A stretch of DNA of 64,000 nt from Runella slithyformis DSM 19594 (GTDB taxonomy: Bacteria; Bacteroidota; Bacteroidia; Cytophagales; Spirosomataceae). The notes below the pieces were generated by a model, which saw nothing but the letters and a program-made list of their open reading frames with translations, was not told where the DNA came from and did not search any database. The DNA is taken from the NCBI RefSeq assembly GCF_000218895.1, contig NC_015703.1, positions 3,733,001 through 3,797,000 of the forward strand, in the 5' to 3' direction. The position numbers were made by a program, and so were the translations under genes. How positions within the stretch are numbered: position 1 is the first letter of the stretch; the number at the start of each line of letters is the position of its first letter. Below are positions 1 through 64,000 of this stretch, piece after piece.

Positions 1-333
1 CCAAAGTTGCCGGAAGCGACGAAAGCAGTTATCGAAGATATAGATACCATATGTTTTGTCAGTGTAGCTTCTTTTTGGGAAATAGGCATCAAAATCAGTT
101 TAGGCAAATTAAAATTGGATATGCCTTTTGTTGATTTGGAAAATTGGGTTGTTAATAACAGAATTACTATTTTGCCAATAAGTTTTGAAAACATAATCCA
201 GCTTTCTCAGCTCCCGTTTCATCACCGCGACCCATTTGACCGCACCCTAATCGCCCAGGCTTTAAGTGAAAAATTAACCGTGATTACAAAAGAAAAACTT
301 TTTGAAGAGTATGGCGTAATGCGCCTTTGGTAG
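1..333 (+). CDS. PIN-domain protein (VapC-like toxin), 5' end outside window
   Basis: This is the C-terminal ~110 residues of a PIN-fold ribonuclease-type protein, usually the toxin of a type II toxin-antitoxin pair. The reading frame is open from base 1, so the start and the first catalytic Asp lie upstream of the window; the TTG at base 7 is not a convincing start. Visible family signatures are SVASFWEIGIK, where a PIN acidic residue sits, and the distal HHRDPFDRTLIAQAL block with the DPFDR acidic pair, followed by the usual ITKE..F..Y ending. The cognate antitoxin should be encoded just upstream and is not visible. The gene ends 21 bases before the ccmE start. The fold assignment is from motifs; toxin activity is inferred. 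Confidence 0.85.
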   Translation, partial: PKLPEATKAVIEDIDTICFVSVASFWEIGIKISLGKLKLDMPFVDLENWVVNNRITILPISFENIIQLSQLPFHHRDPFDRTLIAQALSEKLTVITKEKLFEEYGVMRLW

Positions 334-353
334 AATCAAAAATCAGTACAACA

Positions 354-788
354 ATGAAAAAAATACATCTTTTCGGATTGATCGTTATTGCCATTGCCAT
401 CGGAATCATTATTTCAACCTACGGCAGTGCAAGTACATACTCCAACTTCACCGAAGCCGAAGAATTGGCCAAGGAAGGAGAAACGTCGGAGGTACATGTG
501 GTGGGTAAATTAACCAAAGATACCAATGGTCAGATCGTGGGCATGAAATATGACCCGATCGCGGATGCCAACCGGTTTGAATTTATGTTGGTCGATACCA
601 ATAAAGTAGTGAAGAAAGTGGTCTATCTGAGTCCTAAACCGCAGGATTTTGATAAGTCGGAACAGGTGGTGGTGATCGGTCGGATGCAGAAGGATTATTT
701 TGAATGCAACAAGATCCTGATGAAATGCCCGTCAAAATACACCAACGAAGCGCCTGATTTTAAGGAAGCGACGGCGGAGAAAATATAA
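354..788 (+). CDS. ccmE: Cytochrome c maturation heme chaperone CcmE, CXXXY variant
   Basis: CcmE is the membrane-anchored periplasmic protein that binds heme covalently and passes it to the CcmF heme lyase. The ATG at 354 gives a 144-residue protein starting MKKIHLFG. It has one N-terminal membrane anchor (about residues 5-22) and an OB-fold-like beta domain (EVHVVGKL, RFEFMLVD, VVVIGRM). The heme-attachment region reads ILMKCPSKY: Cys125 and Tyr129 form CXXXY where classical CcmE has HXXXY. The CXXXY form is known from archaea and some deltaproteobacteria. A TTG at 327 would overlap the preceding gene and add a tail ahead of the anchor, so it was not chosen. ccmF follows 66 bases downstream in the same direction, consistent with one maturation unit. 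Confidence 0.85.
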   Translation: MKKIHLFGLIVIAIAIGIIISTYGSASTYSNFTEAEELAKEGETSEVHVVGKLTKDTNGQIVGMKYDPIADANRFEFMLVDTNKVVKKVVYLSPKPQDFDKSEQVVVIGRMQKDYFECNKILMKCPSKYTNEAPDFKEATAEKI

Positions 789-854
789 ATAACAAACCAA
801 AAGCGTCAGTAGAAAAAGTGAATTCCTGACGCCTTCGGTTCAACAACCCAACTC

Positions 855-3413
855 ATGACTCTCGGAAATTTAGGACACCTTCTCGTAATTCTTTCCTTCG
901 TAATGGCCCTGGTCGCTACGTATGCGTATTTACGAGCCACTCTTTTGTCGACAGATAACCTACAGGTAGAAACGTGGAAGCGTTTTGCCAGAGGTTCGTT
1001 TTACATTCACGCGGCGGCCGTGATCGGCGTGTGCGTTACGCTTTATGTTATTATTTATGGACATCATTTTGAGTACCATTATGCGTGGAGCCACTCATCA
1101 AGGGCGCTTCCGTGGTACTATATGCTGTCGTGTTTTTGGGAAGGACAGGAAGGGAGCTTTATGCTCTGGATGTTCTGGCAGGCGGTTTTGGGCGTGATCC
1201 TGATCCGTACCAACAAGCTTTGGGAAGCACCCATGATGACGGTCTATGCGTTGGTGCAGGCCTTTCTGACGTCCATGATTTTGGGCGTCATCATCCCCGG
1301 TTTTGATTTTAAGATCGGCAGTACGCCGTTTTTGACTATTGCAGAAGCCAATCCCGATGCGCCGTTTCTGCAACTGAACCCTGATTTTATTCCCAAAGAC
1401 GGAAACGGGCTCAACCCGTTGTTGCAGAACTATTGGATGGTGATTCACCCGCCTACATTGTTTTTGGGCTTTGCGCTTACGTTGGTGCCTTTTGCGTATC
1501 TGATGGCCGGGCTTTGGCGTAAACAGGTGGTGGAATGGCTGCGGCCTGCCCTGCCCTGGACGCTTCTGACGGGCGTTGTTCTTGGTGTGGGAATTTTGAT
1601 GGGGGGCTATTGGGCCTACGAAACGTTGAGTTTCAACAGCTACTGGAGTTGGGACCCCGTCGAAAATGCCGTGTATGTGCCTTGGCTGATCGTAATCGCG
1701 GCCCTGCACACAATGATTATTGCCAAGAAAAATGCCACGGCGCTAAAGACCTCGGTGATTTTGATCATCGCTCAGTTCATTTTGATCCTGTATTCGACTT
1801 TCCTGACCCGCAGCGGAATCTTGGGCAATGCCTCTGTTCACTCGTTTACCGATTTAGGACTTTCCGGCCAATTGCTGCTTTATCTGTTTGCCTTTATCAT
1901 TGTGGCTATTGTATTGAGCGTGCGGGCCTGGAAACTGATGCCTTCTGATAAAGATGAGGTATCGACCTACTCGCGGGAGTTCTGGCTTTTTATGGGGGCG
2001 ACGGTGCTGTGTCTGGCGAGTTTTCAGGTCATTATTCCCACGTCCATTCCCGTTTGGAACAGTATTGTAGAAGCTTTTGGCGGTGTTTCCAAATTGGCTC
2101 CTCCCACCGATGCCATTACCTATTATACTAAATTTCAACTTTGGTTTTTTTCCGTTATTGCCATATTATCGGGCATCGGTCAGTATTTTTGGTGGAAGCG
2201 TGTGCAGAAAGGAAAAATGCAGGAACTGCTTACTCCGCTTTGGATTTCGCTGTTCATCAGTGCGTTATTGATCACCTTTGGCGGTATTAACAAACTCCCT
2301 TACATCGCCTTGCTGACGGCGGGCGTGTTTGCGATGGTTTCCAATATGATGATTATAATTGGAGTATTGCGTGGAAGTTACCGTGTTTCTGGCGGTTCGG
2401 TTACGCACATTGGGGTAGCTTTAATGTTGCTCGGAATCCTGTGGTCGTCGGGTTACCAGAAAGTCGTGTCGCTGAATGCATCCGGATTGTTGATTTCTAA
2501 GGATGATTATTTTACGAAAGAAGATAACAAAGAAAACAAAGAAAACGTACTGTTATGGCTCGGGCAGCCGACCCGCATGGGTGAGTATATGCTTACGTAC
2601 CGCGGGCCGCGCATCGAAATCCGTGATGTTCCCGAGTTCGTTCCCAACAGTTGGGTGGATGTCATTGAGGGGGATTTTCACGCGGTTTGTTTGCGTGATA
2701 TCACGCTGGGCGAAAAAACCTATCATAAAAAAGGCGATACCGTAGCGGTATACGCCGAAAATGCGCATTACGAAGTGGAGTATCGCGAGCCAAACGGCCG
2801 CATAGCGACCCTGTATCCACGCGTGCAGTTCAATGAAAAAATGGGTTTGGTAACTTCGCCCGACATCAAACGCGAACTCAACAAAGACCTGTATTCGTAC
2901 GTGACGGTGGGCAGTGACCCTAAGAAAGCGGAGGAATGGTCGCCGACCGAAAACTTCCGGGTGGCCATGCAGGATACCTTCTTTGTGAATGATTTTGTGG
3001 CGGTGTTGGAAAGTGTAGGCCGCACGGATAAAGTGGAAGGCATCGCGCTTACTCCCAATGACGTAGCGGTAAAGGCCCAGATCAAGATACTGGACAAAGA
3101 GCGTGAATATTTCATTACGCCCACTTTTGCCATCAATCAGGACCGGATGGTGTTGCGCAAACCCGAAGTGAATGAAGACTTGGGGCTAAGGGTTCAATTT
3201 ATGGAAATAGATCCTAAAACGGGTACGTTCAGTTTTGCCGTAAACTCAAAACAACGTGACTATATCGTCATGAAAGCCGTTGAAAAACCGCTCATCAACG
3301 TGCTGTGGATCGGTACATTGGTACTTATTATCGGCTTTACCATGTCAACGCTCCGGCGCTTCCGGGAGTTTCGTCTGATACGGGATAAAGGAGTTGAATT
3401 GGAGAAAGTCTGA
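855..3413 (+). CDS. ccmF: Cytochrome c heme lyase subunit CcmF (CcmF/CcsA family)
   Basis: This large multi-spanning membrane protein (852 aa) belongs to the heme-handling CcmF/CcmC/CcsA superfamily and should transfer heme from CcmE to apocytochrome c on the periplasmic side. The WWD tryptophan-rich signature is clear: GGYWAYE around residue 253, followed by YWSWDPVENA (Trp264, Trp266, Asp267). Transmembrane segments surround it, with a conserved HPP (VIHPPTLFLGF) upstream. A long soluble periplasmic region spans about residues 555-815, and a final helix (LINVLWIGTLVLIIGFTMS) is followed by a charged tail. This layout matches Bacteroidota CcmF proteins. It lies directly downstream of ccmE and is followed by a strong terminator. 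Confidence 0.92.
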   Translation: MTLGNLGHLLVILSFVMALVATYAYLRATLLSTDNLQVETWKRFARGSFYIHAAAVIGVCVTLYVIIYGHHFEYHYAWSHSSRALPWYYMLSCFWEGQEGSFMLWMFWQAVLGVILIRTNKLWEAPMMTVYALVQAFLTSMILGVIIPGFDFKIGSTPFLTIAEANPDAPFLQLNPDFIPKDGNGLNPLLQNYWMVIHPPTLFLGFALTLVPFAYLMAGLWRKQVVEWLRPALPWTLLTGVVLGVGILMGGYWAYETLSFNSYWSWDPVENAVYVPWLIVIAALHTMIIAKKNATALKTSVILIIAQFILILYSTFLTRSGILGNASVHSFTDLGLSGQLLLYLFAFIIVAIVLSVRAWKLMPSDKDEVSTYSREFWLFMGATVLCLASFQVIIPTSIPVWNSIVEAFGGVSKLAPPTDAITYYTKFQLWFFSVIAILSGIGQYFWWKRVQKGKMQELLTPLWISLFISALLITFGGINKLPYIALLTAGVFAMVSNMMIIIGVLRGSYRVSGGSVTHIGVALMLLGILWSSGYQKVVSLNASGLLISKDDYFTKEDNKENKENVLLWLGQPTRMGEYMLTYRGPRIEIRDVPEFVPNSWVDVIEGDFHAVCLRDITLGEKTYHKKGDTVAVYAENAHYEVEYREPNGRIATLYPRVQFNEKMGLVTSPDIKRELNKDLYSYVTVGSDPKKAEEWSPTENFRVAMQDTFFVNDFVAVLESVGRTDKVEGIALTPNDVAVKAQIKILDKEREYFITPTFAINQDRMVLRKPEVNEDLGLRVQFMEIDPKTGTFSFAVNSKQRDYIVMKAVEKPLINVLWIGTLVLIIGFTMSTLRRFREFRLIRDKGVELEKV

Positions 3414-3432
3414 CACAAATATAAATAAATTC

Positions 3433-3460
3433 AAAAAAGCGGCTCTTTGGCCGCTTTTTT
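3433..3460 (+). terminator. Intrinsic terminator after ccmF
   Basis: Perfect 11-bp inverted repeat (left arm 3433-3443, right arm 3450-3460) with a 6-nt loop. The stem contains GCGGC/GCCGC and ends in six T on the plus strand. It begins 20 bases after the ccmF stop codon and fits a Rho-independent terminator of the ccmE-ccmF unit. Confidence 0.85.
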
Positions 3461-3530
3461 GATAGAGATAGCGTTGTAACTGAAAATTTTAGATACTCAA
3501 CAACGTTAAATTCTACAAACGCTCCGGTCA

Positions 3531-4127
3531 GTGCATAAAAACTGCCACATACTATCCATTTCTATCCTTCTGGCTGTGATATTCGCACCGGCGGGATTCT
3601 CGCGCAGTGATGACAGGTTAACGGGTATTTTTCCGTTTGACAGTTTCAAAAAAATAATTTCTTTTCAACAGCATCAGTTTGACATCAGTACGAGTGAATC
3701 GGGGGCCATTCGTGAGTTGGTCATCAAAGTAAGCCGGGACAATAAACAACTGATCGTGATCCGCCAAAAAACAGATGGATGGGTGGTCAATGCCGAAGCG
3801 GCAGATTTGGACCGAAACGGTTCCCCCGAAATCTATATTTATTCCGGCACTTACGGGAGTGGGTCTTTCGGTAAGATCTACGCTTTCGAGTTTTTTCCTA
3901 CTTCGTTTGATGCTATTCGTACCGAGCCGCTTTTGCCTGTGTTGGCCGAAGGATACATGGGGCACGATGCCTTTAAAATTGAAAATGGACAACTCATCCG
4001 TGAGTTTCCTATTTACCGCGCCGGAGATACTAATGCGCGGCCTACGGGCGGCAGTCGTAAGATATGGTATGAATTGCGCGAAATTGAGAAAAAACTGGTG
4101 CTGAAAGCGGTGGAATATGAAGACTGA
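3531..4127 (+). CDS. Secreted PliI-like protein (putative lysozyme inhibitor fold)
   Basis: A 198-residue protein with a GTG start and a signal peptide (hydrophobic SISILLAVIFAPAGF). The C-terminal half carries GYMGHDAF, then REFPIYRAGDTNARPTGG and a final RKIWYEL strand. This is the pattern I associate with PliI, periplasmic inhibitors of i-type lysozyme, whose GDTNA-PTGG loop inserts into the lysozyme active site. A middle block (DLDRNGSPEIYIYSGTYGSG) resembles the Asp-rich FG-GAP/EF-hand-like loop often found in such secreted proteins. It stands alone between the ccmF terminator and a convergent gene. Family recognition is from memory of motifs; inhibitor activity is an inference, and a generic secreted beta-rich protein is the alternative. 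Confidence 0.55.
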   Translation: MHKNCHILSISILLAVIFAPAGFSRSDDRLTGIFPFDSFKKIISFQQHQFDISTSESGAIRELVIKVSRDNKQLIVIRQKTDGWVVNAEAADLDRNGSPEIYIYSGTYGSGSFGKIYAFEFFPTSFDAIRTEPLLPVLAEGYMGHDAFKIENGQLIREFPIYRAGDTNARPTGGSRKIWYELREIEKKLVLKAVEYED

Positions 4128-4219
4128 AACGTTAATGATAAACCGAAATACGGTAAACCGTAAAATGTCAAAGGGCTTAATTTTGCAAAAAGTATCCGAT
4201 CCGGTATTCTTTAGGCACT

Positions 4220-4657
4220 CTAAGATGTATGGTCGCTGACAATGAGCCATTTACCGCTTATTTTTCTAAAAACGAGCGTATAATGTCCGCCGATATCTCC
4301 TTTTTCCGGACGCGTAAGGTGCCACTTGCCAATCACAAAGTACGCGTTTTTGTCCAAGGCATTCAATCGTAAAATCGTGAATTTAAGCGTGCCCATCGCG
4401 GCACGATCGGGGTAGCGTACTTTATAATTTTCCAAGGTGTTGTTCCAGCCATAGGTAGGTCCTTTGGCCCCGACAAAAGCCAGTGAATCCGATTTCCAAT
4501 ACCCTTCCATGAAAGCGTTGACATTGCCGGCATTCCAATCGGCTTCCTGTTTTTGCAGGAGTTTCAGGATGGCTTTTTCGTCGGCATTCTTTTGCGTGAA
4601 GCCGGAAGTTGCTGACAGCATCAACGATGCGATCAGGAATAAACGAAGTGTTTTCAT
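4220..4657 (-). CDS. Secreted NTF2-like protein (DUF4440/SnoaL-type)
   Basis: A 145-residue protein with a signal peptide (MKTLRLFLIASLMLSATSGF) followed by a single cone-shaped NTF2-like domain. Diagnostic features are an early helix with LLQKQEADWNAGNVNAFMEGYW, the strand SLAFVGAKGPTYGW, a turn YKVRYPDRAAMG, and the final beta pair GHYTLVFRKISGKWLIVSDHTS. DUF4440 proteins of Bacteroidota have this arrangement; substrates are generally unknown. The gene starts 20 bases after the stop of the upstream hydroxyacid dehydrogenase on the same strand, so the two are probably cotranscribed. Confidence 0.8.
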   Translation of the reverse strand: MKTLRLFLIASLMLSATSGFTQKNADEKAILKLLQKQEADWNAGNVNAFMEGYWKSDSLAFVGAKGPTYGWNNTLENYKVRYPDRAAMGTLKFTILRLNALDKNAYFVIGKWHLTRPEKGDIGGHYTLVFRKISGKWLIVSDHTS

Positions 4658-4677
4658 CGAAATAAAGGTTTGTAAGT

Positions 4678-5613
4678 TTAGTATCCGCGTGATAGATCAA
4701 TTTGATTTTCAAGGGGTTGTTTTTTGAGAAAACGTTGAAAGTTTTTGACGAAAAAAGCCACTTTCCCCTCATCCTCACTTGCCTGCCCGCCACCGGTATG
4801 TTGGGTTAAAATGACGTTGGGCATATTCCAAAGCGGATTGTCTGCCGGCAGCGGCTCTACTTCTGTGACGTCCAATACGGCTCCTGCTAAGCGTTTTTCC
4901 TGCAATGCCAAAATCAAAGCCGCTTCGTCTACGGTGCTTCCCCGACCCACGTTGGCAAAGACCGCCGTAACGGGTAAGGCCTCAATCATTTGAGCCGTAA
5001 AATAGCCTTTGGCTGCACCGGGCAGGCAGTTGATGACCAAGTCGGTGGCAGGCAATACGTCCAGTAATTCTTCGGGCGAATGAATATCCGCGCTCGGGTG
5101 GGAGCGGGCTACCATCCGAATGGTACAATCAAAGCCCGAAAGCATTTTTTTGACGGATTGACCGATACTTCCCGACCCCAGGACCACGACGCGCTTGCCC
5201 GTGAGCAGGTTGAGCCGAAAACGAATGGGACCTCCCACCCAACGTTTTTCGTTTTTGAGCAGTGTCAGCTCGTCCAAGCCTCGGTAAAACGCCAGAATCC
5301 CTGCCACAATCGTTTCGGCGCAGGGAACAGAAAAATAATCGGCCAGATTGCAGATCGTGACGTTGGGCAAATGCAGGTGTTTATACCTCTCAAAGCCCGC
5401 AGAATCCAATTGCCAGTAGTGGAGCAGCGGTGGGGCGGCAGCCAGCCAATCGGCAGGCGGATTCCCCAAAATCACCTGCGATTGTTGGAAAGCCGCAATC
5501 TGCTCGGTTTCGGGCCATTCATCTTTAAACAACACCGTATGACCTGCCGGCAACTGTTGTTTCAGGGCTTGGCGAAGCGACTCGTTGAGGGAAGTATTTA
5601 CAAAAATTTGCAT
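4678..5613 (-). CDS. D-2-hydroxyacid dehydrogenase (NAD-dependent)
   Basis: A 311-residue cytosolic enzyme of the formate/glycerate dehydrogenase family, expected to interconvert a 2-oxoacid and a D-2-hydroxyacid with NAD(P)H. The Rossmann dinucleotide site is VVVLGSGSIGQ. The catalytic triad of the family is recognisable: Arg in NVGRGSTVDE, Glu in VTEVEPLP, and His in LTQHTGGG. The helix-forming segment AETIVAGILAFYRGL preceding the Rossmann domain is also typical. The exact substrate is not predictable from sequence; glyoxylate/hydroxypyruvate-type reductases are the nearest generic description. It appears to be the first gene of a two-gene unit with the DUF4440 protein. Confidence 0.88.
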   Translation of the reverse strand: MQIFVNTSLNESLRQALKQQLPAGHTVLFKDEWPETEQIAAFQQSQVILGNPPADWLAAAPPLLHYWQLDSAGFERYKHLHLPNVTICNLADYFSVPCAETIVAGILAFYRGLDELTLLKNEKRWVGGPIRFRLNLLTGKRVVVLGSGSIGQSVKKMLSGFDCTIRMVARSHPSADIHSPEELLDVLPATDLVINCLPGAAKGYFTAQMIEALPVTAVFANVGRGSTVDEAALILALQEKRLAGAVLDVTEVEPLPADNPLWNMPNVILTQHTGGGQASEDEGKVAFFVKNFQRFLKKQPLENQIDLSRGY

Positions 5614-5718
5614 TAGATTTGCGGGAATTAGTAGCGAGCAGTCAGTAACGAGTAGTGAAATTTTTTTTAACTATCCGGATTGCTCCCTCAAATCAGATAC
5701 TGAAATATAAATAAAATT

Positions 5719-5844
5719 ATGCTTAATAAATGGCTGAATAAACTGAATCGTCAGGATTATCCCTTCATTGATCTGTTTTATTATTTAATCGTGATCGTGG
5801 TCTTCTTTTTACTGGTTATTATCTCCAATATTTTTTTCGATTAA
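5719..5844 (+). CDS. Small single-pass membrane protein (41 aa)
   Basis: A short open frame starting ATG CTT AAT encodes a basic, Trp-containing N-terminus (MLNKWLNKLNRQDY) followed by a strongly hydrophobic helix (about residues 21-37, YYLIVIVVFFLLVIIS) and a short acidic end. The charge distribution predicts one membrane helix. It is isolated between divergent and convergent neighbours. No family is recognised. The clean basic-hydrophobic layout supports a real small protein, but coding status is not proven. Confidence 0.5.
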   Translation: MLNKWLNKLNRQDYPFIDLFYYLIVIVVFFLLVIISNIFFD

Positions 5845-5853
5845 GAAAGCATA

Positions 5854-5940
5854 ACCACAAAGAACACCGGAGATAACACTGCAAACGACTCACATAAGCA
5901 ATCTTTGTGACCATTATGGCTTCTTAGTGTTCTTTGTGGT
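5854..5940. repeat. Intergenic palindromic repeat (CTTTGTGG type)
   Basis: A perfect 14-bp inverted repeat, accacaaagaacac at 5854-5867 and its complement at 5927-5940, encloses 59 bases. It lies between the small membrane protein and the 3' end of the metalloprotease. Similar imperfect palindromes rich in CACAGAG/CTCTGTG occur at 31430-31533 and 51484-51538, so this is a member of a dispersed intergenic repeat family. Confidence 0.7.
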
Positions 5941-5955
5941 AAAAAATCCTGCCTT

Positions 5956-8418
5956 CTATTTCATTTTTGAAAAAGCAGGCAATTCCCAATCACAGGCAGG
6001 AGCCAGCCAATCATAGCCTGACTCGATCGGCTGACCGTCGGGCGGGGTCATTGGGGCGGTGACGCTGAGATCGGCAGGGTTGGATTTGGCCGTTTCGATC
6101 TGATGCAATGCAAATAGATGATGGGCCTTTTGCTTGGTGTCTGCCATTGCTCTGCCTTGAATCCATGTTCCCAACTCTCTGACTTTAAGCATTGCTATGG
6201 CCCGCACCTGCGGCGTCACTTCTTTGTTGTTTGCCAATTCCAACAGTTTGTCCAACGTCATTTTTTCAACCAACCGGGCAATTTCACCCGCATAGCCGGC
6301 GCGAGACGCGGATGACTTCCACGTCGCGTTCACGAGTTGATCAATCGTTTCTTCCAAACTTGGCAATGTTGCATCTATCGACGATTGAATCACCAGGCGG
6401 CTCAGACGCTCGGGGTTGAGCAGCATCCGCAAGGTCAGTCCGGCGGCAGCTTCGGGCGGTCCCAGCGGGTCAAAGACCAAGCCGGTACGGCGCTTAAAGG
6501 TCTCTCGCGGATTGGCATCGTAGCCAAAAGCACGAGGTGGAGTTAATTTCAGTACCGCCTCCGGTACCTTCAGAAAATCGGGTTGAATCGTTTGCAGCAA
6601 TGCGGCCAATGCTTCGCGCTGCTCTTTGCCGGCTACGGGCAATGTTTCGAGATTTTTCTCTCCTTTTACCGAAAAACGATAATTGACTCCCGCCAGTACT
6701 TTGGAAGCGGCCTCTACCTGAAAGCGGTGAAACATATACATCGGTACAAACACCTCCTCCAAAGAACTCATCGGTGTGCCTGCACGCAGTTTGCGCTCGT
6801 CAAAATTGGCCAGAGTCAGCTTCCGAATTTCGGAGATGCGCTTCAACTCCGCCACGGCACTCACGCCGTTGTCCCACAGGTGGGTTTGGGGGTGGGCGCT
6901 GCCTTCGGGGCGCGCATCCTGGTCGGTCAGGAAGTAGAGGCCTTTGCCGTACATTTGATCCACGATTGCATTCAGCGCCTTTTTCTCATCAGTGCCTTTC
7001 GGAAAATCCTGGTACCCCCAAATAATGGACCATTTATCGTAATCCCCGATTTTTTTATCGTAAGCGTTGGATAGATCCACTTTGCCGTTTTTTAACTCTA
7101 CCAACATGTGGGGATAATCCATCACCGAAGCCCGGTCATGAATGCTCGATACGTAGTTGTGCGGCAAGCCCAGCGTATGCCCGATTTCGTGGGCAGACAG
7201 TTGTCGTAATCGCTCAATCGACATGCCCATCATATCTTCCACGTTGGTAGAATCCGTTTTGAAATCGCCCACCAATCCCTGCGCAATCATATAATCCTGA
7301 CGAACGCGCAGCGAACCGAGTGTTACTTTTCCCTTTAAAATCTCACCCGTGCGCGGGTCAACGATGCTTGTGCCGTACGACCAACCACGGGTGGAGCGGT
7401 GTACCCACTGTACCAAATTGTAACGCACATCCATCGGGTCGGCATCGGTCGGCAGGAGTTTAACCTGAAAGGCATCTTTGTATCCGGCCGCTTCAAACGC
7501 CTGATTCCACCATTTGGCACCATCCACCAATGCCGAGCGGATCGGTTCGGGAGCGCCCGGGTCGATGTAGTAAATGATGGGTTTGACCGGCTCACTCAAG
7601 GCCGCGTTCGGATCTTTTTTCTTCAAACGGTGGCGCACGATATACCGCTTCGTAATGGGTTCGCTCACGGGCGTAGCGTAATCGAAGAAGGACGTAAAAA
7701 TATAGCCGATGCGGGGGTCGAAACTGCGCGGTTGGTAATCATTGTCAGGAAGCTGAACAAATGAATGATGCTGACGTGTAGTGACGATAGTGGGCGTCGG
7801 AACCACATCGCGCAGGTAGGCACCGGGCGAATCACCCGTCAGCGTAACGGTTACTTCAAACTCGGTATTTTGCGGGAAGTTTTTAGTATTGGGCAAATAC
7901 AAAGCTGAGCGTGCGGCATCCAAACGGAACGTTCCCTGCCGAGCGCGGGTAATACCCTGAACTGCCCCCACGGCATCCTGCATCAGGAAAGGAGTTAAAT
8001 CCACCAAGGCTGTTCCTGCATTTTCGGCGGCGATCTCAAACCCCCAATGCACCGACTGCGCAAAGGATTCTTCCACGGCGCGGCGTTCGAGCGGGTCTTT
8101 GCTCAGGGCACGGTAGCCGTAGTTGGGCTCAATCATCAGGATTTTATTGCCCGTGCGCTGAAATTTGATGACGTGTTCCTGTCCCAAACGACCGCGATCC
8201 AAGCCGATGTCGTTGGAACCAATCCCCTGCGCCAGAGAAGGGTAATACAATAATTCAGTGTCAAATTGCTTGATTTCCAAATAGACCTTCCCCTTTTTGG
8301 CATCCCAGTAGTAGGGCAAAAAGCCGTCCTTCTTTTCCATATCTTTAGTGAAGGTTTCGATGGGATTTTGGGCAAAAAGAGAATACGAAAAAAGGGACAG
8401 GAGCAGAATTTTTCTCAT
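5956..8418 (-). CDS. Secreted zinc metalloprotease, metzincin type (DUF5117/DUF5118 family)
   Basis: An 820-residue exported protein with a short signal peptide (MRKILLLSLFSYSLFAQ). The catalytic site is HEIGHTLGLPH: His410, Glu411, His414 and His420 give the extended HExxHxxGxxH zinc-binding motif, followed by SVMDYPH, consistent with the metzincin Met-turn. The N-terminal ~250 residues form the beta-rich DUF5118/DUF5117 prodomain-like region seen in Bacteroidota zinc-dependent metalloproteases, and a helical C-terminal domain follows. It probably degrades proteins or peptides in the periplasm or outside the cell. The gene is monocistronic and its 3' side carries an intergenic palindrome. 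Substrate unknown. Confidence 0.88.
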   Translation of the reverse strand: MRKILLLSLFSYSLFAQNPIETFTKDMEKKDGFLPYYWDAKKGKVYLEIKQFDTELLYYPSLAQGIGSNDIGLDRGRLGQEHVIKFQRTGNKILMIEPNYGYRALSKDPLERRAVEESFAQSVHWGFEIAAENAGTALVDLTPFLMQDAVGAVQGITRARQGTFRLDAARSALYLPNTKNFPQNTEFEVTVTLTGDSPGAYLRDVVPTPTIVTTRQHHSFVQLPDNDYQPRSFDPRIGYIFTSFFDYATPVSEPITKRYIVRHRLKKKDPNAALSEPVKPIIYYIDPGAPEPIRSALVDGAKWWNQAFEAAGYKDAFQVKLLPTDADPMDVRYNLVQWVHRSTRGWSYGTSIVDPRTGEILKGKVTLGSLRVRQDYMIAQGLVGDFKTDSTNVEDMMGMSIERLRQLSAHEIGHTLGLPHNYVSSIHDRASVMDYPHMLVELKNGKVDLSNAYDKKIGDYDKWSIIWGYQDFPKGTDEKKALNAIVDQMYGKGLYFLTDQDARPEGSAHPQTHLWDNGVSAVAELKRISEIRKLTLANFDERKLRAGTPMSSLEEVFVPMYMFHRFQVEAASKVLAGVNYRFSVKGEKNLETLPVAGKEQREALAALLQTIQPDFLKVPEAVLKLTPPRAFGYDANPRETFKRRTGLVFDPLGPPEAAAGLTLRMLLNPERLSRLVIQSSIDATLPSLEETIDQLVNATWKSSASRAGYAGEIARLVEKMTLDKLLELANNKEVTPQVRAIAMLKVRELGTWIQGRAMADTKQKAHHLFALHQIETAKSNPADLSVTAPMTPPDGQPIESGYDWLAPACDWELPAFSKMK

Positions 8419-8677
8419 AAAAAAACGGGTGATTAGGTTGTTGAATGAAAAATACCTTGTTTTGGAGATCTATACAAAGAAACCAATTTTTTTGGGAAGA
8501 GAGAAATTTTAATGAGCATAAGAGAGATACCTCCAATGGCGCGGGTCGCCACGGCGCCAAATTGCCGTAGAGCGTTCAAAGGTCTCGTCTTTGGGTGGAG
8601 AAAACCCGGGTCTAAAACAAAATCCCGGCCGAGAGAGTTGTACCCGAAATAAATGTTTTATTTTATTTCCAAAAACC

Positions 8678-9136
8678 ATGCAGAACCTTATTCAATTTAC
8701 TTTAAAAAGCGCAGTCGTTTTACTGATCAGCAGTGTAATGTCAATGGCCCAAAATGCCGATGCTGTACTCGGAGTGTGGAAAAACGGGGAAGGCACCGGA
8801 ATGGTGCAGATTTATAAAAAATCCGATAAATATTATGGGAAGATTGTGTGGCTGAAGGTAGCAGCCGACCCTGACGGTACGCCCCGGAAAGACCTTAATA
8901 ATCCGGACGAAAAACTGCGGTCGCGTCCGCTCAAAGGCTTGGAAAACCTCCGCGATTTTGTATACAAAGGTGACAATAAATGGGAGGAAGGCCGTATTTA
9001 TGACCCTAAAACGGGCAATGACTATGCCTGCGAAATAACTTTAACAGACGAAAATACCCTGGAAGTGCGCGGGTTTATCGGGGTGTCACTTTTTGGCCGT
9101 ACCGACGTATGGAAACGGCAGGTGAAGAAAGGCTAA
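8678..9136 (+). CDS. Exported DUF2147 protein
   Basis: A 152-residue secreted protein. The ATG at 8678 is preferred because it is followed directly by a signal peptide (MQNLIQFTLKSAVVLLISSVMSMAQ); an upstream start at 8591 would add a non-hydrophobic tail. The mature part has the DUF2147 pattern: VLGVWKNGEGTGMVQIYK, YYGKIVWLK, GLENLRDF, WEEGRIYDPKTGNDYAC, and the terminal LEVRGFIGVSLFGRTDVWKR. Members are small lipocalin-like periplasmic or secreted proteins of unknown function. It is followed by a hairpin shared with the convergent gene. Confidence 0.88.
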   Translation: MQNLIQFTLKSAVVLLISSVMSMAQNADAVLGVWKNGEGTGMVQIYKKSDKYYGKIVWLKVAADPDGTPRKDLNNPDEKLRSRPLKGLENLRDFVYKGDNKWEEGRIYDPKTGNDYACEITLTDENTLEVRGFIGVSLFGRTDVWKRQVKKG

Positions 9137-9140
9137 GAGC

Positions 9141-9179
9141 ATCGGCCTTCCCTTTTTGGAGATTGAAGGGAAGGCCGAT
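9141..9179. terminator. Hairpin between convergent genes
   Basis: Perfect 14-bp arms (9141-9154 and 9166-9179) with an 11-nt loop lie between the convergent DUF2147 and barrel genes, 4-5 bases from each stop codon. There is no long T tract, but position and symmetry suggest a bidirectional terminator. Confidence 0.7.
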
Positions 9180-9184
9180 ACCGA

Positions 9185-10219
9185 TTAAGGACTTACTAAA
9201 TTGATACTTACGTTAAAATAAAGCGGGTTGCCGAGGGTATTCTCAAACAAAGGTTTTTGGTTTTGGGTGGGGTTTTGTGAATTGAAGGCATTGAAACGCC
9301 AATTGTATCGCAGCCCTGCCTGGGCCGAAAGCCAAATAAAACCCGTAATTTTCTGTTCAAACATAATTCGCGGTTTCAGTTCGCCGCGACGCAGGTGCAG
9401 CGGTGCGTTTCCTGCTCTTTCCAGATAATAAGCATTTCCTTCAATTTCGTAGCCCGCCATCAGATAAGACGTAGGGGAGAAATTGCGCCGAACATGCGCC
9501 TTGGCCGGTAAAATGGCTTCCACTCCCCATGTTTGGTTAAAGGTACGGTTGTATAAAATGACAGGAATGTGCAGCACCTGCCCTGCACGGTAGGTGCGCG
9601 AGAGGCCCAAACCCCACATAAAATTATCATCTTTTTTCCATCCGTAAATGGCGGTGCCGCTAAACGTTAAGCCTTTTGTATTGAGTGCCGAAAAGTTACG
9701 ATAGTTGCCGTTGAGGTCAGCGTTGGCCTGAATGATCAAAAAGTTTTTATTGTTGAGCGGTTTAAAAACCGTGACGTTGATGCCTGTGCTGTTGAGGGCT
9801 TGTAAAGGCTGAAAAAAAGCACCCGAACGCTCCGGATTGCTCAGGGCAACCCGCGTATTCCAATACGTAACACCTAAGTTAAGGATGAGATTTGATCGGG
9901 ATATCACAGGCGTATTGACTCCCAGCCGAAAACCGCCGAAGGTTTTGACGTGGGTTTCGGCGGTGGAGATAACCTGCGCCATACCATGTGTACCGACCGA
10001 GGCTAAATGAAAAGGCAACTGCGACTCATAGCCTATCGAAATGAGTTTAGTGGGAGATAAATAATTCACTTTTTGAGTGCAAAAAGTTTTGATCACCTTA
10101 TCATCAGCATCACCGAATTCTTCAAAGTTAAATTCATCGGCGGTTTTGGTAGTGTCGGTTTGACTGAATGAGAAAAGTGGAAAGAAGGCCATGACGGCCA
10201 GCATTAATTTTTTTTTCAT
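9185..10219 (-). CDS. Outer-membrane beta-barrel protein (DUF6268-like)
   Basis: A 344-residue protein. The start at 10219 is chosen because MKKKLMLAVMAFFPLFSFSQ is a clean signal peptide; the frame extends 11 codons upstream without a reason to use them. After a short acidic linker (DEFNFEEFGDADDK) the chain is a succession of alternating amphipathic strands (LISIGYESQLPF, LILNLGVTYWNTRVAL, NFLIIQANADLNG, FMWGLGLSRTYRAG, YLMAGYEIEGNAYYLE, IWLSAQAGLRYNWRF), as in a transmembrane barrel, and it ends in a strand (LYFNVSINLVSP). The DUF6268 label is from general resemblance. Function is unknown; no operon partner is visible. Confidence 0.7.
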   Translation of the reverse strand: MKKKLMLAVMAFFPLFSFSQTDTTKTADEFNFEEFGDADDKVIKTFCTQKVNYLSPTKLISIGYESQLPFHLASVGTHGMAQVISTAETHVKTFGGFRLGVNTPVISRSNLILNLGVTYWNTRVALSNPERSGAFFQPLQALNSTGINVTVFKPLNNKNFLIIQANADLNGNYRNFSALNTKGLTFSGTAIYGWKKDDNFMWGLGLSRTYRAGQVLHIPVILYNRTFNQTWGVEAILPAKAHVRRNFSPTSYLMAGYEIEGNAYYLERAGNAPLHLRRGELKPRIMFEQKITGFIWLSAQAGLRYNWRFNAFNSQNPTQNQKPLFENTLGNPLYFNVSINLVSP

Positions 10220-10723
10220 AGTTCTGATTTTCGGTTTGTTTGCTTTTATCATTAATGTTTTCTTTCCATTAACGGTAATTAGTTTAAATGTTATTTGTCA
10301 TGCGTAAGTATATATTTGAGAGCGTATAGTAAGTTTTAATTATTACAAAGGAACTATTCAAATACTTTTCCCTGCATGTTGCAATATACACTATTTATGA
10401 CAAATTAGGCCGGATTGGAGATTTGAAATTGAGTGTATTTGTAATTAATTAATTGATTTACAAATAATTAATGAAGTATGGGGGTATTCCGGCCATAATA
10501 ATTTTTATTGTATTCGCTGCACTATGGAGGCTTCAAACAGCAAGGGTTTAAAATGCACTTTGGGGAGCATCCATCTGTGCGATAAAATGCCGTTTCCGTT
10601 TACCGTTGCGGTGATGCTTACAAACTATAAAGGGAAAGGCAACTGAAAGTTGGTTTGCCGACGCTGTAGCTGAAAATGAAAAATCAGTACGGAGTTTTCT
10701 TTGTGGGGAGAGGCTCAAAGCAA
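10220..10723. other. Gene-poor stretch with AT-rich inverted repeats
   Basis: About 500 bases without a convincing gene; the 64-codon frame at 10548-10742 on the minus strand lacks family signatures and runs into the hairpin. Visible structure: a 9-bp inverted repeat (tatttgtaa at 10436-10444 with its complement at 10458-10466) around an AT-only spacer, flanked by a wider repeat pair ggccgga/tccggcc. The left part should contain the promoter of the barrel gene (start 10219). Nothing else is recognised. Confidence 0.5.
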
Positions 10724-10771
10724 AGCGCCACCACCACCGCAATGGCCTTCCATTGCGGTGGTGGTGGCGCT
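10724..10771. terminator. Perfect 22-bp hairpin downstream of the SusCD operon
   Basis: Left arm 10724-10745 and right arm 10750-10771 are perfect reverse complements over 22 bp, with a 4-nt CCTT loop. The stem contains a run of CCACCACCACC/GGTGGTGGTGG. It lies 30 bases past the stop of the last gene of the SusC/SusD/lipoprotein operon (minus strand). A T tract does not follow on that strand, so it may act as an mRNA 3' stabiliser as much as a classical terminator. Confidence 0.75.
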
Positions 10772-10800
10772 AAAAATACGCGTGCAATTAATTTAGGTAT

Positions 10801-11433
10801 TTAGCGCAGCGGCTGATAAATCGTAGCGCGGGTATCTACCCGAATTACCACGCGGCAGTCGCCTGCCTGGCCGCGGGTTTCGTCACAGATGCCATCGTGG
10901 AAAGCATCAAAACGGCGTCCATCTTGGGTATTAACCACAAACTTCACCTGAAATGTATCTCCCGAACGGATAGATGACAACGCAATCCCGCAGGCTTGGG
11001 CAGCTTGGGCGGCGGTGATATTAACCGTGGCGGGCAGCGTTTCTACTGTGCGTAAAAGGCGGTCGCCGGGTGTGGCCAAACGGCTCGGTAGCGGTGCGTA
11101 GGCCGCATTGGGGTAGGCACAATTGACCCCTACGCCGCAAGTAGTCATGCCCGTTGTAAGGGCTACGCGGGGGTTGTTAAAACCAATCCAGAGTTCAATG
11201 GATTTCACTGCTACATTGCGCCCGAAGTCTTCGCCTTTGAGGTTGAATTCAAAATCAGCAGTAGCTAAATTGCTAAAGTTAAAAAATGACTTACTGCGGT
11301 TTACTTCCGCTATTGCCACCGCACCATTGGGTACAACAGGGATGGGGTCTTTGGTTTGACAAGCATCAAAAGAAATGACTATCCCACCCGAAAGAATCAA
11401 TAAAATGAGGTATATACTGTGTGCTTTTTTCAT
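10801..11433 (-). CDS. SusCD-associated lipoprotein of unknown fold
   Basis: A 210-residue protein with a lipoprotein signal (LILSGGIVISFDAC, lipobox Cys25). The mature part contains beta-strand-rich segments and several Cys (TTCGVGVNCAYPN, QACGIAL, DGICDETRGQAGDC). It is the last gene of the operon, 13 bases after the SusD gene. Third genes in SusCD operons often encode surface-exposed glycan- or ligand-binding lipoproteins, so a role in substrate capture at the outer membrane is a reasonable inference. The DGICDETR...DCRVVIRV segment may form a disulfide-stabilised loop. No named family recognised. Confidence 0.7.
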   Translation of the reverse strand: MKKAHSIYLILLILSGGIVISFDACQTKDPIPVVPNGAVAIAEVNRSKSFFNFSNLATADFEFNLKGEDFGRNVAVKSIELWIGFNNPRVALTTGMTTCGVGVNCAYPNAAYAPLPSRLATPGDRLLRTVETLPATVNITAAQAAQACGIALSSIRSGDTFQVKFVVNTQDGRRFDAFHDGICDETRGQAGDCRVVIRVDTRATIYQPLR

Positions 11434-11446
11434 AGTTTTTTAAATT

Positions 11447-13036
11447 TTATAAATCCCAAAATACCGGCGTAACAAAATTGTTTTGTGCCGGAGCATTGGG
11501 GTTAGTGGTTAGCTCACGCAAAGAGTATAAAAACCGCAATGGAAACGGGTTGACAGGTGCAATAGGTGTCATCAAGGTTGGGATACCCGTACGGCGGTAG
11601 TCATTGTAAGACTCGATGCCATTACCATACATGGCAATATACTTTTGGTTCATCACAATGTTTAAGCGGGCAGCGGGAGTGGTGGCTGCATCGTATTGTG
11701 TCAAAATGCGATTAACAAAAGCAGTGCTGGTGGCTTGCGGGATTTGCGGGCCGAGGTTGCCGGGCGATGTCAAAAAAGTATTAATGGCCTGTAAGTGCTG
11801 AGTAATACCGTTTTGCAGGTAGGTGCGTGCCTCGCCGCTGGTACCGAGGGTAAGCGCTGTTTCGGCCAAAATAAAGTTGGTCATGTAGCTGGTAGCTATG
11901 GGAAAAATCCCCGCACCGGACCCGTCAGAAGTACCTACGATGCGATGTGCAGCGGGGGTATTCGTACCTGTATTGGTCAAAAACTGCAAGGTAGTGGGTA
12001 GGTTACGGATGGGGTTGTTGTCGTACAAACCGCCGTAAGGATAAATTCCAAAGGTAGAGCGTTGGGCGTTATCGGCGGGGATACCCGTGGGGTCGCCGGT
12101 AAAACGCCCGCCGTAGCCATTTCCTGTGGTAGTAAAGTTTACGCCCGCGTTGGCATTTTGGCGATAAATGTAGTAGCGCAAGCGCAAATCATCAGCATTC
12201 AATAGGCTTTCCATGAATCCTTGGTCCATGTAGAAGTCTTTGGTAGCGCGGTATTCGCTGATGTGATTTGGGTGGCGGTTTTGGGGCGTTTCGGTAGTTC
12301 CAAAGCGAAAAACCCAATCTTGCGTACCTGTTGTAATGAGTTGATTGGCGGCAATGAGTGCATTGATATCGCGAATCACCCGTTCGCGCTCACTTGGCAC
12401 CAATCGAATCTGATTGAGGAGTTTGAGTTTGAGCGTATTGGCTGCCCGAACCCAAAGCGCCCGGTCGCCGCGATAAAACAAATCGGCGGTACCCGGTGAA
12501 ATGTACGGGTTACGGTTTAAATCAGCGATGCCTTCGTCAATAAGCCTGAAAAGGTCTTTGTACACATCTTCGCCTTTGTCAAACTTAGGGGTCAGGTTGG
12601 GTTCGCCTTGTACCGCTTCGGTGTAGGGTACGTCGCCCCAAAGATCCACCATGATGCTGTAAATGTACGCCTTTTCGATTTTGGCCATGCCTACGTAGCC
12701 AAAACTCTTGGTCTCGGTGCCATTTTTGATGATGATTTCGATGTCGTTGAGTGCTTGGGCATACAGGTTGTTCCAGTTGGTTTGAAAAGTAGAACCTGTA
12801 TAATCAAAACGACTAAACCCTCCAATCGTAGCATGTTGCATAACAACAGTTGCGACGCGGTTAAGGGTGCCGCCACCAATATTGACTCCCAGCGATACTT
12901 GCGTAGCGGGCAGCAGGAGTTCGAGTACGGGTTGTGAGGGGTTGTTGGGGTCGGTGTTTACGTCCAAAAACCTGTCACAACCGCTCATTGTCAAAATTGA
13001 GAAAATGAGCAAAAAACAATTGATTATTTTTTTCAT
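11447..13036 (-). CDS. SusD/RagB-family outer-membrane lipoprotein
   Basis: A 529-residue lipoprotein (LLIFSILTMSGC, lipobox Cys20) that begins with the classic post-lipobox RFLDVNTDPNNPSQP. This motif and the repeated TPR-like helices (LYAQALNDIEIIIKNG, MAKIEKAYIYSIMVDLWGDVPYTEA) identify the SusD-like_2 branch. SusD-like lipoproteins form the extracellular lid over their SusC partner and bind incoming nutrients. It sits 20 bases downstream of the SusC gene and 13 upstream of the small lipoprotein, forming a three-gene unit. The substrate cannot be read from sequence, and no glycosidase is within the operon. Confidence 0.95.
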   Translation of the reverse strand: MKKIINCFLLIFSILTMSGCDRFLDVNTDPNNPSQPVLELLLPATQVSLGVNIGGGTLNRVATVVMQHATIGGFSRFDYTGSTFQTNWNNLYAQALNDIEIIIKNGTETKSFGYVGMAKIEKAYIYSIMVDLWGDVPYTEAVQGEPNLTPKFDKGEDVYKDLFRLIDEGIADLNRNPYISPGTADLFYRGDRALWVRAANTLKLKLLNQIRLVPSERERVIRDINALIAANQLITTGTQDWVFRFGTTETPQNRHPNHISEYRATKDFYMDQGFMESLLNADDLRLRYYIYRQNANAGVNFTTTGNGYGGRFTGDPTGIPADNAQRSTFGIYPYGGLYDNNPIRNLPTTLQFLTNTGTNTPAAHRIVGTSDGSGAGIFPIATSYMTNFILAETALTLGTSGEARTYLQNGITQHLQAINTFLTSPGNLGPQIPQATSTAFVNRILTQYDAATTPAARLNIVMNQKYIAMYGNGIESYNDYRRTGIPTLMTPIAPVNPFPLRFLYSLRELTTNPNAPAQNNFVTPVFWDL

Positions 13037-13056
13037 AAATGTGATGCTTTTTGAGG

Positions 13057-16000
13057 TTAGAACGTCACTCTGAGATTGACACCAAAGCGACGGGTAGTAG
13101 GAATAGCCACCAATTCAAAGCCCTGTGCATTGCCTACCCCGAGGGAGTTTACTTCGGGGTCGAGGTTCATGTATTTGGGGAAATTGGGCGCTTTAAACCA
13201 TAAGTTTCTGCCACTCAATGAAATACTGGCTGAACCGAAAGGCGTTTTGGAAAGCCATTTGGTGGGTATTTGGTAGGCCATCGAAACCTCGCGCAAACGA
13301 ATCACGCTGGCATCCCATACCCGAAACTCGTCGGCAGTACCTTGGCTACCTGCAAAAGCGCCTGTACCAAAGAAAAACTCATTGACCGATATAGGAATGT
13401 TGTTAGGTTGCTTTTTGCCATCACTGCTCAAAATCGGCAGTCGTGTGATGGGGTCACCCAATACGCCCTGCGGTACCCATACCTGATTGCGGTCTTCGGT
13501 GTCGCGGGTAGAGCCACGAGCGAGCATCTCTGCCATTGAGACAGAAAGCAAATCACCTCCATCACGGTAATCTATCAACGCACTGAACGAGAATCCTTTG
13601 TACGAAAGGCTGTTGGTGATGCCGACAAAAAAGCGGGGGTTGGGGTCGCCTACGGCGGCTTGGCGGTCGGCAATGATGGCCTTACCCGTACGAGGATTGA
13701 CGAGTAGATTACCTTCATCGTCGCGTAAGTAAACATCGCCGCGGATAAGCCCGTAAGGACGGTCTACTATGTGCATACTGCTGATGGAGGTTGTTACACC
13801 GCTGTACGTTAATTCTTGCGGGCCTCCGAGGTCAAGTACAATATTGCGGTTGCGGGTGAAGGCCGTATAAATATTCCACTTGAAGCCGTTAGAAAGTAGT
13901 ACAGGCGTCAAATCTAAGCCTAACTCCCAACCACGGTTGCGGACTTTTCCGAGATTGACCACACGCGTCAGGTAGCCGGAAGACGCCGGCAAGTCCACTG
14001 TAAAAATTTGGTCACTACTTACTTTATTATACCAGGCCAAGTCAATTCCGACACGGTTGTTGAAAAGCTTCGCCTCAGCACCAAATTCCAATTCGGTAAT
14101 TTTTTCGGGCTGTAAAGCGCTGCTGCCGAGTCGGTTACCCTGGGTCATGGTGTTCACCCCGTTGAAAGGCGTACCCGTATCAATGGGTGCAGGATTGCTT
14201 ATCGTTGGGTTAATGGAAAACACGGTTTGTGTTTGATAAGCACCGGCTTCGTTGCCTACTTGCGTTAACCCCCCACGAATTTTTAAAAAGTTGAAGCGTT
14301 TGGATTTAAAATTAAGCAAATCCGACAATATCACCGAGCCATTGATACCTCCGTAGGAGTAGCTGCGATTGCCTTTGGCTAAAGTTGAGGAAATGTCGTT
14401 GCGGCCTACCAAGTTAACAAAAAACATGTCTTTGTGCGAAAACTGCAAATCGGCAAAGTGCGCAATAAAACGTTGTTTTACCAAGCCTCCACCGATGGCC
14501 TGCTGTACGCGGGTGTTGTCCAGGTCGTTGATACCCGGTACAATGATGCCATCACCAAAAACCGATTGGCGGTCGGTAACGCGCTGATTGGCGTTTTGAC
14601 CCAAAATCATGCGCATATTCCAGTTGGGCGTGAGGTCGCGGGTGATGGTCGCCAAAAACGTCCAGTCCAATTCTTGGCGGTAGATGTTATCGTCGGTAAC
14701 GTTGCCATTGGGGAAAATTTCCCCGCCGCGCCCATTGACATTGCGTCGGCGGTCGTTGTAGCCGTTGAAACCGGCAGTAGCTTGCAGATTAAGCCAGGAA
14801 GTGGCATCAATTCCTGCCGTAAATTTACCAAAATAGCGATCTACCTTGCTCGTAAACGGTGAGCTTTCAACCGACCAATAGGGATTGTCTATGCCAAAAC
14901 GGTCGTAAATACTGCCACCCGTGATGGGGTTGCGGTATGGGTAGCCCGTCAAATCATAGCTGGTGGGAGTCCAGGGCAAAATCTCGATTGCCGATGGACC
15001 GGATCCGATACTTGATGACAACTGTGGTGATTCCTGGTTGGTACTCACGTAGTTAATCGTACCGTTCAGATAAAGGCCATTGTCGAGCGTAGCTTGTCCG
15101 CCCAAACTCAAGCTGGTACGATTGATATTATTGAAGGGTACAATTCCCTTGTTGTCCATGCGTGAAATCCCTGCCGAAATACTGGCTTTCTCGCCACCTC
15201 CTTGGATACTGATGGCGTTTTCATAGACATGTCCGCGCTCATAAAAATTATCAAAGTTGGCTTGCCCAAATGGCTCATATTTCACTCTCTTTCCTACTAA
15301 TTCCGGAAAAACTGCCCCGAAACGGTTGGCCAAAGGGTGCGGTATGGAGTCAATGGCTGAGTAAGGCGCTCCCCAAGACCCAAATACACCCAAGCGGGTA
15401 TCCCACTCAGTACCCTGCCCATACGTGGTTTGGTATTCGGGAGAGCCGGCTATTTTTTCGGTAGAATAAGAAGTATTGTAAGCGATCTCTAAACCTTTTT
15501 TGCTTTTGATTTTACCGTTTTTGGTCGTGATGATGATGGCCCCGTTGGCCGCCCGTGAACCATAAAGAGCCGCTGCTGCTGCTCCTTTCAGTACCGTCAT
15601 GGACTCAATATTGTTGGGGTCGAGGTCAAAGGCGCGGTTGGTAAACGTTGCCCCGGCAGCAAAGCCCCCGTCGGTACTGAAAGAAGAGTTGTCGAAAGGA
15701 ACGCCATCCACTACAAAAAGCGGTTGGTTATTGTTGGAAAGCGAAGAGTTGCCTCGGATTGTGATATTGGTACCACCACCTGCCGCTCCACCGGAGCCTT
15801 GGATATTTACGCCGGCTACCTTCCCGGACAATGCCCGCAGTGGGTCAGGTTCCGATACCTGTTGGAGTTGGTTGCTTTTAATGGTACTTACCGAATACCC
15901 CAGTGCTTTTTTCTCCCGCTGAATCCCTGCGGCGGTTACTACCACTTCCGAGAGTTGCTTGGTATCCACACCAAGTTTCACATCAATCGCAGAGGCATTG

Positions 16001-16260
16001 CCTATGTTTATTTCTTGGGAAGCGTATCCTACAAACGAAAAAACCAACGTTTTGGCTGTTTCGGGTACACTGAGTTGATAAGTTCCCTGCGCATCTGTAA
16101 CCGTACCGGAAGAAGCCCCCTTGACTACGATCGATACACCGGGTAAGGTAGTGCCGTCTTCGGCAGCTGTTACTTTACCCCGAATTATTTTTTGCTGTGC
16201 CGAGGCGTTCCAAAAACAGCAAAAAAGTAATCCTAAACCTAAAAGTATTCGTTTTTTCAT
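13057..16260 (-). CDS. SusC/RagA-family TonB-linked outer-membrane transporter
   Basis: A 1067-residue TonB-dependent transporter. Order of parts: signal peptide (to about residue 21, ASAQ), CarboxypepD_reg-like domain (IIRGKVTAAEDGTTLPGVSI), plug domain with the SusC signatures LRALSGKVAGVNIQG and NQPLFVVDGVPFDN, then a long barrel ending in the strand FGVNLRVTF. It drives TonB-dependent import of a ligand caught by the SusD lipoprotein encoded next. No anti-sigma or SARP gene is adjacent; instead a decayed membrane-AraC-type remnant lies upstream on the same strand. Substrate unknown. Confidence 0.96.
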   Translation of the reverse strand: MKKRILLGLGLLFCCFWNASAQQKIIRGKVTAAEDGTTLPGVSIVVKGASSGTVTDAQGTYQLSVPETAKTLVFSFVGYASQEINIGNASAIDVKLGVDTKQLSEVVVTAAGIQREKKALGYSVSTIKSNQLQQVSEPDPLRALSGKVAGVNIQGSGGAAGGGTNITIRGNSSLSNNNQPLFVVDGVPFDNSSFSTDGGFAAGATFTNRAFDLDPNNIESMTVLKGAAAAALYGSRAANGAIIITTKNGKIKSKKGLEIAYNTSYSTEKIAGSPEYQTTYGQGTEWDTRLGVFGSWGAPYSAIDSIPHPLANRFGAVFPELVGKRVKYEPFGQANFDNFYERGHVYENAISIQGGGEKASISAGISRMDNKGIVPFNNINRTSLSLGGQATLDNGLYLNGTINYVSTNQESPQLSSSIGSGPSAIEILPWTPTSYDLTGYPYRNPITGGSIYDRFGIDNPYWSVESSPFTSKVDRYFGKFTAGIDATSWLNLQATAGFNGYNDRRRNVNGRGGEIFPNGNVTDDNIYRQELDWTFLATITRDLTPNWNMRMILGQNANQRVTDRQSVFGDGIIVPGINDLDNTRVQQAIGGGLVKQRFIAHFADLQFSHKDMFFVNLVGRNDISSTLAKGNRSYSYGGINGSVILSDLLNFKSKRFNFLKIRGGLTQVGNEAGAYQTQTVFSINPTISNPAPIDTGTPFNGVNTMTQGNRLGSSALQPEKITELEFGAEAKLFNNRVGIDLAWYNKVSSDQIFTVDLPASSGYLTRVVNLGKVRNRGWELGLDLTPVLLSNGFKWNIYTAFTRNRNIVLDLGGPQELTYSGVTTSISSMHIVDRPYGLIRGDVYLRDDEGNLLVNPRTGKAIIADRQAAVGDPNPRFFVGITNSLSYKGFSFSALIDYRDGGDLLSVSMAEMLARGSTRDTEDRNQVWVPQGVLGDPITRLPILSSDGKKQPNNIPISVNEFFFGTGAFAGSQGTADEFRVWDASVIRLREVSMAYQIPTKWLSKTPFGSASISLSGRNLWFKAPNFPKYMNLDPEVNSLGVGNAQGFELVAIPTTRRFGVNLRVTF

Positions 16261-16482
16261 AAAATTTTGGATTTAGTTGATAAATTGGGCATTGACACCT
16301 CAGTTCGATTAAAAAACTGTGGGAAACTGCGATGTTATTCTTAAAAAACCAAAAAATCGGAATAAAGTTTTGTAAAATAGATAATTTGCAAAATCAAAAA
16401 ACATGAGCCATCGACTTGTGTTTTTTTTGACTTTGCCGGTGTTTCGGTACCGATGAATGCGTGTTTAAAGTTGCCGAAAGTA

Positions 16483-16880
16483 TCAAATCATCATTTTGGA
16501 TGAAAATGATAAAACTCCGTTGGTTTGGATAGTTTCAACCTTTTGTTGGTGACTGTAAAACAGAAAAGGGGCAAATAGGCAAAGTGTATCTGCGGACAAA
16601 ATAAAATGTAAAGCGTCTGTTTTGAGGCTGAGTTTGGCAGTTGACGTGAGCGCAGGGGTATAAAGAAATAAAAGCGGCCCGTGTATAAACGGCAACGGAA
16701 AATTGAACCAAATAATCAGCGGACAGCTGTAGATGAGCCTCGTTTTGAAACAATAATAACTCAAGTGGGGAATTCCGATCATCCATACTCCCGGAATGGT
16801 ATCGGCTCCGATTCGACCTCGCTTGGTGAGCATAAGCAACGACCCAAAAAAGCGATAAAGATTCCGAAGGTGTAGAGCAT
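16483..16880 (-). pseudogene. Remnant of an AraC-type regulator with membrane N-terminal domain
   Basis: Two overlapping minus-strand frames together give a recognisable N-terminal membrane sensor: MLYTFGIFIAFLG in one frame, then (after a shift near the T6/G3 run at 16848-16859) LLMLTKRGRIGADTIPGVWM, IIWFNFPLPFIHGPLLFLYTPALTS and ALHFILSADTLCLFAPFLFY in the other. The order of an LLL.KKG segment, a LPLLHGP-FLYLY block and a LLHFLPFLL.. block is that of Bacteroidota regulators with a seven-helix-like N-terminal half and a C-terminal AraC HTH. Here the frame stops after about 130 residues and no HTH follows before the SusC gene, so the gene is truncated as well as shifted. Confidence 0.5.
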
Positions 16881-17036
16881 GGTCCAAAAATGGGTGTACA
16901 GACCAATGAGGCTATCCTGCACGGTACGCCCGCTGTAAGCCGGATGTTTTTTTGGCCCAATCGCTTTTATGATCGGCAACCCTTCATGTTGTTGGTGAAA
17001 ATACCAACAACGGTTCAAAACGGCATAAAGAACATG

Positions 17037-17404
17037 CTATGCATTCCTCAGAATTTTTTCCAACTTTCTTCCCTTCGCCAACTCCTCGACCAACTTATCC
17101 AAATACCGGACCTTTCTTGTCAGGGGATTTTCTATTTCCTCGATCCGATACCCGCAGATCAGCCCCTTATGAGATGGGCATTGGGGTTTAGATCAGCCTT
17201 CTGAAAGAATTCTTCAAAAGACAGTTTATCGTCAATGTGCGCTTGCAGTATTTGGGCGGAAAAGCCCGTCAGCCATTCAATGACTTGGTGTAATTCCTCC
17301 TTCGTTCTTCCTTTCTTTTCTACTTTGTTGACATAGTGCGGATACACCGAAGCGAAGGTCATGGCCGCGAAACGTTCATCGTGTGTTTTCATAGTTTCTA
17401 TCAT
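17037..17404 (-). pseudogene. DUF2200 gene interrupted by a one-base frameshift
   Basis: The first frame (17404-17159) encodes the N-terminal part of a DUF2200 protein: [48 protein letters not shown], then a stop. One base beyond, in another frame, the family continues without a gap: [33 protein letters not shown] and LEKILRNA, ending in TAG at 17039-17037. A missing base in the GGGG run around 17158-17161 explains the break; repaired, the product would be about 122 aa, the normal DUF2200 length. It may be genuine decay, slippage, or a homopolymer sequencing error. Function of DUF2200 is unknown. Confidence 0.85.
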
Positions 17405-17444
17405 TTTTGCCGCTGTCGGTCTTATGACCGACAGCCCTTCAAAA

Positions 17445-18338
17445 TCACTCTCCTTTCACGTATTTGCGCCAGTTATGTTGTTCTTTAAAGCCCAGCACTT
17501 CACGGATTTTACGATTGGAAAACAGGGCTTCGTGCTCTTCCAATCCCCGCGTTATGGGTACATTCGGAAAAAATCTTGCCGCCAATTCTTTACTCGGAAT
17601 AATGGCCCCGTTGTGGTCATTGCCGGCGTTGAACACCTGATAGCCTAGGCCGTCTTTTTTCAAACACAGGTCTACGATCTGCCCCAGGTCGCGGGCATCA
17701 ATATAACAGAAGGCATTGCGGCGGCGCACTTCGGGGTGTTTAAAATAATGCGGAAACAGTTCAGCATACTCGTGCGGCTCGATCACATTGCCGATGCGAA
17801 GGGCGTAAATATCTACGCCTGACCGTCGCTGAAAGGTGCGGGCCGTTTTTTCATTGACCACCTTCGACAATCCGTAGCTATCCATCGGGTCCACGTCGTA
17901 ATCTTCCTCCAACGGCAACACGTGAGGGTCGGTGTGTCCGTCGGAAAAGCAGATACCGTAAGTGGTCTCCGACGAGGCAATGATGATCTTTTTAATGCCC
18001 AGTTTCACGGCTGCTTCAATCACATTGTAGGTGCCCACGGTATTGACCCGAAACGTTTCATTATCAGGCTTCAATAAGATGCGGGGCACGGCCGCAAAAT
18101 GGACCACGGCATCAAAGGAGGGTACACCCGTGCCCGGTTCCAATTCATCAAACCCGGTATAGGACGTCATGGCATTGAACATTTGTCCGGAATCGGTAAT
18201 ATCGGCGGTCAGATTGTCCACGCCCGGGTGATTCAGCGGCGTCAGGTCTACGTTCAGTACTTTATGGCCTTGGTCGAGCAGGTACGGAATGACGTGCTTT
18301 CCTGCTTTTCCCGAGCCTCCTGTAAAAAATAGTCGCAT
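17445..18338 (-). CDS. NAD(P)-dependent epimerase/dehydratase (extended SDR)
   Basis: A 297-residue Rossmann enzyme of the extended short-chain dehydrogenase family. The nucleotide site is FFTGGSGKAGKHV; FDAVVHFAAVPR marks the NNAG-equivalent strand; the catalytic dyad is Tyr and Lys in SYGLSKVVNEK; the Ser is in IIASSETTYG. A C-terminal segment (YIDARDLGQIVDLCL) is typical of sugar epimerase-like members. The family acts on nucleotide sugars or related carbonyl compounds; this member's substrate is unknown. It begins just downstream of an intergenic palindromic repeat and has no obvious operon partner. Confidence 0.88.
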   Translation of the reverse strand: MRLFFTGGSGKAGKHVIPYLLDQGHKVLNVDLTPLNHPGVDNLTADITDSGQMFNAMTSYTGFDELEPGTGVPSFDAVVHFAAVPRILLKPDNETFRVNTVGTYNVIEAAVKLGIKKIIIASSETTYGICFSDGHTDPHVLPLEEDYDVDPMDSYGLSKVVNEKTARTFQRRSGVDIYALRIGNVIEPHEYAELFPHYFKHPEVRRRNAFCYIDARDLGQIVDLCLKKDGLGYQVFNAGNDHNGAIIPSKELAARFFPNVPITRGLEEHEALFSNRKIREVLGFKEQHNWRKYVKGE

Positions 18339-18404
18339 TTTAGTTAGTGGTTTCCCTATTTATGAATGATTTATTAGAATATAAAGATTTTGATGAAAAT
18401 ATCA

Positions 18405-18525
18405 GAACACGGATGAGGCGAATCCCGAAAGCGTTCGGGAACACGGATTCTACGGATTGCCGTTGCGATTTATAAAATCCGTGATGGAACATCCGCGTTT
18501 TCGCTGCGGCGAACCGTCCGTGTTC
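18405..18525. repeat. Intergenic cluster of short palindromes
   Basis: Between the SDR and RES genes: gaacacgga (18405-18413) pairs with tccgtgttc (18517-18525), and inside it tcccgaa/ttcggga form a hairpin (18423-18440). The words CACGGAT and ATCCGTG recur. The minus-strand frame 18340-18528 is an accident of this repeat. This belongs to the dispersed non-coding repeats seen elsewhere in the window. Confidence 0.65.
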
Positions 18526-18575
18526 CATTTTTTGAAGTTCGTTAAATTGTTGTAACTACGAAAAGGGTTAAAGGC

Positions 18576-19049
18576 TTATTTTTTAACTTGAAATCGTGGG
18601 TCAAAATTCATCGAAGTAATATTGATTACCTTGATTCTCTTGGCCTCTGGATGATTGGGATTGATTAAGTAATTGAATTCCTGTGGTACAATACTGCTCG
18701 GAACTTTTAGCACGGCGGCTTCATTCTGAAAGACAAAATCGTCGCCAATTGTTTGGGTGATGAGGGTCGGAGGTTTGGCGTCCCACTCTGGCGGAAGGTC
18801 TTCGAGACTGACTTCCAAAATAGTGACGTCGGCAGGAATCTCAATTTCGACGTAGCAGCGGTCGGTGGGTAAATCCTCACTTAAATCCAAATGAACCGAT
18901 ACTTCGAGGGTGGCCAATGCCCTGCTTTCTGCGGTATACATTAATTGGGTATGGAGGCTGTTCCATCTGTACCCTCTTGATAGTGAAGCACCGATACCGC
19001 TGAGGGTCGTTTCGAGGTATTTTGCTCGTTCAACTCGGTAAACGTTCAT
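18576..19049 (-). CDS. RES-domain toxin (NAD+-degrading family)
   Basis: A 157-residue protein of the RES family. The N-terminal block MNVYRVERAKYLETTLSGIG, ASLSRGYRWNS and MYTAESRALATLEVSVHLD gives the conserved Arg, Glu and Ser positions after which the family is named. RES toxins deplete NAD+ when freed from their antitoxin. The start at 19049 is chosen because it overlaps the antitoxin stop in an ATGA arrangement and is followed directly by the RES motif; the frame reaches further upstream only inside the antitoxin gene. This is the distal gene of a two-gene toxin-antitoxin operon. Confidence 0.9.
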   Translation of the reverse strand: MNVYRVERAKYLETTLSGIGASLSRGYRWNSLHTQLMYTAESRALATLEVSVHLDLSEDLPTDRCYVEIEIPADVTILEVSLEDLPPEWDAKPPTLITQTIGDDFVFQNEAAVLKVPSSIVPQEFNYLINPNHPEAKRIKVINITSMNFDPRFQVKK

Positions 19050-19549
19050 CAGGCAAAATTTCCGTATTCGATTCTGTTCAGGCAAAATTGCACCTCATCA
19101 ATGCCGGTAATGGTATCCAACAAACTTTCGGGCGTATTTCCGCCGAGCGATACATTGGGCTTTTTGAGCCACCGCTGAAACTTCTCCTCTTCATGGTTGA
19201 ATACCTCAATGCCATAATCAATCAGTTCGGTAATCAGCACAATCAACTCACTGTCTCGGCTGTCGAGCAGAGAATGTTCGCTTTTTTTCTTGTTATACGT
19301 GGTTTGCGGCATCCCGACGATCGACAGGACGGATTTGACGGGGCGATTGAGCCGTTTACTGATGGTTTCGATGGCATCATACGGAATTCCCTGCCGGATA
19401 ATGCCGACCCGCTCCATTTTGTTGGTCCAGACGTAGGTTTTCCCCTCCGACACTAACTCCCACTTTTTCTGTCCTTTGCTGATTTCCGAAGCCTTGGCTA
19501 CACTCGCTTTGGTGTTGAAAGGCCGTGTAGTACCTGTTGTGGTTGACAT
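19049..19549 (-). CDS. Xre/MbcA/ParS-type antitoxin
   Basis: A 166-residue antitoxin partner of the RES protein. From the ATG at 19549 (MSTTTGTTRPFNTK) it has a basic N-terminal region with HTH-like character (GIPYDAIETISKRLNRPVKSVLSIVGMPQTTYNKKK) and the C-terminal ParS toxin-binding region (SELIVLITELIDYGIEVF, FQRWLKKPNVSLGGNTPESLLDTITGIDEVQFCLNRIEYG). The latter resembles the DUF2384 consensus with the NPPESLLDT-type loop. It overlaps the toxin start by four bases. An inverted repeat just upstream of the start is a likely autoregulatory site. Confidence 0.9.
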   Translation of the reverse strand: MSTTTGTTRPFNTKASVAKASEISKGQKKWELVSEGKTYVWTNKMERVGIIRQGIPYDAIETISKRLNRPVKSVLSIVGMPQTTYNKKKSEHSLLDSRDSELIVLITELIDYGIEVFNHEEEKFQRWLKKPNVSLGGNTPESLLDTITGIDEVQFCLNRIEYGNFA

Positions 19550-19554
19550 ATTGG

Positions 19555-19568
19555 CAACAATTTTGTTG
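19555..19568. promoter_or_regulatory. Candidate operator of the RES/antitoxin operon
   Basis: A perfect palindrome with 6-bp arms, CAACAA-TT-TTGTTG, sits five bases upstream of the antitoxin ATG at 19549. Antitoxins of this class bind palindromes at their own promoter; the position would also cover the ribosome-binding region. Autoregulation is inferred. Confidence 0.45.
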
Positions 19569-19582
19569 TAAGTATAAAACAA

Positions 19583-20138
19583 ATCTGTTGCAAAAGCAAG
19601 TTTTTAGGAAGGGTTGAAGTTGTAATTTTGGATTATTTGCCGTGTTGCAAACAGGCTGTTTATATTGCGTTGGCAGGCATCCTGCGGAAGACAACGAATA
19701 ACAGGGGAGCAGTTTCCCGATGATAAATTCTTACTAATAGCCCTTCAACTAAGCCAAAAACGCAAAAAAAATCGCTAAGTAACTGCACATAAGACTGTAC
19801 TTGTATCAGTTTGGGTAAGGTACGCTTTTCGTCATTCCGAAAAAGGAGGAATCTGATAACTAATTCCTTTTGGAACCATTAAGCAGTGTAAGAATAGTTA
19901 AGACTCATATACTCGGAGTATCTCTCTCCACCGCCGCCGCGCAATACCAAACTCGGTGCCATCGGCAATCTGTACATTGGCCAAATGCTCTACGTGTCGC
20001 TGTTGTTTGACGAGCTGGGGCGGTGAGGGAAGATTGATTTTATTAGGGCGAAGCTTATGTATATTTTTTGAAAATCAGTAGAAATCATACAGAATACTTA
20101 CACTGTAAATGACCATTTCTTATTTGTACCATTTTTTG
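19583..20138. other. Long intergenic region with a possible gene relic
   Basis: About 550 bases with no convincing intact gene. The left end carries the antitoxin promoter region. At 19898-20026 (minus strand) a frame reads HVEHLANVQIADGTEF then GIARRRWREIL and a stop, faintly like the C-terminal strand and helix of a LytTR domain, so it may be a gene fragment. A short segment near 19830-19855 (attccgaaaaaggaggaat) has the look of a dispersed repeat. No promoter can be assigned with confidence. Confidence 0.3.
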
Positions 20139-21320
20139 CTACTTTGGGTTTCCATATTTTTTGCTGATAGGTTTTGAATTGTTTAGTTTGTTTTTGGGGG
20201 CAATATTTGTTACACTTTTTTTGACTGTATTTGACAAAACTCTGCATCCATCAGTAAGATTTTTACGGCAATATGCTCCCAAGTAAACAAAGTCATCTTC
20301 AAAATACAAATTATACAGTTCTCCTGGTTGAGGCTGTATTCTGTAATTTGCCATTATCTTTTGACCTGGATGTACCACATATGAATCATCAATATATTCA
20401 TATATGTTCCTCTTTTTGTAGTATTCCTTTCTATAACATCTAATGTAAATATCATGGTTTGTATTATTAACATATCCCCTTACTTCTAAATCCTCTATCA
20501 TCCCGAATTCAAGTTCTGTTTTTTCATCTATTTTCTTTCCAGTGTAGCCACTTATCACATCATATTTAACATTTTTCCAACCCAAAGAAGGAATTGAAAA
20601 ATCTTTTTTTGATAGACAATCACACTTTGTGAACTTAGCAAAGACTGTATCTTGATGATATTTCAGTTGTTCAAATGTCAATGATTTGAAACCTTGAATT
20701 TCAAGGCCAAAGTCATAGTAGTTAAGAACTGTCAAACCATCTTTCGTCATTGTAAATAGTCCATTAGGGTAATCGCCATCGAATTCCCCTTTAAATACTT
20801 TTTTATCAAGTGTATACATAATTCCTTTTCCACTTCTATGACCATTCTTATGGTAACCCTCAAACAATAGATATACATTTGCGGGGTCATTTCCCCTTAA
20901 AGTATAATATCTTCTATACATTTTTCCGGATCCATGATACTTCCCGTCTTTAAATTCGCCTTCATAATAGGAGCCAGCTTCTTCTAACTGTAACTTACCA
21001 AAACCATTAATACAATTGCCCGAAATACATTTGGGGAATTTTTTTGCGCCTATATGTTGAAATTGCTCTCCTATTTTGTCATTACCCAATCTTGTATTTC
21101 CGTTTTGTGAAGGCTGAGGATTTGATGCTTGATTTCCTCTTATATAATCTACATCTGTTTTTATTCTTTGGACATCATCTGCAATCTTGTTTACCTCACC
21201 AACTGTTCTATTTATACTTTGTAAACCTTTTGAGACATCTTTTAAGATTGGACTTGATGCCTTGCAGGCAAGTAGGATGATAATGAGCGTAACAGCTGAC
21301 AAAGAGGCATAAAGTTTCAT
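20139..21320 (-). CDS. MORN-repeat lipoprotein
   Basis: A 393-residue lipoprotein (LIIILLACKAS, lipobox Cys19). A short polar helical region (LQSINRTVGEVNKIADDVQRI, probably coiled coil) follows. Then MORN-like repeats: GSYYEGEFKDGKYHGSGKMY, VYLLFEGYHKNGHRSGKGIMY and KVFKGEFDGDYPNG. The C-terminal half, with several Cys (CDCLSKKDF, YIRCYRKEYYKK, GAYCRK), is unassigned. MORN repeats mediate protein or lipid contacts. It is the most distal of four consecutive minus-strand genes for exported proteins in a visibly AT-rich segment. Confidence 0.75.
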   Translation of the reverse strand: MKLYASLSAVTLIIILLACKASSPILKDVSKGLQSINRTVGEVNKIADDVQRIKTDVDYIRGNQASNPQPSQNGNTRLGNDKIGEQFQHIGAKKFPKCISGNCINGFGKLQLEEAGSYYEGEFKDGKYHGSGKMYRRYYTLRGNDPANVYLLFEGYHKNGHRSGKGIMYTLDKKVFKGEFDGDYPNGLFTMTKDGLTVLNYYDFGLEIQGFKSLTFEQLKYHQDTVFAKFTKCDCLSKKDFSIPSLGWKNVKYDVISGYTGKKIDEKTELEFGMIEDLEVRGYVNNTNHDIYIRCYRKEYYKKRNIYEYIDDSYVVHPGQKIMANYRIQPQPGELYNLYFEDDFVYLGAYCRKNLTDGCRVLSNTVKKSVTNIAPKNKLNNSKPISKKYGNPK

Positions 21321-21383
21321 TTATTCTTTTTAATGTTTTAGTTCTCAATATTTATCAAATGTTTGTCCAACCTTTCTGTTCCT

Positions 21384-22334
21384 TTATTTCAACCTCACGT
21401 TTGTCTTCCAAATGTTGTAGTTCTTTTCGGCATTGGAACTGAAAAACAACTGATTGCCAATACCCCAAGCGGGGTCACTCTCGTCGGTTTCGCCTTGGGT
21501 TATCTGCACCAATTCACTACCGTCGGCTCGCATAACGTAGATGTGCTTATTTTGCTTTTTAGGATTCTCACGATTACTGGCAAAAGCAATGTATTTGCCG
21601 TCTCTCGAAAACGCACCATCACGGTTATTGTATTCCCCAGTAGTTAGCTGGGTTTTTTCACCCGTTCTGATGTCCATCGTGAAAACCTGTATGTATTTAC
21701 CAGTTTTCATGTTGTATATAATCTTGTTGTTGTCGGTGGGATTGAGACTCAAGTGTCCTCCTTCGCCAATCACAGTGTAGTTGCCACCTTTTAAGTCCAT
21801 TGAACAAATCATTCTGGCCTTGCCCATGAGCGTGGTAAACAAAATTTTGTTATCTCTGGTAACTATCGGTTCGACATCGTCCTCTCCCATTGCCCCCGCT
21901 GATATGTAGTTGAGGCCAACCCCGTTGATATTAGACCGAACAATGACTGGTTTTTCTGGTCTGATGTAGCTAAAAATAATACCTGAGTTATCAGGCATCC
22001 AAGTTGGATAAGCTGCGTTAGAAACCAACGGATTTGTCAAAGGCTTACCAATCTCTTTTCTGACAATCCGATAATTCTTGTTTGTTTTGATGGTAAGCCC
22101 ATAATTCGTTAGGTTGAGCGAATAAGAAACTTCGAGGGCATTGTAGAGTAAAAACTTGCCGTCGGGGCTGACCCTCGCAAAAAACTCCTGAGACGATTCT
22201 GAAGTTTCTCGAACAGGATTATCAGCATTCCCAGTTACACCCGGAACAGAGGGGATTTGGGCTAAAATACCATTTGAAAAAGTGATTAGTAAGACTACTA
22301 AAATACTTTGAGGAGTGAGATTTTTTAATTTCAT
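21384..22334 (-). CDS. Exported TolB-like beta-propeller (PD40 repeats)
   Basis: A 316-residue protein with an N-terminal signal (hydrophobic ILVVLLITFSNGILAQ). The mature part has repeated PD40/WD40-like blades: RVSPDGKFLLYNA, YPTWMPDNSGIIFSYIRP, VEPIVTRDNKILFTT, AFSRDGKYIAFASN, and IYVMRADGSELVQITQGETD followed by ESDPAWG. This is the TolB C-terminal propeller arrangement, common in surface or periplasmic protein-interaction modules of Bacteroidota. It lies between a MORN lipoprotein and a VWD lipoprotein, probably in one operon (gaps of about 60-70 bases). Confidence 0.85.
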   Translation of the reverse strand: MKLKNLTPQSILVVLLITFSNGILAQIPSVPGVTGNADNPVRETSESSQEFFARVSPDGKFLLYNALEVSYSLNLTNYGLTIKTNKNYRIVRKEIGKPLTNPLVSNAAYPTWMPDNSGIIFSYIRPEKPVIVRSNINGVGLNYISAGAMGEDDVEPIVTRDNKILFTTLMGKARMICSMDLKGGNYTVIGEGGHLSLNPTDNNKIIYNMKTGKYIQVFTMDIRTGEKTQLTTGEYNNRDGAFSRDGKYIAFASNRENPKKQNKHIYVMRADGSELVQITQGETDESDPAWGIGNQLFFSSNAEKNYNIWKTNVRLK

Positions 22335-22402
22335 GGTGATTTGTGTAGTAAATTATTGAAAGAATGAAGTTGAATAAGAAAGTAATTTAAATCATATTCC
22401 AT

Positions 22403-24682
22403 TTACAGGCTTTTGAACGACCAGCGGTATAGTTTTACTTTTGGAGCGTTCGTCCAACCTAAAATTAGCGTAACATTGGTATTTTTTAAAAGGCTACTTT
22501 GTGCATCATAGTAGTGTATTTTTACATCTTTCTTTTCTAAAACTAATACATCATCAAACAGCACTCTTGAGGTCATTTTGTTTGTACTGATATTGATAAT
22601 GGACTGAATGACAACCTTATGCTTCTTACCATCAAAAATAAATAGCTTGGGATCAAGTGATGCGTTAAAATTTGATATATCATTATAGTCGTATCCTTGC
22701 CCTCCATCAATGACCCAAGAAAAGTCAATATCATTTGTGAAACCAATACCTAAGCGAGAGGAAAGAATTGCTGTTCTGGGCTCTGGTTTTTCGGAAGCAA
22801 AGTAGATGGTTGTTTCAAAACCATTGATTAAATGAACAGGTCTTTCTATGATGGGATAAAAATTATCACAGAGTACATAGTCTGTTCCATACAAATTGCT
22901 GTTTATTCGATTTGATATTAAGCTCTTATCGTCGTTAGGGCCAAACAAAATGTCAAAACTTCGTAAGGTTCGTTCGTCTTGTAATTTTTTGCTTCTATTT
23001 GCCATGCTATTATCTCCCGTGGCTACCACGTCGTTGATGCATCCTTCTAAAAAGGGAGCTACTACACCAGCATTTCTACATATTTGTTCGGCACTGGCGC
23101 GTTGGCTGGCAGTTATCACGAGCGGGGTGCGAGGAAAAGAAGTATCGGTGTAAGAACTGGTATTTTTGCCTGTATCATAGACAAATAGCGACTGACTTTG
23201 AGCAATTCGCCAACTATTGGTAAAGCCAGGGTAAAGTGTTGCGTAAGAGCCATCTATCTGGGAACCGTTCCTAATTTGTAAATCGTTGTTTGCTCGGCCA
23301 TCATAATTTCCAAAAACACCAATCATCTTTCCTTGCCTCTGAGCACTTGGAATAATGGCATAATCAAGGGCATCGTTCTGGTTAAAAATTTTGACAATAT
23401 CGCCCGTGCCAGTACTCACTGTAATGGCCTGGATATTTCCTCTGATATTTCCACCATTTGAGAGTGTATTATCGATGTTGGACGAGTAATTGTACGGGGT
23501 TTGGTTGATGAAGTATTTGGTGGGGTAAAAGCAGAGTCTATCGCTCCCTGTATTGATAGCCAAGCCCGTATTCCACGATACACTTCCCGAACTATTAAGG
23601 TTTTTTAACTCTTCTTGCCGTACTTGTATTTCAAAGTTATCTGTTAAAGACTTGACCGCTATAAACTCACCTACTCCATTAAAACCGTATGATTTTCCAT
23701 CGAAGGTTACAATATTAGGGTCTCCAAAACTTTTACCCCCTTCGTAAAAAACGGTTGGGGTGTTACTTGGAGTACTTAAATTATCAATTTTCTCGTTGAC
23801 CACTCTTGCAAAGGCATCAAGTACTCCTGTAATACATTGGGTTGCCTGAAATATAGTCCTGATACGATTCCCTTTTGCAAATTCTTTCAAGATAGCAAGG
23901 CAGGTTATGTCCAAGCTGACGTTGTCTTCCCAATCAATTGGTTCCAAACATCTTCCATTCCATTGGTTAGTAATATCATTGTAAGCAGTTTTACAGGATA
24001 ACACAGTAGAGGCTAAACTAACAGCGAAAATAGGTATTCCTATTCCTGTAGGTATTGACAATGCAGTGCCAACGACACCTGCCGCTCCCAGAAGGCAGCC
24101 TGCCCCGCTAATGATATTAAAAAATGTATTAAAACCAGTACAATTACCGCTTGATACGTCCATACCGGCGGCTACGCGTAACCCTTTTTCAGCGTCAAAC
24201 TGTCTTTTGGCTTCTTTAAACTTTAAAAGAGCGTCACCACAAGAAACTTTCTCTTTACTATGAAGCAGCACATCCTGTGCATCATAGATGTCAATATCTA
24301 CCGTATTTGTTTTGAGGTTATAATTTTTAAATTGTATAGTGATGGTGGTATCGTTTTTTAAACTTGTTATCCGCTGAGGCAACAAATTCTCATCAAATTC
24401 TACATTGACGAGTAGTTTAAGCTCAGGTAGGTAGGTTACAATTTGCTGAACGTTAATGAGTCCTCCATTGGCGTTTTTATCACCATAGTAAAGATTAATT
24501 TCTCGTTTGTTGGTATCAGTTATAATTACACCAAGATTATCACTAAGATTCCGATTGATAAAAAGGACATGATACCGATTTGTTTCGTTTTTGAGTTGAT
24601 TTACATCTACCTCATAGACTTGTTTACAACTTAGGATTAAGCTGAATAGCAACAGATAAGAAAAGATAGTTTTGAATGTCAT
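22403..24682 (-). CDS. Large lipoprotein with von Willebrand factor D-like domain
   Basis: A 759-residue lipoprotein (LLFSLILSCKQV, lipobox Cys19). Residues about 60-150 are beta-rich. Around 190-235 lies a hydrophobic Gly-rich segment (GAGCLLGAAGVVGTALSIPTG) with conserved Cys. A VWD-type domain starts near residue 317: GDPNIVTFDGKSYGFNGVGE then FIAVKS and FEIQVRQEE, continuing through the GVFGNYDGRANNDL block that is the hallmark of VWD (GLCGNFDG-type). The C-terminal ~170 residues (SSRLGIGFTNDIDFSWVIDG, HKVVIQSIINIS, LILGWTNAPKVKLYRWSF) look like a LamG/jelly-roll. VWD domains act in adhesion and multimerisation; a surface adhesive role is inferred. Confidence 0.8.
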   Translation of the reverse strand: MTFKTIFSYLLLFSLILSCKQVYEVDVNQLKNETNRYHVLFINRNLSDNLGVIITDTNKREINLYYGDKNANGGLINVQQIVTYLPELKLLVNVEFDENLLPQRITSLKNDTTITIQFKNYNLKTNTVDIDIYDAQDVLLHSKEKVSCGDALLKFKEAKRQFDAEKGLRVAAGMDVSSGNCTGFNTFFNIISGAGCLLGAAGVVGTALSIPTGIGIPIFAVSLASTVLSCKTAYNDITNQWNGRCLEPIDWEDNVSLDITCLAILKEFAKGNRIRTIFQATQCITGVLDAFARVVNEKIDNLSTPSNTPTVFYEGGKSFGDPNIVTFDGKSYGFNGVGEFIAVKSLTDNFEIQVRQEELKNLNSSGSVSWNTGLAINTGSDRLCFYPTKYFINQTPYNYSSNIDNTLSNGGNIRGNIQAITVSTGTGDIVKIFNQNDALDYAIIPSAQRQGKMIGVFGNYDGRANNDLQIRNGSQIDGSYATLYPGFTNSWRIAQSQSLFVYDTGKNTSSYTDTSFPRTPLVITASQRASAEQICRNAGVVAPFLEGCINDVVATGDNSMANRSKKLQDERTLRSFDILFGPNDDKSLISNRINSNLYGTDYVLCDNFYPIIERPVHLINGFETTIYFASEKPEPRTAILSSRLGIGFTNDIDFSWVIDGGQGYDYNDISNFNASLDPKLFIFDGKKHKVVIQSIINISTNKMTSRVLFDDVLVLEKKDVKIHYYDAQSSLLKNTNVTLILGWTNAPKVKLYRWSFKSL

Positions 24683-24711
24683 AGCGTGAGCAGTTGTTAC
24701 TGGCTAGGTAA

Positions 24712-25905
24712 TTAATATGATATGAGTCCAAAACCTACACGAAATCTTATGAGATGAAGCGATTTATTGGGCGAATAGGCGTAATCAAGTATTGGAAATG
24801 GTTGGGCCAGATAGTGATAACCCATACTTACATCCATAATGTATTTCTTGCCAAATACATGCTCGTAGCCAATATCACCAGAGCCGCCCCAATAAATATA
24901 ATTTTGAATCATGTCGAGTGCAGGTAAGGATTCTCCCCTACGCCCTGTCCGGCGAAGTCTCAAGCCTTCAATATGCGCTTTTGGCAGTGCGTAAAAGGCT
25001 TTCCCAAAATAGAATTTGGTGCCGAGACTAACGGAGGCTTGGGACAAACCAACCGAATAAACATAAAGCAAGTCAGTATCTCTCGAAAAGCGGAATTCAG
25101 AATCCCATTTTTTGAATCCGACTTCGGTTACAAATCCAATTGTACGACTAAGCCTTTTTGTATACCTCAAAGAACCTCCAATGGTTCTCCTTAATCCCAT
25201 CCCTTCCTGTTCATCTGACCATGCAGATACTCCAATGTTAGGCATTTGAGAAGCCTCTATACCTAACGTATATGTAGAATACGCAAAATCGCTTTCAGTG
25301 ATTTTGTGCTTTTTTACAGGTTTTTCGGATTGCTTCTTAAGATTTTCCTGTTTCTCTATTAATTGGGGAGTACCTACTTGTGCAATAGAGTTGCTTTTTT
25401 CACCCAGCATATTCCGTTCTACCTTTATTGCCTCTTTTCGCTTGATGGTCTTAATCTTTTGAGTGGCATCTGAAATGATTATGTATTTAATTTCTTTATC
25501 GTTCATCTCAATAATTTTACATTCTATTAGACCTCCTCTTACATAAATACGATCGGGGCGTTGGGCTTTTTGAGTTGGCTTTTGTTCAATTATAGGAGCT
25601 TTGATGGTGTCTTTATTTGTTTGATTTTGAGGAGGTTTTGCAGGAATAGCAGGTTGTCCAAATACTTCTTCTGTTTTATTTGGATATATGACTTTTAGAT
25701 ATTTAGTATTCGGAAATTTGTACGTTTTGGCTTTGGTAGATGGAGATAATCGAAAGAAAATATAATCCCCTTTAATTCTTAATCCATATACTTTTACTGT
25801 GGTTAAATCTTTTCTGACAAGCGTAGCTGGCTTTGGCGTTTGTGTAAAGCCACCCAAAGAAATGGTCATTGCCAACAGCAGAAACAATAGATAGTTTTTT
25901 GTCAT
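24712..25905 (-). CDS. Exported protein with C-terminal outer-membrane barrel-like region
   Basis: A 397-residue protein with a signal peptide (YLLFLLLAMTISLGGFTQ). The N-terminal third is beta-rich and includes two short domains (VKVYGLRIKGDYIFFRLS and RIYVRGGLIECKIIEMNDKEIKYI) of the kind that resemble repeated small barrels. A Lys/Gln/Pro-rich linker separates them, and another charged stretch (QLIEKQENLKKQSEKPVKKHK) precedes the C-terminal 190 residues. That part consists of alternating strands (YSTYTLGIEASQMPNIGVSA, SLRYTKRLSRTIGFVTEVGF, YVYSVGLSQASVSLGTKFYF) ending LIRFRVGFGLISY, as in outer-membrane barrels. It is the first gene of the AT-rich four-gene run, 29 bases ahead of the VWD gene. 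Confidence 0.65.
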   Translation of the reverse strand: MTKNYLLFLLLAMTISLGGFTQTPKPATLVRKDLTTVKVYGLRIKGDYIFFRLSPSTKAKTYKFPNTKYLKVIYPNKTEEVFGQPAIPAKPPQNQTNKDTIKAPIIEQKPTQKAQRPDRIYVRGGLIECKIIEMNDKEIKYIIISDATQKIKTIKRKEAIKVERNMLGEKSNSIAQVGTPQLIEKQENLKKQSEKPVKKHKITESDFAYSTYTLGIEASQMPNIGVSAWSDEQEGMGLRRTIGGSLRYTKRLSRTIGFVTEVGFKKWDSEFRFSRDTDLLYVYSVGLSQASVSLGTKFYFGKAFYALPKAHIEGLRLRRTGRRGESLPALDMIQNYIYWGGSGDIGYEHVFGKKYIMDVSMGYHYLAQPFPILDYAYSPNKSLHLIRFRVGFGLISY

Positions 25906-26131
25906 GGTAGTTTAGCGTTTTTCCTATCAATTAGTTTCTCAATTTTACCCATTTTCTCAATATCCATTGGATATCGTTTTCCCAATTTGAACCATTCTCT
26001 TCCCTTTTTTGGATTTGGTTTTCCCTTTATTTTAATCGGGAAAAAACCTCACCACTAATAAGCATTTATATCCCCAAAAGATTATTTTTGTTGTGGTCTT
26101 GGCATAGCTCATACTTCATTTTTACGGTTTT

Positions 26132-27859
26132 ATGAAACTTCAAATTCTTCAATGGAGCATTTACCTTTGGGTATTGGGTTGGGGCGTGGGCGTGGCGCAA
26201 ACGCCCAACCAACCCACATTTGTATTTGATGCCGAAAAAATGAAATACGCCCGTGAGGTAGAGCAAAAAGCCATCGCTACCAAAGACACCTTGCTGCTGG
26301 CTGAGGCGTATTATTTATTGGGAAAGCGGTATAGCGATGCCACGGACTTGATAACAGGAGAGCAGTATTTTTTTAAGTCGCTGAAAATTGTGGAGAAGAA
26401 GCGAGACAAAGCAAAAATGGGGCGTTTATACCTGCGCATTTTAGAAATCCAAATGGATCGGCAAAACCTCCAAAGTGCCTTAGATTATGGCTACATGGCC
26501 TTACGTTTGTTCAAAGAAATCAATCAACCACTACAAATTGGCGCGGCATATAAGCACATAGCAAACACTTATTTTAGCATATATCATGTCCAATCCTCTG
26601 AAAAGCAACGGCTTTCGTTGTATGATAGCGTATTGAAATACGCCCGAATGGGAGCCCAAACAGTTGATCAATTAAAAGATACGGTATCTATGGGCAGCAG
26701 TCATTTATTTTTGGGGGAGTTGTATCGTGAAAAAAACGACCCCAAAGTTTTTTACCATTACCAAAAAGCCTTGGCGTTATACACCGCACTGGGACATAAA
26801 CATAATCAAGTGAGTATAATGTGTAGCTTGGCACAGGTTCATTTGCTATATGGACAACCCGACAATGCGTACCAACTCATGCAACGTGCGCAACGACTTT
26901 ATAAAGAATTGGGGACTTCTTATCCTAATTTAGATGAGAATATCAATACCATCAATATGCTCTACTACGCTTACAAGAAAGACTGGCAACGGGCGTATCA
27001 GTTTTCTTTGCAAAATAACACCTATGCTTCTAATAAACTTCTGCAAATCCGCGACGGGGCGATGGGGCATCTGAGCGCGGCATACGAAACCGAAAAAAAA
27101 GCCCTTGAACTCAAAAACAAGCAGCAAGCCCTCGAAATAAGCGAGCAAACCCGCCGAGCGCAAAATTGGACGCTGGCCGGTTTGTCCATCTTGCTGTTGG
27201 GAGCGGGGGGAGCAAGTGTTTTGTTTTACCACCTTTCTCAAAAAAATAAACGCCTCAGCGGGTACAACGCCGCACTGGTACGCGAACAAAACCACCGGGT
27301 CAAAAATAACCTGCAATTGGTATCAAGCATGCTCAATCTGCAACTCAATCGCCTCAGCGACCCCGCCGCCCAGTCTGCCCTGAAAGAAAGTCAACTCCGA
27401 ATAGAAGTAATGGGGCTGCTGCAACGCAAGCTATACGACGGCGACTATCTTACGGCAGTAGAAATGCAGCCCTTCGTGCGCGAAGTCGTAGAAATTGTCT
27501 TGAAAACATTTGGCCTAAAAAATGTAGAAGTGCACTATCAAATCCCAGCCACCCTCACACTCCCAGCCGACTACGCCATGAGAATTGGCTTGATCATCAA
27601 CGAACTAACGACCAATAGCTGTAAATATGCTGTACCCAATCACCCTAGTCCGCAGTTACGGATAGAAGCTCATTTAACTGACAAAACCTTCAAAATACGC
27701 TTGGCTGACAATGGAACTACCCCCAAAGTTGCTCAACCCAAGAGCGACTCTTTTGGGCTAAGGCTCATCGAAATGCAAGTAGAACAAATTTATGGTACAC
27801 ATAGTTTTGAGTACATCGATGGCACAATTTTTGACATGAGTTTTGGCCTTGTTTCCTAA
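26132..27859 (+). CDS. TPR sensor histidine kinase (HisKA_2/HWE-related)
   Basis: A 575-residue membrane sensor kinase: signal peptide (WSIYLWVLGWGVGVAQ), a periplasmic TPR array over about residues 30-330 (for example AYYLLGKRYSDATDLITGEQ, AYKHIANTYFSIY, SSHLFLGELYREKNDPKVFY), a single membrane helix (TLAGLSILLLGAGGASVLFY), then a HisKA_2 dimerisation domain with the phospho-acceptor His388 in EQNHRVKNNLQLVSSML. The ATPase domain carries the N-box LIINELTTNSCKYA and G-box-like DNGTTP and FGLRLI. It probably phosphorylates the LytTR regulator encoded 10 bases downstream. The signal sensed is unknown; the neighbouring divergent cell-surface genes are candidate targets. Confidence 0.92.
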   Translation: MKLQILQWSIYLWVLGWGVGVAQTPNQPTFVFDAEKMKYAREVEQKAIATKDTLLLAEAYYLLGKRYSDATDLITGEQYFFKSLKIVEKKRDKAKMGRLYLRILEIQMDRQNLQSALDYGYMALRLFKEINQPLQIGAAYKHIANTYFSIYHVQSSEKQRLSLYDSVLKYARMGAQTVDQLKDTVSMGSSHLFLGELYREKNDPKVFYHYQKALALYTALGHKHNQVSIMCSLAQVHLLYGQPDNAYQLMQRAQRLYKELGTSYPNLDENINTINMLYYAYKKDWQRAYQFSLQNNTYASNKLLQIRDGAMGHLSAAYETEKKALELKNKQQALEISEQTRRAQNWTLAGLSILLLGAGGASVLFYHLSQKNKRLSGYNAALVREQNHRVKNNLQLVSSMLNLQLNRLSDPAAQSALKESQLRIEVMGLLQRKLYDGDYLTAVEMQPFVREVVEIVLKTFGLKNVEVHYQIPATLTLPADYAMRIGLIINELTTNSCKYAVPNHPSPQLRIEAHLTDKTFKIRLADNGTTPKVAQPKSDSFGLRLIEMQVEQIYGTHSFEYIDGTIFDMSFGLVS

Positions 27860-27868
27860 TTTCTACCC

Positions 27869-28663
27869 ATGAAACCTTTGAAAATCCTCATCATTGAAGA
27901 CGAGTTGGTAACCGCCTACGACTTGCGCGAGAGCTTAGAACAAGCAGGGAATGAGGTAACGGGCATTGCCCGAAACCTTTCCGGTGCGCTGCAACTTGTA
28001 CGTACCAATCCCCCTGATTTGGTATTGATAGACATTCACTTAGACCACTCCGCCGAAGACGGCATCGGGATTGCGCAACAGCTTTTAGAACGGCACAATA
28101 TGCCTATTATCTACCTTACAAGCCATTCGGAGCAGCACACCATTAGACGAGCGCAGCAGACTCGCCCGGCTGCGTATTTGTTGAAGCCTTTTCGGCATCA
28201 CGAGTTGGCCATTCAAATTGAGCTGGCGTACCTCAATTACCAAGCCACCCAAGACACCGCCCCTGACCCTTATATCTCAGAGAGTTTGTATTTGCCAATA
28301 AAGGAGGGGAAAGGCCACATGCGCGTCGTAAAAAATGAAGTGCTTTATATCAAAGCCAGCCGTGCTTACATGGAGGTATATTTGGTCACTACCTCCGAAA
28401 TGAAGTTATTCACGATGCCTTTGGGTCATGTCGCGCAGTTTTTTACGAGCAAAAATTTTTACCGCGTGTCGCAATCTATCTTAGTTAATCTCAACCACGT
28501 AGCGCAGCTTGAAAAAGGTTTTTTTTACGTAAGTGGACGCAAAGAAGGAGTGGCATTTGCAGAGAGTCAGTACCAAGCATTCAAAAAGCAGTTGGCCATC
28601 ATTCAAACTCCCAAAAACAACAACGGCACCAATGGAAATGATGCCTTTGCGCCCAAAATTTAA
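27869..28663 (+). CDS. LytTR-family response regulator
   Basis: A 264-residue response regulator. The receiver domain (residues 1-125) has the acidic pocket Glu10-Asp11, the phospho-acceptor Asp55 in LVLIDIHLD, Thr/Ser in IIYLTSHSE and Lys in AYLLKPFRHHE. A linker leads to a LytTR DNA-binding domain (about residues 145-250) with MRVVKNEVLYIKASRAYMEV and FYRVSQSILVNLNHVAQLEK. It is 10 bases downstream of the histidine kinase and surely its partner. LytTR proteins bind direct repeats ahead of target promoters; the divergent AT-rich gene run next door is a plausible target. Confidence 0.93.
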   Translation: MKPLKILIIEDELVTAYDLRESLEQAGNEVTGIARNLSGALQLVRTNPPDLVLIDIHLDHSAEDGIGIAQQLLERHNMPIIYLTSHSEQHTIRRAQQTRPAAYLLKPFRHHELAIQIELAYLNYQATQDTAPDPYISESLYLPIKEGKGHMRVVKNEVLYIKASRAYMEVYLVTTSEMKLFTMPLGHVAQFFTSKNFYRVSQSILVNLNHVAQLEKGFFYVSGRKEGVAFAESQYQAFKKQLAIIQTPKNNNGTNGNDAFAPKI

Positions 28664-28842
28664 TCGTACTGTATAATCATACATGACTATATTAAAGTAA
28701 AAAATATTAATAAGTTAATTCCTTTTTTCACCGCATTTATAGTCAAAGCTTGCTAAAAGATCCGCATGTCGATTTTCGGGCGATGTAACTCGGTAACCTG
28801 ATTTACGCCTAAACATGATTTGTCAACCGAATAACCCCACGC

Positions 28843-31410
28843 TCACCGCATAAACTCCACCTTCTCCCCAGCCTTCAAAACCGCATTTGCCGCTAACTCA
28901 TGCACTTTTTTATTCCCAATCTGTACCGTTTGAACGGGTAATTGCCCGTGCAAAACGGTGAGGGTGGTTTTGAGTTGGGTACCTTGTTTTTGCTTCGTGC
29001 AGGTGCCCCACGCGTAGCCGTTGGACCAGAAAAAGGTGCCGGGTTGGTCGTTGAAATGAAGGGTTTTTTCTACGCCAGAGTATTGAAAACCACTCAACGC
29101 CAGCGTGGAAGCCCAGCTGATCATGGCGCGGGCGTAGTGGTGGCCGCATTCGGCTTCGTCGAAGGGGCTGCGCTTGGCTCCGTCGTAGCGGTAGCGGATG
29201 TTTTGGATGCATTTGAGGCCATCGTCCGTCATGTTTTCGTAGAGCATTCCGATGGCGGCGGTGTATTCAAAGCCCGTCATCACTTCGGCAAAATACGGGA
29301 ACGGCACCGTGGGGCGGCCTTTGGGCCAGCTTGCCATGAGCAACGCTGGCTCATCGGCCAAGGCGTAGGAGCGCATGTTGTTGAAATGCTCGGTCAGCGT
29401 GGCGCGGTAGTTGTATTTCAGAATGGATTTCAGCGAGGTCTGCACGTTTTGTGGTTTGACCAAATAGCCCAAGCCGCACACGTGCGCCATGAATTGTCCC
29501 ACCAATTGATCCACCAAACAGCCTTTGGCCAACTGAAATGGCGGAAAATCACCCTGCGTGCTGTTCCATCCCGAAACCGTGCCCTTGGCAAATTTGCGGC
29601 CTACGGGCGACATCACCTGTTGCTCGTAATATTCGCCGTTGAACAACTGTTGGTCGGCCCACGTGCTGCCGCTTTGAAACAGGGTTTTGCATTGCTGCGC
29701 AAAAGCGGCATCGTGTAGGGCTTCGGCCATCTTTTCGGCGGCTTTCAACGCCCCCAAATACCAGATCTGCATCTGCGGATTGGGCCCGAAATATTCCACA
29801 TCCATGGTGTTGTGCTGCGCCCCGTCCATGACGCCGTCGAGGTTGCCGTCCCAACCGTCGGGTACCCACGCGAAGGCCAGCGCGCGTTTGATTTTCGGCC
29901 AGTTTTTTTGCAGAAAAGCGGTATTGCCCGACAGTTGCCAATCGCGGTAAAACTTCATAATCGTACCCATTTGCCCGTCGGCGGCGGCCATGCCGTTGCC
30001 CGCGCCTTTGTTGAGCGGCAGTCCCACCCGAAACTGCATGATGCCCGAGGTGCTGTCGAGGGCGTAGTTAAACTCCACGTCGCGCATGGTTTGGGCCAGA
30101 TCACCGAACAAAAAGGCCGTAGCCTGCTCGTAGTTCCACACGTGCGTACACGAACCCGCACACGAGCCTTCGCTGTCCATGACACCTTCCCAGCCAAACA
30201 TGCGTCCGTCTTCGGTGCGGAACACGGTTTGGGAGCGCAACGTGCTGAGATTGAACAGCGCCGCTTCTTTGACGGCTTCGGGGTAGCTGCTTTTGAGGAA
30301 ACTGTTGACAAACAGCAACGTCTCGTTTTCGAGTTGGGGCAATTGCGGCACGGCCTTTTCGGCCACATCCCACGCGTCGGCATAGCGGGTGGTGTAGTAG
30401 TTGCCCACGCGCTCTTTCGACCACGCAAAGCGGTTGGGAAAATGCCACGTGATGAAAAACGTAAACGACTCGGTCTGTTTGGGCTGAATGGTTTTCTTTA
30501 CCGCCAGCGACGCCATCGGGTCTTCGTCGGCCACGGTGGTTTTTTCGGTCAGTTTTCCGTCGTCCGTAAAATCATCCCAAAAATCCAGCAAGGCATTTTC
30601 CCAGGCGTTGGGCACCGAAGAGGTGCGGTAGCTAACGTCACCCACGGCGTTGGTACTCAGCGCAATGGTTCCCCAGGCGGGGTCGGCTTTGTCCACACCG
30701 TCGGAATACATAAAAATGCCCTGACCGGTTTTTCCCTGCCGAAACTGATTTTTGTTCTGCTTCGCGCCCGATGGATTAACCTCGCCTTTCCACGATTTGG
30801 AACCTTTGGAGCCGTCTTTCCCCACAAAATTACGCATAGACCCCGCCACCGAAACCGTCAGCGGTTGGTTGGAGGTATTGGTCACTTCATAGGTCAGGGC
30901 CGCCATCGGAATCCCGCTGCGCTCGGCGTCGCCGGGAATGAGCGGATTAAAGGCTTTGATCTGAACGCTGATGGGCAGTTTTTCGTCCGACAAATTCACC
31001 TGTCCAAACGGATACGCCGCGTCAAAGCTCGCTTTGGCAAAGCGCGGCAGTCCGTGATGGTCCACGGGGCGCCCTTCCATGTGCTGGTACTCATGGGTTT
31101 CGAGCGGGCCGATGAGGGCTTTGGCCTGCGCCTTTTCCGTTGGTTTTTTGACGTAAATGGCAAAGAACGGGGCCATATTGCCGGGCAGGGTGGTGCTGAA
31201 CCCTTTGCCCGGGCGGTTCATGATCTCCCAATCCTGCAATTGTCCGCGCCCGCCCAGCGACACCGTACCTGTACCGATGCCGCCGATGGGTAGGGCGATG
31301 CGGGTGAGGTGCTGTTGGTCGTAATGCTTCAGCATCGGCCACTTTTGGGGTTTCCAAGGGGTTTGGGCGAGGGCTTGGGTAGCGAAGAGGAGGAAAAAGA
31401 GTTTTTTCAT
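28843..31410 (-). CDS. Exported GH116-family glycoside hydrolase (glucosylceramidase-like)
   Basis: An 855-residue protein with a signal peptide (MKKLFFLLFATQALAQ). The N-terminal beta domain begins RIALPIGGIGTGTVSLGGRG, the GBA2/GH116 N-terminal signature. An (alpha/alpha)6 catalytic domain follows with MFGWEGVMDSEG, HVWNYEQATAFLFGDLAQ, and the conserved AQHNTMDVEYFGPNPQMQIW whose Asp537 is equivalent to the HNTYD acid/base of GH116. Members hydrolyse beta-glucosides, beta-xylosides or glucosylceramide. Export suggests action in the periplasm or outside. A long open frame on the opposite strand is a composition shadow. It is flanked by an intergenic repeat and a relic of a DUF6786 gene. Confidence 0.88.
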   Translation of the reverse strand: MKKLFFLLFATQALAQTPWKPQKWPMLKHYDQQHLTRIALPIGGIGTGTVSLGGRGQLQDWEIMNRPGKGFSTTLPGNMAPFFAIYVKKPTEKAQAKALIGPLETHEYQHMEGRPVDHHGLPRFAKASFDAAYPFGQVNLSDEKLPISVQIKAFNPLIPGDAERSGIPMAALTYEVTNTSNQPLTVSVAGSMRNFVGKDGSKGSKSWKGEVNPSGAKQNKNQFRQGKTGQGIFMYSDGVDKADPAWGTIALSTNAVGDVSYRTSSVPNAWENALLDFWDDFTDDGKLTEKTTVADEDPMASLAVKKTIQPKQTESFTFFITWHFPNRFAWSKERVGNYYTTRYADAWDVAEKAVPQLPQLENETLLFVNSFLKSSYPEAVKEAALFNLSTLRSQTVFRTEDGRMFGWEGVMDSEGSCAGSCTHVWNYEQATAFLFGDLAQTMRDVEFNYALDSTSGIMQFRVGLPLNKGAGNGMAAADGQMGTIMKFYRDWQLSGNTAFLQKNWPKIKRALAFAWVPDGWDGNLDGVMDGAQHNTMDVEYFGPNPQMQIWYLGALKAAEKMAEALHDAAFAQQCKTLFQSGSTWADQQLFNGEYYEQQVMSPVGRKFAKGTVSGWNSTQGDFPPFQLAKGCLVDQLVGQFMAHVCGLGYLVKPQNVQTSLKSILKYNYRATLTEHFNNMRSYALADEPALLMASWPKGRPTVPFPYFAEVMTGFEYTAAIGMLYENMTDDGLKCIQNIRYRYDGAKRSPFDEAECGHHYARAMISWASTLALSGFQYSGVEKTLHFNDQPGTFFWSNGYAWGTCTKQKQGTQLKTTLTVLHGQLPVQTVQIGNKKVHELAANAVLKAGEKVEFMR

Positions 31411-31429
31411 TTTGGCTTTTTTTTATTGT

Positions 31430-31533
31430 ACCACGGAGTGGCACAGAGCTTATACACAGAGTTTCACAGAGAAAACTTAGTGTAACTCCGTGCTAAACCG
31501 CTGCGGCGGGCCGCTCAGTGTAACTCTGTGGTT
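31430..31533. repeat. Intergenic palindromic repeat (CACAGAG/CTCTGTG type)
   Basis: The words accacggagt, cacagag (twice), aactccgtg and aactctgtggt are arranged as an imperfect large palindrome ahead of the GH116 gene. The same vocabulary appears at 5854-5940 and 51484-51538. It is probably a dispersed non-coding repeat with RNA-hairpin potential. Confidence 0.65.
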
Positions 31534-31546
31534 AAAAGAGTTTTAG

Positions 31547-31630
31547 TTAATGCTTCGTAATTTCTTCCAAACTCACGCCCGGCGTTCTCCTTACCACGGT
31601 ATTCATCGCTATTTTCCCAATTGCGCGTTC
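31547..31630 (-). pseudogene. 3' relic of a DUF6786-family gene
   Basis: On the minus strand this stretch reads IAMNTVVRRTPGVSLEEITKH and stop. It matches the last ~20 residues of the DUF6786 protein encoded at 33516-34814 (TALNAVARRMLGVSLEEISKH) position by position, with similar DNA (ttcttccaaactcacgcc is present in both). No intact gene precedes it: the frame upstream is replaced by the 3' end of the GNAT-nitrilase gene. It therefore looks like the leftover end of a paralogue or of a partial duplication. Confidence 0.75.
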
Positions 31631-31637
31631 GGCACCG

Positions 31638-33197
31638 TTACAGCGTGTCTTTCATTTCCTTTTTGTGAATGATCGAATAAATATCCGTTCTTCGGTCTTT
31701 TAAATTTCGAACACTTCCAAATTGATTTAATTCCCGTAACATATCAATATCAACGTCGGCAATTAAGATCATTTCGGTATTGGGGGTAGCTTCCGCTTTT
31801 ATTCCGTTGGTGGGAAACGAAAAATCGCAGGGAGTAAAAACCATGGATTGGGCATATTGAATATCCATGTTGTGCACCTTCGGTAAGTTGCCGACGCTGC
31901 CCGCAATGGCCACATAGCATTCATTTTCAATGGCTCGGGCCTGTGCGCAGTTTCTTACCCTTGAATAGCCGTTTTGGGTGTCGGTGAGGAAGGGCACAAA
32001 CAGAATATTCATGCCCTCATCGGCTAAAATACGGCTTAACTCAGGAAATTCAACATCATAACAAATAAGGATTCCTATTTTTCCGCAATCAGTATCAAAC
32101 GTTTTGATGGTGCTGCCGCCCTGCATTCCCCATACCTTTGCTTCATCCGGGGTTACGTGCAATTTTTCAAATCGTTCAATTCCCCCGTCTCTTTTGCATA
32201 GATATCCCACATTGTACAGATGGTGATCAACGACTTCCGGCATACTTCCTGTAATGATATTGATGTTGTACGAGATGGCAAGCTCAGAAAAACGGGTAAC
32301 GATGCGCTCCGTGTATTCGGCCAATTTTCGGATGGCTTCGGGCTCGGAGAGGTGATTGTAATCAGACATCAAGGGAGCATTGAAAAACTCCGGAAACAGC
32401 GCAAAATCAGACCGATAGCCCGATACCGCATCCACAAAGTATTCCACCTGCTGCATGAGCTCATCAAAGTTGTTGTACAGTCTCATCTGCCATTGGATCA
32501 GGCCCAATCGGATCACTGATTTTTTAAAGGCCGCCTGATCTGAACTTTTTTCATAATACACATTGTCCCACTCCAGCAGTACGGCATATTCATTGGAGTC
32601 GGTGTCGCCTTCCAGATAGCCTTGCAGGATTCGGGCCGGGTGAAAGTCGTTGGACAATTGAAAGTTTAAAACAGGGTCGTGAATTTCTTTGTTTCGTACC
32701 TTTTCAATGTACTCTTTGGGGGAGATGGTATCGGAATATTGATGGTAATTGGGGATTCGTCCCCCAAACACAATGCCTTTCAGGTTTAATTTCTCACAAA
32801 GTTCTTTTCGGTAATCATACAGGCGCCTTCCCAGTCGCAGGCCGCGAAATTTGGGTTTAATAAATACATCAATTCCGTACAAAACATCGCCTTTGTTGGT
32901 ATGGGTGTTAAAACTGTAATTTCCCGTTATGGCTTTGTACGTATGTTTGGATTCAACTTTATCGTAGTCTACAATAATGGATAACGCACATCCCGCCAGT
33001 TCGTTATCTACTCTGATACCCACTTGCCCTTCATGAAAAAGAGTGATCAATGTTTTGATGTGATGTTCTTTCCAATACGCGTTTGGCATAGTGGAATAGG
33101 TCTCAATCATGATTTCTTTGATCTCTTGGTAGTCTTCCTGGGTAAGAAAAACCAACTCAATATTCTCAATTGTTTTATTGTCTTTGTTTGTTTCCAT
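31638..33197 (-). CDS. GNAT acetyltransferase-nitrilase (carbon-nitrogen hydrolase) fusion
   Basis: A 519-residue two-domain cytosolic enzyme. Residues about 10-210 form a GNAT fold (IEIVFLTQEDYQEI-type start, GIDVFIKPKFRGLRLGRRLYDYR with the acetyl-CoA loop, LKGIVFGGRIPNY). Residues about 225-510 form a carbon-nitrogen hydrolase with the catalytic triad Glu270 (LFPEFFN), Lys345 (FEKLHVTPDE) and Cys379 (ILICYDVEFPEL). Fusions of these two domains are widespread, but the natural substrate is not established; amide hydrolysis plus N-acylation is the formal prediction. It is transcribed alone between the relic described above and an untranslated gap. Confidence 0.92.
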   Translation of the reverse strand: METNKDNKTIENIELVFLTQEDYQEIKEIMIETYSTMPNAYWKEHHIKTLITLFHEGQVGIRVDNELAGCALSIIVDYDKVESKHTYKAITGNYSFNTHTNKGDVLYGIDVFIKPKFRGLRLGRRLYDYRKELCEKLNLKGIVFGGRIPNYHQYSDTISPKEYIEKVRNKEIHDPVLNFQLSNDFHPARILQGYLEGDTDSNEYAVLLEWDNVYYEKSSDQAAFKKSVIRLGLIQWQMRLYNNFDELMQQVEYFVDAVSGYRSDFALFPEFFNAPLMSDYNHLSEPEAIRKLAEYTERIVTRFSELAISYNINIITGSMPEVVDHHLYNVGYLCKRDGGIERFEKLHVTPDEAKVWGMQGGSTIKTFDTDCGKIGILICYDVEFPELSRILADEGMNILFVPFLTDTQNGYSRVRNCAQARAIENECYVAIAGSVGNLPKVHNMDIQYAQSMVFTPCDFSFPTNGIKAEATPNTEMILIADVDIDMLRELNQFGSVRNLKDRRTDIYSIIHKKEMKDTL

Positions 33198-33515
33198 AAT
33201 GTGTTTTCTTCTTTTTGCCGGTCTTCGGCATGGTGTGTGTTTTGAGTGAGTGTCCTTTGTTAACTAATTGATTTTAAATAGTATAATCTGCCGATTATCT
33301 TGAATGAATATACGGTAACTGTCAAATATTCTACGTTGATATTCGTTAAAGTTGCGAACAATATACAGAAGAAACAAAGAACCGGTGCGGAAGTTTTCGT
33401 AACAAATAACGAACCCCGATACGGATAAACAGTGGCAGAAACTTGGTGCGCCACTTCCCCGAAAAATAAGTCGCCGATCACTAAGCAGGAGTCATCGACG
33501 CGAAAAATACCCAAT
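33198..33515. other. Intergenic region without recognisable gene
   Basis: About 320 AT-rich bases between the GNAT-nitrilase start and the DUF6786 stop. A minus-strand frame (33260-33514) has no family signature, no plausible upstream leader and unusual composition, so it is not called. The right side should hold the promoter of the GNAT-nitrilase gene. Confidence 0.5.
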
Positions 33516-34814
33516 TTAATGCTTCGAGATCTCTTCCAAACTCACGCCCAGCATTCTCCTTGCCACGGCGTTCAGCGCCGTTTTATCGCCTTCAAAGTGG
33601 TACGTGCGGCTGCGGTGGGTGAGGGTTTCGCCTTTTTTGAGGGCTTTGGCGGGGGAGGAGGATTCCAGTTCGTAAAACGGGCCCATTTGGGTGCCGTCTT
33701 CGACGGGACCGTCGTTGTAAGAATTGGCGGCGTCGCCTTTGAAGGGTTCTTTCTGGATTTCCCACATGGAGTTGACGTAGTCGCCGGTGGGATCTAAATC
33801 GTAGGTGACAATGGTTAATACGCCTTTTTCGGAATCATAACTACCCATCACAGGCTTGGCAATGCTCGGCGGCAGACCGATCTTGCTGCGGTGTTTGCCG
33901 TCGGCTTTGAAGTACAACACGCTGTCTTCGATGATGAGGCGCTCGGCGGGGACTTTGCCGAAATAGCTGTCGTTGATCTTGCCTTTGTGGTCAGTTCCTC
34001 CTACAAACGGCACTACCACGGTGGTTTGGGGTGTAGGGTTAAACATGCCCAAAATCCAGATAGAAAGCAATCCCGTTTCTTTTTTCCAGTCGGCTCCTTG
34101 GTTGGTGATTTTATTGATGCTTTCGTAGGCGACCGTTTTTACGTCTCGAAGCGGAAAATTGATGGCCGTTTCCACTTCTACTTTGCTGAGCGTTTCTACA
34201 CTGCGGTCAATGACGATGTTGAATGTTGTGCCTGAATAATTGGTCAGCGAAGCGGTTTTGCGAAATACTGCTTTGGATTTGTCGGAAGAAACTACCTCAA
34301 ACGGCTCGGAATCAAGGACGCCCGGGACCTGCCAATCGTCGAACACGAATTGTTTGCCCTGCTGAAAATAAATGGAAAACTGCCCGCCTTCCGGGCCGAT
34401 CCAAAAGCGGTCTTCGCCGCCGAAGGCGCTCATGTGCGGTGTAAATTTGCCCGATTCGAGGAGTTTATAGTTCAACCATCCGTAGCTGTTGCCGGAGGTG
34501 CCGTTGGCGGTAGAGGTCATGACGCGTCCCTGCAACGCTCCGACCACGGCGACCTGCGCCGAGTCATCGTCGGGAGAAATAAGTACAAGGGGCTTTTGGT
34601 GTTTTTTTAAGAATTCGAGGTCAGCGCCGAAGGAATTTGCAGGAGAAGACATGGTTTCGTTTTTGGAAGATGAACAACTGATAAACAGAAAAATAAAAAC
34701 CGCACAGGCGATCCTGAGGAAAATGTAACATGTAAAAAAGCCGTTTTTGGGCGTGGGTTTAACCTCTACAATTGCGGGAGGGTGGGAAAGGTTGTTTTTG
34801 GAAGATAGAAACAT
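33516..34814 (-). CDS. DUF6786-family lipoprotein
   Basis: A 432-residue protein. A long N-terminal region precedes a lipoprotein signal (FLRIACAVFIFLFISCSSSK), so translation may start downstream of 34814; no better ATG is visible. The mature chain is beta-rich: LVLISPDDDSAQVAVVGALQ, GRVMTSTANGTSGNSYGWLN, EDRFWIGPEGGQFSIYFQQG, and LPPSIAKPVMGSYDSEKGVL. The pattern resembles the galactose-mutarotase-like supersandwich and matches proteins labelled DUF6786. Function unknown; a sugar-associated role is suggested by the fold and the neighbouring glycosidase. A second, nearly lost copy of its 3' end lies at 31547-31630. It follows the DUF4932-like gene by 15 bases. Confidence 0.7.
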   Translation of the reverse strand: MFLSSKNNLSHPPAIVEVKPTPKNGFFTCYIFLRIACAVFIFLFISCSSSKNETMSSPANSFGADLEFLKKHQKPLVLISPDDDSAQVAVVGALQGRVMTSTANGTSGNSYGWLNYKLLESGKFTPHMSAFGGEDRFWIGPEGGQFSIYFQQGKQFVFDDWQVPGVLDSEPFEVVSSDKSKAVFRKTASLTNYSGTTFNIVIDRSVETLSKVEVETAINFPLRDVKTVAYESINKITNQGADWKKETGLLSIWILGMFNPTPQTTVVVPFVGGTDHKGKINDSYFGKVPAERLIIEDSVLYFKADGKHRSKIGLPPSIAKPVMGSYDSEKGVLTIVTYDLDPTGDYVNSMWEIQKEPFKGDAANSYNDGPVEDGTQMGPFYELESSSPAKALKKGETLTHRSRTYHFEGDKTALNAVARRMLGVSLEEISKH

Positions 34815-34829
34815 AGCGGTAGGAAAGGG

Positions 34830-35981
34830 TTAAGGTTGTTTTTTAAGCCATTCGATGACGGCGGGGTACAAATCGGCCACGGTTTGGTTGGGCGCACGAT
34901 TTTTGTAGCAATTTAGCACAAATTGGTTGAACTCCCTGAACCGATGAAAACCGCGGCCGTTGACCATAAAATCTTCTTCTTTTTTGTTGATTTTCTCAAA
35001 ATCTTCGGGACTGAAATTGTCGTAAGCATAAAGGCTGAAAGTAGCCCAGGTCATGTATTCGTTGAAGGTCAAATAGGCCGATTCATACATGCCTTTATTA
35101 CCTGCTTTGGTTTGGTTCCATTTTTTCCAATCAGGCATGGCGGCTTCTACCTGCCTGCGGTAGGTATCCGTGACGGGGTTGACGTAGTTGTGGTCTATTT
35201 CGGTAAAAACCATCCGCGACCAGGCCCCTTCTTTTTCGGCTTCAGTGCGGGTATCAGGCAGGTCATTGGGGGCAGTGACAAACATGAGGGTTTGTCGAAA
35301 GCCTTTGTTGGCTACCCGAAATGTGAAATGAAAGCCGCCATCCATGGCAGTCAAAAAGATTTTATAGCTGTCATAACGCGCCGGAAACTGACTTTCTGCC
35401 CATTTCCACATCTTTTGCATGGGCATAAACCGGTCAGCACGGCCTATTTGCCGTTGGTAGTAGTCTTTTTGTTGGGCATAAAAAGACCGAAAATTTGATT
35501 TTTCTACAAAATCGCGCAGGAGGGCGGGGCGGTCGGCGAGTCCCAATGTAATGGCATTGATGGGAAATCTGCTTTGATAGATTTCGTTGTTAATCAGCTT
35601 ATTATTAGCCGTAAAACTACGCATAATGGCGTCTTTGCGGAATTGAAGGTAGTTGTAACTGCCCAATTTATTCATTTTTTTGGCAACGTACTTTACCATT
35701 GGGTGACTTTTGAAGGGGGCGAAATGAGCTTTGACGGCTTGTACGTAAGGGTCTTTGTCGTTCAACACATTGCGATAGCCCGTGAGTGCGACCAAAATAG
35801 CGCTCAATTCGTAGGCTTCGGGTATCTCGATGGTAGCTTGTTGGCGATTTTGGCGTTGATATTCGGCTGAAAAACGGGCTTTAGGTGCCAAAGGATTACC
35901 GCAGGAGGTACACACAATCCCGAATAAGAAGGCGACAACGAGAAGCTTTAACGTAAAAAATGGATTTTTTTGAATAGTCAT
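34830..35981 (-). CDS. DUF4932-like lipoprotein
   Basis: A 383-residue exported protein. The start at 35981 (MTIQKNPFFTLKLLVVAFLFGIVC) gives a good lipoprotein signal ending TSC; the frame continues 31 codons upstream without purpose. The mature chain is helical with IPEAYELSAILVALTGYRN, SYNYLQFRKDAIM, and a central motif VFTEIDHNYVNPVTDTY whose Glu/His/Asn are reminiscent of the zinc-binding EFxHxFVNP segment of DUF4932. That family has been considered a possible metalloprotease-like fold, but a full HExxH is absent here. Cotranscription with DUF6786 is likely. Confidence 0.55.
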   Translation of the reverse strand: MTIQKNPFFTLKLLVVAFLFGIVCTSCGNPLAPKARFSAEYQRQNRQQATIEIPEAYELSAILVALTGYRNVLNDKDPYVQAVKAHFAPFKSHPMVKYVAKKMNKLGSYNYLQFRKDAIMRSFTANNKLINNEIYQSRFPINAITLGLADRPALLRDFVEKSNFRSFYAQQKDYYQRQIGRADRFMPMQKMWKWAESQFPARYDSYKIFLTAMDGGFHFTFRVANKGFRQTLMFVTAPNDLPDTRTEAEKEGAWSRMVFTEIDHNYVNPVTDTYRRQVEAAMPDWKKWNQTKAGNKGMYESAYLTFNEYMTWATFSLYAYDNFSPEDFEKINKKEEDFMVNGRGFHRFREFNQFVLNCYKNRAPNQTVADLYPAVIEWLKKQP

Positions 35982-36086
35982 TTGTGCAGGATTTACTGGC
36001 AATTTTATCCATTTTTCATTGGTAAAACCAAACGAATTATCTCCTTTCAACAAAAACTTAAGGCCATGCTTCATGCGTAACTGCCT

Positions 36087-37160
36087 TTATAAAATACTCA
36101 ATCCTGCCAACCTTCGGGTTTGATGGAGTTCGGTTTTTCCGCGCAGAGCACGGTGCGGAGTTTCGGGAGGGATTGGGGGGGGGCGTCCGTAAAGCCCTCT
36201 GAACAGCCCGATGGGTGCTCCCGGGTTGGTGATGCGTTGGAGCCAATACAGCGTTTTGTACGTCGAAGAGGCTGAAAAATACCCTACGACGATTTCTCTG
36301 TCATTGGCTACATTTTTAACGTTTCCGACGGGAGCCGCAGGCGGCGTATCGGTTAGGGTGCCGGTGCGTTGGGTTTGGTCGGCCAGTAGTTTGTAGTGGC
36401 GATACGCGCCGGGGATAAGTGAAAATTGACGAATTTCTACCAAACAGGCAATGTCCTGAAAGTAAGGGACTTTCGCTACGCGCTTGTCGACGACGGTGCG
36501 CCCGTTATTGTATAGGCTACTCGCGGCGTCGACCTCGCAGTTCTGAATGATCTTCCAACACATTGGTTCGCAATACAGATCCTGAAAATCACCCACCTGA
36601 CAATATTCCTGCCGTTCCCAGAGTTTCCACTGCCAGCGGTAATAATTGGTAGCATCGGCGGAGTCCTGAAAATCAATGTACACGTCATTGGCCGAGGTAA
36701 AACCTTTGATTGGGGTAACGGGTAGACTTTGCGCGTTGAACTGCTGATAGACTTTGGTGATGAGCACCACGGCCGGCATTGTTTCTGCCGAAGACTCGTA
36801 GCGCGTTCTGTCGGGCAGTTGGAAGCGTAATTGGTAACGGTGCCCTGCCTGACCCCTAAATTCAACGGGAGCGCTATATGTTCCGGGGATGGTTTCCCTT
36901 AAAGAAACGATTTGGGTGTCATCCACGACCGGTTCCATTTGGACTCCCGCAACGAATGGAGTCCCAAAACGTCCTGTGACCTTATCGGCGACAGAACGAC
37001 TGAGTTTGATGAACTGGGATTCGGGCAGAGCCGTGAGGGTCCCCTCGACCGTGAGCAGATCAAGGGTCGAGACAAAATCAGGCTCGTACAGGTCTACGCA
37101 ACCCACTACCACCCACACAACCGTAAGAGAGCCAAAGACAGACAACAGAAAGGTGCGCAT
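36087..37160 (-). CDS. DUF4249 lipoprotein with shifted C-terminus
   Basis: A 357-residue lipoprotein (LSVFGSLTVVWVVVGC) starting at the ATG at 37160, with the DUF4249 opening CVDLYEPDFVSTLDLLTVEGTLT. The domain is usually a partner of a TonB-linked transporter, though none is adjacent here. The current C-terminus (PPPIPPETPHRALRG...) looks unnatural. If the nine-G tract at 36175-36183 had eight, the frame would continue RPPQSLPKLRTVLCAEKPNS then IKPEGWQD and stop at 36098, which resembles the normal DUF4249 ending with a Cys and a KPxxW segment. The tract may be slippery, mutated or misread. Family call is firm; the ending is uncertain. Confidence 0.8.
   Translation of the reverse strand: MRTFLLSVFGSLTVVWVVVGCVDLYEPDFVSTLDLLTVEGTLTALPESQFIKLSRSVADKVTGRFGTPFVAGVQMEPVVDDTQIVSLRETIPGTYSAPVEFRGQAGHRYQLRFQLPDRTRYESSAETMPAVVLITKVYQQFNAQSLPVTPIKGFTSANDVYIDFQDSADATNYYRWQWKLWERQEYCQVGDFQDLYCEPMCWKIIQNCEVDAASSLYNNGRTVVDKRVAKVPYFQDIACLVEIRQFSLIPGAYRHYKLLADQTQRTGTLTDTPPAAPVGNVKNVANDREIVVGYFSASSTYKTLYWLQRITNPGAPIGLFRGLYGRPPPIPPETPHRALRGKTELHQTRRLAGLSIL
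36175..36183. repeat. Nine-G homopolymer inside the DUF4249 gene
   Basis: Run of nine G on the plus strand (C on the coding strand) near the 3' end of the DUF4249 gene. Its length decides between two different C-terminal frames, so it is a candidate slippage site. Confidence 0.9.
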
Positions 37161-37376
37161 ATGTACAGTAACAGCAGCCGGTAACTGCTTTGGCAAATAT
37201 ACGTTTATCTTTTTTTGAATTTCAGGTTCCCGTATGAGGAAACAGCACGGTACTCATTTTGTCGACAAGTGAAAGTGAAGCCACGCCGGAAAGTAGAATC
37301 GTTAAGAAAAATTCTCTTATCAATGAGACCGTGAATCACTTTTTGATATTTATTCAACATCAACCGCAGCCTTGTT

Positions 37377-39410
37377 ATGAAACGCTCTTCTTCCCTTGTT
37401 TATCTTGCACTTTTTGGCCTTGTATTGGCGGCCTGTAAAACGGATAAATCGGAATCAACCCGAACCGTATTTTTTGATACTTCCGGCATGGATACTACCA
37501 TCAACCCGGCCGATGATTTTTTCAATTTTGCTTCCGGCAACTGGATGAAAAAGACCCAAATTCCCGCCGACCAAACGGGCTGGGGGTCTTTTTATACGCT
37601 TTACGAAGAAAACCTGAATAAGTTGCACAGTATCCTGGAAGAAAGTCTCAAAGCCACCCACCCCAAGGGCAGTTTGGAGCAGAAAGTAAGTGATTTTTAC
37701 CGGTCGGGGATGGATACCCTGACCATTGAAAAGAAAGGTATTGAGCCCATTAAAGGGTATTTGGCCGAAATTGACCGACTCAAAACCCCGCAGGACATCA
37801 TGGATTATACGGCCAAATTGGAGTCGCCCGGGGGTGTATGGGTGGGGTATTATGTAGCGGCCGATGAAAAGAACCCCGGGTACAATGCCTTACAGATCGC
37901 TCAAACGGCCCTTTCGCTGCCCGAAAAGGACTATTACTTCCGCACCGATGCCGAGACTAAAAAAGTACGGGAGGCGTATAAAAAATACGTGGCAACACTT
38001 TTTACCCTTTCGGGGGTAGATTCGACCGCCGCAAAGAAAAAAGCGGAAAGGATGCTGGCGCTGGAAACCGAAATCGCCAAATCCCACCGCAGTCCCGTTG
38101 AATTACGTAACCCTGAACTGAACTATAATAAATTTGCGGTCAAAGATTTATCGGCCCTGACCCCCGACATAGATTGGGCGCGTTTTGTGAAGACCATGGG
38201 TGCCCAAACGGATACGCTCATCGTTGGGCAGCCCGATTATTATAAGGCGTTGAGCGCATTGCTCAAAACACAGCCCATCGACGTACTGAAAGACCGCATG
38301 AAGCTGTCGGTACTGTCGGGTGCGGCCTCTTCGCTGACCAAAGCCTTTCGGGATGCACAGTTTGACTTTTACGGCAAAACCCTCAACGGCCAACAGGTGC
38401 AGGACGCCCGTTGGAAACAGATCACCAACGCCGTGGATGGCGGTCTGGGGGATCTGCTGGGGCAGTTATTTACCCAAAAGTACTTCACGGCCGATGCCAA
38501 AGACCGCATGAATGAGCTGGTCAACAATTTACAGGATGTGTACCGCGACCGCATCAAACGCCTCGACTGGATGTCGGACTCAACCAAAACGGAAGCGGTC
38601 AAAAAACTGGATGCCTTTATCAAAAAGATCGGTTATCCCGACAAATGGAAAGACTACGCCGAAGTGGACATTGTAAAAGACAATTTTTTTGCCAACAAAC
38701 GTGAAATTGCCATCTACGAAGGCAAGCGCAACCTGGCCAAGATCGGCAAGCCCGTCGACAAGACCGAATGGGGTATGACCGCACCCACCGTCAACGCCTA
38801 TTATAATCCTACCTTTAACGAGATCGTGTTTCCGGCGGGCATTCTCCAGTTTCCGTTCTTTGACAATGCCGCCGACGACGCCATCAACTACGGGGCCATC
38901 GGTGCCGTGATCGGCCACGAAATGACGCACGGCTTTGACGATCAGGGACGTCAATACAACTACATGGGTATGTTGAAAAACTGGTGGAAACCCGCCGACG
39001 GCGACAAGTTTAAGCGCAAAGCCATGGTGGTGGTGAAGCAATACAGCGGCTACAAAGTGCTGGACAACATGAGCGTGAACGGAGAGCTGACCTTGGGCGA
39101 AAATCTGGCCGACCTCGGAGGGCTTTCGATTGCGTACGAAGCCTTTATGAAAACCAAACAGGCCCAAAGTGGCGAAAAGATCGACGGTTTTACCCCGCAG
39201 CAGCGCTTCTTTCTCGGATTTGCGCAGGTATGGCGCATCAAGACCCGGGACGAAAGCATGCGGATGCGTATCACGATGGACCCGCACTCTCCCGAACAGT
39301 TCAGGGTCAACGGGCCGTTGGCAAACATGAACGAATTTTACGAGGCATTCAACGTCAGACCGACCAATAAGCTCTACCGACCCGACAGCCTTCGCGTGCG
39401 GATCTGGTAA
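37377..39410 (+). CDS. pepO: M13-family metalloendopeptidase (PepO/neprilysin-like) lipoprotein
   Basis: A 677-residue lipoprotein (LFGLVLAACKTDK). The N-terminal Peptidase_M13_N region runs from about residue 40 (TTINPADDFFNFASGNWMKK). The catalytic M13 domain follows with NAYYNPTFNEIVFPAGILQ, GAIGAVIGHEMTHGFDDQGR (zinc ligands His514 and His518, catalytic Glu515), and GENLADLGGLSIAYEA, whose Glu is the third zinc ligand. The terminal RPTNKLYRPDSLRVRIW replaces the usual CxVW ending. The family cleaves peptides of limited size; here the enzyme is anchored at the membrane, facing the periplasm or surface. The BNR protein follows 24 bases later. Confidence 0.95.
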   Translation: MKRSSSLVYLALFGLVLAACKTDKSESTRTVFFDTSGMDTTINPADDFFNFASGNWMKKTQIPADQTGWGSFYTLYEENLNKLHSILEESLKATHPKGSLEQKVSDFYRSGMDTLTIEKKGIEPIKGYLAEIDRLKTPQDIMDYTAKLESPGGVWVGYYVAADEKNPGYNALQIAQTALSLPEKDYYFRTDAETKKVREAYKKYVATLFTLSGVDSTAAKKKAERMLALETEIAKSHRSPVELRNPELNYNKFAVKDLSALTPDIDWARFVKTMGAQTDTLIVGQPDYYKALSALLKTQPIDVLKDRMKLSVLSGAASSLTKAFRDAQFDFYGKTLNGQQVQDARWKQITNAVDGGLGDLLGQLFTQKYFTADAKDRMNELVNNLQDVYRDRIKRLDWMSDSTKTEAVKKLDAFIKKIGYPDKWKDYAEVDIVKDNFFANKREIAIYEGKRNLAKIGKPVDKTEWGMTAPTVNAYYNPTFNEIVFPAGILQFPFFDNAADDAINYGAIGAVIGHEMTHGFDDQGRQYNYMGMLKNWWKPADGDKFKRKAMVVVKQYSGYKVLDNMSVNGELTLGENLADLGGLSIAYEAFMKTKQAQSGEKIDGFTPQQRFFLGFAQVWRIKTRDESMRMRITMDPHSPEQFRVNGPLANMNEFYEAFNVRPTNKLYRPDSLRVRIW

Positions 39411-39434
39411 GTTGGGAGTAAAACAAACCGTAAC

Positions 39435-40484
39435 ATGTTCCAAAAAACAGCGTTAGCCCTTCTCATTGCTTTTTCGTCTGCCCGTGCGCAGCAGACGCTT
39501 TTTTCGGCCAAAGGCCTGCAGCCGGCGCTGTGTGCGGGCGAAAAGGGAACCATAGAGATGGTGTTTGGGAAGGGAAATGCAATTTATTATTCATTTTCAG
39601 AAAACAAAGGGCAACATTTTTCGCCCCCTATCTTAGTGGACAGTCTTCCGGGCCTGCATTTAGGAGCTTCGAGAGGGCCGCAAATTGCCTCTTCCGGAGC
39701 CTCTACGGTCATAACCGCCATTGATAAACAGGGGAATGTGTATGCGTATGTACACGATCGTACCACGGGAAAATGGCAAACCAAGCGCAGGGTCAACGAT
39801 GTACCTGAAATAGCAAAAGAAGGGTTCAATGCGTTGGCGAGCGACGGAAAGGGAACGTTCTTTGTGCTCTGGCTCGACCTCAGAGACGATAAGCAAAACA
39901 AACTCTACGGCAGCGTTTCCCATGACGGCGGCCTGACGTGGGCAAAAAATACACTCATTTATCGCTCCCCCGACGCAACGGTCTGCGAGTGCTGTCAACC
40001 CTCCGTGCTGATGAACGACCGACGGGTGTACATTATGTTCCGAAATTGGATCAACGGTTCCCGTGATATGTACGTCACGATTTCCGAAGAGGACGGTACT
40101 GCGTTTTTGCCCGCGGTCAAAATGGGCGAAGGAACGTGGAAACTGAATGCCTGCCCCATGGACGGCGGCGGAATGAGTGTGACAAAAAGCGGAGTGCTGA
40201 CGACGGTGTGGCGACGGGAAAAACAACTCTTTACCTCCACAATGGGCGTGGCGGAAGTGTTTTTGGCCGAAGGCCGTAATGCTTCCATTGCCACTACCGC
40301 CCGACACACCTTTATTGCCTGGCAGGATCAGGGTCAGGTGTGGTTCCGGCAGTCGTCGCAGAAGTTGCCCGTCAGCCTGGGAACGGGTCGTTTTCCCCGC
40401 GTTTTGGCGCTCAACGAAACACAGGCGTTTTGTGTGTGGGAAGATAACCAAACCCTCCGAGGAAAGCTTCTGACGGAAGAGTAA
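39435..40484 (+). CDS. Exported BNR/Asp-box propeller protein (sialidase-like fold)
   Basis: A 349-residue protein with a signal peptide (TALALLIAFSSARAQ). The mature part is a beta-propeller with an Asp-box-type motif (SVSHDGGLTW) and further blades (YYSFSENKGQHFSPP, YVTISEEDGTAFLPAV). A Cys cluster ATVCECCQPSV and a second segment LNACPMDGGGMSVTKSGVL are notable and may form disulfides or a metal site. The arginine triad and Asp of true sialidases are not obvious, so a non-enzymatic or different hydrolase role is possible. It is probably cotranscribed with the M13 peptidase. Confidence 0.75.
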   Translation: MFQKTALALLIAFSSARAQQTLFSAKGLQPALCAGEKGTIEMVFGKGNAIYYSFSENKGQHFSPPILVDSLPGLHLGASRGPQIASSGASTVITAIDKQGNVYAYVHDRTTGKWQTKRRVNDVPEIAKEGFNALASDGKGTFFVLWLDLRDDKQNKLYGSVSHDGGLTWAKNTLIYRSPDATVCECCQPSVLMNDRRVYIMFRNWINGSRDMYVTISEEDGTAFLPAVKMGEGTWKLNACPMDGGGMSVTKSGVLTTVWRREKQLFTSTMGVAEVFLAEGRNASIATTARHTFIAWQDQGQVWFRQSSQKLPVSLGTGRFPRVLALNETQAFCVWEDNQTLRGKLLTEE

Positions 40485-40714
40485 TTTAAAGTGCCTTATT
40501 TGTATTTTCGCTCTCTCCTGCGGTCCCTGAACGGTCCGGAAAATATACGGTTTAGTTAATCTGGATCCAAAAACGACCGCTTGATAAGTTTTTTTGGTCA
40601 GTAACGTTAAAAGTTGTAGGTTACGTATGAAATTCGGTTTGAAGCGTGCCTTTTGGGATAATCGTATGCGCTCTCCTAACCTCATGGTTTACTCAACGTT
40701 ATCATTTATTTCAA

Positions 40715-42040
40715 ATGTTGTTTTTGAAAAGAGACTTCTTTAGTGTTCTCAATTCCGGACTTTTTGTGCTGCTTATCGCTTTACTGTCCGGGTGTGGAGA
40801 AGTCGAAAACAGTAATCTTCGGCGAAAGGTCTATATCGAAAAGAAAGACGGCAGGTATACGTTATACAAAGACGGCAAGCCTTTTTTTATCAAAGGAGCT
40901 TCAGGGTATTCGTATGGATCGGTGTTGAAGGCATCGGGCGGAAATACCTTTAGGACGTGGGATACAACGCGTTTGGCCGTGGTTTTAGACAGTGCGTTGG
41001 CCAATGATCTCTCCGTGATTGTGGGGTTCTACCTGCCGGATTATCATGAAACGGCCTTTTTTGAGGACCCCGGGCAGGTAGCACAAATGCATAAAGCGTA
41101 TCAAAACGTCGTAAACCGATTTAAGCATCATCCGTCTCTGTTGATGTGGTCTGTCGGCAATGAAGTTATTCTTCCTTACAATCCCTCCTATAATAATTTT
41201 TACACAGTCTTTAATAGTTTAGTCGATATGGTTCATAGAGATGATCCCGACCATCCCGTTACGACAGTTCTCCTGAATTTTGACCAAAAATCAATTTTTA
41301 ATTTGGTGCTTCGCTGCGATGTCGACATTTTGTCATTTAATATATACAGCCGGATCAACACCCTGCGTGATGATTTGGCGGCGATTAAATGGCTTTGGAG
41401 CGGCCCCTATATGCTGTCGGAGTGGGGTATTAACGGCCCTTGGGGAGGAACCGAACAGACTGCCTGGGGGGCGTACCTGGAACTTAATTCAAGTGAAAAG
41501 GCCGCACTTTGCATGACCCGCTACCGGCAATATATGCCCTTGGAAGATTCCCGTTTTTTTGGGTCGTGTTTGTTTTATTGGGGGCATAAACAGGAAGGGA
41601 CGCATACGTGGTTCAGTCTTTTTGATGAGGCCGGGGCGTTATCCGAGACGGTTGGTACGATGAGGTTTCTTTGGACCGGGAAATCCTCCCAAAACGAGTT
41701 TCCCGTGGTAAAATCCCTTTTACTTAATTCAAAAAAGGCCAAAGACAATATTTTGCTTACGCCCAATACACCTGCGGTGGCGGCGCTGAGTGCTTCGGGC
41801 GAAGGCATCAAAACAATAAAGTGGCAATTGTTCAAAGAGGATTGGCTGCGAATAAACAACCGGGCCGGTACCCAAAAGCTCACCCCGATGCCTCAGCTGA
41901 ATAAAAGCTCAACAGAAGCCGAGATCACCTTTACCGTGCCTGAGGAGGAGGGACCCTACCGGCTTTTTGCCACTATATACAACAACCGGGGGAATTATGC
42001 CACCTGCAACATCCCTTTTTACGTAGTAAGTCCCCAATGA
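40715..42040 (+). CDS. Lipoprotein glycosidase with GH2/GH5-like TIM barrel
   Basis: A 441-residue lipoprotein. The ATG at 40715 is followed by a basic segment and the signal GLFVLLIALLSGC; the frame upstream is less suitable. The barrel contains HHPSLLMWSVGNEVILPYNP, with acid/base candidate Glu150 (NE motif of clan GH-A), and GPYMLSEWGINGP with nucleophile candidate Glu236. A C-terminal immunoglobulin-like module follows (about residues 330-440, ending GNYATCNIPFYVV). It is presumably an outer-membrane or periplasmic endo/exo-glycosidase acting on the product of the next gene, with which it overlaps by four bases (ATGA). The exact GH family is uncertain. Confidence 0.85.
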   Translation: MLFLKRDFFSVLNSGLFVLLIALLSGCGEVENSNLRRKVYIEKKDGRYTLYKDGKPFFIKGASGYSYGSVLKASGGNTFRTWDTTRLAVVLDSALANDLSVIVGFYLPDYHETAFFEDPGQVAQMHKAYQNVVNRFKHHPSLLMWSVGNEVILPYNPSYNNFYTVFNSLVDMVHRDDPDHPVTTVLLNFDQKSIFNLVLRCDVDILSFNIYSRINTLRDDLAAIKWLWSGPYMLSEWGINGPWGGTEQTAWGAYLELNSSEKAALCMTRYRQYMPLEDSRFFGSCLFYWGHKQEGTHTWFSLFDEAGALSETVGTMRFLWTGKSSQNEFPVVKSLLLNSKKAKDNILLTPNTPAVAALSASGEGIKTIKWQLFKEDWLRINNRAGTQKLTPMPQLNKSSTEAEITFTVPEEEGPYRLFATIYNNRGNYATCNIPFYVVSPQ

Positions 42041-45000
42041 AAGAACAGACGCTGATAAAGCCACCTACCCGACAACAGTTGTTTACCCTGAGGCTTATGA
42101 TTCTTCTGGGAGTGCTGTCGATGGCGTTTTTTATGACGGAAATGATGTCGGAAAGTGTTCGGGGAAACGGAGTACTCTACGCAATGCTGATGACGACGTT
42201 CTTTTTTGCCTGTCTCACAACCCTTTACGAATGGTACCATTATTTCAGCATCACTGTTCCGAAGGCGCCGCCTGCCGGTAAAACCTATACCGTCGATATT
42301 TTTACCACCTTCTGCGCGGGCGAGCCTTATGAAATGATTGAGCAAACCCTGAGAGCTGTTGTTGCAATAACCTATCCGCATACCTCTTATCTTTGCGACG
42401 AGGCTGACGACCCCTACCTAAGGCGTCTTTGTTCGGAGTTGGGGGTGCGGCACGTTACCCGCCTTGAAAAAAATGACGCTAAGGCGGGCAATATCAACAA
42501 TGCGCTGCGCCAATCATCAGGTGAGCTTTGCGTTGTTTTGGACCCGGATCATATCCCCTCTCCCGATTTTTTAGACCCGATTGTGCCGTATTTCCATGAT
42601 TCTGAGATTGGGTTTGTCCAGATTGTTCAGGCTTACAGCAACAGCGAAGAGAGCCTCATTGCCAAAGGTGCCGCGCAGCAGACTTATCAGTTTTACGGTC
42701 CGATGATGATGACAATGAACCATTACGGAACCGTAATGGCCATTGGGGCCAACTGTACATTTCGGCGCGAGGCCCTGGAATCCATCGGAGGACATGCCGC
42801 CGGCCTTGCCGAGGATATGCATACTGCCATGCAGCTGCACGCAAAGGGCTGGAAATCGGTCTATGTGCCCAGGATATTGGCCCGCGGCCTGGTACCTTCT
42901 ACCTTGTCGGCCTATTATCAACAGCAACTGAAATGGTCGCGGGGGGTATTTGATTTGTTGGTCAATGTCTACCCCAAATTGTTTACGCAATTTACCCTGC
43001 GTCAGAAGATCCATTATGCGTTTATTCCGCTGCATTATCTTTCGGGAATTATTTTCTTTCTCAATTTTTTGATTCCTATCCTCTCCCTTTGCTTTGCGGT
43101 CAGTCCGTTGAAGATAGGTATTGCCGATTTTGGCTTGACCGCGTTACCTTTCCTGACGGTCATTGTTCTCATCAGGCAATTCGTTCAATGGTGGGTCACG
43201 GAAGATACTGAGCGCGGGTTTCACGTGATAGGAGGGATCCTGATGATCGGCACTTGGTGGGTATTTATGCTGGGGTTTCTGTATACGCTGTTTGGAGTGA
43301 AAGTACCTTATCTGCCCACGCCCAAAAATGGAATAGATACAGACAACCGGCTTTTAAATATCCCTAATCTGATCATTCTGTTTCTGTCCTTATTTTCCAT
43401 CGGTTATGGATTATACACCGATTGGAACCCTTATAACCTGACCATGTCGATCTTCGCAGGGCTAAATGCCGCGTTTATGGGCTTGATTATTTTACTCAGC
43501 AAACAGCCTTACTTTTGGGCTCTTGCGGCTCATTATAGGTGGCTCAACAGCTGGCTGCGCTTTCTTCACGAGGCCAAAGGCCATTTTTGGATCATCAGGC
43601 GTCAGATTTACACCGTTGTCAGGCATATGCCGCTGTTTTTATGTATCATTTTGACCTGCCCCATTATTTTTCTGGTACAATTTCAACGGAAAGCGCCGCC
43701 GCCGGTGGTGTACAAAGATTATCGTACCGACTTCTTTCTGACCGGCATAGATGTTTCCTCGGTCAACCTTGAGGGGGCTGCTTTCCCGTTGAGCCGGAAA
43801 GATAAAACCCGGTTCGATTGCTTTTCCTTTCATCTTCGCTGGGGTAGCGGCTTTGTGTCTACTCCTGCTTTAGATACTGTTTATCATCAGGGCGCTTTTC
43901 CCATGATCACGTGGAGACTGCCTTCGCGCTCTGCTGACGATATTCGCATTTTGGAGCGAATCGTGGGTGGGCAGGAGGATGAGTACCTCCTGCGGTTTTG
44001 TCGTCAGTTTGACGCCCTTAAGCGTCCTGTTTTTGTATGCTTTGCTCCCGAGGCCGGCACTCAGCCGAATCCCGCCGTCCGGACTTCCGAAGCTTTTAGG
44101 GCGGCTTGGAGATATATACATGATTTTTTTAATTCACAGGGAGTGTACCAAGTGATTTGGGTGTGGAACTCGGCAACGGCAGACTCAATCGACAACTATT
44201 TTCCGGGCCGCCGGTACGTTGATTGGATTGCAGTCAGTAGCCTGACCAAAGCCCGTGGTTCTTTACCTGTCAAAAAGCAGTATTGGAGTTTTCATAAACA
44301 TCCCGTTTTTCAAATGGGACTACCGGTAATGCTGATTGAAAACGAAAACTGTTCTTTATCCGAAAAAGAGCTGAAATCAATCCGTACTTCCTATGCAGAA
44401 ATAAAAGGGGCGGTCATTGACGGCAGAACGGCAGATTCCTTTGGCAGCCTGCGGCACATTTATAAAAAGACCGATAAGTCGGATACGTGGATGAGGAAAC
44501 AAAACAGGTTCAGGAAAGTCAGGCCGGAATCTATTTCCAAGCTTTTGGCATCGTACCCTGCGGCCTCCAAAAACAGGGTTTTGCTGGCGAACCCATCCGA
44601 CTTTTTGAACACGACCCGGGGCATCAATTACACCAAAGCCCAAGATTGGACAAACAGTATCACCCCTCTCAGAATGAGTGATTTGATGGAGGATTTTAAC
44701 GAAATGAAAACCCTCGGCATCAATACCGTCAAACACAGCGGCCCGGGGATCTACGACCGCAACATCGTCCGGGCCGCTGAGCAAACGGGAATGAAGGTGA
44801 ACTTCAGTTTTTGGATGGATGATCACCTTGATTTTGTTGAAGAACGAAATAAACTGGAACAGGTCAGGATGGATATTCTGGAGGTTGTCAGTACGTACAA
44901 AGACCACAAAAATATCATCGGATGGAACATCGGCAACGCCGTTTTTCAGGAACTCCCGTTTCGATATTTCAAACCTGATTTGATCATTCAGCAGGATGCA

Positions 45001-45777
45001 TACCTTTCTTTTGTAAAAGAGCTGGTACACAGTATCAGAAAGATTGATCCCTCCCGTCCCGTAACGATTGATGTTGCGCTGGCAGCGGATTTACCCCAAA
45101 CCGTTGAGCAGATGCACCGACTTATGCCGGAGGTACAAGCGTACGGAATCATCCTGAAAACACCCGCAACGGAGCATTGGCATCTGCTCCGGGAGCTGGA
45201 GGTTCCGTATTTTTTCAGCAGCATATCGGTGGCGCAGTATGCCGCCCTCGGTCCCCAAAAAATGGGTGTCTTTATTGCTAACTGGCAGGACGAATTTAAC
45301 AGTGGATTGGTCAGTTTTGACGGAATAAAGGATTTTCGACGCCGAAATAAGACCTCTCTCTTTCAGCTTCGACACCTCTGGAAAGGTACCGGTGCACCCA
45401 CTCCGCCGCCGACGGTGAAAATATTGAAACCCGCCCTGGTAACTATTCCGTCTGCCACGCTTACTTACCACGCCCTGTTGTTCAAAGAAAATAAGTGGTA
45501 TTGGGCAGATTCACTCCCGACAAAACTCCGGTTTGAATGGAGATTGGTACAGATCGGTGGGTTTGAACAGGCATTGTCCATAAAAGAACTCGGCAACGGG
45601 CCCAAAATAGGGGTTCAAGTCCCCGAAGATCCTTCCGGATACAGGTTGTATCTTTATGTCGTTTCGGGCACAACGGTTGTCGATATTATCCATACCACCT
45701 TAAATACTCCGCTGGTCGTTTACAAAAAAACGCTCCGGAGAGAACAACCTCCCGCAGGCAGGACGTTGTATAAATAG
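42037..45777 (+). CDS. GT2 processive glycan synthase fused to GH26-like and inactive glycosidase-like domains
   Basis: A 1246-residue fusion protein. N-terminal membrane helices (about 18-70) lead to a BcsA-like GT2 domain with YLCDEADDP (Asp121), DPDH (Asp169/Asp171), AEDMH (Glu259/Asp260) and QQLKW (residues 296-300, a QxxRW variant with Lys). Five to six further helices follow up to about residue 550; no PilZ domain is seen. Residues 565-800 form a GH26-like barrel: LTGIDVSSVNLEG, FPMITWRLP, APEAG with Glu672, VIWVWNS, YVDWIAV, and VMLIENEN with Glu768. Residues 860-1100 form a second barrel like the upstream protein, but its GNE is GNA (Ala968) and the nucleophile Glu is Ser1062. A C-terminal beta module ends the chain. 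It overlaps the previous gene by 4 bases. Confidence 0.85.
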   Translation: MKEQTLIKPPTRQQLFTLRLMILLGVLSMAFFMTEMMSESVRGNGVLYAMLMTTFFFACLTTLYEWYHYFSITVPKAPPAGKTYTVDIFTTFCAGEPYEMIEQTLRAVVAITYPHTSYLCDEADDPYLRRLCSELGVRHVTRLEKNDAKAGNINNALRQSSGELCVVLDPDHIPSPDFLDPIVPYFHDSEIGFVQIVQAYSNSEESLIAKGAAQQTYQFYGPMMMTMNHYGTVMAIGANCTFRREALESIGGHAAGLAEDMHTAMQLHAKGWKSVYVPRILARGLVPSTLSAYYQQQLKWSRGVFDLLVNVYPKLFTQFTLRQKIHYAFIPLHYLSGIIFFLNFLIPILSLCFAVSPLKIGIADFGLTALPFLTVIVLIRQFVQWWVTEDTERGFHVIGGILMIGTWWVFMLGFLYTLFGVKVPYLPTPKNGIDTDNRLLNIPNLIILFLSLFSIGYGLYTDWNPYNLTMSIFAGLNAAFMGLIILLSKQPYFWALAAHYRWLNSWLRFLHEAKGHFWIIRRQIYTVVRHMPLFLCIILTCPIIFLVQFQRKAPPPVVYKDYRTDFFLTGIDVSSVNLEGAAFPLSRKDKTRFDCFSFHLRWGSGFVSTPALDTVYHQGAFPMITWRLPSRSADDIRILERIVGGQEDEYLLRFCRQFDALKRPVFVCFAPEAGTQPNPAVRTSEAFRAAWRYIHDFFNSQGVYQVIWVWNSATADSIDNYFPGRRYVDWIAVSSLTKARGSLPVKKQYWSFHKHPVFQMGLPVMLIENENCSLSEKELKSIRTSYAEIKGAVIDGRTADSFGSLRHIYKKTDKSDTWMRKQNRFRKVRPESISKLLASYPAASKNRVLLANPSDFLNTTRGINYTKAQDWTNSITPLRMSDLMEDFNEMKTLGINTVKHSGPGIYDRNIVRAAEQTGMKVNFSFWMDDHLDFVEERNKLEQVRMDILEVVSTYKDHKNIIGWNIGNAVFQELPFRYFKPDLIIQQDAYLSFVKELVHSIRKIDPSRPVTIDVALAADLPQTVEQMHRLMPEVQAYGIILKTPATEHWHLLRELEVPYFFSSISVAQYAALGPQKMGVFIANWQDEFNSGLVSFDGIKDFRRRNKTSLFQLRHLWKGTGAPTPPPTVKILKPALVTIPSATLTYHALLFKENKWYWADSLPTKLRFEWRLVQIGGFEQALSIKELGNGPKIGVQVPEDPSGYRLYLYVVSGTTVVDIIHTTLNTPLVVYKKTLRREQPPAGRTLYK

Positions 45778-45956
45778 CCTGTCTTTTTGCAGGACGTATG
45801 ACTTGTCGGCCGGCAGTTTTTCATCAGTTTGGCTCAATACAGACTCTCACACGGGGGGCGGTTTATTGGCCTGATACTGATATTGTTTGCCTTCGGCTAC
45901 CGGCTTATTTTGCGTAAAGGTAGCCTCCATGAGGGACAGGCGCAGAGACTTGGTTT

Positions 45957-46319
45957 TTAAAGTTGGTCTTTGTTCTCTTCCTGCAACATTCCTCTGCGCT
46001 TTTTCACCTCTTCATTGGCTTCAAAAAGCTTAAAATCATTCTGGATCTTTCGTCGCATGCGGGTCAGGGTCGAGTACCTTGTGAGTTGCCGCAGCGTTTC
46101 TTTCGTAATGAACGATCCGTCAAATTTATCCCCTTCAAACGTAGTCCAAAACGCCCACACCAAGTCTATGTCTGAGTTGCGTGTTTCGGCGGAATGGTGA
46201 AGCAGAAAAGCCACCTTGTCTCGCGTGGTTTGGACGGTTTTGCTGTGGAGCCGCTGTAAAAGGTCTTCTTTTTCCTTCTCAATGCGTTCTGCTTTGGTCA
46301 GTTTTTTTTGCTCTGCCAT
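45957..46319 (-). CDS. Hypothetical charged helical protein
   Basis: A 120-residue protein, not recognised. The N-terminal 30 residues are strongly charged and helical (EQKKLTKAERIEKEKEDLLQ), probably coiled coil; a middle region (DKVAFLLHHSAETRNSDIDL, VWAFWTTFEGDKFDGSFITK) suggests a compact domain, followed by basic helices (LTRYSTLTRMRRKIQNDF, EANEEVKKRRG). No signal peptide, so cytosolic. The ISL3 element has inserted about 100 bases upstream of its start, perhaps into its promoter region. A nucleic-acid or phage/plasmid-related role is possible from the composition but unsupported. Confidence 0.6.
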   Translation of the reverse strand: MAEQKKLTKAERIEKEKEDLLQRLHSKTVQTTRDKVAFLLHHSAETRNSDIDLVWAFWTTFEGDKFDGSFITKETLRQLTRYSTLTRMRRKIQNDFKLFEANEEVKKRRGMLQEENKDQL

Positions 46320-46410
46320 TGTTTGCGTCTATTTTATTCAGACCTAATAATAGCGGAATTTCGGGTTTTAAAAAAGAGCGGAGTAAATACATTGACCATT
46401 GAGTTATGAT

Positions 46411-46418
46411 ATGAAAGC
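46411..46418. repeat. Left target-site duplication of the ISL3 element
   Basis: ATGAAAGC directly abuts the left inverted repeat and is repeated at 47850-47857 beside the right one. Eight base pairs is the duplication size expected for the ISL3 family. Confidence 0.85.
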
Positions 46419-46451
46419 GGATCAATTCCAAAAGTTGTGGAGTAACTTGGA

Positions 46452-47435
46452 TTAAGCATATAACTGCGTTAGCCGATAAAGAAAGAATTCTACATTCCTT
46501 ACCCCTCTGAACTGAGCTCGAAAAGCTTTAATCTTGGCATTAAAAGATTCGGCAGACGCGTTCGTACTTCGATTATCAAAATAGTTAAGGATGGTTTCAT
46601 AATGGTTTTGAATAGAACGCGCCACCGTGTTGAAGGCTTTAAATCCTGACTGACGAACCTTTTCATGCCATTTGGCCAGTCTGGCCAATCCATAAAGTTT
46701 ATCAGTAGTATTCTCAAAAATATGGCTCAAGGCCATCGTTAACTCATAGGCTTTTTTCAAATCAGGATAGCGCTCAAAAAGTAGTGTTGCCCTTTGTTTT
46801 TGATTCTCTGTCCAATCTTTCTCCTTTTTGTAGAGCACATACCTGCTGCGAGCTAATAATTGTTTAAGGGTGTCTCCATTAGCGAGAACTTCAGCATGGT
46901 AAGGTTGTTGACTGATTTTAGCTTGTTCTATGGCTTCATTTTCGGCATCTATGGCCTGCCATCGATACTTGATCCTGATTTCCTGTAAAGCTTCGGAGGC
47001 CAATTTCTGTACATGGAAACGGTCAGTGACTTGGGTAGCCAAAGGGAAACAGCGCTTGGCGATTAAAGCCATATTACCGGCCATGTCCAGCGTAATTTCA
47101 AGGACTTTTTTACGAGGTCTTACAGGTATCCTGCGAAGAATTTCAATGACTGTTTCAGCCTTTGTACCCGCAATAATTGCTACAATGCTCCCTTTTCTGC
47201 CTTTGGCTGCTTTATTGGTAAGAATAGTGTATAACTCCCCATCAGATAACGAGGTTTCATCAATGGAAAGATGAGTTCCCATATTTTGAGGGTATAACAG
47301 CCATAGTTTAGCATTAGACTTTTGATTCCAATGTTTGAATCCACCTTGGCAATCTTTGTAGTGACGAAGCAGATTCCGACCCTTCACGCCATAAAACTCT
47401 CCGATTGAATTTGTACTATTCGGATTCGTATCCAC
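46452..47435 (-). CDS. ISL3/ISAon1-family transposase, catalytic part
   Basis: A 327-residue DDE transposase frame. THLSIDETSLSDGELYTIL carries the first Asp; the second region is ITLDMAGNMALIAKRCFP followed by ATQVTDRFHVQKLASEALQE; the C-terminal helix NASAESFNAKIKAFRAQF carries the final Glu. These are the DDE_Tnp_ISL3 signatures. The frame overlaps the 3' end of the shorter upstream frame by 20 bases in a different phase. Both are needed for a full ISAon1-type transposase, either as two proteins or by frameshifting. Confidence 0.92.
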   Translation of the reverse strand: MDTNPNSTNSIGEFYGVKGRNLLRHYKDCQGGFKHWNQKSNAKLWLLYPQNMGTHLSIDETSLSDGELYTILTNKAAKGRKGSIVAIIAGTKAETVIEILRRIPVRPRKKVLEITLDMAGNMALIAKRCFPLATQVTDRFHVQKLASEALQEIRIKYRWQAIDAENEAIEQAKISQQPYHAEVLANGDTLKQLLARSRYVLYKKEKDWTENQKQRATLLFERYPDLKKAYELTMALSHIFENTTDKLYGLARLAKWHEKVRQSGFKAFNTVARSIQNHYETILNYFDNRSTNASAESFNAKIKAFRAQFRGVRNVEFFLYRLTQLYA

Positions 47436-47778
47436 TGATACCTTTTAAAAAATTCGCGAATTCACTTGTCATTCGCGTTCCTTTGCTTACTTCTGCCCAG
47501 TCTCTGTAAACTACTTTACCTGTTTGGGTATTGAGCCATCGGCGGCGCTTAATGTGAAGAAAGACCTTTTGCCCACGCAGGGGAAAGTCTTGGACAGTTA
47601 TGGGCGCAAAAAAACCTTTGGATAACAAATTTTTCCGCTCAGAGTCTCGATCGTCTGTATTTTTCTCTGTAAGATGGATATGGAAGACACCCTCTTGGCG
47701 GTTAATAGTAGTCAATTCAAAATTTTCCAAAATGAACTCGGGCAACAGGAACTGAACGATAGGTAGGAAACTCTCCAA
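47416..47778 (-). CDS. ISAon1-family transposase N-terminal region protein
   Basis: A 120-residue protein with the ISAon1 N-terminal pattern: a first helix (FLPIVQFLLPEFILENFELT), a beta-hairpin region (GVFHIHLTEKN), a turn with FFAPITVQDFPLRGQKVFLH and RRRWLNTQTGKVVYRDW, and a C-terminal helix (FANFLKGISGYESE). It likely contributes DNA binding to the transposase and overlaps the catalytic frame by 20 bases. It starts 37 bases inside the right inverted repeat. Confidence 0.88.
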   Translation of the reverse strand: MESFLPIVQFLLPEFILENFELTTINRQEGVFHIHLTEKNTDDRDSERKNLLSKGFFAPITVQDFPLRGQKVFLHIKRRRWLNTQTGKVVYRDWAEVSKGTRMTSEFANFLKGISGYESE

Positions 47779-47849
47779 AGCAAGTACGTTTGATTAAAAG
47801 CATAAACTTAAAAAAATCCAAGTTACTCCACAACTTTTGAACTTGATCC

Positions 47850-47857
47850 ATGAAAGC
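47850..47857. repeat. Right target-site duplication of the ISL3 element
   Basis: ATGAAAGC immediately outside the right inverted repeat, identical to 46411-46418. Confidence 0.85.
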
Positions 47858-47900
47858 ATGAGGAAAGCGTCGGGAGAGGGGGGGTACGTGTGTAGTTAAA

Positions 47901-49342
47901 CATGAGTCATCCCGAAGTTTAGGGTAAAAAAGAACCTCCTTGTAATTTTGAGAGTCACTACAAACTCAAAAACAGGGAGGTCTTTTTATGTTCAGAACAA
48001 TACTGCAAAACAAGGATAAAAACGCTTCAAAGTCAAGAGCTTCAGACTTCATTTTAGAACGGGGGCATCGGTATCTTCACCCACTTCAACTTCGCTTAGA
48101 TGCCCTGATTGATACTCGTTTGGTGAGTACATTCTATGACTTATTTATGGCGATATTGGTGTTTCGTCACAACAGGATGGGGCTGTTATTGAGCGAGTTA
48201 GGCGGGTATATTTGTGGATTATCGCACGCCCCGGCGGGTACCGAAGCGTATCAGCAATTTACTTCGATGTAAAAAATGGTCTTCCACATTGATTGATGAC
48301 TTTTTCTTTGAACGTAGCCGTGAGCGAATTAAGTCCTTACAATCCAATGGTCAACGTCCTTTACTGCTGTGGGATGAGAGTAAGATTGAAAAGAGTGAAT
48401 CATGGTTTTTGGAAGGCTTATGCAGTGTGGAAAGCAGTAAAGGCAAAAGATTGACCAAAAATAAGAAAAGGCTTTTATAAGCCACCTACTCAACGCATTT
48501 GTGTGCCCGGCTTTCATTGGACAGCTACCCTTTTGTCAGCTTTGGGACAAACTCCAAGTGTATGTCAGATGAGTTGGTGGACATCAAGGGGTAAATATCA
48601 GGAAGTAGGGACCAACATTATCTTTCGGATGCTCAAAAAGCTCCATAAAACCATTGGAAGCAGCGTTCTGCATGTGTTAGACCGAGGTTATGCCAATGCC
48701 TGGACGATTGAATGGATGAATGAGTTTAAACAGGACTTTTTAGTTCGTTGGAAGAAAACACATCTATTATGCCATTCTGAAAAAGGAACCAAACAGACTC
48801 ATTTATTAGCTCGCTCTTTCAAAGCAGTGGGGCGTAAAATGCTTCGTGATAACCAACGCAAAATCAGTAAGTATGTCACGATCGCTTACACACAGGTCAC
48901 TCACGCTGATTTCAAAGATAAATCCCTATGGCTCATTATCGTACGTGACAAAAAAAGTTTACAGCCCCCTATGTATCTGCTAACCTCCATTGCCATTACC
49001 AATACTCGATTGGCTTGGGAGATGTGTCATTCTTATATGCATCGCTGGAATATAGAGCAAACCTTTAGATGTAGTAAAGCCGAATTGGGTATGGAGTCAC
49101 CCAGGCTTTGGTTCTGGGAAAATAGACTCAAATTACTTGCTATTGTAGCATTAGTCTATGATTTTCTGCTGATGTTATTGAGAAATTGGAGCCATTGGAT
49201 TCCGCTTTTTCTCAGACATTGGTGCCATAGAACAGGAAATCGGTACCGAAACGCTTCGATACCGATTTACAGATTAAGACTCGCCATCTCCCACGTGCTT
49301 TACACTGCTTGTTGCGCTTGCCAAACTTCGGGATGACTCATG
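47901..49342 (+). mobile_element. IS4-family insertion sequence with decayed transposase
   Basis: A ~1442-bp element with perfect 20-bp inverted repeats (47901-47920 and 49323-49342, core TGAGTCATCCCGAAGTT), extendable by a few A/T. The single transposase gene inside is split into three frames. No clear target-site duplication is visible. The right end lies 10 bases from the 3' end of a tRNA gene. Confidence 0.88.
47988..49336 (+). pseudogene. IS4-type DDE transposase with two frameshifts
   Basis: Three consecutive plus-strand frames form one IS4 transposase. Frame one encodes the N-terminal helical part (HPLQLRLDALIDTRLVSTFY, LSHAPAGT). Frame two resumes KRISNLLRCKKW and carries the first catalytic Asp in LLLWDESKIEKSES. 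Frame three begins near 48479 and gives KPPTQRICVPGFHWTATLLS, MSWWTSRGK, the second Asp in LHVLDRGYANAW and the Glu helix RWNIEQTFRCSKAELG. One base is missing near 48237 and another near 48477. The element is therefore inactive unless complemented in trans. Confidence 0.88.
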
Positions 49343-49352
49343 TTTTAAGTTG

Positions 49353-49426
49353 TGGGCCCAGTAGGGCACGATCCTACGACCCCCTGATTATGAGTCAGAT
49401 GCTCTAACCAACTGAGCTATGGGCCC
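49353..49426 (-). tRNA. tRNA with CAU anticodon, probably elongator tRNA-Met
   Basis: 74 bases folding as a cloverleaf on the minus strand: acceptor GGGCCCA/TGGGCCC, D-arm AGCTCAGTTGGTTAGAGC, anticodon arm CTGACTCATAATCAG with CAT, T-arm stem GTAGG/CCTAC. CCA is not encoded. CAU could also be tRNA-Ile2 (lysidine-modified). The T-loop is ATCGTGC instead of the usual TTCGAAT-type, exchanging positions 54 and 58. An IS4 element ends 10 bases beyond its 3' end. Confidence 0.88.
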
Positions 49427-49819
49427 GAAACACCTTGCGGTGTTTTGTGGGTGCAAAAGTATAATAATGCGACTGGATTTGCAAAATTTTGGTCATTATT
49501 ACGCGGTATTAATTCGTCGGGGTGCGGCGGGCCGGCATAAAAACGGGGTGTTGTGGAATGATTTTTTTGTTAAATCTTCCGTTCGTCTGATGGAGGGCAG
49601 AAGGATGTCGCCTAACGGGCGTTGAAAACACAAGACCTGTTTTGGGGTAGGTATTTCGGCTCAAAAACAGGCGGTTACCGCTTTCATTCTTATACTTTTT
49701 ACATTCATTTCAACCGGTGAAACGGTGGCGTATCGGTGAAGAAAATCGCGCCGTCAACTGAAGTAAGGGGAAATTTCCTTAGTTTAGCACCATTGTCAAC
49801 CTATGATCGTACCTTAATT
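49427..49819. other. Intergenic region between tRNA and glucan phosphorylase gene
   Basis: About 390 bases without a convincing gene. Next to the tRNA start is a short hairpin, aaacacc-ttgc-ggtgttt (49428-49446). The remainder should contain the divergent promoters of the tRNA and of the phosphorylase gene. A frame at 49419-49625 has no protein signature. Confidence 0.45.
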
Positions 49820-51472
49820 ATGGCTAAAAAACTTCCTTCGGCGTATGCCCACCCGTACGCCATTGACTCACGTTACAAAAAATCCGTCGCGTATTTTTCC
49901 ATGGAATTTGCCGTTGACCAGGCCCTCAAGACCTATTCGGGCGGCTTGGGCTTTTTGGCCGGTTCGCACATGAAAAGTGCCCACGACCTGCGCCAAAACC
50001 TCATCGGTATCGGTATCCTTTGGAAACACGGCTACTACGATCAGGTGCGCACCACCGACAACAGCATGGTGCCGCAGTTTCGGGAAAAAATGTACAGTTT
50101 TCTGAAAGACACGGGCATCCGCTTTCAGATCACCATCGCCAATAAGCCCGTTTGGGTGGCATCCTATTTTCTGGACCCGAAGCTGTTTGGGACCGTACCT
50201 ATGTTTTTTCTGACCACCGACACCGACGGAAACGACGCCTGGGCCCGTCAGATTTCCTACCATCTTTACGACGCCGATGCGGCCGTGAAAGTGATGCAGT
50301 GTATGTTGCTGGGTATTGGCGGTGCGAAATTTCTGGACGAGCTGGGCTACGAACCCGATATTTATCACCTCAACGAAGCCCACGCGGTATCGTCGGTATA
50401 TTACTTATATAAAAAGCTGGGTAAGGTCGATGCTGTCAAAAAACGGCTGGTCTTTACCACCCATACCCCCGAAGAAGCAGGGAATGAAAAACACAATATT
50501 TACTTCCTCAACGACCTGAGTTTCTTTGCGGGCGTACCCCTTGAAACGGCTCGGAAAATTACGGGATTTGGGGCAGGGGAGACCGTTTTCAGTCATTCGC
50601 TGGCAGCGCTGCGCCTGAGTCATCAGGCCAATGCCGTTTCCAAACTCCACGGTGAAGTGTCGCGGAAAATGTGGGGTTGGGCCGAAGGAATCTGCGACAT
50701 TACACACGTGACCAACTCGCAGCACAAAGCCTCCTGGGCCGACGCCGAGCTCGAACTGGCGCGCAGCAAAGGTGATTTGGACGGTATTGAAAAACGGAAG
50801 AAAGTCCTGAAAAGCCAATTGTTCAGGACCGTGGCCGATCAGGTAGGTAAACTCTTTGACCCGAACATACTCACCATCGTATGGGCCCGGCGCTTTGCGG
50901 GCTACAAGCGCCCCGACCTGCTGACCCGCGACCGTGAACGCTTTGACCGTATCATGCGCAACAAGGATTTTCCGGTACAGTTCATTTGGGCGGGAAAACC
51001 CTACCCCAAAGATGAAGGCGCTATTCAAACCTTCAATCAACTGTTTTACCTCAGCCATTTGTACCCCAACATGGCCGTGCTGACGGGCTATGAACTGGCC
51101 CTCTCGAAACAGATGAAAGAAGGCTCCGACCTGTGGCTCAATACGCCTGTGGTGACGAGGGAGGCCTCCGGTACCAGCGGCATGACGGCGGCCATGAATG
51201 CAAGCCTTAACTTCTCTACCTACGATGGCTGGGTGTGTGAGTTTTCGCGGCACGGCGAAAATTCGTTCATTGTGCCGGTAGCGTCAGAATCCAACCGCGA
51301 CGGGGAGGATATTTCGAATATGCTGGATGTGTTGGAAAATGAGATCTTGCCTTTGTACTACGAACGCAGCAACGATTGGTACGAGACCGTACTGCGGAGC
51401 ATGAATGAAGTAGGGAACTTTTTCAACGCTGACCGCATGGCGGCGGAGTATTATGAGAAGGTGTACAAATAA
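49820..51472 (+). CDS. Short alpha-glucan phosphorylase-family protein lacking the PLP lysine
   Basis: A 550-residue GT35-type protein of the short alpha-glucan phosphorylase group. The ATG at 49820 starts MAKKLPSAYAHPYAID, followed by the family block SVAYFSMEFAVDQALKTYSG and GGLGFLAGSHMKSAHDL. Later blocks are YHLNEAHAVSSVYYLYKK, FTTHTPEEAGNEKH, VTNSQHKASW and WARRFAGYKRPDLL. The C-terminal motif reads EASGTSGMTAAMN where glycogen phosphorylases have GTGNMK..LNG with the lysine that binds pyridoxal phosphate; Thr456 stands there. True phosphorolysis is therefore doubtful, and another glucan-binding or transfer activity is possible. Monocistronic. Confidence 0.85.
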   Translation: MAKKLPSAYAHPYAIDSRYKKSVAYFSMEFAVDQALKTYSGGLGFLAGSHMKSAHDLRQNLIGIGILWKHGYYDQVRTTDNSMVPQFREKMYSFLKDTGIRFQITIANKPVWVASYFLDPKLFGTVPMFFLTTDTDGNDAWARQISYHLYDADAAVKVMQCMLLGIGGAKFLDELGYEPDIYHLNEAHAVSSVYYLYKKLGKVDAVKKRLVFTTHTPEEAGNEKHNIYFLNDLSFFAGVPLETARKITGFGAGETVFSHSLAALRLSHQANAVSKLHGEVSRKMWGWAEGICDITHVTNSQHKASWADAELELARSKGDLDGIEKRKKVLKSQLFRTVADQVGKLFDPNILTIVWARRFAGYKRPDLLTRDRERFDRIMRNKDFPVQFIWAGKPYPKDEGAIQTFNQLFYLSHLYPNMAVLTGYELALSKQMKEGSDLWLNTPVVTREASGTSGMTAAMNASLNFSTYDGWVCEFSRHGENSFIVPVASESNRDGEDISNMLDVLENEILPLYYERSNDWYETVLRSMNEVGNFFNADRMAAEYYEKVYK

Positions 51473-51483
51473 GCTTCAATAGA

Positions 51484-51538
51484 AATCACGCAGAGCCGCA
51501 GAGAAGCAAAGGGCCCTTCTTTATGGCTTTGCGTGATT
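51484..51538. repeat. Intergenic palindromic repeat
   Basis: Left arm 51484-51497 (aatcacgcagagcc) and right arm 51525-51538 form a 14-bp inverted repeat with one mismatch, between the convergent phosphorylase and GNAT genes. It may act as a bidirectional terminator and belongs to the same repeat vocabulary as 5854-5940 and 31430-31533. Confidence 0.65.
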
Positions 51539-51541
51539 CAC

Positions 51542-51982
51542 TTATAAATACAGATCACAATTGATCTCGGTGTCATCTACTTTGGCACCTATTTTTTTAT
51601 AAAATTCAATGGCTTCTTTGTTCCAATGTGAGACCTGCCAACGAACTTTTGTACAGTGTTCCAAATTGGCGTAGTCAATCAGTTTGTCCAGCAATTGGGT
51701 GCCGATCTGATGTCCTCGGTATTCTTTCTTCACGTACAGATCATCCAAATACAGCGCCTTGCCCGACCAGGAATAGTAGGCCATAAAAAAGGAGGCAAAG
51801 CCAATGATGGAAGCGTTTTCGTGCTCTACCACAAAACACTGAAAAAGGTCTTTATTCTCCCGCATTTGGTTGAGCGTAATGATTACTTTTTCGGGAGTTT
51901 TCTGAAACATCGCAAACTCCTGAATCAGTTGGAAGATGGCCGGGAAGTCGTCGGGCGTTCCTTTTCGGATAATGATGTTCAT
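51542..51982 (-). CDS. GNAT-family N-acetyltransferase (diamine-acetyltransferase-like)
   Basis: A 146-residue cytosolic acetyltransferase. The order of motifs is that of the spermidine/diamine (SSAT-like) branch: MNIIIRKGTPDDFPAIFQLI, the strand IIGFASFFMAYYSW, KALYLDDLYVKKEYRGHQIG with the acetyl-CoA pyrophosphate loop, and the terminal VRWQVSHWNKEAIEFYKKIG. It transfers an acetyl group from acetyl-CoA to an amine; the acceptor is unknown. It is convergent with the phosphorylase gene and has no operon partner. Confidence 0.9.
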   Translation of the reverse strand: MNIIIRKGTPDDFPAIFQLIQEFAMFQKTPEKVIITLNQMRENKDLFQCFVVEHENASIIGFASFFMAYYSWSGKALYLDDLYVKKEYRGHQIGTQLLDKLIDYANLEHCTKVRWQVSHWNKEAIEFYKKIGAKVDDTEINCDLYL

Positions 51983-52221
51983 GGGTAGGTGTGGAGGTTA
52001 ATGATGCAAAATAACAACTTTTACGCACTTCGTTTACGATAATTGAAGAGGGGTAATCCATTGAACAAAATCGCAAAACTCGCCATAGCCCAACACTTGG
52101 AAGAAGGTCCGTAAAGGCGCTTTCTTTGATGAGTTAGGCAGGAGAGTTGATTTTGGTCAGCAGCCCGGTCGGGCATGCATACAATGGGGGCATCAATCCT
52201 GTAAACTCCGACTGCTGTAAT

Positions 52222-54087
52222 TTATTTTGTTAAGGATTCTGAAATCTTCTCGTAATCAGGCTTTCGACGAAAGAAGACAAAGCCGTTTTCTTCTTTGATC
52301 AGCTCCAGATTGGGATGATTTCGGAATTGTTCAGCCCGGTCAATGCGAGAGATTAAAAACGTAGGTTTATCCACGGGGCCATTCAGCAGCCAGTCTTCAT
52401 GGCTTGCTTCCGGCCGCACGCCGTTGGGTTTTTTGAAGTAAAAAAATTGCGCGTAGCTTTTAAATCCGATCGGCCATACGTACACGTTCTGACCGCGCTT
52501 GGAAGCGTAAAAATCGATCACTGTTCGCTGAGTGTAGCCTTCGATCTTCGGCACCACCACGGCCCCGTACACAAACATCAGAATCGCGGTAGCGAAGAGT
52601 AATGCTCTAATGGTCAATACCTTTTGTTTCTTCCACAAAATAGTTGCCAATACAATTACTGCGAAATAAATGACCCCAAACAGCCATTCGTATCCTGCCC
52701 ATTCGACGGGAGCCTGTAGGTTTGCCACCACAAACGCATCGTCAATGTAAGGTGTAACGGCGGCCGAATACATGCCGATCAAAGGAACGGCCGTCAAAAC
52801 CAGTGACAGGATTCCTCCAATGATTAGCAGAAGAACACTCATCCAACGTGGCCATAAAATTTCTCCTTTGAGCCAACGGTACACCCACAGCGCGGCCAAA
52901 AACGACAGCGGAAAATAGGTCATGGAGCTATAATGCACGATTTTGGTCTTTACGATCGAGAAAACGATCATGACCACCCAAAAAAGGCAAAGCATAGCAT
53001 TGAAGAAGTGAGGAGTCAGTAGCGGGGAGCGGTCGGACGCCGGAAGCGATGCAGAATTTGAAATCTCAGGAAGCTGCGCGGGATTTGTAATCCCGCGCCT
53101 GAACTGTTCCGGAGTTGTAATCCCATGCGCTCGCTTGACAAACTTCCGGAGCAAAGGCTGAAAAATTCGACTCACATACGGCAGTCCGAGCACCGAAATG
53201 GGAAAACAACCCACCAAAACCACCACAAAATGGTAATAAAACGGCTGTCCGTGGTCAGCTTCGGAGGTAGCGCCGAGCCGGTAGAGGTATTCCAAAAAAG
53301 CGATAAAAGTCGCCCAACCGCTTTCCCAAATAATGGCCAGCATCCATCCGGCCGTGAGTACTCCGGCGGTCAGGCCATAAATGAGAATGTTTTTGAGGGA
53401 AAAGCCTAATAAACCGTCGAAGGGAAGATGCCCGACATACCCATCTGACGGTTTTGAAGCGTCTGATGAGCGATTTTGAACATAATGAAGAAGCCAAAAA
53501 GCGGCCAACGTTAGGGTTGGTACGCCCACGCCCACGGGGCCTTTGGTCCAAACCGCCAACCCCGCAAAGATTCCCGCCCAAAAGAAACGCATCGCTCTTG
53601 GCGGACTTTCCTTTTTTAACGCAGGGAGAAGGAACAGCACGCTCAAAAACATAAAGTAATTGAACAGCGGGTCAATGATTCCTGATTTAAAGTACAGATG
53701 CGGCGTGACGGAGCCCAAGTAGGCTAACGCCCACAAAAAGCCGAAACGGACGTCGATGAGGCGTTTGCCGACAAAGAAAAAGGTGAGTAATGTCATAATG
53801 CCGACGACGGCATTGGGAAAACGGGCGGCAAATTCATTGACGCCGAATACTTTCATCGATAGAGCCTGTATCCAGATAAACAACGGCGGTTTTTCCCAAA
53901 AAGGCTGATAGTCAATTTGTACGCGCAGATAATTTCCCGTGGCCAGCATTTCACGCGCTGATTCGGCAAAGTTGATCTCGTCCCAGTCAAACAAATGAAC
54001 ATTGCCTAAATAAGGAACAAAAAAAACGAGCGCCAACAGCGCGACGACCCAGGGTTTTTCGATGCTAAAAGAAGATTTCGTTTTCAA
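52222..54087 (-). CDS. GT39/ArnT-like integral membrane glycosyltransferase
   Basis: A 621-residue protein with about 11-12 membrane helices. The first periplasmic loop contains the catalytic-type acidic motif LFDWDEINFAESAREML, followed by QPFWEKPPLFIWIQ and EFAARFPNAV, as in PMT/ArnT enzymes that transfer a sugar from a polyprenyl-phosphate carrier to lipid or protein. The ending is a soluble domain (VYVWPIGFKSYAQFFYF, NLELIKEENGFVFFRRK). Between two helices (residues about 319-352) lies a stretch whose DNA looks like intergenic repeat units, including two GGGAT..GTAATCCC words, inserted in frame. A PAP2 phosphatase gene lies just upstream on the same strand, suggesting joint action in undecaprenyl-linked sugar metabolism. 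Confidence 0.88.
   Translation of the reverse strand: MKTKSSFSIEKPWVVALLALVFFVPYLGNVHLFDWDEINFAESAREMLATGNYLRVQIDYQPFWEKPPLFIWIQALSMKVFGVNEFAARFPNAVVGIMTLLTFFFVGKRLIDVRFGFLWALAYLGSVTPHLYFKSGIIDPLFNYFMFLSVLFLLPALKKESPPRAMRFFWAGIFAGLAVWTKGPVGVGVPTLTLAAFWLLHYVQNRSSDASKPSDGYVGHLPFDGLLGFSLKNILIYGLTAGVLTAGWMLAIIWESGWATFIAFLEYLYRLGATSEADHGQPFYYHFVVVLVGCFPISVLGLPYVSRIFQPLLRKFVKRAHGITTPEQFRRGITNPAQLPEISNSASLPASDRSPLLTPHFFNAMLCLFWVVMIVFSIVKTKIVHYSSMTYFPLSFLAALWVYRWLKGEILWPRWMSVLLLIIGGILSLVLTAVPLIGMYSAAVTPYIDDAFVVANLQAPVEWAGYEWLFGVIYFAVIVLATILWKKQKVLTIRALLFATAILMFVYGAVVVPKIEGYTQRTVIDFYASKRGQNVYVWPIGFKSYAQFFYFKKPNGVRPEASHEDWLLNGPVDKPTFLISRIDRAEQFRNHPNLELIKEENGFVFFRRKPDYEKISESLTK
53020..53125. repeat. Repeat-like segment inserted in frame in the GT39 gene
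   Basis: Contains gaggagtcagtagcggggag, gcgggatttgtaatcccgcg (a near-palindrome) and ggagttgtaatcccatgcg. The first resembles agtagcgagcagtcagtaacgag at 5630-5660, outside any gene. In the coding frame it yields a Pro/Ser/Arg-rich loop (ITTPEQFRRGITNPAQLPEI) unlike the surrounding helices. Confidence 0.55.
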
Positions 54088-54139
54088 GGATGAATGAGTT
54101 TATAGGCACGGAAATGAGATGGACAACGTTGTTTAACGG

Positions 54140-54769
54140 CTACGTTGACGCACGAAGTTTGAGTCGATGACTGTTCAATACCAGTGCATAAGCGGTGAGG
54201 GTGCCCAACAGCGAACCGGCGTACACATCGATCAGAAAATGCTGCATCAGATACATTCGGGAAAAACCCACGGTAACGGCTGCCGCCAGACACAGGAATT
54301 TCAGAAAAGGGGATTTGACCCAGAAGGTGATCAACGCAAAAAAAGCAAAAGCAGAGGTGGTATGCCCCGAAGGAAAACTGTTCCAGTGACTTAATTCAAC
54401 CCCCTCCACGGTGTGCAGATGCTGCATCATTCCCGAAAAATACTCGGCCGGGCGCGGCTCCTTAGGGAATCCGAAATTTTTGATCAGTTGGGCAAAAATA
54501 CCCGATACAGCGTACGATAACAGAATCAAAATACCTTTATAGCGCGACCGATACAGCATAACAAGTCCTGCCGCTATCACAAACGCCCCATCTCCCAAAT
54601 GCGTAATGTACTTAAAAAACAGATCGGCATACGGATTGGAATAGCGATTGACCTCCAGGCTGATAATACCTTGTCGGTAAAGAAGTTGAGCGGTCCCCAA
54701 TCCCATCAGAAACAGACAGTACGGAATCCAGAAAGGCCAATTTGTGCGCAGCAATTTAAGCAGGTTCAT
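54140..54769 (-). CDS. PAP2-family membrane phosphatase
   Basis: A 209-residue protein with about five or six membrane helices and all three PAP2 motifs: KNFGFPKEPRP (KxxxxxxRP), FPSGHTTSAFA (PSGH) and SRMYLMQHFLIDVYAG (SRxxxxxHxxxD). These enzymes remove phosphate from lipid diphosphates such as undecaprenyl diphosphate or phosphatidylglycerol phosphate. The position 52 bases upstream of the GT39 gene on the same strand suggests a shared lipid-carrier pathway. Exact substrate unknown. Confidence 0.93.
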   Translation of the reverse strand: MNLLKLLRTNWPFWIPYCLFLMGLGTAQLLYRQGIISLEVNRYSNPYADLFFKYITHLGDGAFVIAAGLVMLYRSRYKGILILLSYAVSGIFAQLIKNFGFPKEPRPAEYFSGMMQHLHTVEGVELSHWNSFPSGHTTSAFAFFALITFWVKSPFLKFLCLAAAVTVGFSRMYLMQHFLIDVYAGSLLGTLTAYALVLNSHRLKLRAST

Positions 54770-54843
54770 GGTGCAAAGATAGGCGGATGGAAAATAAAAT
54801 CCCCATTTTTACGTTGTCAATGCGCTTACAACTTTTTGTGTAT

Positions 54844-55674
54844 ATGAAAAAAATATTCATCCTCACCGTAATGAGCACGTTTTTGACCGCCATTGACGTT
54901 GCCGCCCAAAAAATGCTTCAGGAGGTTATTGTGGACTATGTTGTTTTTCGTCCCGATACGAAGGTAAATAAGCTGTTAGCCAAAAATAAACCCATCAAAG
55001 TGTCGTTGCCCAAAGGCACTCAAGCGGCTTTTTATCGTGTTGCCGTATATCAAAACGAAAACGTAAATACCTCCGATACATTCTACAAAAGCCTGCGGGT
55101 CACCAACCCCGATACGTTGCTGAAAGACGGTTTTGACTTCAGGCCTTATCTTTTGGAGCCCAATGGTGAGGCGGGGGTAGCAGTGTATTTTTTTACGGAC
55201 AAAACAGCCGCCAATCAGTTTGATGCCGGAAAAGACGCCACGCCCTGCCAAAAAATAGACGGCACAAAAAGTGCCGTTGGATTGTTGAGTGCAAGCTGCC
55301 AGGGAGACGAGTTATACGTGGGGGTCCGAAAAAAAGACAAAAGTAAATGGGTAACGGTAAAAGTGGAAATTGTAGCTTTGGCCGAGCTAGCCGAAGACCC
55401 CATCAACGACCGGTACCCCTTTTCCATTCAAAATGAATTGAGCGGCGAAGTCTCGTACGAGGTCAGCGGTGACCGTACTAATTGGCAGGCGTTTTTCCTA
55501 CCGTCCAAAAAGAAAGCCGAGTTTAAATTGGCAGATACACAGGTATATTTGCGAGTGAGCACGATTGATAAAGTAAGCGAAGAATATAAAATTGATTCGG
55601 GGAAAAACTACCGCTTTCACCTCAACAAAGACACCGGCAAAGTAGATCTGGGCGAAATCCCCGCTAAAAAGTAG
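54844..55674 (+). CDS. Exported hypothetical protein, beta-rich
   Basis: A 276-residue secreted protein. The ATG at 54844 is preferred because it begins a signal peptide (MKKIFILTVMSTFLTAIDVAAQ); the frame upstream adds 19 residues. No family is recognised. The mature chain alternates strands and short turns (VIVDYVVFRPDTKVNK, GTQAAFYRVAVYQNENVN, AGVAVYFFTDKTAANQF, WVTVKVEIVALAEL, YLRVSTIDKVSEEYKI) and has one Cys pair region (ATPCQKIDG, SASCQGDE). Divergent from PAP2. Confidence 0.7.
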   Translation: MKKIFILTVMSTFLTAIDVAAQKMLQEVIVDYVVFRPDTKVNKLLAKNKPIKVSLPKGTQAAFYRVAVYQNENVNTSDTFYKSLRVTNPDTLLKDGFDFRPYLLEPNGEAGVAVYFFTDKTAANQFDAGKDATPCQKIDGTKSAVGLLSASCQGDELYVGVRKKDKSKWVTVKVEIVALAELAEDPINDRYPFSIQNELSGEVSYEVSGDRTNWQAFFLPSKKKAEFKLADTQVYLRVSTIDKVSEEYKIDSGKNYRFHLNKDTGKVDLGEIPAKK

Positions 55675-55691
55675 GGAATTCGCCCGGTATA

Positions 55692-55952
55692 TTATTTCAG
55701 TAATTTCTCGTCAAAGCTGCTGCCGAGTTGTTTCGACCACCTTTTCAGAATGGGTTCTTCCAATTGGGGTTCGCGGTATTCGTCCGGATTCATAATGGGG
55801 ATGCCGTAGACGATGGGGTAGTACCGTCGACAACTTTCGCAGGTGAGCAGTCCTTCAATGATGTTTCCTTCCATGTCTTTCTTAATGATCGTGAGTGAAA
55901 GGTCCTGTTTGTCAAACGGACAGCAGAGTTTATGGATGAACGATGGTTTCAT
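55692..55952 (-). CDS. Trm112-like zinc-ribbon protein
   Basis: An 86-residue protein with Trm112 features: LCCPFDKQDLSL with Cys10/Cys11, then LLTCESCRRYYPIVYGIPIM with Cys38 and Cys41 and the YPIxxGIPxM segment. Trm112 proteins stabilise and activate SAM-dependent methyltransferases. This one is the last gene of a TPP-riboswitch operon that also encodes a SAM methyltransferase, so an activator role for that enzyme is a natural inference. Start and preceding stop overlap as ATGA with the ThiE-like gene. Confidence 0.85.
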   Translation of the reverse strand: MKPSFIHKLCCPFDKQDLSLTIIKKDMEGNIIEGLLTCESCRRYYPIVYGIPIMNPDEYREPQLEEPILKRWSKQLGSSFDEKLLK

Positions 55953-56590
55953 GAGTTAACGGTGTTAAAATAATCGTTGAATAGTTGGGTGGCTTCAAAA
56001 GGATCGGCTGATTGCATGATAGCGGAGATAAGTGCCGCGCCGTTGATCCCGCAGTTTTGCAGCGTAGTAATGTTTTCTAACGAAATGCCTCCTGCGACGA
56101 AAATGGGCATTTTCGTTAGCTTTCGCGCCTTTTGCAGGGTTTCTTTGGAGACAATTTCACACGAATCGGCCGACGCCGAGGGGAACAGAGAACAGAACGA
56201 AATGTAATCAAAATGGCGGTCGTTGGCCCAATGGACCGTGGTCAAATCGTTGCCGCAGGTGATGCCTTTCAGAAAAGAACGGCCGAGAGTGCTTTCCATT
56301 TGGTCGATTGCGATGCAGGGAGAGTCAAAATGAATGCCGTCCAAGGGCGTTTCTCCCAGCAGTTCCGGATTATTATTGATCAGGACGGGTACATCCCGGG
56401 CGTGGGCCAACGACGTAACTTCTTGAATAAAAGCCAATTTGTCCATTCCAGCGGGCCAGTTGTCCCAAATCTGTAATGCACTGATACCTGCCTTAAGCGC
56501 TTGGGTCAAGCGGGGAAACGTAAAGGTGCTTTCCCAACCGGGATCAATGACCAAATATACTCCGCCCATTATTTTTTTTGTGATGTTCAT
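55949..56590 (-). CDS. ThiE/TenI-fold protein with divergent active site
   Basis: A 213-residue TIM-barrel protein that resembles thiamine phosphate synthase: YLVIDP start, phosphate-site PIFVAGGISLENI, and INGAALISAIM. Positions that in ThiE bind the pyrimidine diphosphate differ: the QxRxK strand reads Gln40-Ile-Trp42-Asp-Asn44, and the NDD metal-site segment reads Asn72-Asn73-Asn74. It may thus be a TenI-like or differently specialised enzyme rather than a standard ThiE. It is in a TPP-riboswitch operon and overlaps both neighbours by four bases (ATGA). Confidence 0.8.
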   Translation of the reverse strand: MNITKKIMGGVYLVIDPGWESTFTFPRLTQALKAGISALQIWDNWPAGMDKLAFIQEVTSLAHARDVPVLINNNPELLGETPLDGIHFDSPCIAIDQMESTLGRSFLKGITCGNDLTTVHWANDRHFDYISFCSLFPSASADSCEIVSKETLQKARKLTKMPIFVAGGISLENITTLQNCGINGAALISAIMQSADPFEATQLFNDYFNTVNS

Positions 56591-57645
56591 GTCAGTCCTT
56601 GGTTTAACGCCTTAAAAAAAGCTGCCCAGTACGGGTCTTTTAAAGGTGGAATAATACGAGACTCGCCTGACGAAGTGATTTTGTTAATTCCATTTTCCGG
56701 GGATACAAACCGTCCGACGCGCGTGGCTGAAATTCCTTCGGTACTTAACTTTTGAATCAATTGAGGCGTTTTTTCGGGCTTTACGGCCATGACCATTGAA
56801 CCCGCACCCACGGAATAGGCAGGATCGATACCAAAAAGGTCACAGACGCTTTTGGCAACTGTGCCAATCGGTAGAAGGCTGATCTCTACTTCAGTGCCGC
56901 ACCGAGATGCTACGGCCATTTCATAGATCGCGCCCAAAATGCCGCCTTCCGTAACATCGTGCATAGCCGTGACGGACAGCCCCTCGCTGTCGTTAAAAGC
57001 CGATGCGGTGAGTCCTTCTGTGAGGCTGCTTGTTTGGTAAAACAAATCTGAAGCTTCCTGAAAAGCTGACACGCCGCATTTTTCTTTGACGGTATTGGGA
57101 AAGCATCGCGCTAAGATTGAGGTAGCAATCAGCGCTGCCTGCTTAGTCACGATGATGTCGTTGCCGGGTTGGGCGTATTGACTGCACAGCATTTTTCCTT
57201 TTTCCGCAATTGCGATCATGGTGCCGCCCCCCGCAATGGTAGAGTTCATTCCTTCAAAACGGCCCGTATGTCCGCCCGTAATAGCCACGCCGATCTGCCG
57301 GCAAAATCGGTGGATGTATTGCCAATAGGCCTGAAAATCAGCCTCCGATACGTAGGAAGGAAGGTTTAAGACAAACTGAGCATACTGTGGCGCTACGCCC
57401 GTAGTGGCCATGTCGTTGGCCATTAGGTGGACCGAGAGCCAGGCTGATTCTTCCGTTCCGAGGTTAGGAATGTAAGAGAGAGGGTCGCTGGTAAGGGCCA
57501 TTTCGTACCCATTGGGCAATTCAATGATGGAAATATCGGTACCGAAGTTTGGCCCGATTCTAACTTCGGGGCGTGAAGCACCGCAGAAAGGATACACGAG
57601 GTTTTTAAAAGCCTCGTCGGTGATTTTTCCTGTGTCGTTTTTCAT
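56587..57645 (-). CDS. AIR-synthase-related protein (HypE/SelD/ThiL superfamily)
   Basis: A 352-residue ATP-dependent enzyme of the PurM superfamily. The N-terminal glycine-rich region has FGTDISIIE in place of the GDDAA motif; the middle reads SAWLSVHLMANDMATTGVAP and GVAITGGHTGRFEG; the C-terminal domain has the signature MHDVTEGGILGAIYEMA, characteristic of HypE/SelD-like proteins. In TPP-regulated context a kinase or ligase for a thiamine precursor is possible, but the ThiL motifs are not preserved. Second gene of the riboswitch operon, with its stop overlapping the ThiE-like start. Confidence 0.85.
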   Translation of the reverse strand: MKNDTGKITDEAFKNLVYPFCGASRPEVRIGPNFGTDISIIELPNGYEMALTSDPLSYIPNLGTEESAWLSVHLMANDMATTGVAPQYAQFVLNLPSYVSEADFQAYWQYIHRFCRQIGVAITGGHTGRFEGMNSTIAGGGTMIAIAEKGKMLCSQYAQPGNDIIVTKQAALIATSILARCFPNTVKEKCGVSAFQEASDLFYQTSSLTEGLTASAFNDSEGLSVTAMHDVTEGGILGAIYEMAVASRCGTEVEISLLPIGTVAKSVCDLFGIDPAYSVGAGSMVMAVKPEKTPQLIQKLSTEGISATRVGRFVSPENGINKITSSGESRIIPPLKDPYWAAFFKALNQGLT

Positions 57646-57700
57646 ATCATTCAGACGTTGAAAGTGTGTCGTCGATCAGGGGTATAGTTTCGGAGCCGGT

Positions 57701-58399
57701 TTATAGAAGTTTTACGTATAGTCCAAAAAAATCACCGTACGGGATACTCCACTGCTGCACCGGAAACCATTTGGGCAAGCCGGTACAGGTCCATTCAATG
57801 CTGTATTGCCGGCCTTCCAGGGCTTCATCAATGACCGAAATAAGGTGCCCCGGTGTGTAGAAGGTAGCCGTGACATAAAAGGGGTTTTGGCCGAATGCCT
57901 GCTGAATACGTCGGCGGGCTACCTTGGGCGAATTTCGGTTCATCATTCCAAACACAATGCCATGCTTGCCCACCCGAGCCGCTTCGCGGATTACCTGCAC
58001 GGGGTCGCGGTAATATTCAAAGGTGGTAATAAAGGCTACGGCATCGAAAGTATGATCTTTGAAGGGCATGAAATGGGAGTCGGCCATGACCAGATCTCCC
58101 TTAAATAAATGGACGGCCTGTGCCAGCATAAACGGTGAAATATCTCCGCCGGAGGCTTCAATGCCAATCTGATGCCACCACCGGGTGAAGCGCGTGGTGC
58201 CGCACCCAAACTCCAGTAGGGTATTGATGCGTTCATCCTTTTTGACAAGCTGCTCAATGACTTTCTTTTGCCAGACTTCGGCCCGTTTGTAGGGGCCTTC
58301 ATACCATTGTTCGTAGGTATCGGTAAACTCCCGATTAAAAAACCACTCTTTGCGGTTTTGCCAATTGGTCAGGTCTTTTTTGACGATTTCAAAGCTCAT
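57701..58399 (-). CDS. Class I SAM-dependent methyltransferase, first gene of TPP-riboswitch operon
   Basis: A 232-residue methyltransferase. The ATG at 58399 (MSFEIVKKDLTNWQN) lies ten bases after the T tract of the terminator that the riboswitch controls; the frame extends seven codons into that terminator, so the upstream start is rejected. SAM motif I is LLEFGCGTTRFTRWW, motif II-like GGDISPFMLAQA, and motif IV-V TFDAVAFITTFEYY. It resembles Methyltransf_11 enzymes on small molecules. Its place under a TPP riboswitch beside a Trm112-like protein is unusual. Confidence 0.88.
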   Translation of the reverse strand: MSFEIVKKDLTNWQNRKEWFFNREFTDTYEQWYEGPYKRAEVWQKKVIEQLVKKDERINTLLEFGCGTTRFTRWWHQIGIEASGGDISPFMLAQAVHLFKGDLVMADSHFMPFKDHTFDAVAFITTFEYYRDPVQVIREAARVGKHGIVFGMMNRNSPKVARRRIQQAFGQNPFYVTATFYTPGHLISVIDEALEGRQYSIEWTCTGLPKWFPVQQWSIPYGDFFGLYVKLL

Positions 58400-58408
58400 A
58401 ATGGTAAC

Positions 58409-58444
58409 AAAAAAAGCCACATCTCCCCAAAAGGGAAATGTGGC
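58409..58444 (-). terminator. Intrinsic terminator in the TPP-riboswitch leader
   Basis: On the minus strand GCCACAT (58444-58438) pairs with ATGTGGC (58422-58416), followed by seven T (58415-58409), just ahead of the methyltransferase ATG at 58399. Located between riboswitch and first gene, it is the expected expression platform: TPP binding should favour termination. Confidence 0.85.
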
Positions 58445-58469
58445 GATGGGTGATATGGATGTTTTCAGT

Positions 58470-58551
58470 GTGTCGCATTTCCTACGCCGGTCCTAACCGG
58501 TTCAGGTTCACGGGTATAATCTCAGCTTCCAAAGAAGCACCCCGATGCCGT
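58470..58551 (-). promoter_or_regulatory. TPP riboswitch (THI element)
   Basis: On the minus strand the conserved words appear in order: GGGGTGC, GCTGAGA, ACCCGTGAACCTGA, and GCGTAGGAAATGCG, which are the sequence hallmark of the thiamine pyrophosphate riboswitch. It lies upstream of the methyltransferase/AIR-synthase/ThiE-like/Trm112 operon and is followed by an intrinsic terminator. It indicates that the operon is repressed when TPP is plentiful. Confidence 0.95.
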
Positions 58552-58564
58552 TTTTTTTACAGCG

Positions 58565-58598
58565 TAAATTTAATGGATTAATTTGATAATCGTACAAT
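58565..58598 (-). promoter_or_regulatory. Possible Bacteroidota promoter for the TPP operon
   Basis: Reading the minus strand, ATTG (58598-58595) and TAAATTTA (58572-58565) are separated by 22 bases and resemble the Bacteroidota -33 TTTG and -7 TAnnTTTG elements. They lie just upstream of the riboswitch, partly inside the end of the preceding gene. The match is imperfect. Confidence 0.3.
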
Positions 58599-59603
58599 TT
58601 GGCCTTTTGAGCCGATGGCCCAACACATACTCCCTGCGCAGGTCAGGGCATGGAGACCGGCGGTGGCTCCCGTGAGCGGTTGCCAGGTTTGTGCGTTGTC
58701 TTTTGAAAGGGCGCTGCCGGCCGGCCCAACGGTGATAAATGTGCCGTTCTTTAATTTAACAACCGCTTCTTTGAGCCCCGCAGGAGTGGTAGGCGTCCTT
58801 TTCTCCCAGCTCTTGCCGCCATCCTGCGTTACGATGACGTTTTCAAACGCTTCTTTATCCGCTTTATAATCACCGCCCACGGCGATACCGTTTTGGGCGT
58901 CCCAAAAGTGCAGACCGAAAATTCCCGAGGAAGCATTGGCTTTCATGGGGGTGTCGGTCACCTGCCAAGTGGTGCCTCGGTCGGTAGAATACAATACGCG
59001 GGCGTGGTCGGCCCCGCCGGTGCCTACCCAAACATTTTTAGTGCCCTGCATTACCATCGTCGAATTGCTGGCGGCAAAAGAGGCTTCGTTGGGTAAGTTG
59101 GCGGGAAGTGTCTCGGGCGTGAGGCGTTGCCAGGTTTTGCCGCCGTCGGTGGTTTTGAGTAAGTACAAATGATTGTCGATGGGGTCGCCGAAGATGAGTC
59201 CGTTCTTTTTGTCCCAAAAGGCTATCCCGTCAAGAAAAACCCCTTTTTGGTCGGTTTGCCATACCTGCTGCCAGGTTTTGCCGGCATCGTCGGTGCGGTA
59301 GATACGCGCCTGACCTTCTTCGGCCAAGCCGGCACTTACGGCTACGGCCGTTTTTTTGTCCAGCCCTTTAATGCCTCTGAAATCAAGCTTCTCTGTACCG
59401 GGCACTGACAGTACGCTCCATGTTTCCCCGCCGTTATCGGTGCGTAAAACGGTTCCTTTGCTTCCGCCGGCCCACACAACGTTTTTACTGACGGCCGAGA
59501 TTGCTCTGAAATGCGCTTCTGTAGTGCTCTTTTGCGGAATCCATTGGGCGGCAAGGAGCGTTGGGAAAAAAAACGGTAAAAAAAATAGGGCGCGCAGAAA
59601 CAT
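58578..59603 (-). CDS. Exported BNR/YCF48-like beta-propeller
   Basis: A 341-residue protein with a signal peptide (MFLRALFFLPFFFPTLLAAQ). Five Asp-box-type repeats are visible: RTDNGGETWSVL, RTDDAGKTWQQV, KTTDGGKTWQRL, STDRGTTWQVTD and VTQDGGKSWEKR, each on the edge of a propeller blade, with conserved WAGGSKGTVL and WVGTGGADHAR segments. This arrangement matches YCF48/Hcf136-like and BNR proteins; in non-photosynthetic Bacteroidota they are secreted proteins of unclear role. Its stop codon is just upstream of the TPP riboswitch. Confidence 0.88.
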   Translation of the reverse strand: MFLRALFFLPFFFPTLLAAQWIPQKSTTEAHFRAISAVSKNVVWAGGSKGTVLRTDNGGETWSVLSVPGTEKLDFRGIKGLDKKTAVAVSAGLAEEGQARIYRTDDAGKTWQQVWQTDQKGVFLDGIAFWDKKNGLIFGDPIDNHLYLLKTTDGGKTWQRLTPETLPANLPNEASFAASNSTMVMQGTKNVWVGTGGADHARVLYSTDRGTTWQVTDTPMKANASSGIFGLHFWDAQNGIAVGGDYKADKEAFENVIVTQDGGKSWEKRTPTTPAGLKEAVVKLKNGTFITVGPAGSALSKDNAQTWQPLTGATAGLHALTCAGSMCWAIGSKGQIVRLSN

Positions 59604-59721
59604 TTGGGGTGATATTTTGTCGTAAATAGTAAATGAAAGACTGTAAAATTGGGCGTGTCAGGGATTTAAAATAAATTTGAGTTTATCACGTTGTTGTACG
59701 CTGAAAACCTTCTCAACAAAT

Positions 59722-61128
59722 ATGCAGAAATTAATTTCAAAAATACGCCTTTTCGTGATCGTTGCGCTGCTCGCAGGGATGAATGCCTGTAAGCAGACCG
59801 ATCTAAAATCAGGAGACTCACTGGTGAACGAGTTTATTGCGGTCAATATGGATTATTGGTACTACTGGAGGGATAAAATCCCCGCCGGCGCGCTTGACAA
59901 TAAAACATTGGCCCCCGAAACATTTTTCAATTCATTGTTGTACACATTTGATAAAACAGCCCGTCCGGACGGTGATCGTTTTTCGCGCTTTTTGGAAAAT
60001 GCAGGCGAAACCGAGGCTTCGCTGTCGGGCGAGAGCAAAACTACGGGTGCTCGTTTAGCGTTGTATAACAGTAATGGTACCATTGCCGGTTTTGTCATGT
60101 ATGTATTTCCCGGCTCTCCGGCCGCGAAGGCGGGTATTAAACGCGGAGATATCTTTGCCAAAATTACGGTCGACGGGCAGTTGGCAACGACTGAAAATTA
60201 TGCACAGCTGTTTACCACCGGTACTAATTATGTATTTACTGCCGGTCGTTACGAAAACAAAGCGTTTGTGGCTGCCACCCAAACCAAAGCGGTAGTGGCG
60301 CAGGCCCTGCAGGAAGACCCGATGCTGTTGGATACGGTCTATACCAAAGGCACGAAGAAAATCGGGTATTTGGTCTACAATCGTTTTTATTCCAAGCCCA
60401 ACAACAGCGATCAGCCTTTGTATGACCAAAAAATGGCGGCTATTTTCGGGAAATACAAGGCCGCCGGCATCAATGAATTTATTCTGGATCTGCGGTACAA
60501 TGGCGGCGGTTATACCTCCACCGCCCGTACTTTGGCGAGTTTTATCGGCAAAGGAGTAACGGATAAAACCATTTTCTCAAAGGATGAATACAATGCTAAA
60601 GCAACGCCTGAGCTTGTAAAAAATCAGGGGAAAGACTTTAATGTGAACTATTTTCAACCCAAATCCGAGAATATCGGCGGAAATCTACAGCGCGTGTATG
60701 TGTTGGTCAGCAGCCGAACGGCTTCGGCCAGTGAATTGGTGATCAATGGGTTGAAGCCTTTTCTGGACGTCTTTCTGATCGGGGATGTAACGGTCGGTAA
60801 GAACGTAGGCTCAATTCTTATCAAAGACCCTAAAAATCGTTTTCCGCAGGGAATGATGCCGATCGTGATCAAAGTGTTTAATTCAGCCGGTCAGTCGGAG
60901 TATACGGCCGGGTTTACGCCGAATGTGACGGTCAAAGAGGATATAAGTCAGCCGTTTTATGCATTCGGCGATTTGCGGGAGCCGCTTTTGTCAGAAGCCT
61001 ATTTTCAGATCACCGGCAGTCGGAATGCCCGCCGGGGCATCTCGGGGCCGTTGGACAGCGACCGCCTTCGCATTGCCCCTTCGTGGATCGAAACGGAAAT
61101 GATCTCAGATAAGCCTTTATTGAAGTAA
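59722..61128 (+). CDS. S41-family (C-terminal processing) peptidase lipoprotein
   Basis: A 468-residue lipoprotein. The ATG at 59722 is chosen because it starts the signal LISKIRLFVIVALLAGMNAC; the frame upstream lacks a plausible leader. Order of parts: N-terminal helical region (VNMDYWYYWRDKIPAG), PDZ domain (AGFVMYVFPGSPAAKAGIKR, FAKITVDG), and a tail-specific protease core with EFILDLRYNGGGY, SSRTASASELVING (Ser335) and DVTVGKNVGS (Lys360). The Ser-Lys spacing of 25 equals that of the Prc/CtpA dyad. Degrades exported proteins. Divergent from the BNR protein. Confidence 0.93.
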   Translation: MQKLISKIRLFVIVALLAGMNACKQTDLKSGDSLVNEFIAVNMDYWYYWRDKIPAGALDNKTLAPETFFNSLLYTFDKTARPDGDRFSRFLENAGETEASLSGESKTTGARLALYNSNGTIAGFVMYVFPGSPAAKAGIKRGDIFAKITVDGQLATTENYAQLFTTGTNYVFTAGRYENKAFVAATQTKAVVAQALQEDPMLLDTVYTKGTKKIGYLVYNRFYSKPNNSDQPLYDQKMAAIFGKYKAAGINEFILDLRYNGGGYTSTARTLASFIGKGVTDKTIFSKDEYNAKATPELVKNQGKDFNVNYFQPKSENIGGNLQRVYVLVSSRTASASELVINGLKPFLDVFLIGDVTVGKNVGSILIKDPKNRFPQGMMPIVIKVFNSAGQSEYTAGFTPNVTVKEDISQPFYAFGDLREPLLSEAYFQITGSRNARRGISGPLDSDRLRIAPSWIETEMISDKPLLK

Positions 61129-61156
61129 TGTCGGGAAAGAAGGAATATTAATAAAT

Positions 61157-61201
61157 AAAAATGGGTTATAGTATTGATAGACAATACTGTAGCCCATTTT
61201 T
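61157..61201. terminator. Bidirectional terminator between S41 and ABC genes
   Basis: Arms 61157-61176 and 61182-61201 pair over 20 bp with two G-T type mismatches, with five A at the left and five T at the right, between convergent genes. Fits a two-way Rho-independent terminator. Confidence 0.85.
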
Positions 61202-61206
61202 CCCTT

Positions 61207-61932
61207 CTAGCTTTCCAATCCCTGAACGGCTAAATTTACCTTCGTTGGATTGGTATTGATGATGTCTGTTTCGACCAAACCGTCGCGTAAGCGAATGATG
61301 CGGTGGGCATATTTGGCGATATCATCTTCGTGGGTGACCACCACGATGGTGTTTCCCTTGGAGTGCAGTTGGTCAAACAGATCCATGATTTCGTACGACG
61401 TACGGCTGTCTAAGTTTCCCGTAGGCTCATCGGCCAGCAGGATACTGGGGTCGTTGACCAGCGCCCGGGCTACAGCGACCCGCTGACGTTGTCCGCCCGA
61501 AAGTTCATTAGGGCGGTGACCTGCCCGATTTTCGAGTCCTACGCTTTTGAGGGCGAGCATGGCTTTTTCGCTCCGCTGGGCTTTGGTGTATCCCGCATAG
61601 ATCAGGGGCAGAGCCACGTTTTCCAGCGAGGTCATGCGCGGTAAGAGGTTAAAGGTCTGAAATACAAACCCGATCTCTTTGTTGCGCACCTCAGCGAGCT
61701 CGTTCTCGCTCATATCGCTCACGTCTTTGTTGTTGAGCACATACTTTCCCGAAGTGGGCGTATCCAGACAGCCAATGATGTTCATCAGCGTAGATTTGCC
61801 CGAGCCGGAAGGCCCCATGAAGGCCACGTACTCCCCTTTACTGACTGAGATCGTTACGTCTTTGAGTGCTTCAATGACTTCGCTACCCATTACGTAGCGT
61901 TTGGCAATGTGGGAGGTTTCAATGATTTTCAT
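61207..61932 (-). CDS. ABC transporter ATPase, MacB/LolD-type
   Basis: A 241-residue ATPase with Walker [11 protein letters not shown]-loop [13 protein letters not shown], signature [15 protein letters not shown], Walker [13 protein letters not shown] and switch His in VVVTHEDDI. The sequence ([40 protein letters not shown]) is that of the MacB/LolD/FtsE branch, which powers lipoprotein release or efflux with separate FtsX-like permeases. No permease gene is adjacent, so it must act with a partner encoded elsewhere. Confidence 0.94.
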
Positions 61933-61993
61933 GACTGATTATTTTCGCTGAAATGAATAGCCTAAGGATATAAATAAAGGATGATTAGCTTAC

Positions 61994-62503
61994 TTAACCG
62001 ATAACGGCTGCTTTTTGGGCTTGACGTCTTACAAAATAATTACGCAGAAATAATCCCGTCAGAATCAAAACATCACTCTGAGGAGAGGGGTCCAAGAGCG
62101 TAAGTTCACCTTCTTTTTTAAAAAAAGTACGCACCGTGGTGTAGTGAATCATCTCGGGGTCCTGCTCAGTATCGGGAAGATCGTGAATGAGTGACCACTC
62201 GCGCGACAGAAAACCGTTCTTTTTGAAAATGTACGTTTCACCGTTCAGATGCAGCGTTGCCTTTCGGCCCATGTGCAATTCAATGACAGCGATAACGGTG
62301 TTGTTTCGGTCATAAATATCGACCTGTTTTTTCAGAAAACCGCTAACATCAAACCGCAACTCGGTGTCATTGAGGCGTGCCGTTACATCGGCGCTGAAAA
62401 GCTCGCGTTTCAATTCACCAATCACTTTTTCGCCCTCAAGCAGCTGTGTAGTACGGCTGAATGCGGCATTGACCCATTGAAGTCTGCTCGGTAAAGTTGT
62501 CAT
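61994..62503 (-). CDS. Hypothetical protein, possibly tubby/LURP-one-like
   Basis: A 169-residue protein without signal peptide. Strands alternate regularly (RTTQLLEGEKVIGELKRELF, ADVTARLNDTELRFDVSGFL, VDIYDRNNTVIAVIELHMGR, ATLHLNGETYIFKKNGFLSR, EWSLIHD), then a C-terminal hydrophobic helix (SDVLILTGLFLRNYFVRRQA). This strand order with a terminal hydrophobic helix suggests the tubby/scramblase/LURP-one fold. No firm family. Its start codon is two bases from the end of the serine hydrolase gene, so they are cotranscribed. Confidence 0.6.
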   Translation of the reverse strand: MTTLPSRLQWVNAAFSRTTQLLEGEKVIGELKRELFSADVTARLNDTELRFDVSGFLKKQVDIYDRNNTVIAVIELHMGRKATLHLNGETYIFKKNGFLSREWSLIHDLPDTEQDPEMIHYTTVRTFFKKEGELTLLDPSPQSDVLILTGLFLRNYFVRRQAQKAAVIG

Positions 62504-62504
62504 A

Positions 62505-63593
62505 TCAGTTTAGTTTTTTCAGAATCGCCGGAATCGCTTTATTCTCCTGATTATTTGTTAATATTTTTTGGATAAAAACTTGAAATTCAGCCTGTAAAAG
62601 GGTTTGTTCAAATACACCGAGGTTATTGGTAAAGATGACCATTTCTGTTTTATTTCCCTGTTTGTCGGTGGCATACAGCGCATAGTTCAGTACAAATGCG
62701 GTCGAGCCTCCTTTGGCTCCAAAGTGTTTAAATTGCTTTCGGTTATCGGGGTTAAATCGCATGGGCCATTCCATCAATTCATCCAAAACTGCTTGGGCCT
62801 TTGGGTCAAAATACGTGCGACTGTTTATTTTTTTCATCAACCCGGCATATTCACGAACGGTCGAGGCGGGCAATCGGTCTGACCAAATCCGCTGCACGGG
62901 AAGCGGTACATTGGCTATATTAAAGGTTGCTTTGGCGGTCGTGTCCATTTTTAACAGTTCAAAGTATTTATTGGCCCGCTGAATATACAGTGACATGGGC
63001 ATTTTTTTCAGCCCCGTGGCCGAGTGCTCATCCGAGCATACATAGAGTGCTGATACAAACGGATACAATGGCTGATGCTTCACCAACCCAAGTTTGGGAA
63101 GGTTGGCGTTGATATTATGGAGTCCCAGCTTCCACATCAGGAACTCGGTATTGGCATTACTGCTGAACTGCAACATGCCTTTGGCTACCTCTCGCAGGGA
63201 AGCAGTATTGTTGTCGAGCAATTTTTGCTTATTCAGGCTTTCAATCCAGGCAGGGTGCGCACCGCCGTCGGTATTGGGAATGTAAAAGCGCGACAGTTCG
63301 GTTAGCGGAACGCGCTCTTCAGGGTTGATCTTTCCCATTGCCGCCTGTTGGGCAAACTCTACAGCAACAATGATCTTGACAGTGCTGGCCAATGGCATCA
63401 GCGTATCAGCACGATGTTCGACCAGTAAAGAATCATTGCGAACCCAATACACTGCGCATTTTTTAGGGTTTTTAAGTAAGTATTCAGCTACAAAGTCCTG
63501 TTCATAACGCAAATATTTAAAATAAAAGTAAGCAAATACACAACTGAATAATACAGCTAAGATTCCTAAGCCGGTGGCCGGTACTTTCCACAT
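62505..63593 (-). CDS. Serine hydrolase of the beta-lactamase/transpeptidase superfamily
   Basis: A 362-residue exported or membrane-anchored enzyme (N-terminal helix GLGILAVLFSCVFAYFYF). The three motifs of the class A superfamily are present: Ser70-Thr-Val-Lys73 in LASTVKI, SSNANTEFL as the SxN element and HFGAKGGSTAFVLNYALY as the KTG-like box. The region MLQFSSNANTEFLMWKLG follows the usual helical segment. It may be an esterase or peptidase rather than a lactam-degrading enzyme; substrate unknown. Two bases separate it from the downstream hypothetical gene. Confidence 0.9.
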   Translation of the reverse strand: MWKVPATGLGILAVLFSCVFAYFYFKYLRYEQDFVAEYLLKNPKKCAVYWVRNDSLLVEHRADTLMPLASTVKIIVAVEFAQQAAMGKINPEERVPLTELSRFYIPNTDGGAHPAWIESLNKQKLLDNNTASLREVAKGMLQFSSNANTEFLMWKLGLHNINANLPKLGLVKHQPLYPFVSALYVCSDEHSATGLKKMPMSLYIQRANKYFELLKMDTTAKATFNIANVPLPVQRIWSDRLPASTVREYAGLMKKINSRTYFDPKAQAVLDELMEWPMRFNPDNRKQFKHFGAKGGSTAFVLNYALYATDKQGNKTEMVIFTNNLGVFEQTLLQAEFQVFIQKILTNNQENKAIPAILKKLN

Positions 63594-63662
63594 AAATAGT
63601 GGTTATTTTTTATGAAATTGAAAGAATTTTTAGGGCAAAATGAATGAGTAAAAATACAATTT

Positions 63663-64000
63663 TCATTGAAAACTTTCACGTTCTTTTTCGATGAGTGCGC
63701 GCTGTGCCTGATAGGTTTTCAAAAATGCTTGATAGTCGGTAGGAGTGGTAAGGGAAAATAAGTCCCGAAGTCCGTCTTCCGCAAATTCTGTCAGGTGTAA
63801 GTGAAGGCATTGAAGGATATACATTTTTTGCAATTCGGGCGAATCGCGCCGGAAACGAAGCGCATTCAAAAGGTACCGGTAGGCAATCTTCGGTTGGTTG
63901 CGTTGGTTGAAGAAATTCGTTGCCTTCTGTAAAATCGCTGCATTTAAAGGAGCCCGGCGCAGGGCGGTTACAACGTCAGCTTCTGATGTGATGGCGGTCT
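63663..64000 (-). CDS. Helical-repeat protein, C-terminal part (runs off window)
   Basis: The frame is open to the window edge and ends at 63663, giving at least 112 residues. Helices follow in pairs: SEADVVTALRRAPLNAAILQ, KATNFFNQRNQPKIAYRYLL, ELQKMYILQCLHLHLTEFAE and LRDLFSLTTPTDYQAFLKTY, resembling TPR-like repeats. The N-terminus lies beyond the window, so neither localisation nor family can be given. It is followed by about 70 bases and then the serine hydrolase gene on the same strand. Confidence 0.7.
   Translation of the reverse strand, partial: TAITSEADVVTALRRAPLNAAILQKATNFFNQRNQPKIAYRYLLNALRFRRDSPELQKMYILQCLHLHLTEFAEDGLRDLFSLTTPTDYQAFLKTYQAQRALIEKERESFQ

Follow-up and report, generated by a model that had tools for sequence, protein, structure and literature searches.

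In the window, by which we mean the whole 64,000-nucleotide stretch of Runella slithyformis DSM 19594 DNA that was analysed, a TPP riboswitch precedes four coupled genes that, at a probability we judge to be evenly balanced, form one TPP-repressed module converting a thiamine-related vitamer to TMP or thiamine in thiamine-auxotrophic Bacteroidota. The whole unit runs on the minus strand from 58554 to 55692 in the order aptamer, terminator, class I SAM-dependent methyltransferase (MT), AIRS-superfamily protein (AIR), ThiE-fold protein (THX), and Trm112-like protein (T112). A thiamine role of the module is well supported, and its substrate and chemistry are proposed from sequence; we infer the candidate vitamer to be degraded, modified or incomplete thiamine, or its thiazole half. 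Recurrence of the unit in bacteria without the usual B1 synthesis genes points to a means, so far undescribed, by which vitamin B1 is acquired or repaired, and a literature search whose reach ended at subscription journals found no description of the module.

The leader contained the two elements claimed for it in the preliminary description. Specifically, the aptamer, or THI element (58462..58554, minus strand), matched Rfam RF00059 over the full model (1-105) at 66.4 bits against a gathering score of 54.3 (E 7.8e-11), and the intrinsic terminator of the expression platform (58416..58444, minus strand) lay immediately 5' of the MT start, with a 13-pair stem, read from 58444 to 58416, then TTTTTTT. 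The stem folded in isolation had an energy of -22.7 kcal/mol. Because the whole scan, with 5 terminator-like sites against a shuffle mean of 5.5, showed no excess over shuffles, the case for the MT-leader terminator rests on stem strength and place. A GTG start of MT at 58420, from a mechanical ORF call, was set aside, as it falls inside the terminator; the ATG at 58399 is just past the T-run. Additionally, GGAAATG in the 3' part of the aptamer reads as complementary to CATTTCC in the 5' arm of the terminator, and since this pairing is possible TPP should switch the operon off, so that the leader fits an OFF switch by which TPP would repress the operon. Hairpins of -7 kcal/mol or lower before a T-run were present, under crude scoring, in 28 of 41 loci with the THI pattern. 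The R. slithyformis genome (6,919,729 bases) has two TPP elements, the second of which lies where a TonB-receptor gene begins.

All four proteins exceeded Pfam gathering scores, namely for Methyltransf_11 (MT), AIRS and AIRS_C (AIR), TMP-TENI (THX), and Trm112p (T112), and none reached a curated NCBIfam cut-off, those for thiamine enzymes included, in agreement with the earlier statement that no standard thiamine-synthesis enzyme is encoded here. The two ATGA overlaps described for the four coupled genes were read in the sequence, at the AIR/THX and THX/T112 junctions. Close relatives of the proteins belonged to Runella.

The module was found at 45 distinct loci, all in Bacteroidota, a count that includes the window and was made after removing a duplicate pair (L003/L090), from a locus scan seeded with the Runella protein and hence biased to close relatives. 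Conservation of gene order, proposed in the preliminary description as a check, was complete: MT-AIR-THX-T112 was kept in 44 of 44 complete loci, a count that takes in the duplicate L090 and omits the window, the distinct complete total again being 44. The incomplete locus (L102) is cut by a contig end, with MT and AIR visible. Upstream TPP elements, recognized by sequence pattern for most loci and by covariance model for L018, were present in 42 of the 45 distinct loci, and in 28 of 31 genomes genome-wide; none was detected at three loci, both Neolewinella loci and L105. Besides the four genes, flanks of up to 10 kb at 30 loci shared no gene family across more than 3 of 14 genus labels, so the module is self-contained, and conservation of the four genes over the 45 distinct loci rules out a chance association. 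A scan of genome contigs for AIR yielded 30 loci, 29 from Bacteroidota and one from Halorhabdus, with AIR alone. AIR was carried by 17 of 291 genomes in a sample of the order (at 1e-40) and by one of 149 in a sample of the class (at 1e-30), namely that of R. slithyformis itself. In the AIR tree, the Sunxiuqinia sequence nested in the Runella branch (support 98/99), a placement that suggests lateral transfer, and the unit is sporadic and probably transferable.

These patterns bear on an antivitamin function, in which the module would make or detoxify an inhibitory analogue of thiamine that targets TPP enzymes or riboswitches. Analogue pathways such as that of bacimethrin include methyltransferases alongside thiamine enzymes, which is in keeping with such a function. 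The reported release of bacimethrin and methoxythiamin by Microcystis (PMC12345177) also agrees with it. Nevertheless, in the flanks examined at 30 loci no gene for transport or export was a recurrent neighbour of the module, secondary metabolism does not typically show such uniform conservation across several orders, and TPP repression would be needless for a detoxifier; we consider this function highly improbable.

By gene content, the carriers resemble thiamine importers that possess ThiL. ThiC was found in none of the 30 carriers of the contig scan and none of the 17 carriers of the order sample, together 45 distinct genomes, several of them MAGs of untold completeness, and the sole genome with ThiC in the contig-scan set was Halorhabdus, which is not a module carrier. 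Within the order sample ThiC was present in 86 of 291 genomes, that is, in 86 of the 274 non-carriers, and its absence in carriers versus non-carriers gave a Fisher p of 0.004 when genomes were counted and of 0.03 when genera were, with kinship ignored. Absence of ThiC is not specific to carriers, because 188 of the 291 genomes have neither ThiC nor the module. Full-length ThiG was found in 0 of 47 genomes searched; PF05690 was formally above its cut-off in 20 of them over stretches of at most about 100 of 247 positions, and these partial matches were taken for other TIM barrels. A second TMP-TENI protein was above the cut-off in 9 of 30 carriers, THX being the only one in the other 21. ThiL was above its cut-off in 45 of the 47 genomes searched, and so the cell can use TMP; the order sample had ThiL in 262 of 291 genomes. 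A genuine thiamine diphosphokinase (TPK), encoded outside the module, reached 118.8 bits in R. slithyformis (cut-off 76.4), whereas TPK_catalytic (PF04263) was present in only 5 of 31 genomes, so TPK is not a constant partner of the module. A TonB-receptor cluster of the R. slithyformis type occurred in 16 of 20 other stretches around TPP elements or TMP-TENI genes, and a PnuT-like cluster in 7. Of the thiamine-related routes put forward in the preliminary description, salvage is favored by the missing ThiC, the missing full-length ThiG, and the 21 carriers with THX as their only TMP-TENI protein, and degradation fits poorly because the switch is by design off when TPP is plentiful.

The same data could be read as biosynthesis, with the module and ThiL making TMP, or one half of it, from ordinary metabolites in place of ThiC, ThiG and ThiE. 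This would constitute an unrecognised route to TMP or a thiamine-like cofactor through a ThiE-fold enzyme dependent on cysteine, an ATPase resembling AIR synthase, and a methyltransferase activated by Trm112, and we regard it as unlikely. ThiC and the module never occurred together (0 of 45 carriers), ThiL is kept, and TPP repression is typical of synthesis genes; moreover, a study of gut Bacteroidetes describes thiamine transport genes as often coexisting with synthesis (PMC5613172), unlike the module. However, four proteins seem too few for both rings, the module has no radical-SAM or sulfur-carrier protein, the R. slithyformis genome is importer-like in its TPK and its TonB receptor linked to a TPP element, and ThiL, being near universal in the order, is not specific to carriers. 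Strict replacement of ThiC was kept as a rival and not adopted as the main reading, as full-length ThiG is missing too.

THX (55949..56590, minus strand, 213 aa) had ThiE as its nearest fold, and scored 97.1 bits against ThiE (TIGR00693, cut-off 145.1) and 35.3 bits against the TenI thiazole tautomerase (NF005819, cut-off 251), short of both cut-offs. Its clade (support 100/99) excluded ThiE and TenI-like proteins, in a tree that, like that of AIR, includes long branches. The ThiE motifs QxRxK, ND and PTxTK read QIWDN, NNN and PSxSA, confirming the reported replacement of the QxRxK and NDD segments. Four residues that bind diphosphate and Mg in ThiE were replaced (R by W42, K by N44, D by N73, and K by A141); the thiazole-phosphate pocket is mostly retained and the diphosphate/Mg site lost. 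W42, C133 and C144 were invariant in 165 of 165 rows.

An ordinary assembly by divergent enzymes, in which THX would still couple HMP-PP to THZ-P as a TMP synthase and AIR would be a second kinase, would agree with the nearest fold and the TIGR00693 score, with the name 'thiamine phosphate synthase' that NCBI records give to THX relatives, and with the 21 of 30 carriers in which no second TMP-TENI protein exceeded the cut-off. It sits badly with a score under the ThiE cut-off, with the replaced diphosphate/Mg residues, and with Lunatimonas (L079), which has ThiM-ThiE-ThiD-TenA behind a TPP element besides the module (gene names assigned by eye, ThiE also by tree). It also leaves MT and T112 unexplained, and we hold it to be very unlikely.

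AIR (56587..57645, minus strand, 352 aa), an ATP-dependent protein of the superfamily with the PurM/ThiL/HypE/SelD fold, scored above gathering for PF00586 (42.5 bits) and PF02769 (62.9 bits). It did not reach the cut-offs for ThiL (TIGR01379, 72.8 bits, cut-off 184.15), HypE (TIGR02124, 71.3 bits, cut-off 251.6) or SelD (TIGR00476, 49.4 bits, cut-off 125), and was far under that for PurM as well. Hence, the earlier term 'PurM/HypE-like' holds for the superfamily but not for closeness to HypE, which AIR matches no better than ThiL. Separate genuine paralogues were present in the R. slithyformis genome, ThiL at 306.9, HypE at 432.3 and SelD at 430.8 bits, the latter two on a contig of 106,999 bases (C1), and AIR grouped separately from all three families in a clade with support 98/99. 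G6, K7, D37, D54, D78, H126, D230, D337 and W340 were invariant in 167 of 167 rows. We rejected AIR as a replacement for ThiL, with canonical ThiL above its cut-off in 45 of the 47 genomes, among them 44 of 46 module-carrier entries, and as a HypE for hydrogenase, with genuine HypE and SelD encoded elsewhere in the genome. The concern that these homologues are bona fide ThiE and ThiL is answered by the NCBIfam cut-offs, the motifs, the trees, and the genuine ThiL elsewhere.

Outside the module, 110 plasmid records matched AIR, the best three from Haloarcula. In all three the AIR relative is the divergently oriented neighbour of genes encoding a thiamine-binding protein and a thiamine ABC binding protein; in Halorhabdus, a ThiD-ThiN gene follows the relative at a distance of about 0.8 kb. 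These four sequences were placed in one clade near AIR, not provably its sister. Relatives in Haloferax gibbonsii, beside cobalamin genes, and in Acaryochloris, where the stretch also carries hydrogenase genes, had no thiamine neighbours and fell outside that clade.

MT (57701..58399, minus strand, 232 aa) matched Methyltransf_11 (E 6.3e-16), fell below all NCBIfam equivalog cut-offs listed, and gave a poor single-chain structure model (pLDDT 62.2). T112 (55692..55952, minus strand, 86 aa) is a zinc-ribbon protein that matched Trm112p (PF03966, E 3.1e-8) and reached 61.2 bits against the archaeal Trm112 model NF038101, below its cut-off of 77. Its C10, C11, C38 and C41 were each conserved in at least 95% of 45 rows, and residues 1-61 align with 6zxw_H and 6f5z_C, which we take to be archaeal Trm112. 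MT and T112 may plausibly form a methyltransferase-activator pair. Fusions to PF03966 were seen in none of the 120 listed relatives of MT (of 541) and none of the 120 listed relatives of THX (of 1029).

The substrates of known Trm112 partners are rRNA, tRNA, and release factor, and this raises the prospect of a starvation response, in which MT-T112 would methylate protein or RNA at low TPP and AIR and THX would supply or sense a small molecule. A weak match of MT to BUD23 points the same way, as does its mean pairwise identity of 77% (46 rows), the highest among the four proteins, versus 45% for THX. Yet small-molecule and unassigned methyltransferases match MT better than BUD23 does, and its conservation may stem from contacts within a four-protein complex. 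A starvation response strikes us as quite unlikely.

Conversion of a vitamer, our preferred reading, is argued for by a unit that is self-contained, TPP-repressed, and located in genomes without ThiC or ThiG, with THX apparently suited to thiazole phosphate. It gains further support from the TonB-receptor gene behind the other TPP element of R. slithyformis (L033) and from the Haloarcula and Halorhabdus AIR relatives near thiamine genes; counted against it are the Haloferax gibbonsii and Acaryochloris relatives without thiamine neighbours, the three loci without a TPP element (L027, L029, L105), and the unspecific absence of ThiC. To our knowledge, no known vitamer conversion requires all four activities. 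As TPP falls, the antiterminator would form and the operon be transcribed, and MT and T112 would pair into a heterodimeric methyltransferase in the manner of Trm112 partners. AIR would spend ATP either on phosphorylating the vitamer or on activating one of its carbonyl or amide oxygens, in line with superfamily chemistry, and THX would hold the phosphorylated thiazole part in its retained phosphate pocket, where chemistry would proceed via C133/C144 and not by diphosphate displacement. The product would enter the TPP pool, TMP or thiamine being taken to TPP by the cell's ThiL and, where present, TPK.

Established thiamine enzymes, although they rank with the most thoroughly studied of cofactor metabolism, do not account for this conserved four-gene unit under the control of a TPP switch. 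Solving the module would reveal how some of the many ThiC-less Bacteroidota meet their vitamin B1 need, what the ThiE fold can do after loss of the diphosphate site, and a function for large groups named 'thiamine phosphate synthase', 'AIR synthase family protein', and 'class I SAM-dependent methyltransferase'.

Among known systems, TPP-riboswitch salvage operons (thiM-thiE-thiD-tenA; OMthi, PnuT) share with the module the regulator, the kind of host, and likely the purpose, but the module has none of their salvage enzymes, and one carrier, Lunatimonas, has both kinds of operon. In comparison to ThiE, THX is without the diphosphate/Mg residues and has gained W42, C133 and C144, and unlike TenI it does not group with TenI-like proteins. 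AIR shares the AIRS and AIRS_C domains with ThiL, HypE, SelD and PurM and differs from them in an invariant GGHTG-type motif and a C-terminal DPYW; the four AIR Asp residues aligned to the SelD ones show no variation, and K7 is opposite the SelD Cys-Lys in the alignment. Finally, as with Trm112-activated methyltransferases, a methyltransferase is accompanied by a Trm112-like protein, here from one operon, whereas T112 has an additional C-terminal part and the putative pair has AIR and THX as its other partners in place of translation genes.

Four-gene module operons were present at L027 and L029, both from Neolewinella, and at L105, and no TPP element was detectable at any of these three loci; L102, which is truncated at a contig end, was treated as a separate case. 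In the window itself, the sole Rfam match besides the TPP riboswitch was a tRNA gene at 49353-49426 on the minus strand.

Two other AIRS-superfamily genes of the Runella genome, hypE and selD (contig C1, 17400-19500 and 71800-73900; L126 and L125), were located on a contig of 106,999 bases, presumably a plasmid, that is separate from the 6.57-Mb contig. Additionally, on the Haloarcula plasmid stretches L106, L108, and L109, the AIR relative was flanked by thiamine-binding genes and katG, an arrangement kept in three species.

In Mucilaginibacter/Sphingobacteriaceae, a weak TPP element had another, second run of genes in its vicinity (L076 3711-10518), and L073, L077, and L083 from the same group resembled this stretch. 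This run comprised a TonB receptor, PnuT, an HsaA-like flavin monooxygenase, a phosphatase-like protein (named by eye), and a further ThiE-like protein with altered QxRxK/ND motifs.

Among 291 genomes of the order, ThiL was present in 262, whereas ThiC was found in only 86. A NadR-like kinase adjoining PnuT in Pedobacter and Membranihabitans (L082 3349-3879 and L087 12060-12611) is a candidate thiamine kinase supplying ThiL. Finally, the protein encoded at L082 7881-8471 no longer matched any Pfam or NCBIfam family; it is a decayed or repurposed thiamine pyrophosphokinase, related to the Cytophagales enzyme, with which it has the MSSHHIV..KQEPA start in common.
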